The translations under genes were made by a program, and so were the position numbers. From contig KN832554.1 in assembly GCA_000827205.1 (NCBI GenBank), positions 1,672,345 through 1,736,344 on the forward strand: a DNA stretch of 64,000 bases, given 5' to 3'. The notes beneath the pieces were generated by a model. That model saw nothing but the letters and a program-made list of their open reading frames with translations. It did no database searches and was not told where the DNA came from. Source of the stretch: Plicaturopsis crispa FD-325 SS-3 (lineage: Eukaryota > Basidiomycota > Agaricomycetes > Amylocorticiales > Amylocorticiaceae). The first letter of the stretch is position 1, and every line of letters starts with the position of its first letter. Shown here piece after piece: positions 1 through 64,000 of the stretch.

Positions 1-242
1 CGGGAGAGGTATTTCTTGAACGGTGTGGAGCGTGTCATTGGCGACGTCTCCCTGCGTCACATCGTCTTGCACGTGTGATCAGGCAAGACCAAGTCGAGAC
101 AAGGCAGCAGCGCACGCCGGACGCACGGCATCTGTTGCGAGATTCGCACTAGTAGCGTTCGCTTCTGAAACTGCTGTTGCTGGCTTGCCGCATGCTGCAT
201 GGCTTGCTATCTCTAAAGCCAGTACGCCGCCCCGCCCCAGCC

Positions 243-2605
243 ATGTCTCCCAATTCGCGGTTCCGGAAACGCAGCAGCGCTGACCAGGTGCCCCGCCAGC
301 CGAATGTGCTAACCCGTTCCCCACCCTCTTCGCCACAGGCTCCCGTCGCGAAGCCGCGCCCGGCAGAGCCGTATCCGATCCCCACTAGCAACCCGGCCAG
401 CCAATATACCCTTCTCGAGAAGCTGGGCACGGGCAGTTTTGGAACGGTGTACAAGGCCATGCACAATGAGACCAAGCAGATAGTCGCCATTAAGCAAATT
501 GGTGAGGCCACATTCCTATCTGACTACACAAGCCACTCATGTGTCTGCTATTGCAACAGACCTGGAGGACTCGGACGACGATATCTCTGAAATACAACAG
601 GAAATTGCGAGTCTCGCCCAGTGCGACTCGGAATACGTGACGCGGTACTACGGCTCCTTTGTCGTAGCGTACAAACTATGGATCGTGATGGAATACCTCG
701 CGGGTGGCTCCTGTCTCGATCTCCTCAAGCCAGGCGTGTTCTCGGAGGCCCACATCGCCGTTATCTGCCGCGAGCTGCTCCTCGGTCTCGATTATCTTCA
801 TTCGGAGAATACCATCCACCGCGACATCAAAGCCGCCAACGTCCTGCTCTCTGCCTCTGGCAAGGTCAAGCTCGCAGACTTCGGTGTCGCCGCGCAGCTG
901 ACGAATACCCTTCGCCATACATTTGTCGGTACGCCATTTTGGATGGCACCGGAAGTCATCCGCCAGGCCGGGTACGATGCGAAGGCGGACATGTGGAGTT
1001 TGGGGATTACTGCAATTGAGATGGCGAAGGGCGAGCCCCCGCTAGCCGAGTATCACCCCATGCGTGTCCTCTTCCTAATCCCCAAAGCCAAGCCACCAGT
1101 CTTGGAGGGTCCCTTCTCCCTGGCGTTCAAGGACTTTGTGGCGCAATGTCTGACGAAGGACCCCCTTCAGGTATGTTACTCGTAGCGTCTTCATCTCTCT
1201 ATGGCAGCTTAATGTATATTGCAGCGCCCCACAGCGAAGGACCTTCTTCAGCACCGTTTCATTCGCGGAGCCCGCAAGACATCATATCTAACCGAACTCA
1301 CCGAGCGATACCAAGACTACCGCGCCCGCTCGCCTCAGAAGGGGAACCAGATGTACGCGGCATCTGCGCGGAATAGCGTGGCCTGGGACAACGGCACCGT
1401 GCGGAGCGACTGGAACTTCGACACCATAAAATCCGCGTCCGCGATGGGCTCATTCCGCAGCATGGCGAAGGATCTCATGCCCCCGGGTATGGAGCCAGAT
1501 GACGACTATGTCGACGACGAGGGCTTTGAGGAGGACGGCGAGGGCTCGGTCGACACGACCGGCGCAGTGAAGGGCAGCGACCCGCTGAACCAGGGTATTG
1601 GCATGAACATGCAGGCGGCGCATTCGACTATGATCATCCGCCCGCTGCAGGACGAGCCCACCTCGGCTGCTGATGCGGTGGAAGCGCCCGCGCCCCAGAC
1701 GGGTGCCGAGGGCGAGAGTGGGACACCTCTGGGTGCGCCGCCGGCATACACGGGGTCGGTGCGGCCGAGCCGACGCGCATCGTATGCCGCGCGGAACGAT
1801 GCCCGGGGCACGTTGTTGCGCGAGGCGGATTTGGGTACCGGGGTGGACACTATCCGGCCGGTCAAGAAGGTCGATACGGTTGGATCGTTGAGGATGTCCG
1901 CGGAGCATGTGGGCAGCGTGAAGAGGGAGGGGAGCGGGTCCGTTCCGAGCTCGCCGACGAAGGACAAAGCATCGCACAAACGCGCCGGTAGTGAGCTCGG
2001 CAAGGCGGGCAAGTCAATCGTCGACGAAGTCGTACTGCCGATATTGCAGAAAGTAGGTGTTTCACCCGATGCGTGCTGCATATCACTAACTCGATGCATT
2101 GCCGCAGTCGATTCGGGACGATATGGATGCGAGGGAGATCGAGTCGCTGAGCATGCTGTCGCGAGGGTTTGAAGAACTGAAAGAGGCTAACCCGGAGCTC
2201 GCTTACAACGTCATCCTTGATATCCTTTCTGGCATCAACGAGTCAGTATCCGTTTCGTTTCTGTTGCCCAAATACAACGAGCTCATCGTTCTCTCTAGCA
2301 ACTCCGTCGTGCGTCACCATGTGCAGACCTCGCGCAACCTCTTCCCCCACAAGCGCATTGTACGCAGGAGCGAGATGACGGCAAAAGGGCTGGTCGTCAC
2401 GGAGGTTCAGGAGGACATATCGGGCCTTCCAACGTCAACAGTCGGCAGCGGCTCTGGGTCGTCATCGGGGCACTCGATAGCGCCCACCACCGGCTCCAAC
2501 AAGAGCGATGACCCCGGCTCACCGACGCGGAAAAGCCCCATCGCCGAGCTGCTGTATATGCGCTGGCTCGAGGGCCTGAAGATAAAGTGGCCCAGCCTGA
2601 TATAA
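243..2605 (+). CDS. nak1: Ste20-family protein kinase, GCK-III / Nak1 type
   Basis: Serine/threonine kinase of the germinal-centre III (MST3/YSK, fungal Nak1/Kic1) group, which acts in the morphogenesis (RAM-type) network controlling polarity and septation. After about 50 disordered residues the kinase domain shows the glycine loop GTGSFGTV, the VAIK lysine near residue 84, [11 protein letters not shown] with catalytic Asp, ADFG, and the Ste20 signature [10 protein letters not shown] long Ser/Pro-rich linker follows, then a conserved C-terminal segment ending [14 protein letters not shown]. Introns read at 502-559, 1171-1224 and 2053-2107 leave 2196 coding bases (731 aa). The first join restores the conserved [20 protein letters not shown] possible fourth in-frame intron (about 2242-2298, 57 nt) would remove residues around INES..SNSVV, but its donor is weak. 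The ATG at 243 is the first in frame before the kinase domain. The family assignment is secure; the exact network role is inferred from relatives. Confidence 0.93.
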
Positions 2606-3596
2606 ACTCCTTGCCATTGGGTAGGCCGCCGCGGACTTTACGGTGGTTGTTGTCTCTCTGTCGATGTTGCTCTATTTAACTCTCTCCCTTGCACCATCCT
2701 TTGTTACTTATTCATCCTAGTCTCACTCCCTTGTCGCGTCATTTCATCCACTCCATTTTGTCTCCTAGCCTGCCACTCCGTTTCTGCATTTCGACCATAC
2801 ACATCTACTGATTAATACCTTATAACGACACACTCATGACTTTGCATACCGTTGACTGTGTGTACACGTAGCATTAGGACTTGGTACGCCCAATATCATA
2901 TCTATTGTGGCGCATTGAATCCTATGAACGACGTCGACGACATTTGCAAGAGGTGCAGAGAGCAAATGCTGCCCGTGCACGGACCATCAAAAGAGAGACG
3001 CTAGGTGCAAACATGGCCCGTGCGTTGATTTGTTTTGGTATAAAAGGGAATTGAAGACACCTGAGCAACTCATACTTACCTTGATGGCATGGGCCCCTTC
3101 ACGTACTGGGTTCATGGGCCGTGGGGATCCTCCATAGCACGGCGACCCTGTCCATACAGAGGGTGTCTGCGGTTTGTATGTGCTTCGGTGCATGCACCGT
3201 CTCAATATTTTCCTGTCCTGCTCCGGCCACTCTGGCTGGGCAGGCTCCTTTTTTTTGGCCCCTATTCGCTCCTAACCCTAGTCTAGGGTTGTCGTTTACT
3301 TGGTAGTCAGTAGTACACTTTTGTAGCGTTGCTTCGAAGTCAATACGATATCTTTGATTCTGAATGTCATTGACAGATGTTGCTCAAGAAAAGCATGCAG
3401 CTAAAGAGCATCTAATTATATTGACGGAGTGATAACAAATGTAAGCACGTGTATTCTAACGAAGCTGTACCGCAGCGTACATAGCACGACATCGATAAAG
3501 AAACACCCTCGTGCATATTTTAGCGTGTCAGACCGCGGGGTTGCACTTTCCTAAGGCAGGAGGGCGTACGAGGAAAGAGTCAAAAAATGGGGCACT
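2606..3596. other. Intergenic region after the kinase
   Basis: About 1 kb with no convincing gene. It includes the kinase 3' region, which is T-rich and C-rich, and a perfect palindrome AACCCTAG/T/CTAGGGTT near 3273-3290. The short reading frames here have no recognisable motif. Confidence 0.5.
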
Positions 3597-4600
3597 CAGC
3601 GTAGAGACTCCGCATCGCGCTCGATATCGCGAGGCCTCAGAGCCTCAACCTGTTGTTCTGATATGTTCCATTGACCGAAGGCAAGGGTGAGATAGCCTGT
3701 CAAGCTCGCTATCAAACTCGTAGCGCCACAAATAGGCCACAAACTTCTAGGATCGAGTAGGCGACGATAAGTGTATGTCCCGATATCATGAGGATTAGCG
3801 GATAGAGGGGCGGCAATACATGACAGACTTACCTCCGACCTATACACCGCTAGTAAATTCATTGACTCTTTAGGCCTCGCACCTGCAGGAGTCAATATCA
3901 GACAAGTAATGCAGTACGAATACGTCTAGAAGAGGTGAGAAGCAGCGTTAAGGATAGCAAGAAGAGGTAAAGAAGACGTTTCCTTCAAGTTCTTGCGCGA
4001 GTCGTTCGTTCTTGCTTTCATGCTCCACCACCACTCGACGCTAGGACGATCATCGTCCTACATATTCTGTAGCCAGATACGCACTAGCCACCAATAGCTC
4101 TCGACTTGTCCATCGATAAACCTGTCAAACCAGCGCGCGGCATGGGAATGCCGAATCCAAGGGCCGGCTGACGCCCGAATCTCCCAGCCGGCTGTCAATG
4201 CCACTGTATCAATAGGGCAACGCGCATATAGCGTGCATCAAGGACTTACCCTGGCTGACCGTGTTCTTCGGGGATTTTCAAGTAAACGGCAACAAACGCG
4301 TTACTTGCAAGAATAATAGGACCCGCTGGGCGCTCAGCGCTCGCTGCCTTGGGGACCCTGAGGAAGCCAGTCGCGCACTCCTGGACAAGTTTGTCGATCC
4401 ACTGGCCGCATCGCCGCAAAAAAAAGAGGGCACAGCAAGTCTATGGACAAGGCTCAGAGCTAAAGCACGGAGGACGCAGGCCGAATGCACGAGTTGAACG
4501 ACAAGAGCGCTCGTCGAAAAATAAGAGGAGGCAGTGTTGAAATGGTAGCCGAGGCCCGAGGCGCCGACGGGGGCCAAGTGCAATTCCCGAAAATAGGGAA
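3597..4600 (-). other. Possible unrecognised multi-exon gene
   Basis: Several open minus-strand segments with plausible splice borders lie here, but no family was recognised. One segment (about 4260-4420) reads ..QWIDKLVQECATGFLRV.. and ..ASNAFVAVYLKIPEEHGQP.., followed by a GTAAGT donor near 4250. Another (3597-3760) reads ..DPRSLWPICGATSLIASLTG.. and has one hydrophobic stretch that could be a membrane segment; it is preceded by a GTAAGT site near 3832. The exons could not be joined into one convincing protein, so this may be one gene, two short genes or chance open frames. It lies head-to-head with the first chitin deacetylase. Confidence 0.25.
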
Positions 4601-4676
4601 AGCGGAAGCAAAAGTGCGGCTAGCCTCCGCGTTTCGTTACCTGCCTGTAGGCGAGTAATCCCCGTGAATCCTATCC

Positions 4677-4683
4677 TATAAAA
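4677..4683 (+). promoter_or_regulatory. TATA box of the first chitin deacetylase
   Basis: TATAAAA about 76-82 bp upstream of the ATG at 4759, a usual fungal TATA distance. The position is seen; function is inferred. Confidence 0.45.
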
Positions 4684-4758
4684 TGTTGCTGCCCTTTCCG
4701 CTGAAATATCAGGTCTGCCCTCCCCCTAAACTCCCCTTTCCTCCTCCTACCCGTAAAT

Positions 4759-6316
4759 ATGCGTGGCGCCTCTCTTTCCTCCGTTTGGGCCCTTGCGCTT
4801 CCCCTCCTAGCCCGTGCAGCTACTTTACCGCACAGGGACTCCGCGCACGACCATTCGCACACCGAGAGGCAGCTGGGCGGTCTGCCTGATACATGGTATC
4901 AGCCGCGCGACCATCCGGCACACGCGCTTTTCAAGAGAGACGCGTCAGGAGACGGGACTAACTACCCCAGCGTCGGCAGTCCCAGTACGCCGCCCCTTTC
5001 TCTCCTTTGTGATCATCAGCTTACACTCGTGCCGATTGAAAGCGTGGTACGCGGCGTACCCGACCTCCACGCCCGACCCCTCGAAGTACCCTGCTCAGTG
5101 GGTCAACGCGCTCAATGCTGCTGTGAGCGCAGGCAAGATCCCAGACATACCAGTGTCGACGAGCTCAAACGGTGACAACCCCGTGTACCCGAACAACCTC
5201 AGCCCTACCAGCCCCGAGGTTTGCTCCGCGACGTACCAATGCCGAAACCTGGAGTACGATATCTGGGACGCGCCAAATGGCACGGTCGGAATCGGTTTTG
5301 ACGATGGCCCCTTACCCGTTCGTTCATTCCGTGTCCTCCACCGTCCGTTCAGTTGCTAACCCTATGTCTAGACCTCGACCAAGCTGTACGAATTCCTCCA
5401 GGCGAACAACCAGAAGGCGACGCACTTTATGATTGGCTCCAATATCCTCGAAAACTCGGACGAGTTCACCCGCGCGTTCAGCACGAACCAGGATGACATC
5501 GCCGTGCACACCTGGACACACCCGTACATGACCACGCTCACCAACTCCCAGCTCCTGGGCGAGTTTGGCTGGACCATCGAGATCATCCACAACTCGACTG
5601 GCGGACGGTCAGTTTATCGATATCTTTCTCGTCCGCATGCGTGCTCATATCTGTTGTAGTCTCCCGCGGTACTGGCGCCCTCCCTACGGTGACGCCGACA
5701 ACCGCGTGCGCGCAGTCGCAAAGGAGGTCTTTGGGCTGGAGACTATCATGTGGAACCAAGAGTGAGTCTCTTCATCCTCCCTCCCTCCCTCCCTTATACT
5801 GACCATGTCATCAGCACCGAGGACTGGTCTCTCACCACGGGCGGCACGACACCCGCAAAGGTCAACAGCAGCTTGAACACATGGCTCTCCGGGCCCAAGT
5901 CTCCCGGCCTGATCATCCTCGAGCACGAGCTCTCCGACGAGTCCGTGCAGGCCTTCATCGACGCGTACCCCGTCATGAAGCAGCATGGCTGGAACACCGT
6001 CAGCACCGCGCAGCTGCAGGGCCCCGGCGCGTGGCTCAACGCGGCGGCGGACACCGGCGCGGTGACCCCTGCGGGCGTCGTGTCTGGCGGGAACGGAACC
6101 ACCATCGCGCTGCCCGCGTCGAGCACCTCTTCCAGTTCCAGCTCCAGCTCCGCCTCGAGCTCGGGCACGACTAGCAGCACCGCACAGTCCGCGAGCAAAT
6201 CTGCAACTCCTGGTTCGGGGTCGGCTGCTTCTACGAACGGCGCCGCACCGCGATGGGGCAGCGCCGGTGTGCTCTCTGGAGCACTCGCGCTTGCTGCCGC
6301 TGCGCTCCTCGCATGA
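4759..6316 (+). CDS. Chitin deacetylase, CE4 family, GPI-anchored (copy 1)
   Basis: Removes acetyl groups from chitin to give chitosan at the cell wall or outer membrane face. It begins with a signal peptide ([20 protein letters not shown]) and contains a NodB/CE4 domain with the expected motifs in order: GFDDGP (metal and base Asp), HTWTHP (metal His pair), RPPYGD, DWSL and ILEHE. A Ser-rich linker (about 6110-6240) leads to a C-terminal hydrophobic tail ending AAAALLA, typical of a GPI-anchor signal. Introns at 4985-5042, 5318-5371, 5608-5659 and 5762-5814 leave 1341 bases, 446 aa. All motifs are intact, so the enzyme should be active. It is paralogous to the gene at 11475-13042, with the same length and intron positions. 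The ATG follows a TATA box at about 80 bp. Confidence 0.95.
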
Positions 6317-8181
6317 TCGACTCTCCATACACTATTGCCACACTCACATCGCCCACGCATACATTCTACGCTCTTGATAATCAGGACTTTACACGACACG
6401 GACACTTCATGATTACGCACATACTACATACATCTACGACTTGGACTATCTATCTAGCGATTGCCGTCTTCTGATTAGTACCCCCCCATTACTGACCCGT
6501 CCATTCTCTGCTTCTTGGTACGCTGGGTCAGCGACACTAGACAGTAGCAGCATACGCACGCATTTAATCTATCTTGCCTCTTGTTTATTCCGTTGTGCTA
6601 GTGAGTAGGCTGGTATTAGACACCGTTGGCATTTTGCGACGCGCTAATACGAGCTATACGCAGGGTTTGATTTGCTTGATCCGTTGACAATATTAATCCT
6701 TGAGCGCGACGCGTCTGTTCGAGCTCGTATGCCGACCTCGTCCCGTCGTGGGTACGTTCAGGGTACGTTGCCCAACCCAGACAAGATGTGCACGTCCAAG
6801 GGGCTGTAGATAAGTGTCTCTCTAACCTTGAGCTCCAAGCCGTGCCGGCAAGGATATTTCTGTGCATGTGAGTTGGTCTACAATCTGTTGAGTACATCTA
6901 CTGAACTAATCCAGCTGACGCAATTTCATCCGGTCCACTAGCTGATGATTTCGCTAAGTACTCATTTACTTATCTTTGAGGATCCTCCACATGCGGTGCG
7001 TGCGACGTCCAATGCAGGGCCCGAGTGCTAAATTGTGTATGTCTTTAATTGTGCATGACTTCTCTACAGGATTTGCGAGCGGCGAGGGTGCGAAGGGTGC
7101 GTGCAGACTCTAGAGTGCTTGCTTGCTCACGGACCAAAATAACACACCTCTACCAGGCAGCGCTTCAGCGACCGGAGCAGCATGCTCACCCACTATGGCT
7201 CGAACTTTGGTGACCTGTGACACCCCGTCGCTTGTACAAGCGGGCGCGTTATGCCGCCGTGTTCCTTCGTGGTCTTTTACGGATTGAACGCCAGATCTAC
7301 GACTCGATGGGTGGCCCAAAGGACGCCCACCGTCACAAATACTGACGAGGCTGACCAACATGATTTTTCATAGATACCTTCCGTGCCGACACTGTGAAGT
7401 ACCGGCGGAGTCGTCTCGTGCGGCGCAAACCCGACGTTTTCCATGCCCTAGTGGCCCCGATGTGCAATGCGTCGTCTCGGACTGTGATCCTTGTAGAAAG
7501 GACACAAGCGGCATCTCGATATAGGCCAGGTGAGACCGCTAGAAAGAGCCAAGGTCGAACGACAACCGCGCTCACGAGGTCGCCCCTAATCCCTTCTCTC
7601 CTGGAGACGATTCCGGGAAATTCTAGTATGTGCACTCTTCAATTGAAGGTTACCCACATGCTCACGGGATTGTCTATTCAAAAGCAATGGTATCCCCCAG
7701 TGTTCCCCGCGGGCAATGGGTTATGTGCGTCAATTTTCTGAAAGATTTTCTTCGATGTTCACAGTCACTTCAATTTTAGTACCATATGACCTACCTGCTG
7801 TCATCCCCGGTCCATGCTTCTTTGAATGTGAAGTAACGCGCTGGTTTGTGCGCGCGTTTCAGCATGGAACTCGGCAGTGGAAAGGCTTGACGTAGAATTT
7901 TACGGATCGACGCGACGGCACGCGCGTCTTCTGGAAGAGAAAAAGAACGCGTTTTTTCTTTGTATTGAGCGGTATCATGGCGGCATCCAACTGAAACGCT
8001 AAAGAGTGGTGGGTTTTTCGGGATCCCGGACGATGCCCGTCTCGAGGACAAGCTCGCAGCCTGACTCGTTCGACCATAAAAAAGCGCAAAACTACCATGC
8101 TACGGCCGTCGGCGACAGCATCTGACCGTAGTCAATGAGCCAATCAGAGCTGATTGAGAGCGACGCCGAGATGTCGAGGGC
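6317..8181. other. Gene-poor region between the two chitin deacetylases, first part
   Basis: About 1.9 kb with only short reading frames of no recognisable family. No conserved motif, RNA gene or clear repeat was seen. It probably contains the 3' end of copy 1 and degraded sequence. Confidence 0.4.
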
Positions 8182-8722
8182 GTCAAAGAAGGACCCATGA
8201 TTATAGGGGGGTATGCCTGATCCGATCGCCCAAAATTTTGATAAAAATGTCCGGACAAAATGACCAAAAATGGCGACAAAATGTCCGGAAAAAATCTGGC
8301 CTCGAGATTTCGGGGAGATTTTGTCCGGATCCTGGATTAGGCCTCTCAAAATCTAAAAATTGCCGAAAAAGGCGAAAAAAATCTCCACGCCCTCTGCGAG
8401 GGCGCCGCGGTCATAAATCGCGCTAAAAAGCTGCGCAAAGTACAAATTGAACCCTTGGCCTTTGCATATAAGCTGCAAAATCTCTCGGGCGAGGTTGGGT
8501 GAGGGTGGCTTCATAGGTCCGGCTCAGCCACCAAAATTATGTCCGGATTTTGCCTCAGGCGTGCTCATCCAGGGAATTTCTTGTCTGGACAAAAGATCAG
8601 GCCAGGTTCGAAATTTGGCATGTTTTGTCCGGATTTGGATCAGGCTGAGGCCAAAAAATCTCAAAAATTTGTCCGGATTGCGATCAGGCATACCCCCCTA
8701 TAATCATGGGTCCTGTCAAAGA
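8182..8722. mobile_element. Non-autonomous TIR DNA transposon (MITE), hAT-like, with 8-bp TSD
   Basis: The element proper is 8190-8714 (525 bp). Its two ends are a perfect 33-bp inverted repeat starting AGGACCCATGATTATAGG. It is flanked by the 8-bp direct repeat GTCAAAGA at 8182-8189 and 8715-8722. An 8-bp TSD points to hAT (P and Merlin are alternatives). The interior has no transposase frame but has many GTCCGGA-type words, which could be subterminal binding sites. The perfect TIRs and TSD suggest a recent insertion. A second element with the same AGGACCC end and an 8-bp TSD is at 38400-38747. Confidence 0.88.
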
Positions 8723-9094
8723 TACCATTTTAGCCGACGAAGTTGGAGTCCTCGGCCACGTTATACCGTCGTGTCTGGTTCGAAGGCGCGGGCGGGCGGC
8801 CTTGCCTCTCTCCATTAACAAATGATCCTCCGACCCGCCCAACCTGAAACATCGCGCCTCAACGACGCCCGACCACAGAAAATATTTACATAGCGCGGTT
8901 TACATGCATTCAGATTCATCAATCTTCGCGCACACGTACGTGGGCGAAAACGGCAGGCGGAGGACCGGCAACTTGCGTTGGATCACCGAGGAGCAACCAA
9001 TTGAAGTTGGTTAGACTCGAGCCTCGAGGAATGGTCTGATATCGTGGTTCAAAAAGGTGTGCAAAGTAGTAGCCGTGCACGACGGAGAACTGAC

Positions 9095-9250
9095 AGAAAT
9101 TTATGGGCAGCATCAGGAAAACCTTGGACCGTGAATTTACTTGAATTTCATATAAATCACCGTGAACACAACAAATCACATAAATTTTCGATAAATGTTG
9201 CGCAAACGCTGTAAATACTGTGAATCTGCTCTAATCTATGCAAATTTCAT
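9095..9250. repeat. AT-rich dispersed repeat, copy A
   Basis: Shares the words CATCAGGAAAACC and ACCGTGAATTTA, in the same order and nearly the same spacing, with the reverse complement of about 11160-11195. The rest is loosely related AT-rich sequence with several GTGAAT/TTCAC words. Probably a decayed small element; the family is unknown. Confidence 0.4.
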
Positions 9251-10989
9251 GGAGGGTCAATTAATAGATTCAAATTCCAGCATGCGCTGGGCCCTCAATC
9301 TTCGGGCCCGAGACGACTACACGCATCAGACCCGATTGTCGTAGGGAGCACGCAAGTGCATGATACCTGTAAGGAACCGAACGTACGTAGTAAATAGACG
9401 AGTCTCTGCTCACCGACTTGTCCCGTTGTCCATGTCTGGCTGACGTAGTCGCTACAACAAGAACGGGATTGAACGTGCAGTATGAGCTGCGGAGAAGAGG
9501 AGCCCGAACAGGGGTCTCCTCGTCAGGGCTCTGTACACTGTGTGTGCACAGCTGCGCGCTGCCGGCTCTGGCATATGCTGTGCGTGCGTAGATGCTCACC
9601 GGCACCAAGCCGTCGTTTGCACGAGCGAAATGTCGGTTATGGTGGGTGCGGAATCTCGTCGTCTCGCTGTTGGATGCGGTCCGGGCGCGTGTGAAGCGTG
9701 TAAGTAAGTAGAAGATACGGTACAATAAACATGCGTACCGTCTTTCCTGTCTGTCCAAACACAGCCCATCCGCTTTCACTAATGCGACCATGGCGTGCGC
9801 TTAATGTGGTTGCTGTTGGTGGGCGCGAGGTGCTCGTATGGTGCCGGGCTATCGGAGACGACTCAATGACAAGGGCACGAGACATATATCGTCGTCGTCG
9901 CTTGTGGGGAAAGTGCCGTTGGGCAAGGCAGTGGGCATGAGCTGGACGTCTGTGAGGCATTGATCAAGGAGGAGAAAAGTACATACTACGAGGACAGGTC
10001 TCAAGACAGTGAGACTTGGCAGAGTTCGTCGACGACTCGACGTCAAGACCCAGTCTAGAGTAGTCGGAAGGATCTCCGAGAAACGGAATCGAGACCGGAA
10101 GTCTCGAGAACGTGACAATTCAAACTCCGCCCATCCTCACATTTAAAGACTGCCACCTCCACCGAAATATGTTCCTTTCTTTCGACCATTCTTCGTCCTG
10201 CTCCCTTATGATGTTTGTCTGTTAGGGCAGTCAAATCCGACTACGTGGAGCATCTCATGGCGCCTTGGTAAGTATATTCGCGTCCTCACTAATGTGTACA
10301 AATTACTGAATATCGCGTGGTTCAACGCCAGCCTGCAGTCTGCGGTCACCGAGCGTTGATCGAGCGGGCTTCGCACTCGCCGCAGCGCCTCGCTATACCT
10401 GACCTGCACCTCGCTACCCTGCCCAGCTCCCATCCGTGGGCGTATTTGACCTGGGTGAGCGAAGTCGACAAACACACTCCGACCAACGCTCTCTTCTTCT
10501 GCTCAGTGCCATGTGCACGCACACAACTCTGAGGATGTTCCTGACCAGTGGCTGGCATGCGAGGTACGCCGACATGTTCTTCCCTCGTCGCAACTTCCTT
10601 AGACTAACCCGTTTCATCATCAGGGCTTCCTACACCGTGGTCGGTCCTCGAGTCCGAGCGCAAGTTTGAAGCGTGAGGTATGTAGACATCGTCGTTCGTC
10701 GCGGGTATCACTTGCTAACAATAATGTGTGCAAGCTGTTAGCTACACCCTTATACTCTCACTGTAGTATGTAGCAATGCTCTCGTATACGTGTTACTTTT
10801 CGTTCTAGTTATATGTGACCATACTGATACTATAGCTGCATCTGCCCTGCCGTAGAGTTCCTTTGGATATCCCTCTTCATAGATAGTGTATTGTCCTGTG
10901 TGTAGCTCGTTTAATGCAATCGGAATGTTTCCTTGTCTTCAGTGGTCCAGATGGATGGTCAAATGGTATGAAGATGTGCATGAGTGAGT

Positions 10990-11195
10990 ACAGCCATAAT
11001 ATAAAATAGATCTGCCGTACATTGCACATGAATCTCATGAATCTTGTCAAATTCACTTGAATTCACCGTTAATTCAGCACTATATTTATGGGCACCGCCT
11101 AGATTTTTTAATTGTATGAATTCATTAAATTTAGATGAATTTGAACGAATTTGCATGAATTTGTTTAAATTCACGGTTCAGGGTTTTCCTGATGA
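10990..11195. repeat. AT-rich dispersed repeat, copy B (inverted relative to copy A)
   Basis: Many short GAATTTA/TGAATT words and two internal inverted GTGAATT motifs. Its right end, read on the minus strand, matches copy A (CATCAGGAAAACC then ACCGTGAATTTA). No coding capacity. Confidence 0.4.
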
Positions 11196-11474
11196 GTGCG
11201 CCAGACATACGTCGGGGCGGACGACAAATTGGAGGGACGGGCCGCGCCATGTCTTGTACTCATCTTGCAAGTGCATGTATGATTGATGGGTTTGGGTTTG
11301 ATGCCAGCGAGCAATCTGCCAGGCGGATGAAAAAGCGCTCGCCCAGATTCTTTCCTACATGCGGGCTCGGTTCCCCGTCTTGTTCGCCGATAAAGTGCAG
11401 ACATCCTCCTTGGCGATGAGCAGGCTACTTTTCCCCTCTTCTGCTTTCGTTTCTTATTCGCTCCTCCCGCCGCC

Positions 11475-13042
11475 ATGGTGGGCCTTTACATGTTCCCCAC
11501 GTTCGCTCTCGCCCTCCCGCTCCTTGCAGCAGCAGGCTCTGTACCCCACAAAGCGCATACCCATGCGCACGCCGCTCGCGGCAGCATCCTCCCCGGCACC
11601 TGGTATCAGCCCCGTGACCACCCCGCGCACGCTCTGTTCAAGCGTGACGGCTCAGGCAATGGAGACGGAGTGACCTACGCAGCTGTTGGATCCCCTGGTG
11701 AGCACTGAGGAGCACCATTCGACGCCACATTTTTGCTAACACTTGCGTTCATTGTTAGAATGGTCCGCCGCATACCCTCAGGCCCTTGATCCGTCGAAGT
11801 ACCCGCAGGCGTGGGTCGACGCTCTCAATGCCGCCGTTGCCTCGGGGAAAATTCCCGACATACCAGTGTCCTCGAGTACTGACGGCGCGACCCCAGTCTA
11901 CCCGAACGGTCTTGACTCGACAAGCCCGCAAATTTGCTCGTCCTCTGCTCAGTGCCGCAACATGACTTACGACACCTGGGATGCGCCTGACGGTAAAATT
12001 GGCATCGGTTTCGACGATGGACCACTTCCTGTACGTAAATACAACAGAAGAAAATTATCTCTGCAATATCCTAATGAACCTATATACAGCCCTCGAAAAC
12101 CCTCTACGATTTCCTCGTCGCGAACAACCAAAAGGCAACGCACTTTATGATTGGCTCCAATATCCTATGGAACTCGGACGCGTTCAACCAAGCGTTCAAC
12201 CAAATGCAGGACGACATCGCCGTGCACACTTGGACGCACCCGTTGATGACTACACTCAACAACAGCATGGTTCTCGGAGAGTTAGGTTGGACAATGGAAA
12301 TCATACACAACTCCACCGGCGGACGGTCAGTAAGCCCTTACACTGGTCGTGTGCATAGATATTGAGGCCCTTTCAGTCTCCCCAAGTACTGGCGCCCGCC
12401 TTACGGTGACGCCGATAACCGTGTGCGAGCAATTGCCAAGGAAGTCTTTGGCCTAGACACGATCATATGGAACCAAGAGTATGCAGCCAAGTTTTTTCTG
12501 ACCTCCTCAATCATACTAATTTCCATTCCTTTAGCACCGATGATTGGTCCCTCACCACTGGCGGCCAGACCATGCAGGCCATCAACAGCAGCATGCAGGG
12601 GTGGCTCACCGGGCCCAAGTCGCCCGGTCTCATCATCCTGGAGCACGAACTGTCCAACCAATCCGTCCAGGCATTCATCGACGCGTACCCCGTCATGAAG
12701 CAGAACGGCTGGCAGCTGGAGAGCTGCGCCAGCATGCTCGGAAAGGGCACATGGCTGAACGCGGCGTCGAACACCGGCTCGGTCACCCCTGCCGGTGTTT
12801 TGGACGGCAACAACGTCTCTTCCTCCGCTAGTGCGTCGTCTTCCGCCCCCGCGAGCAAAAGCAGCGGCACCAGCACCAGCAGCGGCGCCGCATCCTCGTC
12901 TTCGTCCTCGTCCAACAAGGCGGCGAGCAGTGGAAACAGCACAAGCGACAGCAGCTCTTCGAGCGGTGCTGCACGGTGGGAACACAGCAGCAGTGCGATA
13001 TACGGCGCGCTTGTACTCGCCGCTGCTACCCTGCTCGTTTGA
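11475..13042 (+). CDS. Chitin deacetylase, CE4 family, GPI-anchored (copy 2)
   Basis: Paralogue of the gene at 4759-6316 with the same role in making cell-wall chitosan. It has a signal peptide (about 20 residues, ending near LAAAGS), and the CE4 motifs GFDDGP, HTWTHP, RPPYGD, DWSL and ILEHE are all present. A Ser-rich stalk (about 12820-12970) and a hydrophobic tail ending AAATLLV suggest a GPI anchor. Introns at 11698-11758, 12031-12089, 12326-12376 and 12479-12534 leave exactly 1341 bases, 446 aa. That is the same length as copy 1, and all four introns fall at the same codon positions. The Ser-rich region differs most, while the catalytic core is very similar. This supports an old local duplication with both copies kept functional. 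Confidence 0.95.
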
Positions 13043-13453
13043 TCGTCTCGCTACCTGCTTCCCCATCCACCGCTATGGCTGTTCTCACATACACACCTAA
13101 TCGTTCTCTTGCTGCACGTCTGCTCACGCTTTCGCACGAATGTAACTCCGTCGCTTTTTGGCTATATCTCTACTCGTCGCCGCATTACTTTATCATCCTC
13201 ACCCTTGGACATACACATCTCTGCTTGTTTACCTTGCTACTTATTTATCGTATTTAGGGCCTATCTACTCCGACCCCGTCCACTCATTCCTTTTTCTTTC
13301 GGGTTTTGTGGGGTAGACAAGGACTATACATACACTGCCAATCGCTCCATCTCCGTCCACGCATTGTCAAAATAGAAAAAAGTCGACGGTAAAATCCACT
13401 CCGTTCGAATTCAATGAATAATCTAAGGACAAAATCAAGAGCTTCAAGGACCA
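13043..13453. other. Convergent intergenic region
   Basis: The 3' ends of chitin deacetylase copy 2 (plus) and TFIIF alpha (minus) meet here. T- and C-rich untranslated sequence; no other feature seen. Confidence 0.5.
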
Positions 13454-15594
13454 TCATGGCGCTGGCGATGGTGCCGCCGACCCACGATACGCGTTCCGTA
13501 GCACAAGCACGCCGCCCTTCAACTGCGCAACCTCCTTTACGAGCGCCGTAAACTTCGCCTTCTTCGCCTCGTCTGTCAGATACGGCGTAAAATGCTGTAT
13601 GCAGTCCCGCGTCGACGCATTCGGCGTGTTCCGCAGCCAGTCGATAACCATGTGGTCCTCCAGTGCGCCCGCGGGCGGTACTTGCGCCTTCGTCCGCTTC
13701 TTCGCCTTGCCTGAAGGGTCGTCCGTCGCCTTGCGCTTGTTACTTGGTTTGGGCGTGCCTGCGTTGACCGGGCTGGTGGCGCGGCTGCCCGGGGGACTCC
13801 CGTTCGCGAGGGGGCTATTGCCCCGGCTCACACCGTTAACTTTCGGTTTCGACGGGATTTTCGGGCTCGTGGCGCGCTTTGCGACGATGGAGTGTCCGCC
13901 GCCGGACGCTGCGGGGGAGGTCGCGCGAGATCCTGAGCCCGACGGACGAGCTACCGCTTGGGCAGTTTTCGACGGTGTCTGTGGTCTGGATGTAGGGGCG
14001 GACGGTGGCTGTTGAACAGCAGGTTCGGGGGGTGGAATGGGCTCCTCCTCTTCCTCTTCGTCCTCCTATGGAATTATCGGATTAGATGCATAGATTTCCG
14101 ACCGAGAGGATACGTACCGAGCTGGCATACGGATTTTTCTCCTCGTCACTGTCGTATGCATTGTTCTTCTCGAGATTCCGAATCAACTTCTTCATTGCTT
14201 TGCCTTCCTTCGTGAGTTTGCTTTCGTCCTCATCGGACTCGGATTCATCTACATAGCCCTCCTGTGTTTTATTCGCGGTTTTGTACTCGCGTTTCAGACG
14301 TTCCTGCGGACGTGCATATGTCAGACGTAGTTGCCGATATGAATGGTCCAGAATATTTGACTCACTTCAAGCTCTTTGGCTTCCTCGTCATCGTTGTCTG
14401 GTTCAGCCTGTTCATCATCGTCCGCGAAGTCCTCCTCGTATTCCTGCTCATCAAGATCCCCTTCTCCGCCGTACTCTTTCGCCCGCCGTTTCTTCGCATC
14501 ACCATCTTCGTCATCATCACCAAACAACCCACTCATCCCATCGTCGACCGTCCGTAATCGTCGGCCTCCCGGACCCAAACTAGGGCCCGACGATGTATGT
14601 GCAAGCGAGCTGCCTGACGGTGCTGGAGCGCCCTCGGTCTCAGCCTTGAACATTGCGGTAGTGGAAGCTGACGGCGCTACGCCATTGCGATGATGTAGAA
14701 GCCAGCGTTCAGGGTCTTTATTTTTCTGGAACTTGGCCATCTTCTCGACGCGTTAGCGCTGGCATAGTATGTTCGAGCACACGGACATACCATTGCCTCT
14801 GCTTCCTCCAAATTCGGTATATGGTAATTTGGCTTCTTTTGAAACTTGTACCACCGATGCGCAGGGATGAACCTGAAAACGTCGCTGTTTTCTGGCATGA
14901 AGAAGGCGTGCGTTTCCGATTTGCCCACATCCTCCAGCTTGCCCACCCAGATCTCTTTCTGCGATGCATCCTCCATCACCCACGGATATCTCTCCTCTCG
15001 TCGAAGCTGCCGTGTCGCCTCCGGGACCAGAAAGACCTGCCGCGTTTTCTTCTGGAATTTCTTCCGCCCACCCCCACCCTTCCCCTTTGCATCTTTCCCA
15101 TTCGCTCCACTGCCACCTGCAGGCGCGTTGTGTATCGGCCGCCCATCCGCATCCACCATCACCACTCGTCCGTCCGAGCCTACGACCGGCTTCCCGTCAG
15201 GCCCAAGCATAGGGCCTACCGCCTCTGGTGCCGAGGGACCTGCAGCTGATTCCTCCCGCCGTGGCTCCTTTCTGTTGAGCTTCACGGGTCCCTGCCAGGA
15301 CGCGACATCGACCGGTTTGCGCGAGTCGAACTTCATCACGTCGTATTTCCAGCCGTTCATCGACGCCGACGACATGAGGCGGAACTCCTGGTATGGGCCA
15401 TCGGGGAGCTTCGAACTATCATCCTCCTCTATCTTGGGCTGTGCTGTGACGGCCGATACGGTCTTTTGAGGCGATGGCGAGCGCGTTTCACTCTGCGGGA
15501 TAGCTTTCTTCGGTTTAGGATGAAAGAGTAGGGACGTGCCCTTATCGGCTTTCTTCGCCTTTGGTTTGGGGTGGAAGATGGATGTGGGGGCCAT
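13454..15594 (-). CDS. tfg1: Transcription initiation factor IIF, alpha subunit (RAP74/Tfg1)
   Basis: Large subunit of TFIIF, which binds RNA polymerase II and acts in preinitiation-complex assembly in the nucleus. The N-terminal dimerisation region is recognisable by YQEFRLMSSASMNGWKYDVM and, after a Gly/Lys insert, ETHAFFMPENSDVFRFIPAH, HRWYKFQKKPNY and EEAEAM, followed by FQKNKDPERWLLHH. An acidic and Lys-rich middle region and a Ser/Pro-rich linker follow. The C-terminal winged-helix region ends with MVIDWLRNTPNASTRDCIQH and GGVLVLRNAYRGS. Minus-strand introns at 14744-14790, 14304-14365 and 14066-14117 leave 1980 bases, 659 aa, in the range of the family. The ATG at 15592-15594 begins MAPTSIFHPKPK. 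Confidence 0.94.
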
Positions 15595-15885
15595 GTGGAC
15601 TCTCCGGGTGCTGCAAAGCGCGAAATGTAGACCGAGAATTTGCGAGACTAGGTATATGCACCCAGCGTTGATAAGTTAGACGATATAAGCACTTTATTAG
15701 AGTCCTACAGGTCAAGAAAGCCCGTGAGTAGGTCGGACTGAGTCGACGATGGTGGTGGTCAGTGGTCAACGTTGTGGACGGGCAGTGGCGCCGCGCCTGG
15801 AAAATGTTATTGTTTCCATTACTTGTTCTCTTACCACGTCCATCTCCTCCTCTGCACAACGCTGCGCTGCTCTTCCACGGCGGAA

Positions 15886-16479
15886 ATGCCCTCCAAAGCC
15901 TCAACAACGAAACGAAACGATAGCCGCAAACCGCTCGCACTTCAAGCTTCCCGCGACCTGGCTGCAGCTATGGTGCGGTTCGCTTATAGACCGCAACTTT
16001 CAAACAAGCGGTGCCACACCTTCAAAAAAATCCTTTTTTTATTTCCTCTTGCCAAACGACTCCTTTTGAGTATACAGATCGAACCCCCAGAGCGATTTTC
16101 GATATCTTCAAAACTGAGGGAGCCGAACTTTTTTGCACCATCCAATTTGGCGAGCACTGTATAAATCGGTCCTCAACTGCCCTCAAAGCATTTGAGTGGC
16201 TCGTACAGGGTGATACTAGAGACCTATTATTGCACACGGTATACATACCTCCACCATGGGGAGTTTCTGATAGACGAATTTCACCCCAATCCTCCTCGAC
16301 ATGCATCCAAGTCAGTGCATATGCGCTCAACTCAAAAAAAATTTCGGCCTCCGGCCGATTTGGCGACTGTTTAAAAGTGGTGGTGGGTAAGTGAACCGCA
16401 CCATACCATCCTGCACAGATTCTCGCCGGATAACCGGTCCTGGTCGTTCTCCTTGCCTTGGGACACTAAGCTGCGGTAA
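15886..16479 (+). pseudogene. Small reading frame interrupted by a MITE
   Basis: A frame starting MPSKASTTKRNDSRKPLALQ is interrupted by the MITE at 15971-16403. If the element and one TA copy are ignored, 85 + 74 bases give a 53-codon frame ending ..WSFSLPWDTKLR and a stop at 16477-16479. No family was recognised. It could be a small gene broken by the insertion, a first exon of something lost, or chance. It lies 290 bp upstream of TFIIF alpha on the opposite strand. Confidence 0.3.
15969..16405. mobile_element. MITE with TA target duplication (Tc1/mariner-like)
   Basis: The element is 15971-16403 (433 bp). The ends are inverted repeats starting TGGTGCGGTTC(G/A)CTTA, with weaker similarity continuing inward (..AACTTTCAAACA versus ..CACTTTTAAACA). 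It is flanked by TA on both sides, as in Tc1/mariner elements. No transposase frame is seen inside. A longer TSD was not found, so the superfamily rests on the TA alone. Confidence 0.7.
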
Positions 16480-16725
16480 CGCAGACCCCAGCGTTAATGC
16501 TGAGGTTGCGTCCAATGTGCTGTGTATGTATACCTGTACCAAGTATCACCTTGTGCTGCCTAATACAACTCAGCTGCAATATGACATATGAAACAACATA
16601 GCGAGGGGTGTTACGCAGAGCTTCAAGAGCCATGGCATCAAGCCTCAGGATTTAACAGACTGAATTCAGGATGGGAATACAGAAATGCTGTTGATTTATG
16701 CACGGGAAGACCAGCATCTAGTACA

Positions 16726-18473
16726 TCACTTCTTGTGCAGCCTCAGATCTACACGTCGTCCTCCGAGCGCCAGTGCGAAGACGGCGAGGAACGCGGTCGC
16801 TACTGCTAACGGTTTTTTCAAGTGAGCGGTGAAGGGGACCTTGTATGCGACCTGGAATTTTGCGTTGAGGATTAGATTCAAAGACCATGTTAGAGAATAA
16901 ACGCACATAAATGATTCCAGTGTGCTTGTCGGTCAACTGCTTGTACTCGAAGGTGAGAGCAGGGCGGCCGATCGTGTCAAGGTACGTGATGTGAGTAGAG
17001 ATCGTGTTCTTGACAGCGGGGAACGGAGGGAAAACCTCGACGTCGCTACATCACACGGCAATTGTTAGGTGGCAATATTCATCGAGAAACATTTCGACAT
17101 ACGTAGCGCCTTCAGGCAAGATGATCTTGACCTCCGCCTCGTCGACCACAGCGCTCGGGATCTGCGTCATGATAGGCACAGCTACAATGTACCGTCCTTT
17201 CTCAGCGTCCCAGCTTGCCGAGTGCTCCAGCGGCGCGTCCCATCCGAGCGTGAAGCTGTAGTTCCAGCCGCCCAGAATAGGGTAGCGCGGCTTCAGCTCG
17301 AGCACGCTGTACTGGTTCGCGGCAGAGTTCTTCGACACTGCCGGCGCAGTACGGAGGCGCGAGGTGGAGACGTTGCCGATGAGGTCGTAGTAGTACGTGT
17401 TGCGGATGCCCGCGGGGAGGTGCAGCACGAACTGCTGGAGCACGTGTGGGCTGCGGCGTTGGTAGAAGCTCTGGGTCTGGTGCTCGAGGCGCGAGAAGTG
17501 GCCCTTCAACCTGCATCGTCACGGTGAGTGTCAGGCTGCGTCCGTGAAACAAACCAGTACATACTCGGGGCCGGCGTTGTGCAGGTGTATCTCGTCCTGG
17601 ATGTTGAGGTTCGAGCCCCAGTGGCTGATTTCGGCGGACCGTTTCAGCTTCGTGACCTCCAGAACCGGGTGGTCGAAGTTGTAGTGGATAGTGAGGGATT
17701 TCTGGTTCTCGTCAACGAAGGCTTTGGTCGCAGATGGTGCAATGTTCTTATATGGCCCGTAGGTGATAGTCGAGCCTGCTTTAGTGGCTACGTTGTCAAG
17801 CGTATATGCCTCGAGGTCGGTTGGCTCAGTGTACGAGATGATTTTTGGGGAAGGCGCCCTAAGAACGGAGGGACAGTAAGCACAGGGATGGATTACGATG
17901 CTCTCCTCAGGGACTGGTCCAGAGCGTACCTGAACTTTGTTCGCTGAACAGCGGTGTGGTACGGGCTGAGCACGAAAAGACCAGCTCCATATTTGAGTGC
18001 CTGCTCTTCGCTCTGCGCCGCTCGTTCCGGCCAGGGACGCGCTGCGTGCGTCTGCACAGTGTCGAGGACGAGATTGACCGTCTCGTTCAGTCCCAGGGGC
18101 TTGGGGAGCGCGACGTCGATGAGATGAACGTCATCTCTGTCGGAGAGAGGTCGAATAAGTATCTAGACCGCGTACTTGCCGTATGAGCTTACCCCGTCTC
18201 CAAGCCATGCGTCTCCCATTTCAACGGCGTCCGCTGGCCCTTAATCGTAACCTCAAAGAAACTTGTCTTGCTCTTCTCGTCCTGGCTTAAGGCGATGGTG
18301 TACGAGTCCGCGTTGGGTTCGAGGGCTTTCGCGGCATATGTCGTCGTGACGTGGACGAGCGCACCCCCGAGCTCGACGGTGCGAACGATGGCGGTATTTT
18401 CGAAAGACGATGCGAGCACAAAGGAAGGTAGTAGCAAGAAGAGAATGGGCAGAACATCCCAGTGTTGTAACAT
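16726..18473 (-). CDS. ost1: Oligosaccharyltransferase subunit OST1 (ribophorin I)
   Basis: Subunit of the ER oligosaccharyltransferase, which transfers the dolichol-linked glycan to Asn of nascent proteins. The N terminus is a signal peptide (MLQHWDVLPILFLLLPSFVLA), followed by the lumenal ribophorin I domain, with SFENTAIVRTVELGGALVHV near the start and YPILGGWNYSFTLGWD and IILPEGATYVE further on. One C-terminal membrane segment (AVATAFLAVFALALGG) is followed by a short basic cytosolic tail ending RLHKK. At least five introns split the minus-strand gene (examples at about 18104-18190 and 17510-17565). Size and topology fit the family. The ATG at 18471-18473 immediately precedes the signal peptide. 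Confidence 0.93.
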
Positions 18474-18668
18474 GGTGTCTGAGGAGAGTGGTGAACGCGC
18501 GCAGTCGCGTTCGGCGGATGAGGTCTCTCGGGAAGCGTGGCGAATTGATACGTGTCACGGCTATGTACTCCGAGCTCAAAACATTGAATATTCACTTCAT
18601 CTGAGTCTCAAGTTTTCGTTCGTATACGAGAGGATTATAAGGTGATAAGAGTAACGCGGTAGGTACAT

Positions 18669-19679
18669 CTACCATGCCCACATGGGATTGGGATTCCGAA
18701 GGGGAACGTCCTCCCTGACCAAACCAGCAGAAACAATCCTCTTCAGCTTCCGTTCCCGCTCCTCCATCGTCTTCTGCTTGAACGTCTTTCCTGGCTTCAG
18801 GACAACATGCATCCTGGAGTCGGGGTGCCGTCGAATACCGTATTTGCCTCGACCTCTTGGCTCGAAGCGGTCAAGCTGCTTGGGGCCCTTCGTCACCCAT
18901 GCTTCGGCTAGAAATAGATATACGTTATAGTCAGCAACCAGAGGGCGGAAATAAGGGGCAAGAAACAAAAGAGTGAGGGCATAGACGCACCGACAACGAG
19001 TTTATCACCATGCATACGCTTCAACTTGACAGCATGACTTTTCGCGGTCTGAAGCATGATCTCAATCCTTTTGCTGGCCCTCTTTTCGCTGAAATGCATC
19101 TGCATGATAGCATGGTCGATAGGCTTGCCAGAGATCTGCCGACCCAGCATGTTCAGCTTGCGGTGCGATATTTTGAAATTGGGCGTCGAATATTTGTGCT
19201 GCGGTGAACGGGGTCGACTTTAGACACTAGCAGCAGTAGCCTCGAATAAATCGCACCTCTGTCGCCCTCTTGACACTCCGGGTTTCTCGTGGGGCCTTGT
19301 ACTCGGTTTTGACGGCCTGTTCGAATACGGTGGGATTTGCCTTCTGCGCGGCCTCACGTTTGGCCTCCTCCGCGGGATCCTCCTCTCGATATTGGGGCGC
19401 AAATTTCTCTTGAATCCAGTTCAAGGGATTCAGCGATGCACTACATGCCGGTTCCGCTCTCAGCATGCCTTGAAATATAATAGAACTGCAAACTGGACGT
19501 ACTGTCGGCGCGCGGTCCACTGAATCCTCGACGTGGACGCCGCTGGTACCCGGTGCACCTGGAGTGACCTCCGTGAGGCGCCTGCCACTGCATATGACCA
19601 TTCTATTAGCCTATGAAAAGGAGAAACGCGAGCAGGAAACCATACCGCAGCCAGATATACCTCTCGCGACAGACTGCAT
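18669..19679 (-). CDS. mrpl22: Mitochondrial large-subunit ribosomal protein uL22m
   Basis: Component of the mitochondrial large ribosomal subunit. The proposed start at 19677-19679 gives an Arg/Ser-rich presequence ([11 protein letters not shown].. then ..[17 protein letters not shown] after two introns), as expected for mitochondrial import. The uL22 core follows: [40 protein letters not shown], then [20 protein letters not shown] and [13 protein letters not shown]. It ends ..NPNPMWAW. The exons of the core are clear; the first two short exons are inferred from splice sites and frame. Its start faces YOS1 across 144 bp, so the two share a promoter region. Confidence 0.88.
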
Positions 19680-19823
19680 GAAGAGGAAATGACAAGAGTC
19701 GGAGCTCGAAATGGCAAAGACATCCGCGGCCGCCCACGTTCTCGGGCCCAATTCTACACGTCTTACCACCGCGTCGCCTTTCCCCAAGCCTCCTCCAACG
19801 CAAAGACCGCTTGCGGCACGATA
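19680..19823. promoter_or_regulatory. Shared promoter region of uL22m and YOS1
   Basis: Only 144 bp separate the two divergent start codons. All upstream control of both genes must sit here or inside a neighbour's transcript. No TATA box was seen. Confidence 0.45.
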
Positions 19824-20228
19824 ATGCTGTTCATTGGAACAACTCTCTATGTCTGTCTCCTCCTCGTCAATTCCGTAGCTGTTCTGAGCGAGGACCGCTT
19901 TCTTGCACCAAGTACGCTGCGTTTGACATTCGCGCGCCTTCGAATTGGCTAACGTATGCTGCAGTCGGATGGGCTGCCAACCAACCGCAGGTTGCTAACA
20001 ATGCATTCCACCAACCATATGATCAGACGGGATACGGAGGCGGCGCACAGCCAGACGTTGGAATGAAGATACGACTCATAAACCTCATCACTGCCGTGCG
20101 CACTGTTATGCGAAGTACGTGCCCATCGTCTCGTTCTAAACAATCCGTGTTGACGTGAACTATATACAGTACCACTCATCGGATTTAACATCCTCATCAT
20201 CATATACGAGCTGTTGCTAGGCAAATAG
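19824..20228 (+). CDS. yos1: YOS1-like ER-Golgi transport protein (IER3IP1 family)
   Basis: Small membrane protein of the Yip1-Yif1-Yos1 complex, needed for ER-to-Golgi vesicle transport. The start MLFIGTTLYVCLLLVNSVAV is the family's first membrane segment, followed by LSEDRFLAPIGWAANQ. The C-terminal part, VGMKIRLINLITAVRTVMRI then PLIGFNILIIIYELLLGK, holds the second segment. Introns at 19912-19964 and 20115-20169 leave 297 bases, 98 aa, close to the yeast protein. An upstream in-frame extension exists, but the family starts at this ATG. It ends 54 bp from the convergent GILT-like gene. Confidence 0.92.
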
Positions 20229-20281
20229 TAATGAGAGAAAAACGTTTCTCGGTCACCCATCCTGCACACGTCGCCTCCGAC

Positions 20282-21206
20282 TCAGTTGCCGGCCCCGTCA
20301 AAGTCGTTAATGCGGTCGTATTCGTTATTGATCTGCCGGATGAAATCGGTGGCGGCATGGCCCTCCTGTGCAATGATGTCAGATACGCATCGCTGGAAAA
20401 CGGCACACCGGACCATACCTCGCATTCCTTCCACGTTCCGTCATGAATGCACACTTGTTTCCAATTTATGAGAATTGTGCAGCTTTTCCTGTGGAGGCAA
20501 GTTCTGGTCAGCACCGTCCTTTTGATTCGTATGGTAAGGCTTACTGGATTCCCAATTCGGCGGTTGCTTTGACGCTGTTCTGCAGCAGCTTGATGCCCTC
20601 CGCGCCTCTGCCTGCCCCGTCCAAGCCGGCACACTGGCCAACTGGGCTGGTTTCCCAGTCGATCCCAGATGCTTGCGCGCATTTCAATGCCACCTCCGGG
20701 GTCCCGACCTTTGCTCGGCCCTGGTAGTTCTGGCACTGCACAAAGTGCCACCACTGGTCGGGGGCGTATTTGGCCGCACAGAGCTGCTGCACGTTCCCGG
20801 CACACTCGTCGGGACCGTGAAGACACGTTACGCCGAACTCAGGCTCTGATTCATCAATTCTTTGTGCATGATCAGCAACAATGATTTGGGCGATAAACAA
20901 GTGACTGTACATACTTCCCAACGTATGTAAGAGAGATATCGACTTTGTCTGAGACGCGCTTTAAGACTTGTTCAAACACGGACTCGCATAGCAGAGCATC
21001 GGGGCATTTTGACATGACGCCCAAGACGACCTTGCTCCGCAAGCGCGTAAGCTGCGTGCCAAGTTGGAGGCTGCGGGCAGCAGGCGTACCGGTACTTTGA
21101 CATCGTCCAACGGCGCAAAATGCGCGTCGCCGTCCTGCACGACGAATGGCGGGGTATACGCAGCGAGGGCGACAGGCAGCAAAAGCAGCGCCGCAAGATA
21201 GAACAT
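20282..21206 (-). CDS. GILT-like secreted/lysosomal thiol-reductase family protein
   Basis: Resembles the gamma-interferon-inducible lysosomal thiol reductase family. The signal peptide MFYLAALLLLPVALA is followed by a strand (VKVPVVLGVMSKCPDALLCE after one intron), VDISLTYVGK, the family signature CLHGPDECAGNVQQLCAA, and WWHFVQCQNYQG. Further Cys pairs (ALKCAQASGIDWE; QVCIHDGTWKECE) match the conserved disulfide pattern. The site where animal and plant members have CxxC reads C-P-D-A-L-L-C here, so the second catalytic Cys is displaced. The start at 21206 was chosen over an upstream frame because it places the signal peptide first. Function in the fungus is not established. Confidence 0.85.
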
Positions 21207-21496
21207 GGTCGTAGCAAAAAGAGCAGGGAGTCGAATTTTGATTCCGCTTCGCAAGCGAAGGTGTCTATGTACGCGACTGGGAAATGTCGTCATGTTATTA
21301 CGTAATCAATTGCAGAATCCGGGGAAGGTGGGTATGGCGTGTGTCCGTCAGGCGACCAGTCCTTTCCTGAAACAAGCAGCCATGCAGTGTTGGACAGGAC
21401 AATGGCAGTCGGCTGGTGGACCGGTTAGGGTCCATATGTCGAGTGAAAGACTTGAATAGTGGGAGTGGAACAGGTTAGAGCAGGGTTATTTACCTC

Positions 21497-22290
21497 TTAC
21501 CGGGCTGCATGCGCGTTATCCCACCACGTTCTCGCCTCCGCGTCTGATAGTGGCGGCACAAAGTATTTGCAACGTGAGCGGAAAGCTTGAGATAGAGGCA
21601 TCAATCGGCTGCTGGCAAGGGTTAAAGCAGGAAATGCAAATACCGTCCAATGACCTTGCGCGCACTATACGCTCTACGGTAAGCTCGTTACGCACTTGAT
21701 TCCGCTGCTCGAAAGAGGCTTTAGGATCTGCGGCATACGTACAGGGACAGGGACAGGGACGTACCTTGACCTCGTCCTCGAATATAGCAGCCTGTGTTTT
21801 GCGCTGGGCTTTGGCGTCTCCTTCCTGCACCGCGATCGACTTCCGTTTTTCGTCCAACGAACGGTCCACCACATCTACGCAGTATTCGACTAACTCTTTC
21901 CGGCGTTTCCAATTTTCTGCAATAGCATGTGTCAGTAGCAGTGAGCTGATGTAACATAGAGGCGACGCACCGACCAAGTCCTTCCATAAATACGAGCATG
22001 CCCGGTCCTGGACAGTGCCCTTCCCAGAGGCCCCAAGCCGCTCCATATCCACAAACTGCGCATTGGTGCGGTTTATTCGCATAGTAATGGAGTCATCCAA
22101 TTTCCGGTACTCCTTCAATAAATCTGGCCCTTACGTTTCAGCGCCGAGGACGCGTAAAAGATCCGCCATGAAACGTACCTTTGAACAGCGAGAGATCATG
22201 GCACGTCTGCGAGGAGACATGAACAACCTGAGGATTCAGTGTCGGTGCTTGGATGGCAAGACTTCCTAGAGCAGGTTGTCTCGACGCCAT
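21497..22290 (-). CDS. mix23: MIX23 / caffeine-induced death protein 2 (Cid2) homologue
   Basis: Member of the Cid2/CCDC58 family; the yeast protein Mix23 is in the mitochondrial intermembrane space and supports import. Exon 1 reads MASRQPALGSLAIQAPTLNP up to ..SSQTCHDLSLFK, then EYRKLDDSITMRINRTNAQF, RACSYLWKDLV, ENWKRRKELVEYCVDVVDRS, TQAAIFEDEVK, NQVRNELTVERIVRARSL and YFVPPLSDAEARTWWDNAHA. The family's helical core and C-terminal FxPP segment are present. About five introns; one of them begins right at a GGACAG tandem repeat (21741-21760). The ATG at 22288-22290 is the first in frame. The assignment rests on recall of the family pattern. Confidence 0.88.
21741..21760. repeat. Short tandem repeat (ACAGGG)3 in a MIX23 intron
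   Basis: Three copies of ACAGGG plus AC, directly beside the minus-strand splice donor (..GTCAAG/GTACGTCCCTG..). It may vary in length between strains. Confidence 0.7.
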
Positions 22291-23404
22291 AAGTCGAAGT
22301 CAAGAGGCAGAGGAGGCTGAGGCTGAGGCAGCGTTCGCGGTCGGCGCGTCCTTCGGCATGCCGGGTCGGGACTCGGGACGCCTCGTCGCGTCCTGTCGCG
22401 TCCGTCCATTGGGGCCTTCCATTTGTCCTGTCGAGCATTTCTCGTCTTTTCTTGGTCTTGACCTACTAGCGCTTGCAATTCCAGCTACCTTGGTCTATGA
22501 ATGATTATCCTCGCAGTCCGACGGCCTTCCAAAAACACAACCTGACTTCAACTCGACGCTAGCGCCCAGAGCCCAGTGGAGGCAGACGTTGACTCGTTGA
22601 CTCCGAAAGCCTACGCGTGTATTCTTGCCGCCGTTCTAGGAAACGCCTCCGGGACAGATTTGCCAGCCATGGGTACGGCACGGCTTGCTGCAGCTTCCTG
22701 AGGAACCACGTCTTGCATCTTGAATGCATCCACCGGCAACCCTGAACTTACCCGTGTTAGCGCGAGTACTACTGCGCCGCATGCGACACTGGGAGCATGC
22801 AAGAGCATATGTCGGCTTCGCTGTAGCTCCTCAAGACAGCCTCATCAATAATGACTCGAAAAATCCCCCGAATTATCGTCCTAGACCCTCTGCCTATGGT
22901 TGTTCACTACACCGGTCTCCTCGGACCTATCCCACATCTGTTTAGATCTTCACTAACTTTATCCTGTCCTGACATATAAGCAGCGGCTTGCAGAGCAATG
23001 GAAGATAGGCGAGAAGGTACTACGTACTCGTTAGCACGTCAACGCGGCCCATTATTCCTTCCAGTCGCACTAGGGATTATTGGACTATGCTCGTTTAAAT
23101 CGACATCTGGTATGATCTACACCGCTGTGACTCACCGCTAGGTATTGCGACATCAATGTAGCGCACAAAGTGTACGTTAAGAGACATCAACTCATTCAGT
23201 TTGGCTCCGTTAACGCTCACTTCCAAGTTCTTGCAGATCAGGGTTACTTCGAAAGTGAGGTTGTGCAAAACTCTCATTTTCATTAATGGTACACCGCCTG
23301 CATTCAATACTTGTGTATAAAGGTGCGGTTTTTCATTGCATTCATACTCTACTCTTTTTACCCTCCTCTCCCCGTTAGACCTCAATATTTTGCATCATTC
23401 GCCC
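22291..23404. other. Divergent intergenic region, MIX23 to aspartic protease
   Basis: About 1.1 kb without a recognised gene. Short minus-strand frames near 22560-22810 (one reading ..WFLRKLQQAVPYPWLANLS..) have no family match I can name. A TATAAA at 23316-23321 lies about 84 bp before the protease ATG. Confidence 0.4.
23316..23321 (+). promoter_or_regulatory. TATA box of the aspartic protease gene
   Basis: TATAAA about 84 bp upstream of the ATG at 23405. Position is seen; function is inferred. Confidence 0.45.
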
Positions 23405-25150
23405 ATGTTGCCGACTACGTCCATCATCATCTCCGTTCTAGCCGTGGCAATCCTGCGGGGGAACGTCGCGCTCGCTGATCCAGCTCCCGCGCCCGGCTCC
23501 CTGCCGACGCTTGCCTTCCGGACGAATTTCAATGTTACGGGCTTCACCAACCTGCTAGCGGCAGACCAGGCCCGTGCTGCTGCCTTCGTAAAATATGGGC
23601 GTGAAAGAGAGAACTTGGGCACACCTGGCAAGCGGGCTGCCGTTTCTTCAATTACCGCCACAAACACTGCGGTGTCGTACACCTCGCAAATTGGCATAGG
23701 ATCGCCTGCTACTTCCTGTAAGCCGCGCTGCATATGCTACGCAGCACCACGCTAATAATGTTTTTTTACAGATACTCTACTCATCGACACTGTAAGTCCA
23801 ATTTTTCGCGTCAGAAGTGCCGTGACATTTCAACTTCGTCCTACAGGGGAGCAGCAATACTTGGGTTGGTCGGTACTAGTTTATTTTACTGTCATCAATA
23901 TCATCTGATGCACTGCCAATCAGGTGCTGGTAAGCGCTACGTGCAGACGAGCACCAGCAGAAACACTGGGCAGAGGGTTTCTGTCAGCTACGGCTCCGGA
24001 TCTTTTTCTGGTACTGAATGTATGTCCCCCTTTCGCTCGACGAGATAGAAAACGACTCAGATCTTGTATGTAGACACCGACACCGTAACTATCTCGCCCA
24101 GTCTTGTTATTCCGGGGCAATCTATCGGTGTCGCCTCCTCTGCCAGCGGGTTCAGCGGCATAGATGGGATCCTTGGAGTGGGTGTGTCGCGTTTTTATCA
24201 TGTTCATATCTGCTTTTTCACTGACCTCCCGTCAGGACCTGTGGACCTGACGGCTGGCACACTCGTTGGATCCACGGCCACCATCCCTACTGTAACCGAT
24301 AATCTCTTTTCTCAGGGAACCATCCCGGCCAACCAGATAGGCGTCTTCTTCGCGCCCACGACTACGAGGTCCTCGGCAAATGGCGAGCTTACTTTTGGTT
24401 GGCATTTCTCTGAAATTTCGCGTAGAAGGGAATGCTTATGAAGTCGGTTTTGTAGGTGGTGTCGACAGCACGAAGATCAGCGGAGCCGTAGCGTACGTTC
24501 CGGTGACCACTACCAGTCCAGCGAACCAGTTTTTCGGCATACAACAGTCCCTCAATTATGGCACAACGAGTCTTTTCAGATCTCTTTCCGGCATCGTCGA
24601 CACCGGTACCACTCTCTGCCTCATCGTTCGCCGTCTCCATAATCTACACGCCTCCGCGAGGACTAACCCGGCGCATTTTAGGCAACGGACGCGTTTAACA
24701 TCTACAAAAATACCATCGGCGCACAGCCCGATGCCAATACTGGCCTCCTCAGTATCACCGCTGCTCAGTACCAGTCGCTGCGCAACCTCGACTTCGTCAT
24801 TGGCGGCACTACGCGCACACTCACGCCGAATGCACAAATATGGCCGCGCGCCCTCAACACATACATCGGCGGAACGGCAAATGGCATATATCTGATTGTC
24901 GCTGATGTTAATACTTCCATTTCTTTGTTCTGATTACCAGGAGCTGATATTTGTGTGCCACAGCTCGGAACCCCCAGCGGACAAGGCCTCGACTTCGTCA
25001 ATGGCTACACCTTCCTGTACGTATTGCCCTTCGGAGTGTCCGCGCTGTCACTAACCACGTCATAGTGAGCGCTACTACTCCGTCTACGACACTGCGAACA
25101 AGCGCGTTGGCTTCGCTGCAACTGCATTCACGAACGCTACAAGTAACTGA
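23405..25150 (+). CDS. Secreted aspartic protease, pepsin A1 family (polyporopepsin-like)
   Basis: Extracellular acid protease. It begins with a signal peptide (MLPTTSIIISVLAVAILRGN), then a propeptide including DQARAAAFVKYGRERENLG, then the mature domain. The first active-site motif is LLIDTGSSNTWVG, split by introns; the flap region is VSYGSGSFSGTE, and GFSGIDGILGVG follows. The second active-site motif is GIVDTGTTL, and ICVPQLGT is near the end. It ends ERYYSVYDTANKRVGFAA and ..TNATSN. About ten short introns, in the crowded style of basidiomycete A1 peptidase genes; one join is LTFG/GVDSTKISG. Both catalytic Asp are present, so it should be active. The ATG at 23405 was chosen because it starts the signal peptide; an in-frame upstream extension is probably untranslated. 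Confidence 0.9.
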
Positions 25151-26022
25151 AGACCGAACGCTTCTCTGAATGTTTTTCCTTGGACATCTTTTGTAGATAT
25201 TTCGCCCGCTCGCTATATGTTTACTCGCAATACTCGCAATATCTACGAATTCCATGGCGCTGCTCATGCTTGTGTTCGCCCGGTATTTGTCGTTCAATAT
25301 TCCTTCTTGTGTCGCTGCGTCCGTTTTGCTGGTTGGCTTCCTAATCCGGCAAGTCTAGTATTCGAGCCCTCTGGAGTGGCCACAACATAATTGAAGTCTC
25401 TTCCGTCTTAGGTTACTAACAACTCTGATTCGCAACACCGAATCATGATCCCAAGATCTACTTAACTCTTAATCAGCCTGGGATGCAACTGTGCTCGGGA
25501 CGACGGGCATACTTATTCCGTGAGACTCCATTCAAGTGTATGCGGTTTCAATTCCTTTCACGACATGCGCGTGCGCGTCCGTCGGGCGAGCACTTACGAA
25601 AGTTATCACACAATTGACACGATCGCGCGATGACCATGAACGCGCCGACGAGCTTGACAAGGCGCCGAAATACTCACGGAGCGGCAAGTATAGAACGCAG
25701 TAGCGGACTCGGTGTTATACGAGGGGAGGAAGCCGCCGAAGGTTTTCGAGTGAGGACGGTGTCTCTTGCATAAAAGTGTCGCATTGCATCGAAACTGATC
25801 ATATGACAGGCAGCTAGGACGCTTGGATCCACCGAAGCGAGTTCAGAACGAGCGGCAGGTATCATGTGTCGCACCATCCGCAGGCACCGGGAGCACGGAA
25901 TACCAATGTCGACCAAAACAGAAGGAAGTGCGTGACTATCGATGCAGGTATGTGCGCGATCATATATAAACATGCCTTTCCCCTGGTATGGGTCCGTCTA
26001 AGCATCTTGCTTGAATTTCATC
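25151..26022. other. Intergenic region, aspartic protease to aminotransferase
   Basis: About 870 bp. No gene, RNA or transposon end recognised. A tRNA-like string near 25340-25390 was considered and rejected. Confidence 0.45.
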
Positions 26023-27885
26023 ATGGCGCCCGTAGCGACCCAGCCCACCACATCTCAGAATGAAGAGAGCGGGAAGAAGACTAGCGCTACGCAGGATCGT
26101 ACGAAGATGCTCCCGTACTCATCCAGATTAATCGATGGACGGGCTATGGCTTTGGATGTTTGGACCATCTACAAGTGCGTATTGCATGCAACCACTGCGT
26201 GGAGGCTCCCTGACTCAACTTGCCTGTAGCGCGGGAAATTTCCCCGCCGATTGTATTAATCTCGCTCAGGTAAGCTCACCAGTATGAAGTGGCCCTTCTG
26301 TTGGTGATTTGACGCGCCGAAATCGCAGGGGTACATGAACTTTAAGCCTCCCCAGTGGGTAACAGAAGCCGCAGAGGAGGCATTACAAGTTGTCGGGCCC
26401 AACCATTACTCTCTCCCTAAGGGTCGCCCTCGTCTGCGGAACGCGATAAAGCAGCACTACGGACCATCATTCCCGGGAAGGGAGCTTAATGCCGAGACCG
26501 AGATTCTTGTTACTAGTGGGGCCAACGAAGGTATGCAATCGTCAACACTCTGATCCAAACACGGCCAGTAACACATCTTTACAGGGCAATACTCCGTATT
26601 TGTTGCATTCCTGGAACAGGGTGACGAAGTCATCATGTTCGAGCCTTATTTCGACCAATATATCGCGTCTGTAACCTTCAATGGCGGCGTACCAGTCTTC
26701 GTCCCTCTGCACCCTCCAAGCGTTGATGCTGCGTCGAGCACCAGCAATGACTGGACCATCGATTTCGATGAGCTGAGGTTTGTTTCATCATCGTAAATGT
26801 TCGATGGCGACAAGCAAGTTGACGCATCATGTCCAGGCGCGCGTTCACGCCGAAAACGAAGATGCTTATATTGAACACGCCACACAACCCTGTCGGAAAG
26901 GTCTTCACTAAAGCGGAGCTTGAGGGCATTGCAAAGCTCGCCGAGGAGTTCAACATATTGGTTATGGCTGATGAAGTCGTACGTCCAGCCACCACCGGCT
27001 ATGAGCCTCTTTGAAATGCTAACGCTTTGGGGTGGGCAGTATGATTGCATAGTCTTCGATGGGATGGAGCACATCCGAATCGCAAACTTGCCGGGCATGT
27101 GGGACCGTACCGTAACGGTAGGATCCGCCGGGAGTGAGTGCTCACCCCATCTTTATCCTCGCCAGCGTTAACGAGCAATGGCATCCAGAGGCATTTGCGG
27201 CAACCGGATGGCGCGTTGGCTGGCTAATTGGTCCCCCACACATCATCCGCCCAACCCTCGCGGCGTGTACGCGCATTATATTCTGCACGAATTCCCCGCT
27301 GCAGGAAGCGGCAGCAGCGGGTCTCGAGCAGGCAAAGGACCGCAAATACTTTGAGATCCAAGCCCAAGAATATGTCGACAGGCGGGATGTTCTCGTGCGG
27401 GCCTTTGATAAGCTAGGCTTGAAGTACACACTCCCTCAGGGCAGTTACTTCATCTTGCTGGTAAGCAAGCGAGAAACAATTTCATGCAGTTCTTACGATG
27501 CTTATTCGTCGTCACAGGATATTTCCAAGCTGAAGATCCCGCAAGACTTCCATTTCCCGGATACCCTTGACGGCAGAGGAAAGGATTTCAAGTAAGTCCA
27601 TTTCATGCAAAGGTCACGTACCTATATGCTGCTCCTATATGCTGCTAACAACACGACAGGGCATGCTGGTTTATTGCCATGGAAATCGGAGTTGCCTGCA
27701 TCCCTGTTAGCGAGGTAAGTAGAAAGATGTCTCCCGATGAACGCAACTAAACGCCTCGGATTTAGTTCTACGTCAGAGAGCACGAACACATCGGAGAGGC
27801 ATATGCCCGCTTCGCCTTCTGCAAAGATCTCGACACATTGGAACGGGCGGGCGAAAGGCTGCAGAGGTTGAAAGAGTTCCTGTAA
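26023..27885 (+). CDS. bna3: Kynurenine aminotransferase / cysteine-S-conjugate beta-lyase type, PLP-dependent (BNA3-like)
   Basis: Fold-type I aminotransferase of the kynurenine/glutamine transaminase K group, which converts kynurenine to kynurenic acid with a 2-oxo acid acceptor. Features in order: LAQGYMNFKPP, PNHYSLPKGRPRLRNAI, TSGANEGQYSVFVAFLEQGD, NTPHNPVGKVFTKAELE (Asn for PLP), LVMADEVYD (Asp for the PLP ring), and GSAGKAFAATGWRVGWLIGP. The PLP Lys is formed across an intron: GCCGGGA / AG gives ..AGKAF... The C-terminal part has QGSYFILLDISKL and ends ..ARFAFCKDLDTL..RLKEFL. About nine introns of 50-60 bp. The Lys codon and all other key residues are present. The ATG at 26023 starts MAPVATQPTTS.. 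without an obvious targeting sequence. Confidence 0.92.
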
Positions 27886-28017
27886 ATGTATTATATATGT
27901 TCCCGTGGGAGTATGCAGAGGTGGTGGTATGCGATGTATGCTGTATGTAATATATGAGTACACTTGTGATGCAGAAATTCTAAGAATCGACAGCACATTA
28001 TGTGCATTAGCAGTCCT

Positions 28018-31000
28018 CTAGTCCTCTAGTTGATCCGCAACCCTAGAAAGTTTCATGTCCAGTGAATCGGAGGCCTCAGTGTCGTAGTAGATGGGATTGC
28101 TGACGATCCGCCGTGCAAGGAACGTGAACGAAAGGGCCTCCACTGCTTGCTGTTTGTCTTTGATGCGCCCGCTCTTCTTCTGGTCGTGGTACCAATGTCC
28201 TAGAGCAGGTGTCTCGAGGAGCTGCGATTCGAGTGGCAGGCCCTCGTTTAGGAAACGCATAAAGGTGTCTTTCGCTTCCACCTGGCAGAAGAGGTGGAAG
28301 TGCCCGGAAGCGCCATGTCGCACTGCTCGGCCCTGCATTCTGACGAGCTCCGAGAGGCTGTAGTCCCGAATTTGGCGTTCTCCACCCTCCGCCTCGACGT
28401 GGACATACTGGGTACCCATCACCACGACAGTCGCAGCACGTACGGGCAATGTCCAGCACGCGTCCCTTGGGGTGACAAGGACGCGGACGACGCCTTCCGC
28501 GAAGAGCTGGAGCATAAGGTTTCGATCCGGTCGCGAAATCCCCTCGTGGAATATTCCAACGCCTTGTGAGACAAAGTCAATAAGCCTGCGGTCTTGAAGT
28601 CGGACCAAGTTGTATTCGAGATGGTCTTCTGAAACTCCGTCGGGAAGGTAACCTTTTCCCGTTTCTTGTACTAATGCGCATTGGGTGATGAGGTCGCGCG
28701 CAACGGTAAAGCATTGCAAGCGAGACGGGACGAAGACGATGGCCTGTTCGCCCGGGACAGCTTGGATTGCGGCATGTGCTGGCTTTGCCATTGCTTTGAA
28801 CAGTGCGGCGGACTGAGGGATTGTAAACGTCTGAGTGGCGACTATCAGCGACTGGTCGCGGTCTCGCGGACGGAAGCTATGAAGAGCGTAAGGGTCTACG
28901 TCAAGCCATGCGGCAAGGTCGGCAGGGTCATTAAGGGAGGTGGAGAGGCCGACGAAACGAGTAGGATAAGACTGCGTTGCATGTCGAAGTAGCGAGACGC
29001 TGAGCTCATACACGGGGTCCAGTTGTTCCAAGTTTTCGAGAACGACGAGGCTTAGACCTTCGATAGATTTTGAGAGGTTATGTCGATAGAGTGCACCAAG
29101 AAGCTGAGCTGCGGTGACGACACGAATCGTCTTCCGTTTCGGTAAGGTCAACAACCCCGAGTCCGATGGCGAGTCGACGAATATGTCAAGGGCTGTCGAC
29201 AGAAGTCGTAAGTCAGATAGCAGTTCCGCAGAGACACTTCGACGAGGAGTGACTAGGAGTGCCCAGGTATTATTCGAAGCCTTCAGCAATGTCATCCTGC
29301 TCAAATGCATCAGCTGTAAGGGCAAGTGCACGCAGAACGGGGCGCACCATATCAAAATTTGACCCATTAATGACTTCCCACAGCCCGTTGGTGCACACAC
29401 CAGAGAATGCAGTCGAGTGTGAATAAGGCTCCAGAATATTTGTGTTTGAATCGCATTGAAATTCTGGATCCGAGCTCCGAACAAGTCTTCCAGGACAGGT
29501 GTGCGGCACACAGAAAGCGGGAGGAAAGGCAGGTCGAGACTGACGGTGTGGGTATTTGACGGTGAGGGCATAACCAAGCTTTCGAGGGGTATCGCGACCT
29601 CATCTTCAGCGCCCATCCATCGCTCAGAAACGAACCGAATGGTAACCAAAGGTGGAGGTTTGCCTTGTGGAACTGAGATCACGAAGTCGACATCGAGGAT
29701 AGCAGTGTTGTCGCGGAATACGAGCTGAGCGAGCTGCAAGATGGTTGTTCCTTCGTGGTCCTCCACCCACAACCAAAAGGGCTCAACCGAGCCGTGCACT
29801 TTCGAGCTCCATTCGAAAGCTCGGGCGACACGAACAGCAATTTTCAGGACGTCGAAGCCGAGAGGGCGAAGACTATGATCGATATGTACGGCCGGGAACT
29901 GTTTGGCGGCATTTAGAATCGCGAGTCCATGGTTCTCGTTGAGATGAACGAGTTTTCCAATGTCGGCGGCACTCATAGCAGCCAATTCGGCCGGAGATAA
30001 CTCGTCTGCCCACCGTTCGAGGTTGTAGAAAACGTCGGCCTTGAGCTGAAATTGCTTCAGCGGCTGGTCGAAGGGCCAGAGACGTTTTTCGATCGCCTTG
30101 CTCATGCCCATGAGAACAGTCGACGCGTTGGCCCATTTCCGGCTGACCGCTATCTCAAGCAGAGATCGGATAATACGCCCACCATTCTGCGCTGCATACC
30201 CCATATCCGAAACGAGGGCAAAGTCATCGACGGGTTGCCTGGATATATACCCCTGCAAGAGGATGTTCACCTTGCCCTGGCTAGTATCGGTTCCACCCTG
30301 TATGCGTACAGACGTAAGTTATTGGGTGTCAGGGAATTCGCTTAGGGCTCGGTAAAAGACGCACTTTGACGGCACACGGGATGATTTCCATGAGCAGTTC
30401 AAGTTCCTTGACCTCATTTTCGCGTACTTGAATTTGGTCAAACTGCGAGGGAAAAATGAGGTTCGCATTTCGTTCAAGTGACGTCGCACTCACCTCGGTG
30501 CTCATACATAACATAGCCAATACATCTGCTTCAGTCATTCTGGGTCTGAATTCCTTGTTGAAGATCTCAATCGAAGTATGCCGGATGTAATACTTGGCGG
30601 CAATGCGCCCTAGGTCCGTTATCGTAAATGCGCCCGTCTGCTGATCGAAGAGAATCATCCGGGCGTCTGCAAGCCTGCGGGCAGCGGTTGTCACGAGCTC
30701 ATGGCGCTTGTTTCCCAGCTGCGGGTCATCAACCCCGGCTTCTCGCAGGATCCCTGTGATAGTCGATAAATTGTGGCGTCTGCAACAAGAAACGGACGTA
30801 AACCCACCGTACTGCCATGGATTCTTGCGCATGCGGACAAAAAGGTATGTGTACCCAAGCCATTGCACGGCATCGTGCGTATTGGCGACGGTGCCCAGGG
30901 ATATCTCCGCGTTCAGGGAGTCGACCATACCGCCGGTGAATCTACACACATCAGATATCAATCCCATACACGTAACGTTGCGGGAAGCACGAAAGTCAGC

Positions 31001-34000
31001 ACTTACTGCGATTCTATAGGGTTCTGTTAAAGGTAAATAACGCTCCCAGGCGGCGGAGATTAAGGGAAATGAAGCATACCTGCGACGTCACTGCATCAAG
31101 ATAATGGGCGAGTTTGTCTTCCGTTGTGCATATGTACCCTTCACCGCTGGTTTCAAGGCCTGGTCGTCCGGCACGTCCGAACACTTGCAATACGTCGAGC
31201 ACGGAAAGGTCCACGAATTTTCCCTTCGAGCTATCGTACACCTGGGTGCCTTTGATAATGACTGCAGCACAAAATAAGTTCACGACCCCGGAATGTCTCA
31301 GAGTCACGAGAAATCTTACCAGCATGGGCAGGCAAATTGACACCCCAAGCGAGTGTAGCCGTGCAGCACAACACCTTGATCGCCCGCGCTTCGAAAAGCC
31401 TCTCCATTTTATTCCTGTCCTCCCGCAGCATCCCCGCATGATGAATGCCAAAGCCATAATCGAACATCTGCTTCATCTCCTTGTTTCTGCTCTCGCCGAT
31501 ACTGCGGCGGAAGAAATCCCACTGTGGGTGATCATCGCAGGTGAAGTCGTCGATTATTCCGTCCGTCATGGCGAGCTCCTTGAGGCCCAGCGCGGTCTTG
31601 ACGGTCTCTTTTCGCGCGTGTACGAAAACCATGACCTGGTGACCCTCCTTGACAAGCTCGGAGACCTTCTCATAGCACACGCGGTCTAGGTTCTTGCGCG
31701 ACTGCGGACTGTTGGGCTTGCCACGAACACCGAGGAAATGCTGCTCGAGGGGAATGGGTCGGAAAGACGAGTCAAAGTAGAAAAGACCAGTGTAGCGGGA
31801 GACACTGATAACGATCTATGTCAACAATGCTTGATGGCATTAGTTGCAAGACACTCACCTCAAGAATTCCGCCACATCGATGTAATTTGGAAGGGTCGCA
31901 CTGAGGCCAACAATTCGAATCACGGATTGGCTCGACTCGACCTAGGACAACGTATACATTTGTTCTTCGTCAATGGCAATCATACCCTCAAATAGCGACG
32001 AAGACCTACCTGCCTCAGCGTCCTCGCCACGATAGTCTCAATGACCGCTCCGCGCTCCTCGTTCAACAGATGTACCTCGTCTATAATTAGTAATTTCAAT
32101 CTCTAAAGCACCCCACGTCCAGTGACAATCAATCAATATGCTCCAATACAATGTGATGCAGATACGCACCGATGCAATTTCCCCCTCGCCGGTGGGTTTT
32201 CGAGTGACCACGTCCCATTTCTCGGGCGTCGTTACGATAATCTGCGTATCCGCAATCTCCGTCTTGGTCATCTGCATGTCACCTGTGGCGAGCGTCAATG
32301 GATGCGCATCTGCGCACACAGGACGGCTGTGTATTTACCGGTCAATTCGCGGACGGCGACGCCAAGCCATTGCAGCCTCTTGCCCAGTTTGCGGGTTATT
32401 TCGGAAGCGAGCGCTTTCATCGGCGCACTGTCCGTCGGAAGTGTGTCAAAAGAGGAGGAAAGAGCGCGTTACAGAGGGGGGGAAGCTCACACATAAATGA
32501 TCTTGAACTCGTTGCGGTTTATCGTTGAGCGGATTGGAGCGTTTGGTGACGAGGTATTTCGGTGCTGGTCGAGGACACGAAGGATTGTGAGCATCGCGAC
32601 ATCGGTTTTGCCCTAGTTACATGGTAATTCAGCATAAGGCCACGCAAAAAGTAGACCCGCAGTACGCACAGCACCGGTAGGCGCTGAACATGCAAGTGCA
32701 TGAGTAGACATACGCGTCACAAAGGATAGAAACGCACCGCAAATCAACATGTTCTCATTGGATCTGTACGCAGTTGGGTACACGATTGACTGGATTCGAT
32801 TCAGAGATTCATATCCCTATGGATTTTGCACTCAGAAAGTCTCGATTCACAACACAGTAGATGAACATACCGGGAAAGAGCCTTTGGCGAGTGGATCTAG
32901 CTCTGAGACTGGTATAAGCCGCTCCGAGTGACGTGGGGGCACAGGACGTGCAGGCGGAATGATCACTTCTTGATAGTCCTGGAGACAAGACGTTCGGACA
33001 TAAATTCATGTGTGGATGCGCGGTAGCAAATTTGACACACCTCGAAGTCGTGCCGTGTGGTGCCCAATGGCAACATATACTTGCTTCCAAATTGTGATAA
33101 CACGTTACCTTGGACAGTGCCAGCCGCAGATGACGTGTATACATGGGGAAGTATCTCCGCCTCGGGGCCCTGGGAGTTGCGATAGTGAGTGAGTCCATTG
33201 GCTCGCTGAGTGGGAAAGCACGCATCGCGATACGAACAGCGGTTCCTGTAAATAACGGACGGGCAGCATTTTCGCGGAGTGTTTTCTCCAATCGTCTGCG
33301 CGCGTCTTTTGGTGCGAGGGACGTCGGGTCTTCTTGGGCTATTATCACAAAACGTGTTATCTTTACACGATGACGTATGGGAACGTTGGAGCGCGGCACA
33401 TACCCTCATTGTGCTTCGACTGCCCGCCATTGGGCAAGGCGCGTCCTTCACCTGCGGAAAGGTTCGCGAGCTGTGGTTCCGTTCGCGAAAGTCGTAAACA
33501 TCCGTGGGATTTAATCTAAAATGCTTATACTGACCTCTTGCGCGACGCTCGTGCGATTGTTGAGGATCTGCATGACGAGTTCGATGTCCTCGAACCCAAT
33601 GAGCTCGGCTAGCTCGGCGGATATCGCATCGTCCGAAGACGATGACGCGAGGATCTTGCGCAGTGAAGGTAAGAGCGGTTCAAGGTTGGGCTTTCTGTAA
33701 GGTGTATCGCGTACATAAACAACAATTCGACGCGTTTTGCTTCGAAGAAATCACATACGCGATAAGCAGAGACACGATGGATGACGATGCCTGGAGCGGT
33801 TGGGCATCGGCGCGCTCTCCGTTGTTGGAGGCATCAACTACCGATTCCCATCGCTCCTCGGAGACATCGTCAAACTGTTCGTCAAAATGCTGCTCCTCGG
33901 TACCTTGGTGTCCATGAGCATTTCAATCGTGTTTAGGTGCGATTAGACGCACTATTCAAAGATTCCCGGTATCTGCAAAATCAAAAGTCGCGTCGCGAGT

Positions 34001-34130
34001 GCCATGAGCATCGATAGCGCGCAGACGTCCATCAGACGGACCTTTGCCAATCTTGTGCGCTTGTACGGAATCCGGGCGCGCTGTCTGCGGAGCCGGTCAG
34101 AAACTCGAGATGGTGGATAAAAGCAGACAT
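28018..34130 (-). CDS. slh1: SLH1/ASCC3-type Ski2-like RNA helicase, apparently lacking the last C-terminal unit
   Basis: Large helicase of the group that in yeast (Slh1, RQT complex) and animals (ASCC3) splits collided ribosomes. The proposed start (34128-34130) gives [20 protein letters not shown] and, after short introns, ..[19 protein letters not shown]. Cassette 1 has [14 protein letters not shown] (Walker A, split by a 14-nt microexon), [65 protein letters not shown] and [11 protein letters not shown] winged helix and a Sec63 domain follow. Cassette 2 keeps CAPTGCGKS but has LENLEQ where DExH is expected, so it is probably inactive. The frame stops about 25 residues after NPIYYD, where full-length family members continue with a second winged helix and Sec63 unit. 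Many introns. Slh1 fits better than Brr2 from the cassette-1 wording. Confidence 0.88.
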
Positions 34131-35086
34131 TTAATGTATCGATGAAGGTGAGGCGGGAGGAGTGTCGCGTCCAATCGTAAGCTTCTCGTAACGGAAGTGC
34201 GGCGAGGAGGCAAGCAAGGTAGATGGTGGCGGGGACCCCTGCAGATGATCTTGTCAAATTCTAGGGTTAGAATGTGAATTTTTCACAAGTTGAATACCTC
34301 CTCTATAAACCAGCTGGACTTGTTGACGAAATGTATACGATGTGTACACGAGTCAGACGCTCGTCGCCGCTGCCGCCGATGTGCAACTCGGGTGCGACTG
34401 TCGAGTCAGTGTTTTTGCCAGGTTTCCGCGGCCGCCTTGTTTCCACGATGTTTTGATGTGGCGAGAGGGAAGTTGGGGGTCCTTTTCTTAGAAGCCGAAG
34501 CCGTGTGATTTTTTTGTAGTTTCTTTGTTCCCCTGGTCCAAAAATTCGGCGCAACAAGATCCACAGCGTCATACCCTCATTTCGGATGATCGGGCCGCGG
34601 GGTTACACCAACTCACCGCCATCGCATTTGGCTGCGATTTTTATGCTCGCCGTGCATGTTTTCACTTTCCAAAATTTCATTCGCGTCTTTCTCCTGTGGC
34701 TACTCGCATCCGCTTGAAACGCGTCTGCAATACCTTTGTTTCAGGGTACGGTTTCCCTGCCGAGCTCGGAGGATTTTATTGTTTTCAGATGGTTGAGTCC
34801 GAGTGGCCCCAGAGAAGGCATCCCTCGCTCCACAGCGGCTCTCGCTAACGTTTCTGATGCTGTGATCTTCAACAATTTTCCATTTGCTTTTTGGGGTGTC
34901 TGTCGGACCATCCAAACCTCTCCGTCAAGTCTCTCCGTTATAAAAGGAGGTTGCTCAAGACACATCTTTTCCTCACGTCACCCCCCACGTCTTCTCTCAC
35001 TCGGCTTGTACTCGTGACTGTCTATACGATATATAGGCACCCACAACGCTGCGCCCGCATTGCACGACCCCCCTTGTCCTACCACC
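34131..35086. other. Divergent promoter region, SLH1 and sugar porter
   Basis: About 960 bp between divergent starts. A TATAAAA lies at 34939-34945. Open minus-strand frames around 34260-34570 have no family match and are probably untranslated. Confidence 0.45.
34939..34945 (+). promoter_or_regulatory. Possible TATA box of the sugar porter
   Basis: TATAAAA about 142 bp upstream of the ATG at 35087. This is slightly far but within fungal range. Confidence 0.35.
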
Positions 35087-37296
35087 ATGTCGACCCAAGC
35101 ACCCGTGGCCCCGCCCCCAGCCGTCGTCCACGATGAGAAGAACGAGCCTCCCTCTGAGGCGCACTGGGAAGACTCTGAGCGCCGCCCGCCCTCGGAATTC
35201 GAGCAGGAGGTCGCATCGCACCACATGAAGCTACGGGGCAAGAGCTTGACTGCCACCCTCGCGTTCGTCGCAGGCACTGGCTTCACACTCTTTGGGTAAG
35301 TTGTGGAAAAAAAACAATGGTCCCATGTCCAGTTCTGACGATCAGCGCCAAGTTATGACCAGGGCGTAATGTCTGCTCTGCTCACCGCTTCTCAATTTGA
35401 GAAGACGTTCCCAGAGACCGTGGTACCCAAAGACGGATCCAAGCCAGAGCATGCGACCCTGCAATCCTTCCTCGTCGCGATCTACGTGAGTGTCCACGTG
35501 CAGTCCCAATGCGGAAGGGCGCCGCTGACATTCAAATCTTCAGGAAATTGGCTGCCTCATCGGCGCGCTCGCGAACTTGTGGGTGGGTGACCGCCTCGGT
35601 CGTAGGCGCACCATTATCCTTGGTGCTGTCCTCATGATCATTGGCGCCATCCTGCAAACGGCCTCTGTCGACTATCCTATGATGATAGTCGCACGAATTG
35701 TCACCGGTCTCGGAAATGGATTGAACGTACGTCGCATAAGGTTCTACTCATTGCGCCCGGGCGTTAACTCCAAATATACAGACGTCTACAGTACCATCGT
35801 ACCATGCCGAGTGTTCCCCGGCCGCAAGTCGAGGAAGCTTGATCATGATGGAGGGTGCCCTTATCACTTTCGGTATCATGGTCTCGTGAGTGCTGTTATC
35901 ATCCTGAGAGCTCAAGGATATTTCCTAACTTATATCCGCAGGTACTGGGTAGACTTCGCCTGCTTCTGGGCGAAAAGCTCTTCAGCCCAATGGCGTGTTC
36001 CCATTGCGCTTCAAATACTGTTTGCGCTTATCCTGATCGTGACTATCCGCTGGGTGGGTCGCATATCGTGTTCCGACGTGTGTTTAAATCTAATCTAGGC
36101 GTTCGTAGCTCCCAGAGTCGCCTCGTTGGCTAGTCAAGCAGGGCCGTACGGCCGAGGCCATGGCAGTCATCTCTGCACTCGAAGACAAACCCGCGTCCGC
36201 TACGGAAGTAAGGCAGACTTTGCATGCTATCGAGGATGCTGTCGCACTGGAAGAGGTTGGGAGGGACAAGATCACCGGCGAGGTCAAGAAAGCATCTTTG
36301 AGCGAGCTCTTCACGCACGGTCGCGGTCAGAACTTCAGGCGGGCGTTCTTGGCTGTCACCGTGCAGTGCTTCCAGCAGATCACCGGTATCAACCTTATCA
36401 CCTAGTGCGTGTCTTCTGCTCTTCACTGCGACTCCGTGTCGGCTAACCGCTCTCCATAGTTATGCCACACTGCTTTTCGAGCGCCTCGGTCTTTCGGACG
36501 TCAAATCGCGTATCCTGGCTGCCTGCAACGGCACTGAATACTTCTTGGCCTCCCTCATCGCGATCGCGCTCATTGAGCGTGTCGGTCGCCGACGCCTCAT
36601 GCTTTTCGGCGCCGTTGGTCAGACTATTACCATGGTCCTCCTTGGCATTCTCGGAAGCCTGAGCGGCAACAGCGCGGCCGATATCGTCAGCGCAGTCCTG
36701 CTTTTCGTCTTCAACTCGTTCTTCGCGATTGGCTGGCTCGGCATGACGTGGCTGTACCCCGCTGAGATCGTCGGACTGCGGATTCGTGCACCCGCAAACG
36801 CGCTCAGTACCGCGTCCAACTGGATATTCAAGTACGCGACCTTTGATCCAATGTTTAGAGTCTTGGTGCTGACTTTTCCTCCTAGCTTCATGGTTGTGAT
36901 GGTCACAGGACCTTCGTTCAACAACATCGGTTGGAAGACTTATATCGGTAAGTCTGCCATGTCTCATCGCGTTGCACCGCCACTGACCATTGCCCATCGA
37001 CAGTCTTCGCTGCACTCAACGCATTCATCGTCCCCATCGTGTACTTCTTCTTCCCCGAAACGGCCGGAAGGAGTCTCGAAGACATGGACGTCATCTTCGC
37101 GTTGGCGCACAACGAGGGCGTCTCCCCCGTGGGCGTCTCTCTGCGAAAAGACATCCCCCTCGCCGGGTCGCCCGAGGCCGACAAAATCCTCGGCATCGAC
37201 ACCGCGATGCGCAACGGCTCGCGCAACACCAGCGACCAGAACGTCGCGCAGCAACAAAGAGATCAGGAGAAGAAGGTGGAGCAGAGCGATGTTTAG
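35087..37296 (+). CDS. MFS sugar transporter (sugar porter family)
   Basis: Plasma-membrane hexose-type symporter with twelve membrane segments. The N-terminal cytosolic part (MSTQAPVAPPPAVV..) is followed by GTGFTLFGYDQGVMSALL (TM1), IGCLIGALANLWVGDRLGRR with the G-R-R loop motif, and IVARIVTGLGNGL. LPESPRWLVKQGR is the sugar porter PESPR motif after TM6, and VTVQCFQQITGINLITYYA holds the QQxTGIN substrate motif of TM7. ALIERVGRRRLMLFGA is the second half's R-x-G-R-R, and FFFPETAGRSLEDMD is the PETxG(R/K) motif after TM12. At least eight introns; for example GG/GTAAG.. joins ..TLFG/YDQG. The substrate cannot be named from sequence alone. The tail is polar (..QRDQEKKVEQSDV). Confidence 0.93.
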
Positions 37297-37804
37297 AGCG
37301 TATTAATTTATGCGGCGCTAGACTGGTTGACTGGCTTACACTGATATCCCCCATCCACTTTTCTAATGACACCAACACCACCCACTGTCACGATGGCACT
37401 CACTTTGTATTACTAGACTACATACCTCCTTTGTGTTCTTGTCAATCATATTTGACGCCAGATGAAATGAAACTGTACCATTTCACGATCCTTTTCGATT
37501 CGTGCCACCTGCGACTGCCAGAGAATTAATTACACTCGCCTACACTCAAGCAGTGAGATCACTGAACTATCGTCGGTGCCGGTACCGCGTCCACAGCAAG
37601 TCCGCGAAACCCGAATGATTCAGTCAACGAGCGCTTGACGCCTTCAAATGAACGTCTTACACTGTGACCTCCGTCAACTCGTCAGCACGTCAGTTTCAAG
37701 TTGCGTACTGTCTTCACCATTTCGGAGCCCACTAGTTGCAGACTGATACCGTATACGCAACGTAGGTCTTGACATCGACTCCCATACTCCCATTCCCCAA
37801 GATC
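37297..37804. other. Intergenic region, sugar porter to F-box-like gene
   Basis: About 500 bp; no feature recognised beyond 3' and 5' flanking sequence. Confidence 0.45.
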
Positions 37805-38391
37805 ATGTCGCTGCACCAATCAACCCCCGTGCCGGTGCCCAGCCTTCCCCCCGAACTATGGCTTTCTATCATCGACTTTGCAACATACGTCCCAGAAATT
37901 ATGGAACCCGACATCTACGACTACGCGGATGCCGGGCTGCGCAAACAGCGCCTGCGCCGTCTCCTGAAAACGAGTCTGGTCACGAAACGAAGCATCGTAC
38001 GCGTGTGCAGATTTTGGAACCATATCGGCACGCCCTACCTGTACGAGGCGTTGTACATCCGTCTGGAGAGGATGCTACCGTTACTTTCCGACACACTGAC
38101 GCTATCCGATCGGCTGTCGCTGAACCCAGGCTCTGCGTCTTCTCTTGGTAGCCAGACGAAACGTCTCGACATCGGCTTGCATGATACTTATACCCTTAGC
38201 CCCACCGAACTCGATACTCTGGGGGACATCATACGACGTTTACCGAATCTGACTATTGTCAATGTCTGCATACCAGAGTCAGGGATCCTTGCATTTAAGA
38301 TGCCTGCTGTCATTGTGGACTCCGTGCGGGAGACATGCAGCCGCTCTCTGCGAGTATTCACCTGGTCGACAAGTCTGTATATGCCACCCGA

Positions 38392-38755
38392 GGCGAAGTA
38401 GGACCCCCGAATATTAGGGTAAATGCCGTTATGAAAATCGCAAGAGCTGATTTTTTTTGCCCGGATGATTTGCGAGGGACAGATTCCTTTTTGCCCGGAT
38501 GGCAACTGGCCTTATTGCCTTTTCGGGCGCATTACCCACCCAAAAGGTCACGTGCAAATGCGCAAAATTTTGGTGGCGGCGCCTGCGGCGCCGCCACCTT
38601 CCCCCTGCAAAGATTTTGCCCGGATGCGACATGGCCTCCCTCGCAGAGGGCAAGATTTTTGCCCGGATGGCATATGGCCTTCCTGGCCAAAGTGCAAATT
38701 TTGCCCGGATGATTGAAACGGCATTTAGCCTAATATTCGGGGGTCCTGGCGAAGT
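38392..38755. mobile_element. Non-autonomous TIR DNA transposon (MITE), hAT-like, in the F-box-like gene
   Basis: The element proper is 38400-38747 (348 bp) with about 31-bp TIRs starting AGGACCCCCGAATATTAGG (one mismatch) and an 8-bp TSD GGCGAAGT at 38392-38399 and 38748-38755. No coding capacity. The interior has repeated GCCCGGATG words. The AGGACCC terminus and 8-bp TSD match the element at 8190-8714, so they belong to one group although the interiors differ. Confidence 0.88.
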
Positions 38756-38774
38756 TGCCCTACCGAAAGCTGCT

Positions 38775-40202
38775 CGCTGAGGCTAGTCTCCCGTAGTCAG
38801 ACTAAAATTTCAGAAAAAGGACAGTCGATTTTCCTACATTATAGTCTGATTCAAGTGAGGTACCCGTAATCGGAGTAGAAAAAAAGGTCACGTGAAGTCA
38901 TGCTTTTCGACATGTGGCGCAACATTTACTATGCGCGACTGGGCTCCCCTGCTCTAAATTCCTCATGTACCGTCACTATTCTTCGTTCTGGTTGCTTTAT
39001 TGTGCTCTGCACACTGCTATGTATGTCTCTGACTGCAAAATAATCACCCGAAAAGCTTTTTTACTGGTCACTTCTGCTGCATCTTGTCAGTTTTCGCTGA
39101 AATACAGTCTATATGCGCGCGCACGGCATCTTGGAACATCTGCGAAAAGCCGAACCACCGTCAACGTCATTCAGCATATACTGGATATCAAAACTTGGAG
39201 ATACCGAGGCGTAAACTGAGCAGCAGACGTGTTTTGCTATACGCTACCTNNNNNNNNNNNNNNNNNNNNNNNNNNNNNNNNNNNNNNNNNNNNNNNNNNN
39301 NNNNNNNNNNNNNNNNNNNNNNNNNNNNNNNNNNNNNNNNNNNNNNNNNNNNNNNNNNNNNNNNNNNNNNNNNNNNNNNNNNNNNNNNNNNNNNNNNNNN
39401 NNNNNNNNNNNNNNNNNNNNNNNNNNNNNNNNNNNNNNNNNNNNNNNNNNNNNNNNNNNNNNNNNNNNNNNNNNNNNNNNNNNNNNNNNNNNNNNNNNNN
39501 NNNNNNNNNNNNNNNNNNNNNNNNNNNNNNNNNNNNNNNNNNNNNNNNNNNNNNNNNNNNNNNNNNNNNNNNNNNNNNNNNNNNNNNNNNNNNNNNNNNN
39601 NNNNNNNNNNNNNNNNNNNNNNNNNNNNNNNNNNNNNNNNNNNNNNNNNNNNNNNNNNNNNNNNNNNNNNNNNNNNNNNNNNNNNNNNNNNNNNNNNNNN
39701 NNNNNNNNNNNNNNNNNNNNNNNNNNNNNNNNNNNNNNNNNNNNNNNNNNNNNNNNNNNNNNNNNNNNNNNNNNNNNNNNNNNNNNNNNNNNNNNNNNNN
39801 ACTGGGCTCCCCTGCTCTAAATTCCTCATGTACCGTCACTATTCTTCGTTCTGGTTGCTTTATTGTGCTCTGCACACTGCTATGTATGTCTCTGACTGCA
39901 AAATAATCACCCGAAAAGCTTTTTTACTGGTCACTTCTGCTGCATCTTGTCAGTTTTCGCTGAAATACAGTCTATATGCGCGCGCACGGCATCTTGGAAC
40001 ATCTGCGAAAAGACCGAACCACCGTCAACGTCATTCAGCATATACTGGATATCAAAACTTGGAGATACCGAGGCGTAAACTGAGCAGCAGACGTGTTTTG
40101 CTATACGCTACCTGCCTAATTTGGACGAAACACGTGCCACACGTGACCTTTTTTTTCTACTCCGGTTACGGGTACCTCACTTGATCCAGACTACGCTGAG
40201 GC
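38775..40202. mobile_element. TIR DNA transposon with 9-bp TSD (Mutator-like), containing the assembly gap
   Basis: The element is 38784-40193 with a 9-bp direct repeat CGCTGAGGC at 38775-38783 and 40194-40202. A 9-bp TSD and long TIRs fit Mutator-like elements. The TIR of about 53 bp (TAGTCTG(A/G)TTCAAGTGAG.. to ..GGTCACGTG, few mismatches) is at 38842-38894 and 40140-40193. The left end has 58 extra bases with a small inverted TAGTC motif. No transposase is seen. The interior is interrupted by 551 Ns flanked by duplicated sequence. If that duplication is artificial, the true element is about 546 bp. Confidence 0.78.
39250..39800. other. Assembly gap (551 N) flanked by near-identical 312/313-bp copies
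   Basis: The bases before the gap (38938-39249) and after it (39801-40113) are the same sequence, differing by one inserted A (..GAAAAGCCG.. versus ..GAAAAGACCG..). This pattern is typical of two contig ends that overlap but were not merged. A true tandem duplication inside the element is the alternative. Confidence 0.9.
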
Positions 40203-40782
40203 CCCCAATCTCCTCATGACCGTGGCTTCCTATTTCGCGCTGGGTCGTCGTCCCGACGCACCGCGCCTCACGCACCTTGCTGTACCGCGATATCCCATCA
40301 GCGTACCCCTTGACGCTCGGTCTCTGCCGTCGTTGACTTCTTTTGAGTACACGTACAACACGTACTACTCCGCCACTGTTCTGCGCGCTCACGGCCACAA
40401 ATTGACTGCGGTGGTCCTGCATGTGCACCGGGCAAATGCCCTCGGAGCGGAACTTGGCGCAGTGACGGAAGCATGTCCGCGCCTCGCTCGGCTGATGCTG
40501 GGTCTTCAGTGTTGGGACTATTTCCACCCCGACATTGTCTTACCCTCCACTATCACGCACCTCGGCCTTCGTTCGAACCCATACCGCCGTGCGAAGGCAT
40601 CGGTCTACCTCGCGTTCTTTGAAGCGCTGCGGGGCGTTGCGGTGCCTTCTCTCAAAACCGTGCAGTTTTACGACTCGCGCGACGTTGCACGCTTGAGAGA
40701 AACCTCAGAGCTGTGCGAGGTCATCGCCAGCTTTTCATCGTCGGGATTCCGTCTCCTCGACCACGACGGGAAGGACCTGTGA

Positions 40783-41284
40783 TTTTTTATCACCAAAGGC
40801 ATGCACGATTTTGTTATTTCACAATTCGAGTCTGACCAAGTACTTCTCCAGATTTCTTGGAGAGCCGTGACTTGCACGATCGAGCTGGCGGTGACCGGTT
40901 GACCAAGGCTGCCTGGCGCTGTATTGGAGCGCTGTATTGGAGAAATCGCTCATTATTCCACAATGAAAAAAAAAACAGAAGGCAGCACAAGAAGGGTATC
41001 CGCGGCGTCTGCATTGTACTACGAGTAATACGCGGTCTAGGATCCTAGAATTGCGAATGCATTGCATTTTTTCTTGGGCGCCCCCTTCCAGAACGCGTAG
41101 GTTTATGAATCACATGAGCAACTTGGCACAACGCGTGCACTGTGCAGACCAAGGCGCAGGTGCTTAACTGGAAACGTTAACTTATAACTCTACTACAAAG
41201 CCTTACACTCAAGACTTCACGAATTCTCCTTACGCTGATCTGACTGTGAAAGATTTGTAGTGGACTGTACAACTTGTCGGCACG
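40783..41284. other. Intergenic region, F-box-like gene to ATE1
   Basis: About 500 bp of flanking sequence; nothing recognised. Confidence 0.45.
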
Positions 41285-43318
<2,034 letters not shown>

Positions 43319-43591
43319 CCGTTCTATAGTGTACCTATGTAGACCTATGTACAATGCTGCCCGGAGCGATCTTGTCGAGGAAATGTAATACTTTTGGTAG
43401 GTGGTATTTACGCGCGGTGTTTGCGTCGTCTGAACCGCGTGCCCGCGCCGCCTGCGCGTAGCCTCGACCCACTGGTCGGACTTGTCCTTCAACATTCACT
43501 TCACCTTTGGCAGTACTCGCTCGCGTACCGTCGGTGCACTCATTCCTTAGCACCTGCACACTATTCACGACGCCAGCTGCCCGTCAATGTA

Positions 43592-44527
43592 ATGTCGTCG
43601 ATTCGGCGTCTCAGGACGTTTTTCCGACGCGCATGGCAGGAGCTGCCCACCAAAGCACCCATCGTCAAACACGCTCTCGTCGGGCTCTACTGGCTGCCCA
43701 TAGGCATCGCCTTCACGCAGTACTTCTACGTCCCTCGGATGGTTACTGGCCGTAGTATGCAGGTGCGCATCTGCATCCTATCCTTCCGGTGCATATGGGC
43801 TCATGAATGAGCTTGCCAGCTAGCCAACACTTAATCCAGGTTTGGCCATTCGTGCGTTAGTGAGGGCCCTCCAGTGACTGACTGTACGTGTATGCAGACA
43901 CGTCGGCATGGCGCGATATCGTTATTTTCGACCGGTTTTCTGTCGGCATGCTGCGGAAATATAACAGAGGAGACTTAGTGGCCGTTCGGTACGCACCCGT
44001 TTCCGTAGGCCGTTTTCCTGCACTGTGCTGACACGGACTCTGCGTAGATCTCCGGTTGAGAACAAGTTGCTAATCAAGAGGATTATCGCGGTGGAGGGGG
44101 ACGTTGTGAAGACTCTCCCGCCCTATCCGGACAAGGAGGTTCTTGTTCCCCGAGGCAGAATATGGATAGAGGGTCTGTATAACTCTTCACTTCTTTTATG
44201 TGCCTTTACTTACTGGGCATTGCATAGGTGACGAATCATTCCGCACCGACGACAGCAACCGCTTCGGACCTGTAAGCAGCACTGCAATATCTCATGTTCA
44301 TGCATACTCAACAAGCCTGCTAGGTCCCCATGGCTCTGGTCGATTCGCGATTAGCGTTCATCGTCTGGCCGCTGGACCGGTGGGGCCCTGTCCGTGAGCC
44401 TTCCGTACCGCAAGGTAGCCCAAGCACCCCAGCCTGGCGGCACGCGATGGACGCAATCGCACGCGAAAGAAAGAGGAAAGAGCGCGTCACCGAAGGGGAT
44501 GGTTACATCCATAGGCCAAATGATTAA
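43592..44527 (+). CDS. imp2: Mitochondrial inner membrane protease subunit 2 (IMP2, S26 family)
   Basis: Signal peptidase of the mitochondrial inner membrane, acting on the intermembrane-space side. The N-terminal part MSSIRRLRTFFRRAWQELP is basic, followed by a membrane segment (ALVGLYWLPIGIAFTQYF), the catalytic Ser motif GRSMQ/PTLNPD, WRDIVIFDRF, and the catalytic Lys motif KLLIKRIIAVEGD. The S26 box ESFRTDDSNRFGPVPMALV comes next, and the end is ..DGYIHRPND. The PTLNP part of the Ser motif sits on a 16-nt exon (43824-43839) between two introns. The IMP2 assignment over IMP1 rests on the N terminus and the GRSMQPTLNP wording. Both catalytic residues are present. Confidence 0.92.
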
Positions 44528-44774
44528 GACTGCTTTGGCCAATATTAATCTATATCTCGCGCACTTCCAGGATAGTGGACGCGAATATACGGTCTCCATT
44601 CGCACCATCCCCTCCGTTTAGTACAATAAAATACAGCTATGCATAGAAAAATCGTGATCGTGAGTGCTCAGTGGGTAGGGAATACATGGAGTGTCGAAAT
44701 CGTGAATGCCCAAGGTATCTAAATTATCAGCCAGCGTCCCAGACAGTGAACCTCCCCATCCGCGCGATCCGAAA

Positions 44775-46345
44775 TCAGCCCCAGCCATCCCACCGACCAA
44801 ATCGCCTGAACTCCTGCAGCACGCAGCCCCCGCTCTCCTTCGAGTCCCGCTCCCTGTCTTTCTCCCGCCCCTTGCCCTTCTCCGTGCGGCCCGTGAAGGA
44901 CGATGCGCTGGACGGCTGTAGCGGCGGCATCGAGACGGACTTGGGCGGCGAGGAGGAAGCAGGCGCTCCAGACAGCGGCGACGAGGGGCGCGCACTCCCC
45001 GAGGATGCGCGTGTGTTAGGCAAAGATAATCGGTACCAGCCGCCGGTGTACGTGAGCGCGATGAGCTGGTATTCGAGGGGCGATTGCGGATTGCCCTCGA
45101 GGGGCGCCTTGATCCACCCGACAATGCACTTCTCCTCGTCGGCGACGTCTTCCGTCGGCGAGCGTGGGCCGGGGGAGGATATGCTGATGTGGGAGGACTG
45201 AGCCGGTATTCGGTACTGCGCGTAAGACCACTCCGAGTCGAAATATTTCGGAAGCGGGATGAAGGGCGCGAGCGGCGAGAATGACGATTGGCGGTTTCTG
45301 GCAGTCCAGAATCGCAGTTAGCGGCGATCCTGGAATAGCAAGCAATAGACAAACTTACGAGGCGCCGGAGCTATCGAGTGCAAAGGCATGCACCGTACCC
45401 TTGTCGCTCCATACACACAGCTCTTTCTCATCAGGCCGAAATGCGACACCAAATATCTCAGCTTTGTCTGCCCCTCTCCTGAACTCTCTTATAGGCTTGC
45501 CCGTATGCACATCCCACACCCTGACTAGTGTTCCACGCGACGATGTCGTAGCAAGGATCCGACCGGATGGAGGGACCGAGAGGGTTGTTAGGGCGGAAGA
45601 GTGGGCGGCGATGATGGAGGCTGGGTGTTTCGTGGGCGGTGGGGGTTTACTTGGAGGTACCGAAGGCGGCGGTCCGGAGGGTCTAGGAGGCGGACATGGT
45701 GGTAGATGGATCAAATGGACGTGACCTAGCTGACGGCCAGGGATACACAGTAGCGTAGCATATTGGGCGGTGGCCATGGACAGTAGACCTAGACAGCGCC
45801 GTAAGATCGCGATCAGGCGGTAGCAACACATGGATTATATTCGTTGTGCCTACCTTTAGAGTTATCACAAGTATCGTACTCCGCATAGCGCGTAACGTAC
45901 TCCCCGATCTCGAAGAGCACGACCCTCCGCTTGAGCGCTACTGCGAGCCAGCCTCTCCGACACGCCACGCCACGCACGCGTTCCCGAAACTCCAGCTCAG
46001 CGACCTCAGCTCCGATCGCGTCGTCCCACACAATGACTTTGTTCGGAGGATATCGCGGGCTGCGGCCGCCACCGAGGAGGAACATGAGATTCGACGAGTG
46101 CATCGGCACGGCAGCAGCAAGGGTGCCGCCGGTGAGCTCTAGAGTATCAAGTCAGTTCAGTACACGCGTTCGGGGCGCGATGAAGGGGACATACCTCGAA
46201 CACGGATGAGTTTGAGTGGCCATGCGCGGTATATAGCAAAGCCTGCCGGTGTCGTCGCGGTGAATATGTTGCAATCTGAATCAAAACGGGCGTCGAATAT
46301 AAGGATAGGAGTTGTCGAAGATATAGAGTGGCGAGCTAGATTCAT
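44775..46345 (-). CDS. hsv2: PROPPIN WD-repeat protein, HSV2/WIPI3-4 type
   Basis: Seven-bladed beta-propeller that binds PI3P and PI(3,5)P2 on endosomes and vacuoles, related to Atg18. The start MNLARHSISSTTPILIFDAR is followed by FDSDCNIFTATTPAGFAIYR, SNLMFLLGGGRSPRYPPNKV, VIVWDDAIGAEVAELEF, and a Pro-rich loop (about 45640-45720). The PROPPIN core follows with AAHSSALTTLSVPPSGRILA, SSRGTLVRVWD and IREFRRGADKAEIFGVAF, containing the FRRG lipid-binding motif. The last blade is followed by a low-complexity Ser/Pro and Arg/Lys tail ending FGRWDGWG. Four or so introns. The long Pro-rich loop and charged tail go beyond the usual HSV2 length. HSV2/WDR45 is preferred over Atg18 from the FRRG context. 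Confidence 0.88.
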
Positions 46346-46736
46346 GGATTGTGGTGGGCGAGCGCAAGCTCTTGGGGGATATTATTGTAGTGCCGCAGCT
46401 GCAGGCAGCAGACAAGCAGCAAAGCGCAAGACACGATCACGTCGACACGGCATGCCCGATTAGGCGATCGCACCTGTCCAGGGTACTTTGCAAGGGGGAA
46501 ACAAGATAGAGTCCAAACGTTCCATGAGATATGTATTTTACACTTGGTTTTGCATGTATGTAGAAAAGCTAGTACGACAACGGAGCCCAGAGGAAGGAAA
46601 TGAGACGTGGAAATGGCTACGCTACAGTGGCAGTAACAGTCACCAGACGCGTGGAAATACAGTGCAGCATCACCTCGACACACCTACAGATAGATCAACA
46701 ACCAGCCGCACCTCCCGCTGTGCTCGTTGCACAAGT

Positions 46737-48266
46737 TTAAGCCCGTGTAGCGCTGGGCTGCATCTGCGCGCTCCGCGGCGTCCCATTGCTGTGCAGCTGA
46801 GGATTCCAAGCTTTGGGCGGGCGCAGATCGACATGCGTGAGCCGTTCGCGGGCAGCCCTAAACTCCATCTCCTCCTGTTGATTCTGCCGCACGAGTGCAG
46901 CCTTAGCTTCCGCCTGCCTTTGCAACTCCGCCTCCGACTCGTCAGATAGATAATCGGTGAAGCCACCATCAGATGTCACGGTGCCGTCGGTCACAGATCC
47001 TCCTCCACTGCTGCTACTGCTTGTCGAGCTCGATGCACTGGGAGTGCTAGGAGTGATTTTCACGTTGGCCATGGCAACCTCTAACGCAGGCCTGCGCGAA
47101 GAGCTACGCGCGGCAACGGAGGCACTCTGTTGCTGGTGGTCACCGCCGCGCGAGTTCGGCGATGAACCCTTCGGGGACAATGATGAAGTGCTAGATATGG
47201 AGGCACGACGTCGAATCTGGGGTCGTGGTTCGGCATCGACAGTGACCTTGGTGACAGACATGGACGGTGACGCTGCGGCAGTGATGGTGGGCCGGCGGCT
47301 GGACGTACGACGAGCTACTGAGCCTTCTAGCTCAAGTGCGCGGCGAACAGGCGATGCATGTGAGTGCGTCGTAGAGTGGTCTGGTCGTCGTTCCGCAGAG
47401 TCTGTCCGACGTCGGTTGTTCTGGAACTGCTCCATAGCGGACGGTTCCGGGAGTGATGAAGGAATGATGTCCACCTTTGAACCTTTCGAAGCAGCACCTC
47501 CAAGAGGCGTCGCGATCTGCTTAGGACTAGCGGAGTGCCTGCTGCTTGGGATCATCATCGATGTTGATTTACCCGGAGTGACCTTGTGTTGCGGAGATTG
47601 ATTGTCACTATTCCTGCGATCTAAGGGTGGTGTAGCGGAGGATGGCGACCCATTTCCTCCCCGGCCAACATTACCGGGGCTAGGAGTACCTTTCGAGAGG
47701 GTGTCTAGAAGAGATTTGATTTCCGCAGGAATAGGGACATGGTGGACAATGCTGACAGCAAGCCAATCTGCAGCTGGAATCATCTTGTATTCACTCGCGC
47801 TTGGAGGACGACAGCAGCCAGGCCATCCTGGATTTTGATAGCCAGATGCCTTGAGGGGAGGATTTGTGCGTGCCCACTGTGTTGTGGCGTCGACTGATAA
47901 GGACCGGGAGACTGTCTTATACGAGACTACGACGAACCTTGCAGTACCCACAACCATTAAAGGTTTGGACTAAGCGTGCGCGATGCAATAAACGTCAGGT
48001 GTGCAGGCTGGAAATGTGGCACAAAGCAATGCCACGCACCTTCGGCGTTCTTCAGGTACACAACATCATGGCGCGGATGTAGCGCTCTGTTGCGGCAGAC
48101 ATCCTTCAGGTGAGGACATCTTGGGCCGATTGTAAGCAGGCGCCATGGACCAGAGGACGACGTGAGAGAACGGGGAGGATACGGACCTCGCGCCACTGGG
48201 CCTAAAGACCTTGCACATCGGGCAGACACCGATTGCCTGGTCGATCGATCCTTGTGGGTAACACAT
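46737..48266 (-). CDS. Unrecognised Cys-rich protein with long disordered tail
   Basis: No named family recognised. Four exons were worked out (48266-48210, 48103-48040, 47969-47938, 47876-46737), giving 1293 bases, 430 aa. The first about 85 residues are rich in Cys: MCYPQGSIDQAIGVCPMCK, then RHDVVYLKNAE, FNGCGYCKWARTNPPLKASG, NPGWPGCCRPP and MIPAADWL. The CPMC and CGYC pairs could bind zinc. The rest (about 340 residues) is Ser/Pro/Arg-rich and disordered, with a charged helical stretch (SEAELQRQAEAKAALVRQN) near the end. The open frame alone would start later and read across the third intron; splicing is preferred because it creates the CGYC pair with intact frame. The first intron (106 bp) is longer than the gene's others. 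Confidence 0.65.
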
Positions 48267-48747
48267 ACTGGGCTATGTCGGGGTCAAGGAGGAGAAATGA
48301 GAGGTGAATAGTTGAAGGTTGGGGGGTAACAGGGCGAACTAATAAGGCGATAGATGTTTGTACCGAGAAAGTCAGAAAGAACTCGGACAGAGAAGGTAGC
48401 CGCAGGACCCGGCATGTGGTCCCTGACGCTCTGCTGATCGATTGGAATTATTGCGACACATGAAAGGGCCTTTCTTGAGACGAACGATTCAGAGTCCAGC
48501 GGACGACCAAGAGGAAATCGTATTTTGGACATGACAGTAGAGCGACAAGAGACAAAAGCGAATACGACAGCGACGAGCAACACGAGTTTTCGAAACTGCC
48601 TTGCTTTCGTTGGGCATGAGGCGCGTCCAGCCAGCCTCGGCGCGCCGGGTCGGAGATGGCCTCCGCAGATAAAACTGTCGCCAAGATGCTGGCAGTGCGG
48701 CTATGTAAACTGCTGCTGTCTCTCTTACTTACTTACTTCCAACCGCC

Positions 48748-49591
48748 ATGGGCAATAAGCAGAGTAAACTCTCGCCAGAGCAACTCTCGGATCTGCAGAA
48801 GAACACGTACTGTACGTCCTCTGCTCTCCTCGCACGTCTCCCGGGTTGACGCGATCTCCCAGTTGACAAACGGGAGCTGCAGCAATGGTCCCTTGTTTTC
48901 TGTCTTCTACCTCCTCCGATCGCTCAAGCGCCAATCTCTACAGGTACAAAGGCTTCCTAAAGGACTGTCCCTCCGGTCAACTCGACAAGACCGAGTTCAG
49001 TCGCATATACAAGCAGTTCTTCCCGTTTGGAGATCCCGGCGAATTCGCGGACTATGTCTTCAACGTCTTTGACGAGAACAAGAACGGCACGATCGACTTC
49101 AAAGAGTTCATATGTGCCCTCAGCGTCACCAGTCGCGGTCGTCTAGACGAGAAACTCAAATGTACGCACGTTTCGTCGCCCGTGTAATCGCGCCTGACCG
49201 ACGCGAGTGGCGGTACAGGGGCGTTCCAGCTATACGACATCGACAAGGATGGCTTCATCACGTACGACGAGATGCTGCAGATCGTTCAGTCGATATACAA
49301 GATGACAGGGCAAATGGTGAAGCTACCCGTGGACGAGGACACACCCGAAAAGGTACGTTTAATACCAATATGTGGCGTTGGAACTATTCTGACCCTGCAT
49401 TGCAGCGTGTGGACAAGATATTCAGAAACATGGACCGGGACAAGGATGCGAAACTAACGTACGACGAGTTCGTGGAAGGCAGCAAGCAAGACCCAACCAT
49501 TGTACAGGTAGAGGAAAGCTTTTTAAGCTTTTGCGCTCTCATGCTGATCACCTATCCGAAGGCGCTCTCGTTATACGACGGACTAGTATAG
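48748..49591 (+). CDS. ncs1: Neuronal calcium sensor 1 / frequenin
   Basis: Calcium-binding regulator; in yeast Frq1 activates the PI 4-kinase Pik1 at the Golgi. [20 protein letters not shown] begins with a consensus N-myristoylation Gly. Exon 2 is a 25-nt microexon (48863-48887) giving ..FDKRELQQW.., then [20 protein letters not shown] (degenerate first EF hand), [26 protein letters not shown] and [13 protein letters not shown], three canonical EF loops. It ends [20 protein letters not shown], as in frequenins. About five or six short introns; size about 190 aa, as in the family. Confidence 0.95.
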
Positions 49592-49885
49592 CGACAACTT
49601 GCGCTGCGGTCGCATCTCCTACGCGTATGTTGCGACCATACCTATATGCACTCTGCACTGACGTCACACAAGGGCGACACACGGACTTTCTATTTGATAT
49701 CTTAATGGGTAGCCGCAGGCGGCGGCACCTCCGCTTTCTTTCGAGCGGCCCTATATCCTTCGGCACGCGGTGTTCAAGTTATATGTAATGTCATGCCCGT
49801 ACGACCATGAGCAATGTAATTGTACCCTTTTTCTTGACCATAGACAGCGCGGTATCGTTACATTGCATCGGTGACATGCTTCCTA

Positions 49886-50971
49886 CTATATAGCATTTGC
49901 TGGTAGTTTACCGTACTTGCGGAGGATCTTGTTTTCCACATCCTTCGCGGCCCAGGAATACAGTCCTTCGGAGAACTCTAGGTTATCACGTTCGGCTTTG
50001 AGCAGCTTGTTGAAGTCCTGGGGCTGCGCCGGCTGCCCAGCACCAGCCGCTGCGAATGGGGACGCGTTCATGTCACGAGAAGAGTCAGCGGCTAACGGAG
50101 CGACATCAGAAAGCTGTGAAGTGTGAAAGAGTGCAGTGCTTACAGTTATCTCCACCAAGGATAAGGCGGTAGAGGCCATTGAGACCAAAGAAGTTGAGGA
50201 AATACCAGGACAGGGAGGACACCCATCTCACGTCCATGTCAGGTGTCTCGATACCACGCTGAAGCATGGACTTGAAGCCAAGAGTCAAAGGGAACGGTAA
50301 TTTGACTTGAAATGTGAAATGAGCGTCCAGGTCTTCGGGAGTAATGTTAAGGTTAAGGAACGCACTGAGAACAAATCCTTGGAAGAAGAAGTTAATCCAT
50401 CCCATAATGACCATCTGTGGCACCATCATGACCATTTGCGTTTTCATCCCAGCCATCATGCCGTCCATGGCAGCAGGGTCGGAAAGAGGGTTGGGCGCAG
50501 CGGGAGCGTCACCGGGTTTCGGAGGTCCGTCTTTGAGATATTTGCCAGACGCAAAGCCTTCAGAGAGGTCCCTAGATATAGAGTGATAGAACGTCGGCGG
50601 TATTGGCGAGTTCGCCGCAGTGGTTCGTAGTATCTGTGCGCGCAGCAATGCGCGCCTGATCGCAGGTTAGCCGAGCTGTGGACAGTGTTCGATGCATGGG
50701 ACGCACTGTTCACGGATTGCGGCTCGAGGAAGCTTTTTCGGGGGTGACTGCAGCAAGATAACCACGTAGTGCCGTAAAATGCCCACCAGAATCTAGTGAC
50801 AGGTTGGTCAAACTGTGAAAGCGTAGGACGGATCGTGACGGACCATGACAAGGGTGATGGGAAACAAGACCCAGTCCCGTATCTGGGGGTCAAGATACAG
50901 TGAGACCCTGTAGCGTTCGTTAGCATTCGTCGGTAGAGAAATCTGTGTGCGACGTACGCCGAGGTCGACAT
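49886..50971 (-). CDS. emc3: ER membrane complex subunit 3 (EMC3)
   Basis: Core insertase subunit of the ER membrane complex (Oxa1 superfamily), which inserts tail-anchored and multipass proteins. Exon 1 (start at 50971) reads MSTSA, then after an intron VSLYLDPQIRDWVLFPITLV (first membrane segment), followed by LVGILRHYVVILLQSPPKKL, and the middle part MDGMMAGMKTQMVMMVPQMV with MGWINFFFQGFVLS. Conserved blocks LPFPLTLGFKSMLQRGIETP and VRWVSSLSWYFLNFFGLNGL then GDN close the core. The tail has EFSEGLYSWAAKDVENKILR. Four or five introns. The start faces VTI1 across 123 bp. Confidence 0.94.
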
Positions 50972-51094
50972 GGCGCGTCGTGGTACGGGACGAAGAGCGG
51001 TTTCCGGATTTGGAAGTGCGATCGAGGCAAGACGCGGCAAGCTGAGCACCGCAGCAACGACGCTCACATCCGCCCACCACCAGCCTCAGCCACC
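50972..51094. promoter_or_regulatory. Shared promoter region of EMC3 and VTI1
   Basis: Only 123 bp between divergent ATGs. No TATA box seen. It must hold both promoters or overlap their untranslated leaders. Confidence 0.45.
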
Positions 51095-52004
51095 ATGGAC
51101 AATTCGCCTACCGCTCTATTCGACTCCTACGAGCAGGACTTTCAACAGATCCTCCAGACAATACGGGAGAAGCTAGACGGGGATGGCAAGGACGAGCGTG
51201 GCGGTAAGTGCATAGCATTGGTACTCTGAGAACTCGGTCTGACAGACATGCATTGCAGAACAGCGCAAGGCAGCGCTGAGACGAGTCGAAATGGAGCTGG
51301 ATGAGGCCGACGAGATGGTACGTTTGTCGCATCTGCTCTTCGCTATGCTATCGCTTACAGCTTACCCAGGTGTCGCAAATGGAAATTGAAATCCAAGGGA
51401 TTCCCCAATCCCTCAAATCTCAGTACCAGACACGCCTCCGGACCTCGAAAGCTGACCTTGCGCGGTACAAGAAGCTGTCGAAGGACCTCCACTCCCAGGT
51501 CTCGCGCTCCGACTTGCTGTCTTCGTCACGAGGTGGAGAACCGACGTCCGACGAACCATACGGCGCCACGAGCGATAGGACACGGCTACTCGCGGGAACG
51601 AGCATTCTGGAGGACGGAACACGGCGGCTGCAGGAATCTCAGCGCGTCGCACTTGAGACTGAAGACCTCGGTGCGGACATCCTCATGAACTTACGGGCAC
51701 AGCGGGAGCAGATCGAGAACTCGCGGAACACGGTATGCTCCCCTACCTAATCATTTGCACACGAACTTCCACTCAAGATTGCTGCAGCTCCAAACGGCGG
51801 ACACTTCTATTGACCGTGCTTCCGGCACACTGAAGAAAATGATAAGACGGTATGCTGTTCTATGTCTATCGTGTTCATATAATGAACCCGCTGACAGTTG
51901 GATCTGAATACTCCAGGATGTACCAACAACGCTTTGTAACCGCGGGGATTATCATTGTCCTCATCGTGCTTATTCTGGTCATTCTGTGGGAGAAACTCAG
52001 TTAA
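51095..52004 (+). CDS. vti1: Vesicle SNARE VTI1 (Qb-SNARE)
   Basis: SNARE of Golgi, endosome and vacuole fusion. MDNSPTALFDSYEQDFQQIL begins the N-terminal three-helix domain, followed by EQRKAALRRVEMELDEADEM and VSQMEIEIQGIPQSLKSQYQ, then a Ser-rich linker. The SNARE helix runs from LEDGTRRLQESQRVALETED through ILMNLRAQREQIENSRNTLQ to IDRASGTLKKMIRRMYQQR. The tail anchor is FVTAGIIIVLIVLIILVILW and the end is EKLS. The SNARE helix is split by introns after ..NSRNT and ..MIRR. About 220 aa, as expected. Confidence 0.95.
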
Positions 52005-52347
52005 ACCTCCTGCACGACGAGATGGTCGCATGGGCCCCTCTTGCTTGCTAGCAGCTATATATCCGTCTCCTGGTCACTCCGTTCCGTTTCCCTATGAGCT
52101 CTTATTCATATATTTATGACGATAGGCAACCATGGGACTTCTTACACACTTGCTCTTACGGCTCTTCTTCTACGCAATGCGTTGCAAGTAGCGTTACCGC
52201 CCAGCGTCGTGTTGCACACTCTTTGCCTAGTAATGATACACATGGAATTAAAACAGGAGACGTATTGAACGATGCCGAATGCAAGAGGAAGTAAGAAAAG
52301 TGATGAATGCGAAGAGCAGAGACTATGCCTCCAACAAGTATGTACAA
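52005..52347. other. Convergent intergenic region, VTI1 and KCH1
   Basis: Untranslated 3' sequence of both genes; nothing else recognised. Confidence 0.45.
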
Positions 52348-54446
52348 CTAGACTGCGTGTCCACCGCCGTACGCGGGCGCATGCGAATCGTACCCTTGAC
52401 CTTGTTGTTGATACTGCCCGCCGTACCCTCCATACGAATCCTGCTGCACATGCCCTGCATATGGATCGTGCTGCGCGTGACCGCTGTAAGCATCCTGCTG
52501 TACATGACCGCCATACGCGTCTTGCGTATGGCCGGCATATGCATCGTGCTGCCCTTGAGGCGGGGGAGCTCGGTTATCGAAGAATCCACCAGTGGTAGGA
52601 CTGGGATAATCGACAGCGTAACCTGCTCCAGGACTGGTGGATCGTGGTGGGCCTGTTGCAGACGAATGGCTGAATTGGCCACTTGGTACGGCCCGCCCAG
52701 CATACACATCATGGGCATCTGCAACATATGTGCCACCCATCCCCATACTGCCGTGGGGGTTGGGCATTGCGGAGCCGACAGATGCATGCTGGTCGTACGC
52801 CATCGGTGCGGCAGCAGCTGGCAGGTTGGCGGTCTCGTACTCGTCCTCGTAGTAATGTGGCTCCTCGTGCGCGAGCGTCTGTTGCGAGGGGTTGTACTGC
52901 GCATACTGGTCGTTGGGGTAGGGCTGATACGCGGGCATCGGGGGGTATTCAGCGTACTCTGAATAGTTTGGCGCGGCACTCTTGTTGTCGTTGTAGGAGT
53001 AATAGTCTTGGGTATACGTGCTTGGCGGTGGACCGCGCGTGCGCATCGACGAGGAGTCATCGAAGTCGTCGTCGTCGACGGAGAGGTTGGGAAGGGTTGG
53101 TTGGGGAAGAGGCTTAGCGATCATTTCGCCCTTCTTGTTCTTCAGATGCGAGTAATCACCCATGGCTTCCTTCTTGGCCAGTGCAGCTGCTTTGGCAAGA
53201 CGCTCCTTGTTTCTGCGCTTGATAACCTCTGCGATACGTTTGTCGACTTTGTGGCAGACGTATTCCTGAGGGTCCAGTTAGCACATCGTCGTTCTCCGTG
53301 CAAAGTAACATGGGCTGACCTTGAGGTTACCCTGGATGTAGCAAAGCAGAGGAATGTAGCAGACACCCGCAACCATCAGCAAGATGAGAGAGCCGGCAAA
53401 GACGACGACGGTAAGCGTGGTGGTGATAGTCAGGAGGGTTGTTGACAAGTTGTTGTTCTGGAAATATTTCGGGATGTCGTACCACGCGCCTTCATTACCC
53501 TTCTTCGAAAGGTAGATACTGTAAAGCGTGAGGGCGTTGATGGTCTGACGAGGTGCATCAGCCAGCAATACACGCTTCCAACCTATACAACTCGTCAGTG
53601 AAGAGTTGCATGAACGATATCACGAGGCACGCACTCTTGAACGTGAAGAAGATGAAGAAGGCAAAATCATCCTTTTTCTTCGTCGAGTTACTGATATGGT
53701 CGAAGAAGCAGAAATGATCGTATGAGCCTATGGTACGCGATTTAGTTATTGTTTGAGCCAAGACAAAATAAAACTCACGGAGGGACCAGTAGTGGTTAGC
53801 CATAACGTTGGTAAACGAGTAAGAAATATCCCGACTGGCGATGATCTTCTTGGATTTGCGCGCTTCGTACGCCAGCTGTGAAACGAGATAAGCTGGAAGA
53901 ACGCGACAGCAGGACAAACTAAACGGACCAGCAGAAAGGAGAAAATGATGCATCCTACAAAGAGCCAACGACCAACATTGAACGGGATGAAGAAGCAGCC
54001 GTCGACGTGTTGGCAGTTTGCGAAGATTTGATTCGACCAGCCCTTGGTCGTCAACATGGTAGTGGCGGAGAAGATATCGGAGACATAGACCAAGAAGGAC
54101 TTCAAGACGATGACGTATAACCACAGATACCTGCAGACAAACGGTGTCAGCTCTATGAATTCGGCGAGGAGAAATCTGTGTGGCGCGTAAACTGCGCGCT
54201 ATAGCGGCCGGCCGTAGATAGCAACCTGACGCCCGCAGTTCGCGCTTTGGCGGGATGGACACGACAGTACGAAAGCTCTGCACGTACTTCATACGCATGC
54301 CAAAGCTATTATCCGTGAACTCGCGTGTATCCACAAAGTCGAACTACATGTGAGGCGGTGTCAGCCACGGCGACACTAGCTGTGGTACCACGGCGTACCT
54401 TGTGGTCGGCAACGATCTCTCTCTTCCAGGATGGGCCTTTGGCCAT
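52348..54446 (-). CDS. kch1: Kch1/Prm6-family low-affinity potassium importer, with repeat-rich tail
   Basis: Membrane protein of the family of yeast Kch1 and Prm6, which support K+ influx during calcium signalling and mating. The start MAKGPSWKREIVADHKFDFV then ..DTREFTDNSFGMRMKYVQSF is typical, followed by several membrane segments: LWLYVIVLKSFLVYVSDIFS, VGRWLFVGCIIFSFLLLAYE, YSFTNVMANHYWSLRSYDHF and VVVFAGSLILLMVAGVCYIP. The basic stretch KVDKRIAEVIKRRNKERLAK follows the last segment. The long tail (about 250 residues) is rich in Pro, Tyr, Gly and Gln and ends with five or six imperfect repeats of the type DAYGGHVQQ (52370-52570). About six introns. The family assignment rests on the membrane core; the tail looks lineage-specific. 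Confidence 0.85.
52370..52570 (-). repeat. Imperfect tandem repeat coding for the KCH1 tail
   Basis: Units of about 9-11 codons of the form H-D-A/P-Y-A/G/S-G-H-V/T/A-Q-Q/H are repeated five or six times in frame: HDAYAGHTQ, DAYGGHVQQ, DAYSGHAQH, DPYAGHVQQ, DSYGGYGGQ. A prion-like, sticky composition. Confidence 0.75.
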
Positions 54447-54796
54447 ATTTGAGGTCTAGCGGGGGGAATGCTTGTGGGCGCGGGTAGCTCGAACCCAGAT
54501 GGCGGGCGTTGCGAGAGGCAGAGATTTCAGAAGCGTCCGGCCCAGCCAGTCGCATGCGTATTCTCTAGCGGAAAAAGAGAGAGCGACAGTGGGTGGTCAA
54601 TGAGAGAAAGTGAGCAACGAGTGCCAGCGAGCCCAGCAGATACGATGGTCCTAAACCGAGATAGAAAAGGAGAAGGAAACTTAGGAAAGTGGAAAGGCGA
54701 ACAGGGTCAACAGGTTGCCTTGTCCGTTTCCCTGATCCCACGTGGCTTGATCACAATAGCCGTCGTTTAATTATCTGCTCTTTCCGTTCCTCCGTC
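54447..54796. other. KCH1 upstream region
   Basis: About 350 bp upstream of the KCH1 ATG; purine-rich on the plus strand, no motif recognised. Confidence 0.4.
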
Positions 54797-56209
54797 CAGT
54801 GTTGTCTTTGACCCGGGTCTGACCCGGTCAGTCAAAAAGTCAAGTCAAAAGGGTCAAAAAGTCAAGTCAACGCTTGACCGGTCAATGGCGTGGGAAAATG
54901 GTCAAAATGACGGTCGAGATCATCGTTGACAGCTTCAGCCAGGTTCGCAACACCTTACCTCTCTTTCCCTCGCACAGTGTCGCACTCCCGTGTCCTCAGC
55001 GCAGCGCTGAGCAGCGCGCGCTCCGTCGAACATAAAACTCTCGACCAATTCTCTCGCCGAGCGCCTTTCCCCTCGTACACCACCCCCGCATGGCACCTGG
55101 CCGCAAAACATGCCATCTCATTTGTACATGCATTGTACGAGTAAGGTCTCTTCGACTTTCAACAACCTGTGCTGACGGAGTCGATAATACGACGCCATGA
55201 GGGCCAGGGTCACCTACGCAGGGCAGGCAACATAGACAGCGCATGGGCACGCAGGCAACACGATCAGTGTGGCGTCTGTGCCACCCGACGGTGTGTTCAT
55301 TCGAGTCTTTGAGGGTGCGCGGACAAGGACAACAGCCTCCTCGGAGCTCTTCGTCATTCAGCCCGCGCCCCGTGGTGTCCCTCAAATCGGAGTCACCTTC
55401 GAAATCGACGCCAACGGTATTTTCAACGTCTCCGCGTCCGACAAGACCAAAGTTAGTCCTCACTTTCATGTTTATCGATTCAGCAGCTAACCCTAAATTT
55501 CAGGCATCTGCTATGTACTACGAGATAAGCTCACCGTCCCCGGTTACTCCCCGTGTTCGATGTACATACACCAGCTCTTATGTTATGCTACCCTCCATGT
55601 AGTTACCTATGAGATTATTCTATAATCATATGGGTTTTCTCGTACCATTAGTCGTGTGTGTCTGGCCTTTATCAGTGATCAGGATGAGAAAATTGAATGA
55701 GATGCTAGGTACTAGCTCGATTTTTGCTGTGTGGTGTAATTGCAGCCGAATATACAGAGCTACGGAGTGCTACAGGGCGCTATATAGACCATGCGAAGTG
55801 CTACTGCGTGCTATAAAACAGGGACCTGCCTACAAGGCTACACCTGCAACATAGCCTATATATTTCTATATCGCGTACCGACGCGTAGTGCTTTTTTGCT
55901 GATGGCCCCGGCGGGCCGACTAGATGACGCAGAGCGCTCGTCGCCAAACTTGCGTTTGTTGTGGCAAGGTCGTACAAGGCCAGCAGCGACATGTGAGCGT
56001 CGCAGGGCCATTTTCACGACCGCATTGAATCTACTCTAAGTCTTGAGTTCGGTACATGCTCGCGTCGGTACAGTGTTCGGTATGGTACGTATTATTAGTC
56101 ATATAAACCTGACCGGGTCCTGACCAGTCAAGTTGACCGGGTCAGGATTCACTGACCGCCGATTGACTTGACCTTTCTTGACCGGGTCAACTTGACTCTG
56201 ACAACACTG
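54797..56209. mobile_element. TIR DNA transposon, hAT-like, carrying an Hsp70 gene fragment
   Basis: The ends are CAGTGTTGTC (54797-54806) and its inverse GACAACACTG (56200-56209). CAGTG..CACTG ends are classic for hAT. Both subterminal regions (54806-54890 and 56108-56195) are full of TGACCGGGTCA and TCAAGTCAA words in both orientations, as expected of transposase binding sites. The target duplication is imperfect (CCTCCGTC on the left, GCTCCGTC starting 3 bp beyond the right end). No transposase frame is seen, so it is non-autonomous. The interior holds an Hsp70-related fragment at 55281-55451. Confidence 0.72.
55281..55451 (+). pseudogene. Hsp70 substrate-binding-domain fragment inside the TIR element
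   Basis: Reads [18 protein letters not shown], then [20 protein letters not shown], then [10 protein letters not shown]. These match the cytosolic Hsp70 (SSA/HSC70) substrate-binding domain (GVLIQVYEGER.., [30 protein letters not shown]). About 55 codons remain; the stretch between R-T-T and PAPRG (GKFELSGIP region) is missing or altered, and a GTTAGT donor follows the last Lys. Only a part of one exon is present, so it is a captured fragment, not a gene. Confidence 0.82.
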
Positions 56210-56277
56210 CAGGCTCCGTCCATAAGCAAATATTTGCGTACTGAAATACACCTTGCATCGCTTGCACAACCGCCAAA

Positions 56278-58214
56278 ATGACGACCGTTCAGAAGATTAA
56301 GGTGCGTTTCCTTTGTGCTATGCAGGAATTACCGCTAACACTATGGATAGGAAGTCGAAGATGAGATGGTGAGCAAATCACTCATTAGATTGATCTGCTG
56401 CTGAATTACTTTCTTGCATATAGGCCAAGAGTGCGTTCATTCAGTAGACGTAGCCATACGTTCCTCACTTCCCAATAATGTAGCCCAAAAAAACAAGGCC
56501 ACAAGTTATCACTTGGGCCAATTGAAAGCCAAGCTCGCCAAACTTCGGCGCGAACTTATTGCACCTTCTACGGGCAGTGGGAGTGGGGGCGGACTGGGCT
56601 TCGATGTTGCGAGAACGGGTATAGCATCAGTGGGATTCGTCGGTTTTCCGTCTGTGGGGAAGGTAAGATAGTCTGTCATTCCTCGGATCACCAAAGACTA
56701 ACGGGCATACGTCTGGACAGTCGACTCTAATGTCAAAATTAACCGGCACTCATTCTGAGGTATCGGAAATCGACTTCACCACACTAACAACGGTTCCCGG
56801 TACAGTCAAAGTGCACGGCGCACCTATACAGATCCTGGATTTACGTGCGTTGAGAACAATCATCAATAGAAACTGACTAAAATTTTCCTCAGCTGGTATT
56901 ATTGAGGGCGCCAACGATGGACGTGGTCGAGGACGGCAAGGTACGCCCTTTGCGAATGTGGTGGGCTACGATACCTAACTTCCATCCTTCTCTAGTTATC
57001 GCCGGTGTGTTCAATTCGCTGAGGAAGTCTTGCTTAGATCGCTCACGCCCACACTTCCCTGGCCGCAGTTGCTCGCACATGTAATCTTATATTCATTGTC
57101 CTGGACGTCCTCAAACCGCTCGGCGACAAGAAGCTCATCGAAACGGAACTGGAAGGTTTCGGTATCCGGTTAAATAAGAAACCGCCCGCTATTCTTGTGC
57201 GCAGGAAAGAGCGAGGCGGTATAGCAATGTGAGCTCCTCAAAAGATATACCTTATTCACATGTGCTGACGCGAGCAGCACGAATACTGTTCCACTCACGA
57301 ACATTGACTCCGACGAGATCAAGGCGATTTTGAGCGAGTATAAAATAAATAACGCAGACATTGCTATTCGAGAACCGGGGGCCACGGCAGATGATCTCGT
57401 AGATGTCATTGAAGGAAATCGGTAAGTCGTCCATTTATTTTTGTGCAAGGAAGTGCGGCTTTTGACACAGCTCGCGTGGAAAGGGTCTATATCCCCGCGC
57501 TTTATGTGAGTGAAGACCCATCCGAGTTACTTTCAGTCTCTCAAATTTTCGCGCATTGTAGGTTTTGAATAAGGTTCGTTGCTTCGAAGTCAACTCTGAG
57601 GACACCGCTCTAATACCACCCATAGATCGATGCTATATCAATAGAGGAACTCGACCTTCTGTGCGCGCAGTGCACTGCCTTTTCGTGAATCGCACTGACT
57701 TGAACGCGAATCCAGATACAAAATCCCACATAGTGTTCCCGTCTCATCGCGCGAATGGTTAAACATCGACGAACTCATCCAAGTGATGTGGGAGACGCTC
57801 GATCTCGTGCGGGTATACACAAAACCGCGCGGACTCGCTCCTGACTATACACAACCCGTCGTCCTAAGGTTCTTCTTCATGTCCTATGCTAAGTAAGGTT
57901 GGCTGCTGAAAAGTTTTATATCTCACCTAGGCGCGGGAAATGCACTGTCGGCGACTTCTGTAACTCGATTCACAAGGAAATCGCCAAGCAGATGAAATAG
58001 TGCGCACCACACATACTGCCTCGCTTCCGAGATGCTGACAACGGTTAAACATAGCGCAATCGTGTGGGGCGCAAGTGCCAAACACTCTCGCGGCCAAAAA
58101 GTCGGACTTGACCATGTATTGGAAGACGAGGATGGTGAGCCTATTTCGCCTACTCAGCGCACGCATCTTCTCACCATCGCTGCGATTTCAGTTGTGCATA
58201 TATCGAAGAAGTAA
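56278..58214 (+). CDS. rbg1: DRG1/RBG1 developmentally regulated GTPase
   Basis: OBG-related translational GTPase that binds ribosomes with a DFRP partner (yeast Rbg1-Tma46). Exons 1-4 give MTTVQKIK / EVEDEM / AK(T) / [13 protein letters not shown], then [12 protein letters not shown]. Exon 2 is 18 nt and exon 3 only 7 nt (56424-56430). The G domain has [20 protein letters not shown] (G1, split by an intron after GK), the TT of [10 protein letters not shown] (G2), [17 protein letters not shown] (G3), LNKID.. formed across an intron (G4) and a Ser-type G5. The C-terminal TGS domain shows [39 protein letters not shown] and [20 protein letters not shown]. At least twelve introns. The stop is at 58212-58214. 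Confidence 0.93.
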
Positions 58215-58342
58215 ATCTGCTTTCTATCTGTCCACTGCGACTCTGTCGCTCCATTTGTAGCCTTATTCCCGGCATTCACACCATCTATATGTTCCAATAC
58301 ATTCCATTGCCTCCGGATTATTCAGATACTGCAGACGCATTG

Positions 58343-60662
58343 CTATTGCTCGACCTGCATGAGATAGATGTACGACAACCTTAAAAACGCCCAGAACAAT
58401 CCCACGGCGCAGTAGGTGCTGGTGAGCATCAACGGCAAAAACTCTAACGAGGTGGCCCCGGATGTGACTGCGCCCGAACCGGAGTCTGGGCAAGACACCT
58501 CGACTGAGGGTACGCACGCATCCGGGTGAGTGGCTGGTGACAGCCGGCGCAGCAGTGCGGGGGAGAAAGTGATGAAGAGTTGGAGGAGGGGAAAGCCCGC
58601 CAGATAGACCTTCTCGATGACATTGAGGATGACACCTGAGAGTGACCTTGGGAATCTGTAAAGCAGCGCAGTGAGTTTCAAGGCGACGCATTATTTAGGT
58701 AGTCCCTACCGGTAAACTCTCCCGCTTAGGGTCAGAAAAACAAGGGCCCCCCATACCGTCGAGTAGAGTACTTCAACCAGTGTTTCTGTGGAGATGATGA
58801 GACTCGTATAACGAGAACTTCGTCAACACTTATCGTACCGGCTGGGGTAAAGAGCAGCGGGAACAAAGAGAATGTCCCCGCCGAGCTAGCGATCATGAAG
58901 GTACGGAAGTAGGCACTGCCATCTGCGGCGAGAAGGCTGCAGAAAATCGTATCATTTATCTATAGGGCAGCAGAAAGGTCATGCAGTATTACCTGAGAGG
59001 AACGAGAACCAGCAACACGGCTTTTTCATGGACGTGCCATCCAAACATGAAGGATGAGTACCCACACAGGGTGAGCGCAGTCAAGAAGGACTTGTAAGTT
59101 GGTGTCCTCCACAGTTTGACGAGGAAGATCTGGTGGAGGGCGCGGTAAATTCGATATCTCGTTCAATAACCCAAGCCAACTGACCGACTGCGATGCTATG
59201 GTAAGAACAAATGTATGGATAGGCTTGATATTGGGGAGAACTGCGAAGACTGTATCTCCGACGAGTCCTCGTGAAGTCGATGCCACGCCAGAGATGTTGA
59301 CATCCACGGATGTTCCGAAACGTTTCACGTCTAGGGAAAGGACGTCAGCGACGCGTAGGCTACCACGGATGCATGTCATTCCTCACATTGAAGCAAAATC
59401 CGATCAGTTAAGGTCACTAATGACCAAGCATTCGGCGCCCAGTATGCATGGTTTAGGCCGCGCGTAAAAGGGAATAGACGGGATAAGAGCTGGGGAATCT
59501 GGCCCATGATGATGAATGGACCAAGAGACACGACGAAGACGATGATGACCGCATTCGCCAGTGCCAAGAAGCGCGCGGGTAGGATCTCGCCTTTCGGCGA
59601 CATGCAGAATGAGCGCAGCAGATAGACAAAGTAAGCTGGCTTAGTTGACAGATATATCAGATGCATAGATTATGATAATAGTGTGAAGCTTGAACTTACC
59701 GCGAGATACATGTAGATATGCTTGAAATTCAGCAGAACGGCGAAAAGGAACCCGCTAGCAAGTTTGTTACCCTAAAATAGAGTACTTAGCCTAGCAAATA
59801 TATGTGCGGAAGAGATGACCTACATCGCGCGCCATGAGGATAGACCACAGTAGGATTCCAAACATAAATCCGTTATACTGAAAGTGTATATGGTCCACTA
59901 TGAGGAATCCTGGGTGAAGGAATAATGAAGCTGAAATGATCCTTTGGTTCGAAGTGATTTCTGCACCACGAATAAATCTGCGCGCTCTCAGCATGTGAAT
60001 GGTCAGAGACGTGAGGAATTATTGACCTGACAAGGACGGCTCCGAGAACTAACTCGGTGAGGATCACGGTCGTCCGCTGGTATGCAATGACGGACCATGC
60101 ATCGTAATTCAGGTTGTTCAAATCGACTATCCGAGGGTCGATGAAAGATGCCGGTATGGATAATAATTTCTCGAAATAAGCAAAGAACGGCGGATAATCG
60201 AGGGCTGGCAGGAAATGGGAAGGTTAGTGTCCTGGTGGCTGATGGCGTTTGTTCAGTGTCCTCACTCCATTCCGAAGTGGTCTATAGAGAGAATAAGTTG
60301 CAAGAGGATATGCACATGGCGGACTTTGCTCACATCGTAGTACCATTGGGATATAGGAAGTGAGTATGTGACTGCAAGCCAGTTGCGATGCACCTCAAAG
60401 TCAGTAGATCGGCTATGGCATTTACAGATATATTAGTTATAGCGTCTACTATTACAAGTGTTGCTACTCACTACGCAGGAAAGAGCAATAGCTTCAGTGC
60501 AGTCGATACAAGCAGTACATCCCATTCCGACGGTTCCAGGTCCCATTTAAACCACGCAGCCGATCGTGCAGCAAGCGACGGTTTTGGAAGCGGTGCAGCT
60601 ACATCCTCTGGTATGGCTGGTGGAACACCGTCCAAAGGCGTAAGCGACGCCTTTCTGTTCAT
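58343..60662 (-). CDS. alg8: Dolichyl-P-Glc:Glc1Man9GlcNAc2-PP-dolichol alpha-1,3-glucosyltransferase (ALG8)
   Basis: ER membrane glucosyltransferase adding the second glucose to the lipid-linked oligosaccharide. The start [20 protein letters not shown] is followed by [20 protein letters not shown], the family block [20 protein letters not shown] with [20 protein letters not shown], and [20 protein letters not shown]. Further blocks are [40 protein letters not shown] and [13 protein letters not shown]-terminal membrane segments include [19 protein letters not shown]. The short ALG6/ALG8 split is decided by [13 protein letters not shown], which favours ALG8. The true ATG (60660-60662) lies 15 bases inside a longer GTG-led frame. 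Many introns. It acts just upstream of OST in glycosylation. Confidence 0.9.
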
Positions 60663-60864
60663 GTCTGAGCTTAGCACTGCAAGACCAAGTCCAGCCGGTA
60701 TTTAGAGAAACGAAAGTGGTGTAAATGGCTAAGTCCGTAAACGCGCGACGTTGACGCGCCTTCCAGGACCTCAATACTGGTGTTTCCGGGGGTCCCACTG
60801 ACGCACACGCGCTGGCAGACGCGTCCGCGTACATTTCGTTAGTTCGAATGTACTCCCGGCCACC
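60663..60864. promoter_or_regulatory. Shared promoter region of ALG8 and VMA21
   Basis: 202 bp between divergent ATGs, no TATA box seen; both are ER-related genes. Co-regulation is a possibility, not shown. Confidence 0.4.
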
Positions 60865-61264
60865 ATGAGCAACGTTACAATTTCCAGGTCCGTAGATCAG
60901 GCAGCCAAAGGGTACGTTCCCCAATTTCTGCAAACGATGTGTTGCGTGTATTGATCGTAAATTGCAGGGGTGTCCTGGTCAAGCTCATCCTTTTCAGTGT
61001 CTCCCTCGCGGTCGTGCCCATCTCGATATATTTTGCATCGGAAAAATACGTCTTCGACGGTAAGACCCTCAGTGCCTTCGCTGTTCTATGTTCTGCCTTC
61101 GCTAAGCCGGCGCTACAGGGAACTCAACATATGCAGCCATTGCAGCCGTGTTTTCTGCGAACATCGTGTTAGCGGCGTATATCGTCGCTTCCTTGCTGGA
61201 AGACCGACCGTCGGGCACTGCTCCCGCACCCGAGAAAAAGCCAGAGACCAAGAAGAATATCTGA
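60865..61264 (+). CDS. vma21: V-ATPase assembly chaperone VMA21
   Basis: Small ER protein that helps assemble the V0 part of the vacuolar proton pump. MSNVTISRSVDQAAKGGVLV is followed by LILFSVSLAVVPISIYFASE (first membrane segment), KYVFDGNSTYAAIAAVFSAN and IVLAAYIVASLLEDR (second). The tail is ..APEKKPETKKNI, so the protein ends KKNI, a canonical KKxx ER-retrieval signal. Introns at 60912-60967 and 61060-61118 leave 285 bases, 94 aa, a normal length. Confidence 0.93.
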
Positions 61265-61360
61265 GGTCGATGTTCTGGCCACCTTCAATGCATATCATTG
61301 ATACCACCATCACAGCGGCATTCCGCCGACTCCGATTGATTGCATTCCTCAGGGTTACAC

Positions 61361-62010
61361 TAGGGTATTTCAGAGTAGTCGATTCTCCGTCGATTCTGGA
61401 GTCGATTCTGGAGTCGATTCTCGAAATTGGTTTCGACTTCCGACGACAGAAACGGCCAGTCGATTTTGCGTCGCTTCACGCGCGGCAGGTTCGGCACAAA
61501 TGGCCGAAAGGTCGGACTTTAAAAACTCTTTTCCTCGAGCGCGCACGAGGGCGCGCGACCACATCTTTAACGTCGTTGGCGGCGACGCCGACGTCCACAT
61601 TGATAGCGAGGCTGTTTCAAAGGTGCTCGAGTGCATTATTCAATCTTTACTTTGTTATTTGTGGAAATAAGCTAATTATCAAAACTACGTGATCGCTGCT
61701 CTCAACGACGTTGAGCACATTTTTTGAGGTGGCGGCGCCATGGGGAACGACGAGCTCAAGGAGCGCCCGACTGCTGACGGCGAGGAAATGCATCGTCGAC
61801 GACGCGGCACGAGCTGCTTTTTGCATCTCCGAAGATTTGTAAGCTTTTTGAAGCGACGCAGAATCGAGACACAAAGTTGAGAATCGGATTTTACTCGATT
61901 TTGGGACTCTGCCGAGGGATGCCGACGCAGAATCGACCTCTGCAGCGACTCCTTAATCGACCGTTAATCGACCGTCAATCGGGGTCGATTCTCTACTCTG
62001 AAATACCCTA
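61361..62010. mobile_element. TIR element with TA flanks and internal 12-bp repeats
   Basis: The element is 61363-62008 (646 bp). TIRs are GGGTATTTCAGAGTAG at both ends (exact over 16 bp), flanked by TA on each side. Just inside both ends is GTCGATTCT-type sequence; the left side carries the tandem unit GTCGATTCTGGA repeated (61378-61422), and GTCGATT words recur at the right end. An interior stretch reads NVVGGDADVHIDSEAVSKVL in one frame, which is not recognised. No transposase frame seen. The TA TSD could suggest Tc1/mariner, but the family is uncertain. Confidence 0.68.
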
Positions 62011-62324
62011 CTCTCCCGTACACGCATCCAAAGAAATAGGGAGCTTACTAGCACTCCTAGTTTTTGTCGCAGCTTATGAGAAGAATAACAGTTGATGTGC
62101 GAAATGAATCGATTCGTGACTATGAGTAGGTCCAGATAGATAGAATTAACGCGACCGCCGACTAACTCGGTGAAATGGTTGCGTTTAGATATAGGTACAT
62201 TGTTGACGAACGAGGGTGAACAGTTCCTTCCCACAACTCCGAGTGATGAGGCGAAAATGTCCCGGGATATGTACGAAGTACAGACCTGCTGAGATGTAAA
62301 GAAATCCGAATAGATAAGATATAG
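62009..62324. other. Downstream flank of the partial Ser/Pro-rich gene
   Basis: About 315 bp between the TIR element and the gene's stop; nothing recognised. Confidence 0.4.
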
Positions 62325-64000
62325 TCAAACAGCATAACCCCACTGGATTTCCGCCGCAGGAGAAACCGACCGCGGCGGACCCATTGCCTGATGCTGCAGT
62401 CCCCAAGGAAAATGTCAGCGATATTGCTCCGTTAAATTGACGAGATGTGAGCTCACCGATTTTAGAGTGCGGACCTCCGCCTTCAAGGGACTGCAGTTGA
62501 TACCATCAGATCGCGAGTACGCGCGCTTCCTGAGAGTAGTAGGGCTAGTCGTTTTCGAGGAAGACTGTTCCGAGGTGGAGTCGCTTGAGCTGGGCCTGTG
62601 CAGCACGGGACTCCGTACGGTGTAGACCTGTGGAGTGGATGTAGAGCGGGCGGCGCCCTCAGGCCGCAGCGAGGCCTTGGCAGAGGCCTTCGGAGAGTGC
62701 GAGTGGCTAGCGGGGAATCCGATGGAGACGGGTGTCAAGGGCGGGGTGGGTGGGGCATACACGTGGATACCTCCTGATGGCTTTTTGAGGATCGATTGGG
62801 GAGCGCCCATTTTCCGTGTGGTAGGTGGTGACGATTGGGGGAAACGCGGAGTTAGAGGCGTAGTGACAGGTGTGGTGACGGGGGTAAGGTCTGGAGTCAT
62901 GGTCGGAGATGAGGATAGCTGGTTGTAGGAGGAGGCGCGCGAGATATTGCGATGCGCTGTCAAGGGAGGAGGCACTGGGAACATTGAGAGCGGAAAATCG
63001 GGGGGAGACGACGAGAGCATGTCGTCAGATATGGATGAAGTATCTGAATGGATAGAGTCCTCTTCTGAGGGTACTGCAGGACTATCGCGGCTTAGGTATG
63101 CGAGAGAAGAGTGTGACTCGGTTGACGAGGCCGTTACGATGCGGGGTCGAGTGGGTGACCTGTAAGAGGTGGGAGAGCCTGGCACTGGCGATCCAGACTG
63201 GAGCGGACGTGCGGGGGACATTCTTCCAAGGACAGGAGACCTAGCAGGACTGGGAGGTAGATCTGCCAAGTACTGCTTTATGGGCGCTCGCCCCGAGCCA
63301 TAGGACATCGAAGATTTGCGAGGCGGACGAGGACTGTCATCCCGCACAGAGACAGCATCCTCATCCACCTCCTCCAAAAATCCTTGCCACACGCCATCTA
63401 GTTCTGGCATGCTCCGTTTAGGACGCAGTCGTTTGGAGGCGTTCCGCGACTCCAAGATCTCTGCGCGAGTTGGATGAGCGTTTGTTCGGGGAAGAGGGGA
63501 TTCGCAGAAATCGGTAGGAGATGCGCAAAGCGGCGGCGATGGCGCACCTGCCCGCACTGAGCGCGTAGGACTGGTGGGTATGACAGGCGAATGCGCTTTA
63601 GGGTTGGGGACGCCAGCCGGACTTCTAGGAGTGCAAGGCTGGTGAACGTGCAGCGATTGTGCCCTGGTGCGAATGTTTCCCAAACGGTCTGACTCAAACT
63701 CTAGCTCTCCTTGTGACGCGTCTGGTCTTTTCCTGGCCTCTTCGGCTGTATGCTCGCGCAAGGGAAATGATAATCCGCCCGTACCGCCGGCCATCACATC
63801 TAAAGGTAAAGACGGTCGTGGTCGCAAAAGTCGTCGGGGAGGAGTCATCGAATTCGGAGAAGACCTTTTGGTGGGTGCTGCGCGGTCCATGACATCCCAG
63901 AATCCGTCCGCGAGCGGCGCGGTATGCGGCTCGTCAATGACAGGGGAGGACTTGCCATTCTCTCTCTTCTTCCACGTGTTGCGCAGGAACGACACGGACT
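62325..64000 (-). CDS. Unrecognised Ser/Pro-rich protein, partial (5' end outside the window)
   Basis: The frame is open to the right edge without an ATG, so the start lies beyond 64000. The visible part is about 530 residues, disordered and full of S-P and T-P sites. The region near the edge reads FLRNTWKKRENGKSSPVIDE and DGFWDVMDRAA. Further on come LDGVWQGFLEEVDEDAVSVR and QSILKKPSGGIHVYAPPTPP (an ILKKPSG-type motif), then ..SPLKAEVRTLKS. An intron (about 62398-62456) leads to a short last exon ending ..AAEIQWGYAV. No catalytic domain is seen. Fungal proteins of this style are often kinase substrates or scaffolds, but I cannot name a family. Confidence 0.7.

What the first reader, a model, noticed from the sequence alone, without database searches (positions are those of the whole stretch)
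37805..40782. F-box-like gene hit by two different DNA transposons, otherwise undamaged
The three host pieces (595, 28 and 580 bases) add up to an exact 401-codon frame when each element and one TSD copy are left out. The two elements have different TIRs and TSD lengths (8 and 9 bp), so the gene took two independent insertions only 28 bp apart without other visible decay. This suggests recent transposition, a strongly relaxed gene, or an insertion hot spot.
Basis: seen in the sequence. Interest (0 to 1): 0.72.

Follow-up and report, generated by a model that had tools for sequence, protein, structure and literature searches.

The report
Gene split by two jumping-DNA elements
A fungal gene has been cut into pieces by two small mobile DNA elements, which is ordinary; but one of them belongs to a transposon family that often leaves only its short hairpin tip in the genome, which we could not match to anything described.

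Summary
Host pieces of 595, 28 and 580 bases (401 codons) flank a 348-bp element with an 8-bp TSD and a second element with a 9-bp TSD. A paralogue matches both halves in order, so this was one gene; the F-box label is weak. Element 1 is a MITE. Element 2 is inflated by an N gap between two near-identical 312-base copies; full copies elsewhere are 545 and 547 bp. Intact frames do not show recent insertion.

The larger point is element 2's family. A 6,479-bp member carries a DUF6589 gene and a RecQ-like helicase, resembling AcademH (transposase not compared). In 8 of 9 long copies the inverted repeats begin inside a 52-67-bp hairpin 'appendage' present at the left end only. Of 41 appendage ends examined, 22 are solo stubs of 42-65 bp, 19 with an exact 9-bp TSD and 3 with one mismatch; 13 of 22 stop exactly at the inner repeat. 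Loss of the repeat-to-repeat core is my favoured cause; hairpin-terminated transposition is the bolder rival.

The parts
37805..38399 (+). Host gene, piece 1 (595 bp, codons 1-198 plus 1 base): N half with LPPELWL...CRFW...YLYEAL motif; a stop (TAG) is formed at 38399-38401 where the frame runs into element 1
38392..38399 (.). TSD1 left copy GGCGAAGT
38400..38747 (+). Element 1: 348-bp MITE, 31-bp TIRs (AGGACCCCCGAATATTAGG...), no long ORF
38748..38755 (.). TSD1 right copy
38756..38783 (+). Host gene, piece 2 (28 bp); its last 9 bases are the left copy of TSD2 (38775-38783)
38784..38843 (+). Element 2, 60-bp left 'appendage' TAGTCTCCCGTAG...CATTATA with hairpin loop GACAGTCG; the same unit occurs alone, between 9-bp TSDs, elsewhere in the genome
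38844..38893 (+). Element 2, inner left inverted repeat starting GTCTG (46 matching columns of 51 against the right end)
38784..40193 (+). Element 2 as assembled (1410 bp): non-autonomous member of a DUF6589 + helicase transposon family; true length probably about 546 bp
39250..39800 (.). Assembly gap (551 N) between two near-identical copies of about 312 bp
40194..40202 (.). TSD2 right copy CGCTGAGGC
40203..40782 (+). Host gene, piece 3 (580 bp, last base of a codon, 192 codons, TGA): C half

Best explanation
The window holds a host gene (single-frame, about 400 codons, F-box/LRR-like by its paralogue) broken by two independent non-autonomous DNA transposons. Element 1 is a 348-bp MITE with 8-bp TSDs. 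Element 2 is a roughly 546-bp member of a family whose long copy encodes a DUF6589 protein (inferred transposase) and a RecQ-like helicase and which makes 9-bp TSDs; its apparent length is inflated by an assembly gap. The gene is probably dead or reduced to a 198-residue N-terminal product, because the first insertion creates a stop at its border (shown in sequence; expression not tested). Element 2 shows the build of its family: inverted repeats starting GTCT, with a 52-67-bp hairpin appendage outside the left repeat but inside the TSD. Most likely mechanism for the solo appendages: the repeat-to-repeat core is lost (excision at the inner left repeat and the right end, or repair that stops at the hairpin) and the appendage stays behind between the TSDs. 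Odds: broken gene with two elements 0.95; 9-bp-TSD DUF6589/helicase family 0.85; core loss as the origin of the stubs 0.5.
For: Pieces, frames and TSDs. Paralogue C2:1025334-1026488 (385 aa, one open frame) matches piece 1 at its residues 8-131 (E 1e-10) and piece 3 at 279-375 (E 1e-4), in order. Element 1: 21 matching stretches in the genome (two on C14 flank one N gap, so probably 20 insertions), 17 of 21 with an exact 8-bp TSD. Element 2 family: complete element C5:1217502-1223980 with TSD GGAAGTCAA at both ends; DUF6589 E 8.7e-61 and 1.2e-65 for two pieces; Helicase_C E 1.1e-8 and DEAD 6e-7, RecQ-type chains in the PDB E 2.3e-11. A second end, C5:235299, is followed by DUF6589 3.5 kb on and a similar helicase frame. 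Stubs: 19 of 41 ends have an exact 9-bp TSD 42-65 bp away, against 30 of 16,159 random places. 13 of 22 stubs end exactly before GTCTG, and 6 of the 8 clearly shorter ones end in TA, the last two bases of the full element, as a deletion that spares the right tip would give. Stubs share loop variants with long copies (GATAATCG, GACACTCG, GATGATCG), so they arose several times.
Against: Pfam F-box below cut-off. The two-ended status of the second autonomous-type element was not shown: no exact right end plus TSD was found. In 13 stubs the join to the TSD is clean, which excision repaired by end joining would not usually give. No copy lacking the appendage but with both inverted repeats and TSD was seen, though the searches were mostly keyed to the appendage. 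Of the 9 long copies tested, L071 lacks the inner/right match. DUF6589 as transposase rests on its place in the element, not on a fold or an active-site test; its C-terminal piece has no PDB match up to E 10.
Confidence: 0.75

Rival explanations
1. Stubs are transposition products in their own right: helicase-driven unwinding from the left end stops at the appendage hairpin, and the piece so far released is inserted with a normal 9-bp TSD (one-ended or hairpin-terminated transposition).
For: 13 of 22 stubs have one and the same right edge and a clean join; 19 of 22 have exact TSDs; the element encodes a RecQ-like helicase; stem sequence differs between lineages while pairing and the loop GANNNTCG persist. 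In Helraiser a hairpin acts as a transposition terminator (PMC4778049, abstract and passages).
Against: 6 of the 8 shorter stubs end in TA, twice where the appendage itself does not carry TA at that point (L095, L072), which suggests the right tip was there. Seven short ends have no recognisable right TSD. The hairpin in the window's own subfamily is weak (5 of 7 stem pairs).
Confidence: 0.3
2. Stubs are an independently mobile family of 42-65-bp elements.
For: Many loci, each with its own exact 9-bp TSD.
Against: No inverted repeats at the stub ends; stubs group with different long copies by loop variant, so they are not one lineage.
Confidence: 0.1
3. The elements act as introns and the gene still makes a full protein.
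For: TSD1 plus the start of element 1 reads GTAGGA, a possible 5' splice site.
Against: By hand, the donor at 38398 paired with the AG at 38753-38754 removes 357 bases, not the 356 needed to keep frame; no transcript data at hand.
Confidence: 0.05
4. The spot is an insertion hot spot.
For: Two elements 28 host bases apart.
Against: Two events only; once the gene is broken a second insertion costs nothing. The 9-bp and 8-bp targets here share no evident motif (seen directly, no test run).
Confidence: 0.1

Closest known systems
AcademH DNA transposons (Kojima 2020; paper not held, known to me through passages in PMC10045372, PMC10799480 and PMC8290104)
   Same: 9-bp TSD (PMC10045372 passage: AcademH makes 9 or 10 bp TSDs); a DEAD/Helicase_C helicase; low copy number and presence in Basidiomycota (PMC10799480 passage).
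   Different: Transposase not compared with an Academ reference; one-sided hairpin appendage outside the inverted repeat, and solo appendages, are in none of the passages I saw.
Mutator-like elements with extra or tandem TIRs (PMC3310237, passages)
   Same: A second inverted-repeat start inside the outer end, and TSDs around the outermost repeat.
   Different: There the outer unit is a copy of the TIR; here the outer unit is an unrelated hairpin on one side only, and it is found alone in 22 of 41 ends.
Helitron Helraiser (PMC4778049, abstract and passages)
   Same: Helicase plus a terminal hairpin with a role in where transposition stops.
   Different: Helitrons make no TSD and have no inverted repeats (recalled); here there are 9-bp TSDs and 50-bp inverted repeats.
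hAT-type MITEs (recalled)
   Same: Element 1: short, TIRs, 8-bp TSD.
   Different: No transposase-bearing relative with the same ends was found; the superfamily is therefore open.

Membership tests
AcademH | 9-10-bp TSD | tested here: met
   Exact 9-bp TSD in 8 long copies within 1450 bp and in the 6,479-bp element
AcademH | DEAD/Helicase_C helicase encoded | tested here: met
   C5 element, Helicase_C and DEAD above cut-off in one piece, DEAD just below in the other
AcademH | Academ-type DDD/E transposase | not testable with these tools
   No Academ reference sequence held; the element has DUF6589; original paper not held
KDZ transposons | KDZ transposase (PF18758) in the element | tested here: not met
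   43 KDZ matches in the genome, none within 30 kb of the 35 exact ends (compared by eye)
hAT (element 1) | 8-bp TSD | tested here: met
   17 of 21 stretches
hAT (element 1) | hAT transposase in a relative with the same ends | tested here: inconclusive
   38 end matches, all at the copies already known; no longer element
F-box proteins | Pfam F-box or F-box-like above cut-off | tested here: not met
   Piece 1: 10.7 bits against 24.3; paralogue 18.2

The most novel reading that the evidence does not exclude
A eukaryotic DNA transposon family with a DUF6589 transposase and a RecQ-like helicase uses a one-sided terminal hairpin as a stop signal: when unwinding halts there, only the 42-65-bp hairpin tip is inserted, with a normal 9-bp TSD. 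The tips would be among the smallest TSD-flanked products of a DNA transposon, and a way to seed genomes with short hairpins.
Probability: 0.3. Interest if true: 0.75.

Novelty: new variant of a known kind. Interest (0 to 1): 0.5.

Why it matters
A gene with two insertions is common. The stubs matter more: short repeats of 42-65 bp with perfect TSDs would escape repeat finders, and their fixed right edge at an inner inverted repeat makes the cutting steps of a little-studied helicase-bearing transposon testable. It also gives a Pfam family of unknown function (DUF6589) a likely job.

Tried and rejected
Introner-like elements: the 60-bp units are intron-sized and TSD-flanked, but carry no good splice signals in frame (by eye). 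KDZ as the transposase: no KDZ match near the ends. Recent insertion as the reason for intact frames: not needed. Core-only copies (both inverted repeats, no appendage): looked for only through in one subfamily; the C9 copy (L013) could not be resolved at its ends (one search printed 'not found'). Relatives: none held for this genome. Literature: DUF6589 in 0 papers, PF20231 in 1 unrelated paper, AcademH in 7 listed papers, and broad searches on one-ended transposition, solo TIRs and Academ in fungi, of which the listings and the passages of 7 papers were seen. No description of solo hairpin appendages was met there; subscription papers and the AcademH paper were out of reach.

Rows dropped: L065 (two mismatches in the end motif) was fetched but left out of the 41 ends, and the second such site, C15:402607, was not fetched.

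Full report
The window is a stretch of contig C1 of an unnamed 33.2-Mb genome; introns, GC content and gene types fit a basidiomycete, but I did not identify the species.

The finding. The host gene starts at 37805 and ends at 40782. Three host pieces of 595, 28 and 580 bases add up to 401 codons, and both long pieces are open. Each insertion has an exact TSD: GGCGAAGT (8 bp) and CGCTGAGGC (9 bp). Searching the genome with the C half finds only itself; the N half finds itself and three weak relatives, the best at C2:1025352 with E 7.5e-6. That paralogue is one open frame of 385 residues. It matches the N half at residues 8-131 (E 1e-10) and the C half at 279-375 (E 1e-4). So the pieces belong to one gene. 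Pfam gives only a sub-threshold F-box-like match, and the paralogue is below the cut-off too.

Age. Element 1 has 21 matching stretches, 17 of them with an exact 8-bp TSD. The window copy differs from the majority at 17 of 347 positions, 8 of them private; the other stretches range from 0.6 to 3.2%, except a partial one of 168 positions at 8.9%. If all 8 private changes arose in place, a neutral gene of this length would still lack a new stop with probability 0.47. Intact frames therefore say little about age or selection.

Element 2 and the gap. An N run (39250-39800) sits between two near-identical blocks of about 312 bases. Two complete copies elsewhere have one block and are 545 and 547 bp long. 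A copy of element 1 on C14 shows the same pattern around a gap, which supports an assembly artefact.

The family of element 2. The outer end TAGTCTCCCGTAG occurs 35 times in the genome, with 0 matches for the reversed pattern. Six more ends with mismatches were added, giving 41. Of these, 19 have the same 9 bases again 42-65 bp further on, and 3 more with one mismatch; 8 have them at 545-1410 bp, and one at 6,479 bp (L067). Seven short ends have no recognisable right TSD, and for three long ones (L055, L090, L096) the right end was not found. At random places in the same loci an exact repeat at 30-80 bp was seen in 30 of 16,159 trials. No TSD-bounded copy among these lies between 65 and 545 bp.

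The long element at C5:1217502-1223980 carries DUF6589 on the + strand and a helicase on the - strand with Helicase_C and DEAD matches and RecQ-type PDB relatives. A second end, C5:235299, has DUF6589 3.5 kb downstream and a helicase-like frame on the other strand, judged by eye; its right end with TSD was not found. DUF6589 has 56 matching stretches in this genome and none in 14 control genomes.

Architecture. In 8 of 9 long copies the right end matches not the outer left end but a site starting GTCTG, 52-67 bases further in: 37-46 matching columns of 51-52, against 4-27 of 66-94 for the outer end; L071 is the exception. So the left side bears an extra unit, the appendage. It holds a hairpin with a fairly constant 8-base loop and stems that differ between lineages: ATAGGAA/TTCCTAT, GAGTGAA/TTCACTC and AAAAAAT/ATTTTTT pair fully, others 3 to 6 of 7. 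Mean pairing is 5.7 of 7 for own arms and 4.1 for swapped arms. There are few independent lineages, so this is suggestive only; 5 of 41 ends lack the loop.

Stubs. The solo units are appendages. Compared with the nearest long copy, 13 of 22 end exactly before GTCTG, one more (L097) is exact or one base short, and 8 are shorter; 6 of these 8 end in TA. Stubs share loop variants with different long copies, so stubs formed repeatedly. Loss of the repeat-to-repeat core explains the TA-ending ones best; hairpin-terminated insertion explains the clean, uniform ones best. I give these 0.5 and 0.3.

Known relatives. AcademH is said to make 9- or 10-bp TSDs (passage in PMC10045372) and to be a low-copy helicase-bearing element in Basidiomycota (passage in PMC10799480). 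Non-autonomous Academ copies were reported in Marasmius oreades (passage in PMC8290104). I could not compare transposases. I found no paper naming DUF6589 in the held library.

Verdict. The given finding is real and ordinary. The solo hairpin stubs and the DUF6589/helicase link raise the interest to moderate.

Noticed in passing
L042 (C14:816280-820605): A copy of element 1 is split by an N gap with overlapping parts (positions 1-236 and 17-348) on the two sides, the same artefact as in the window.
   Followed up: partly
L067, L098, L099 (C5:1217502-1223980): Complete 6,479-bp element with a DUF6589 gene and a convergent RecQ-like helicase gene between exact 9-bp TSDs.
   Followed up: yes
L090, L100 (C5:235299 onward): Second appendage-bearing end followed by DUF6589 and a helicase-like frame; right end not found.
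   Followed up: partly
L094 and L074 (C18 and C9): Stubs whose hairpin lost one arm (42 bp) or gained part of one (65 bp), while the right edge stayed in place.
   Followed up: no
L066 (C4:1683647): Stub with a partly repeated hairpin arm.
   Followed up: no
window 36545-37296: The gene upstream ends in what reads like the C-terminus of a sugar transporter; seen in the ORF list only.
   Followed up: no
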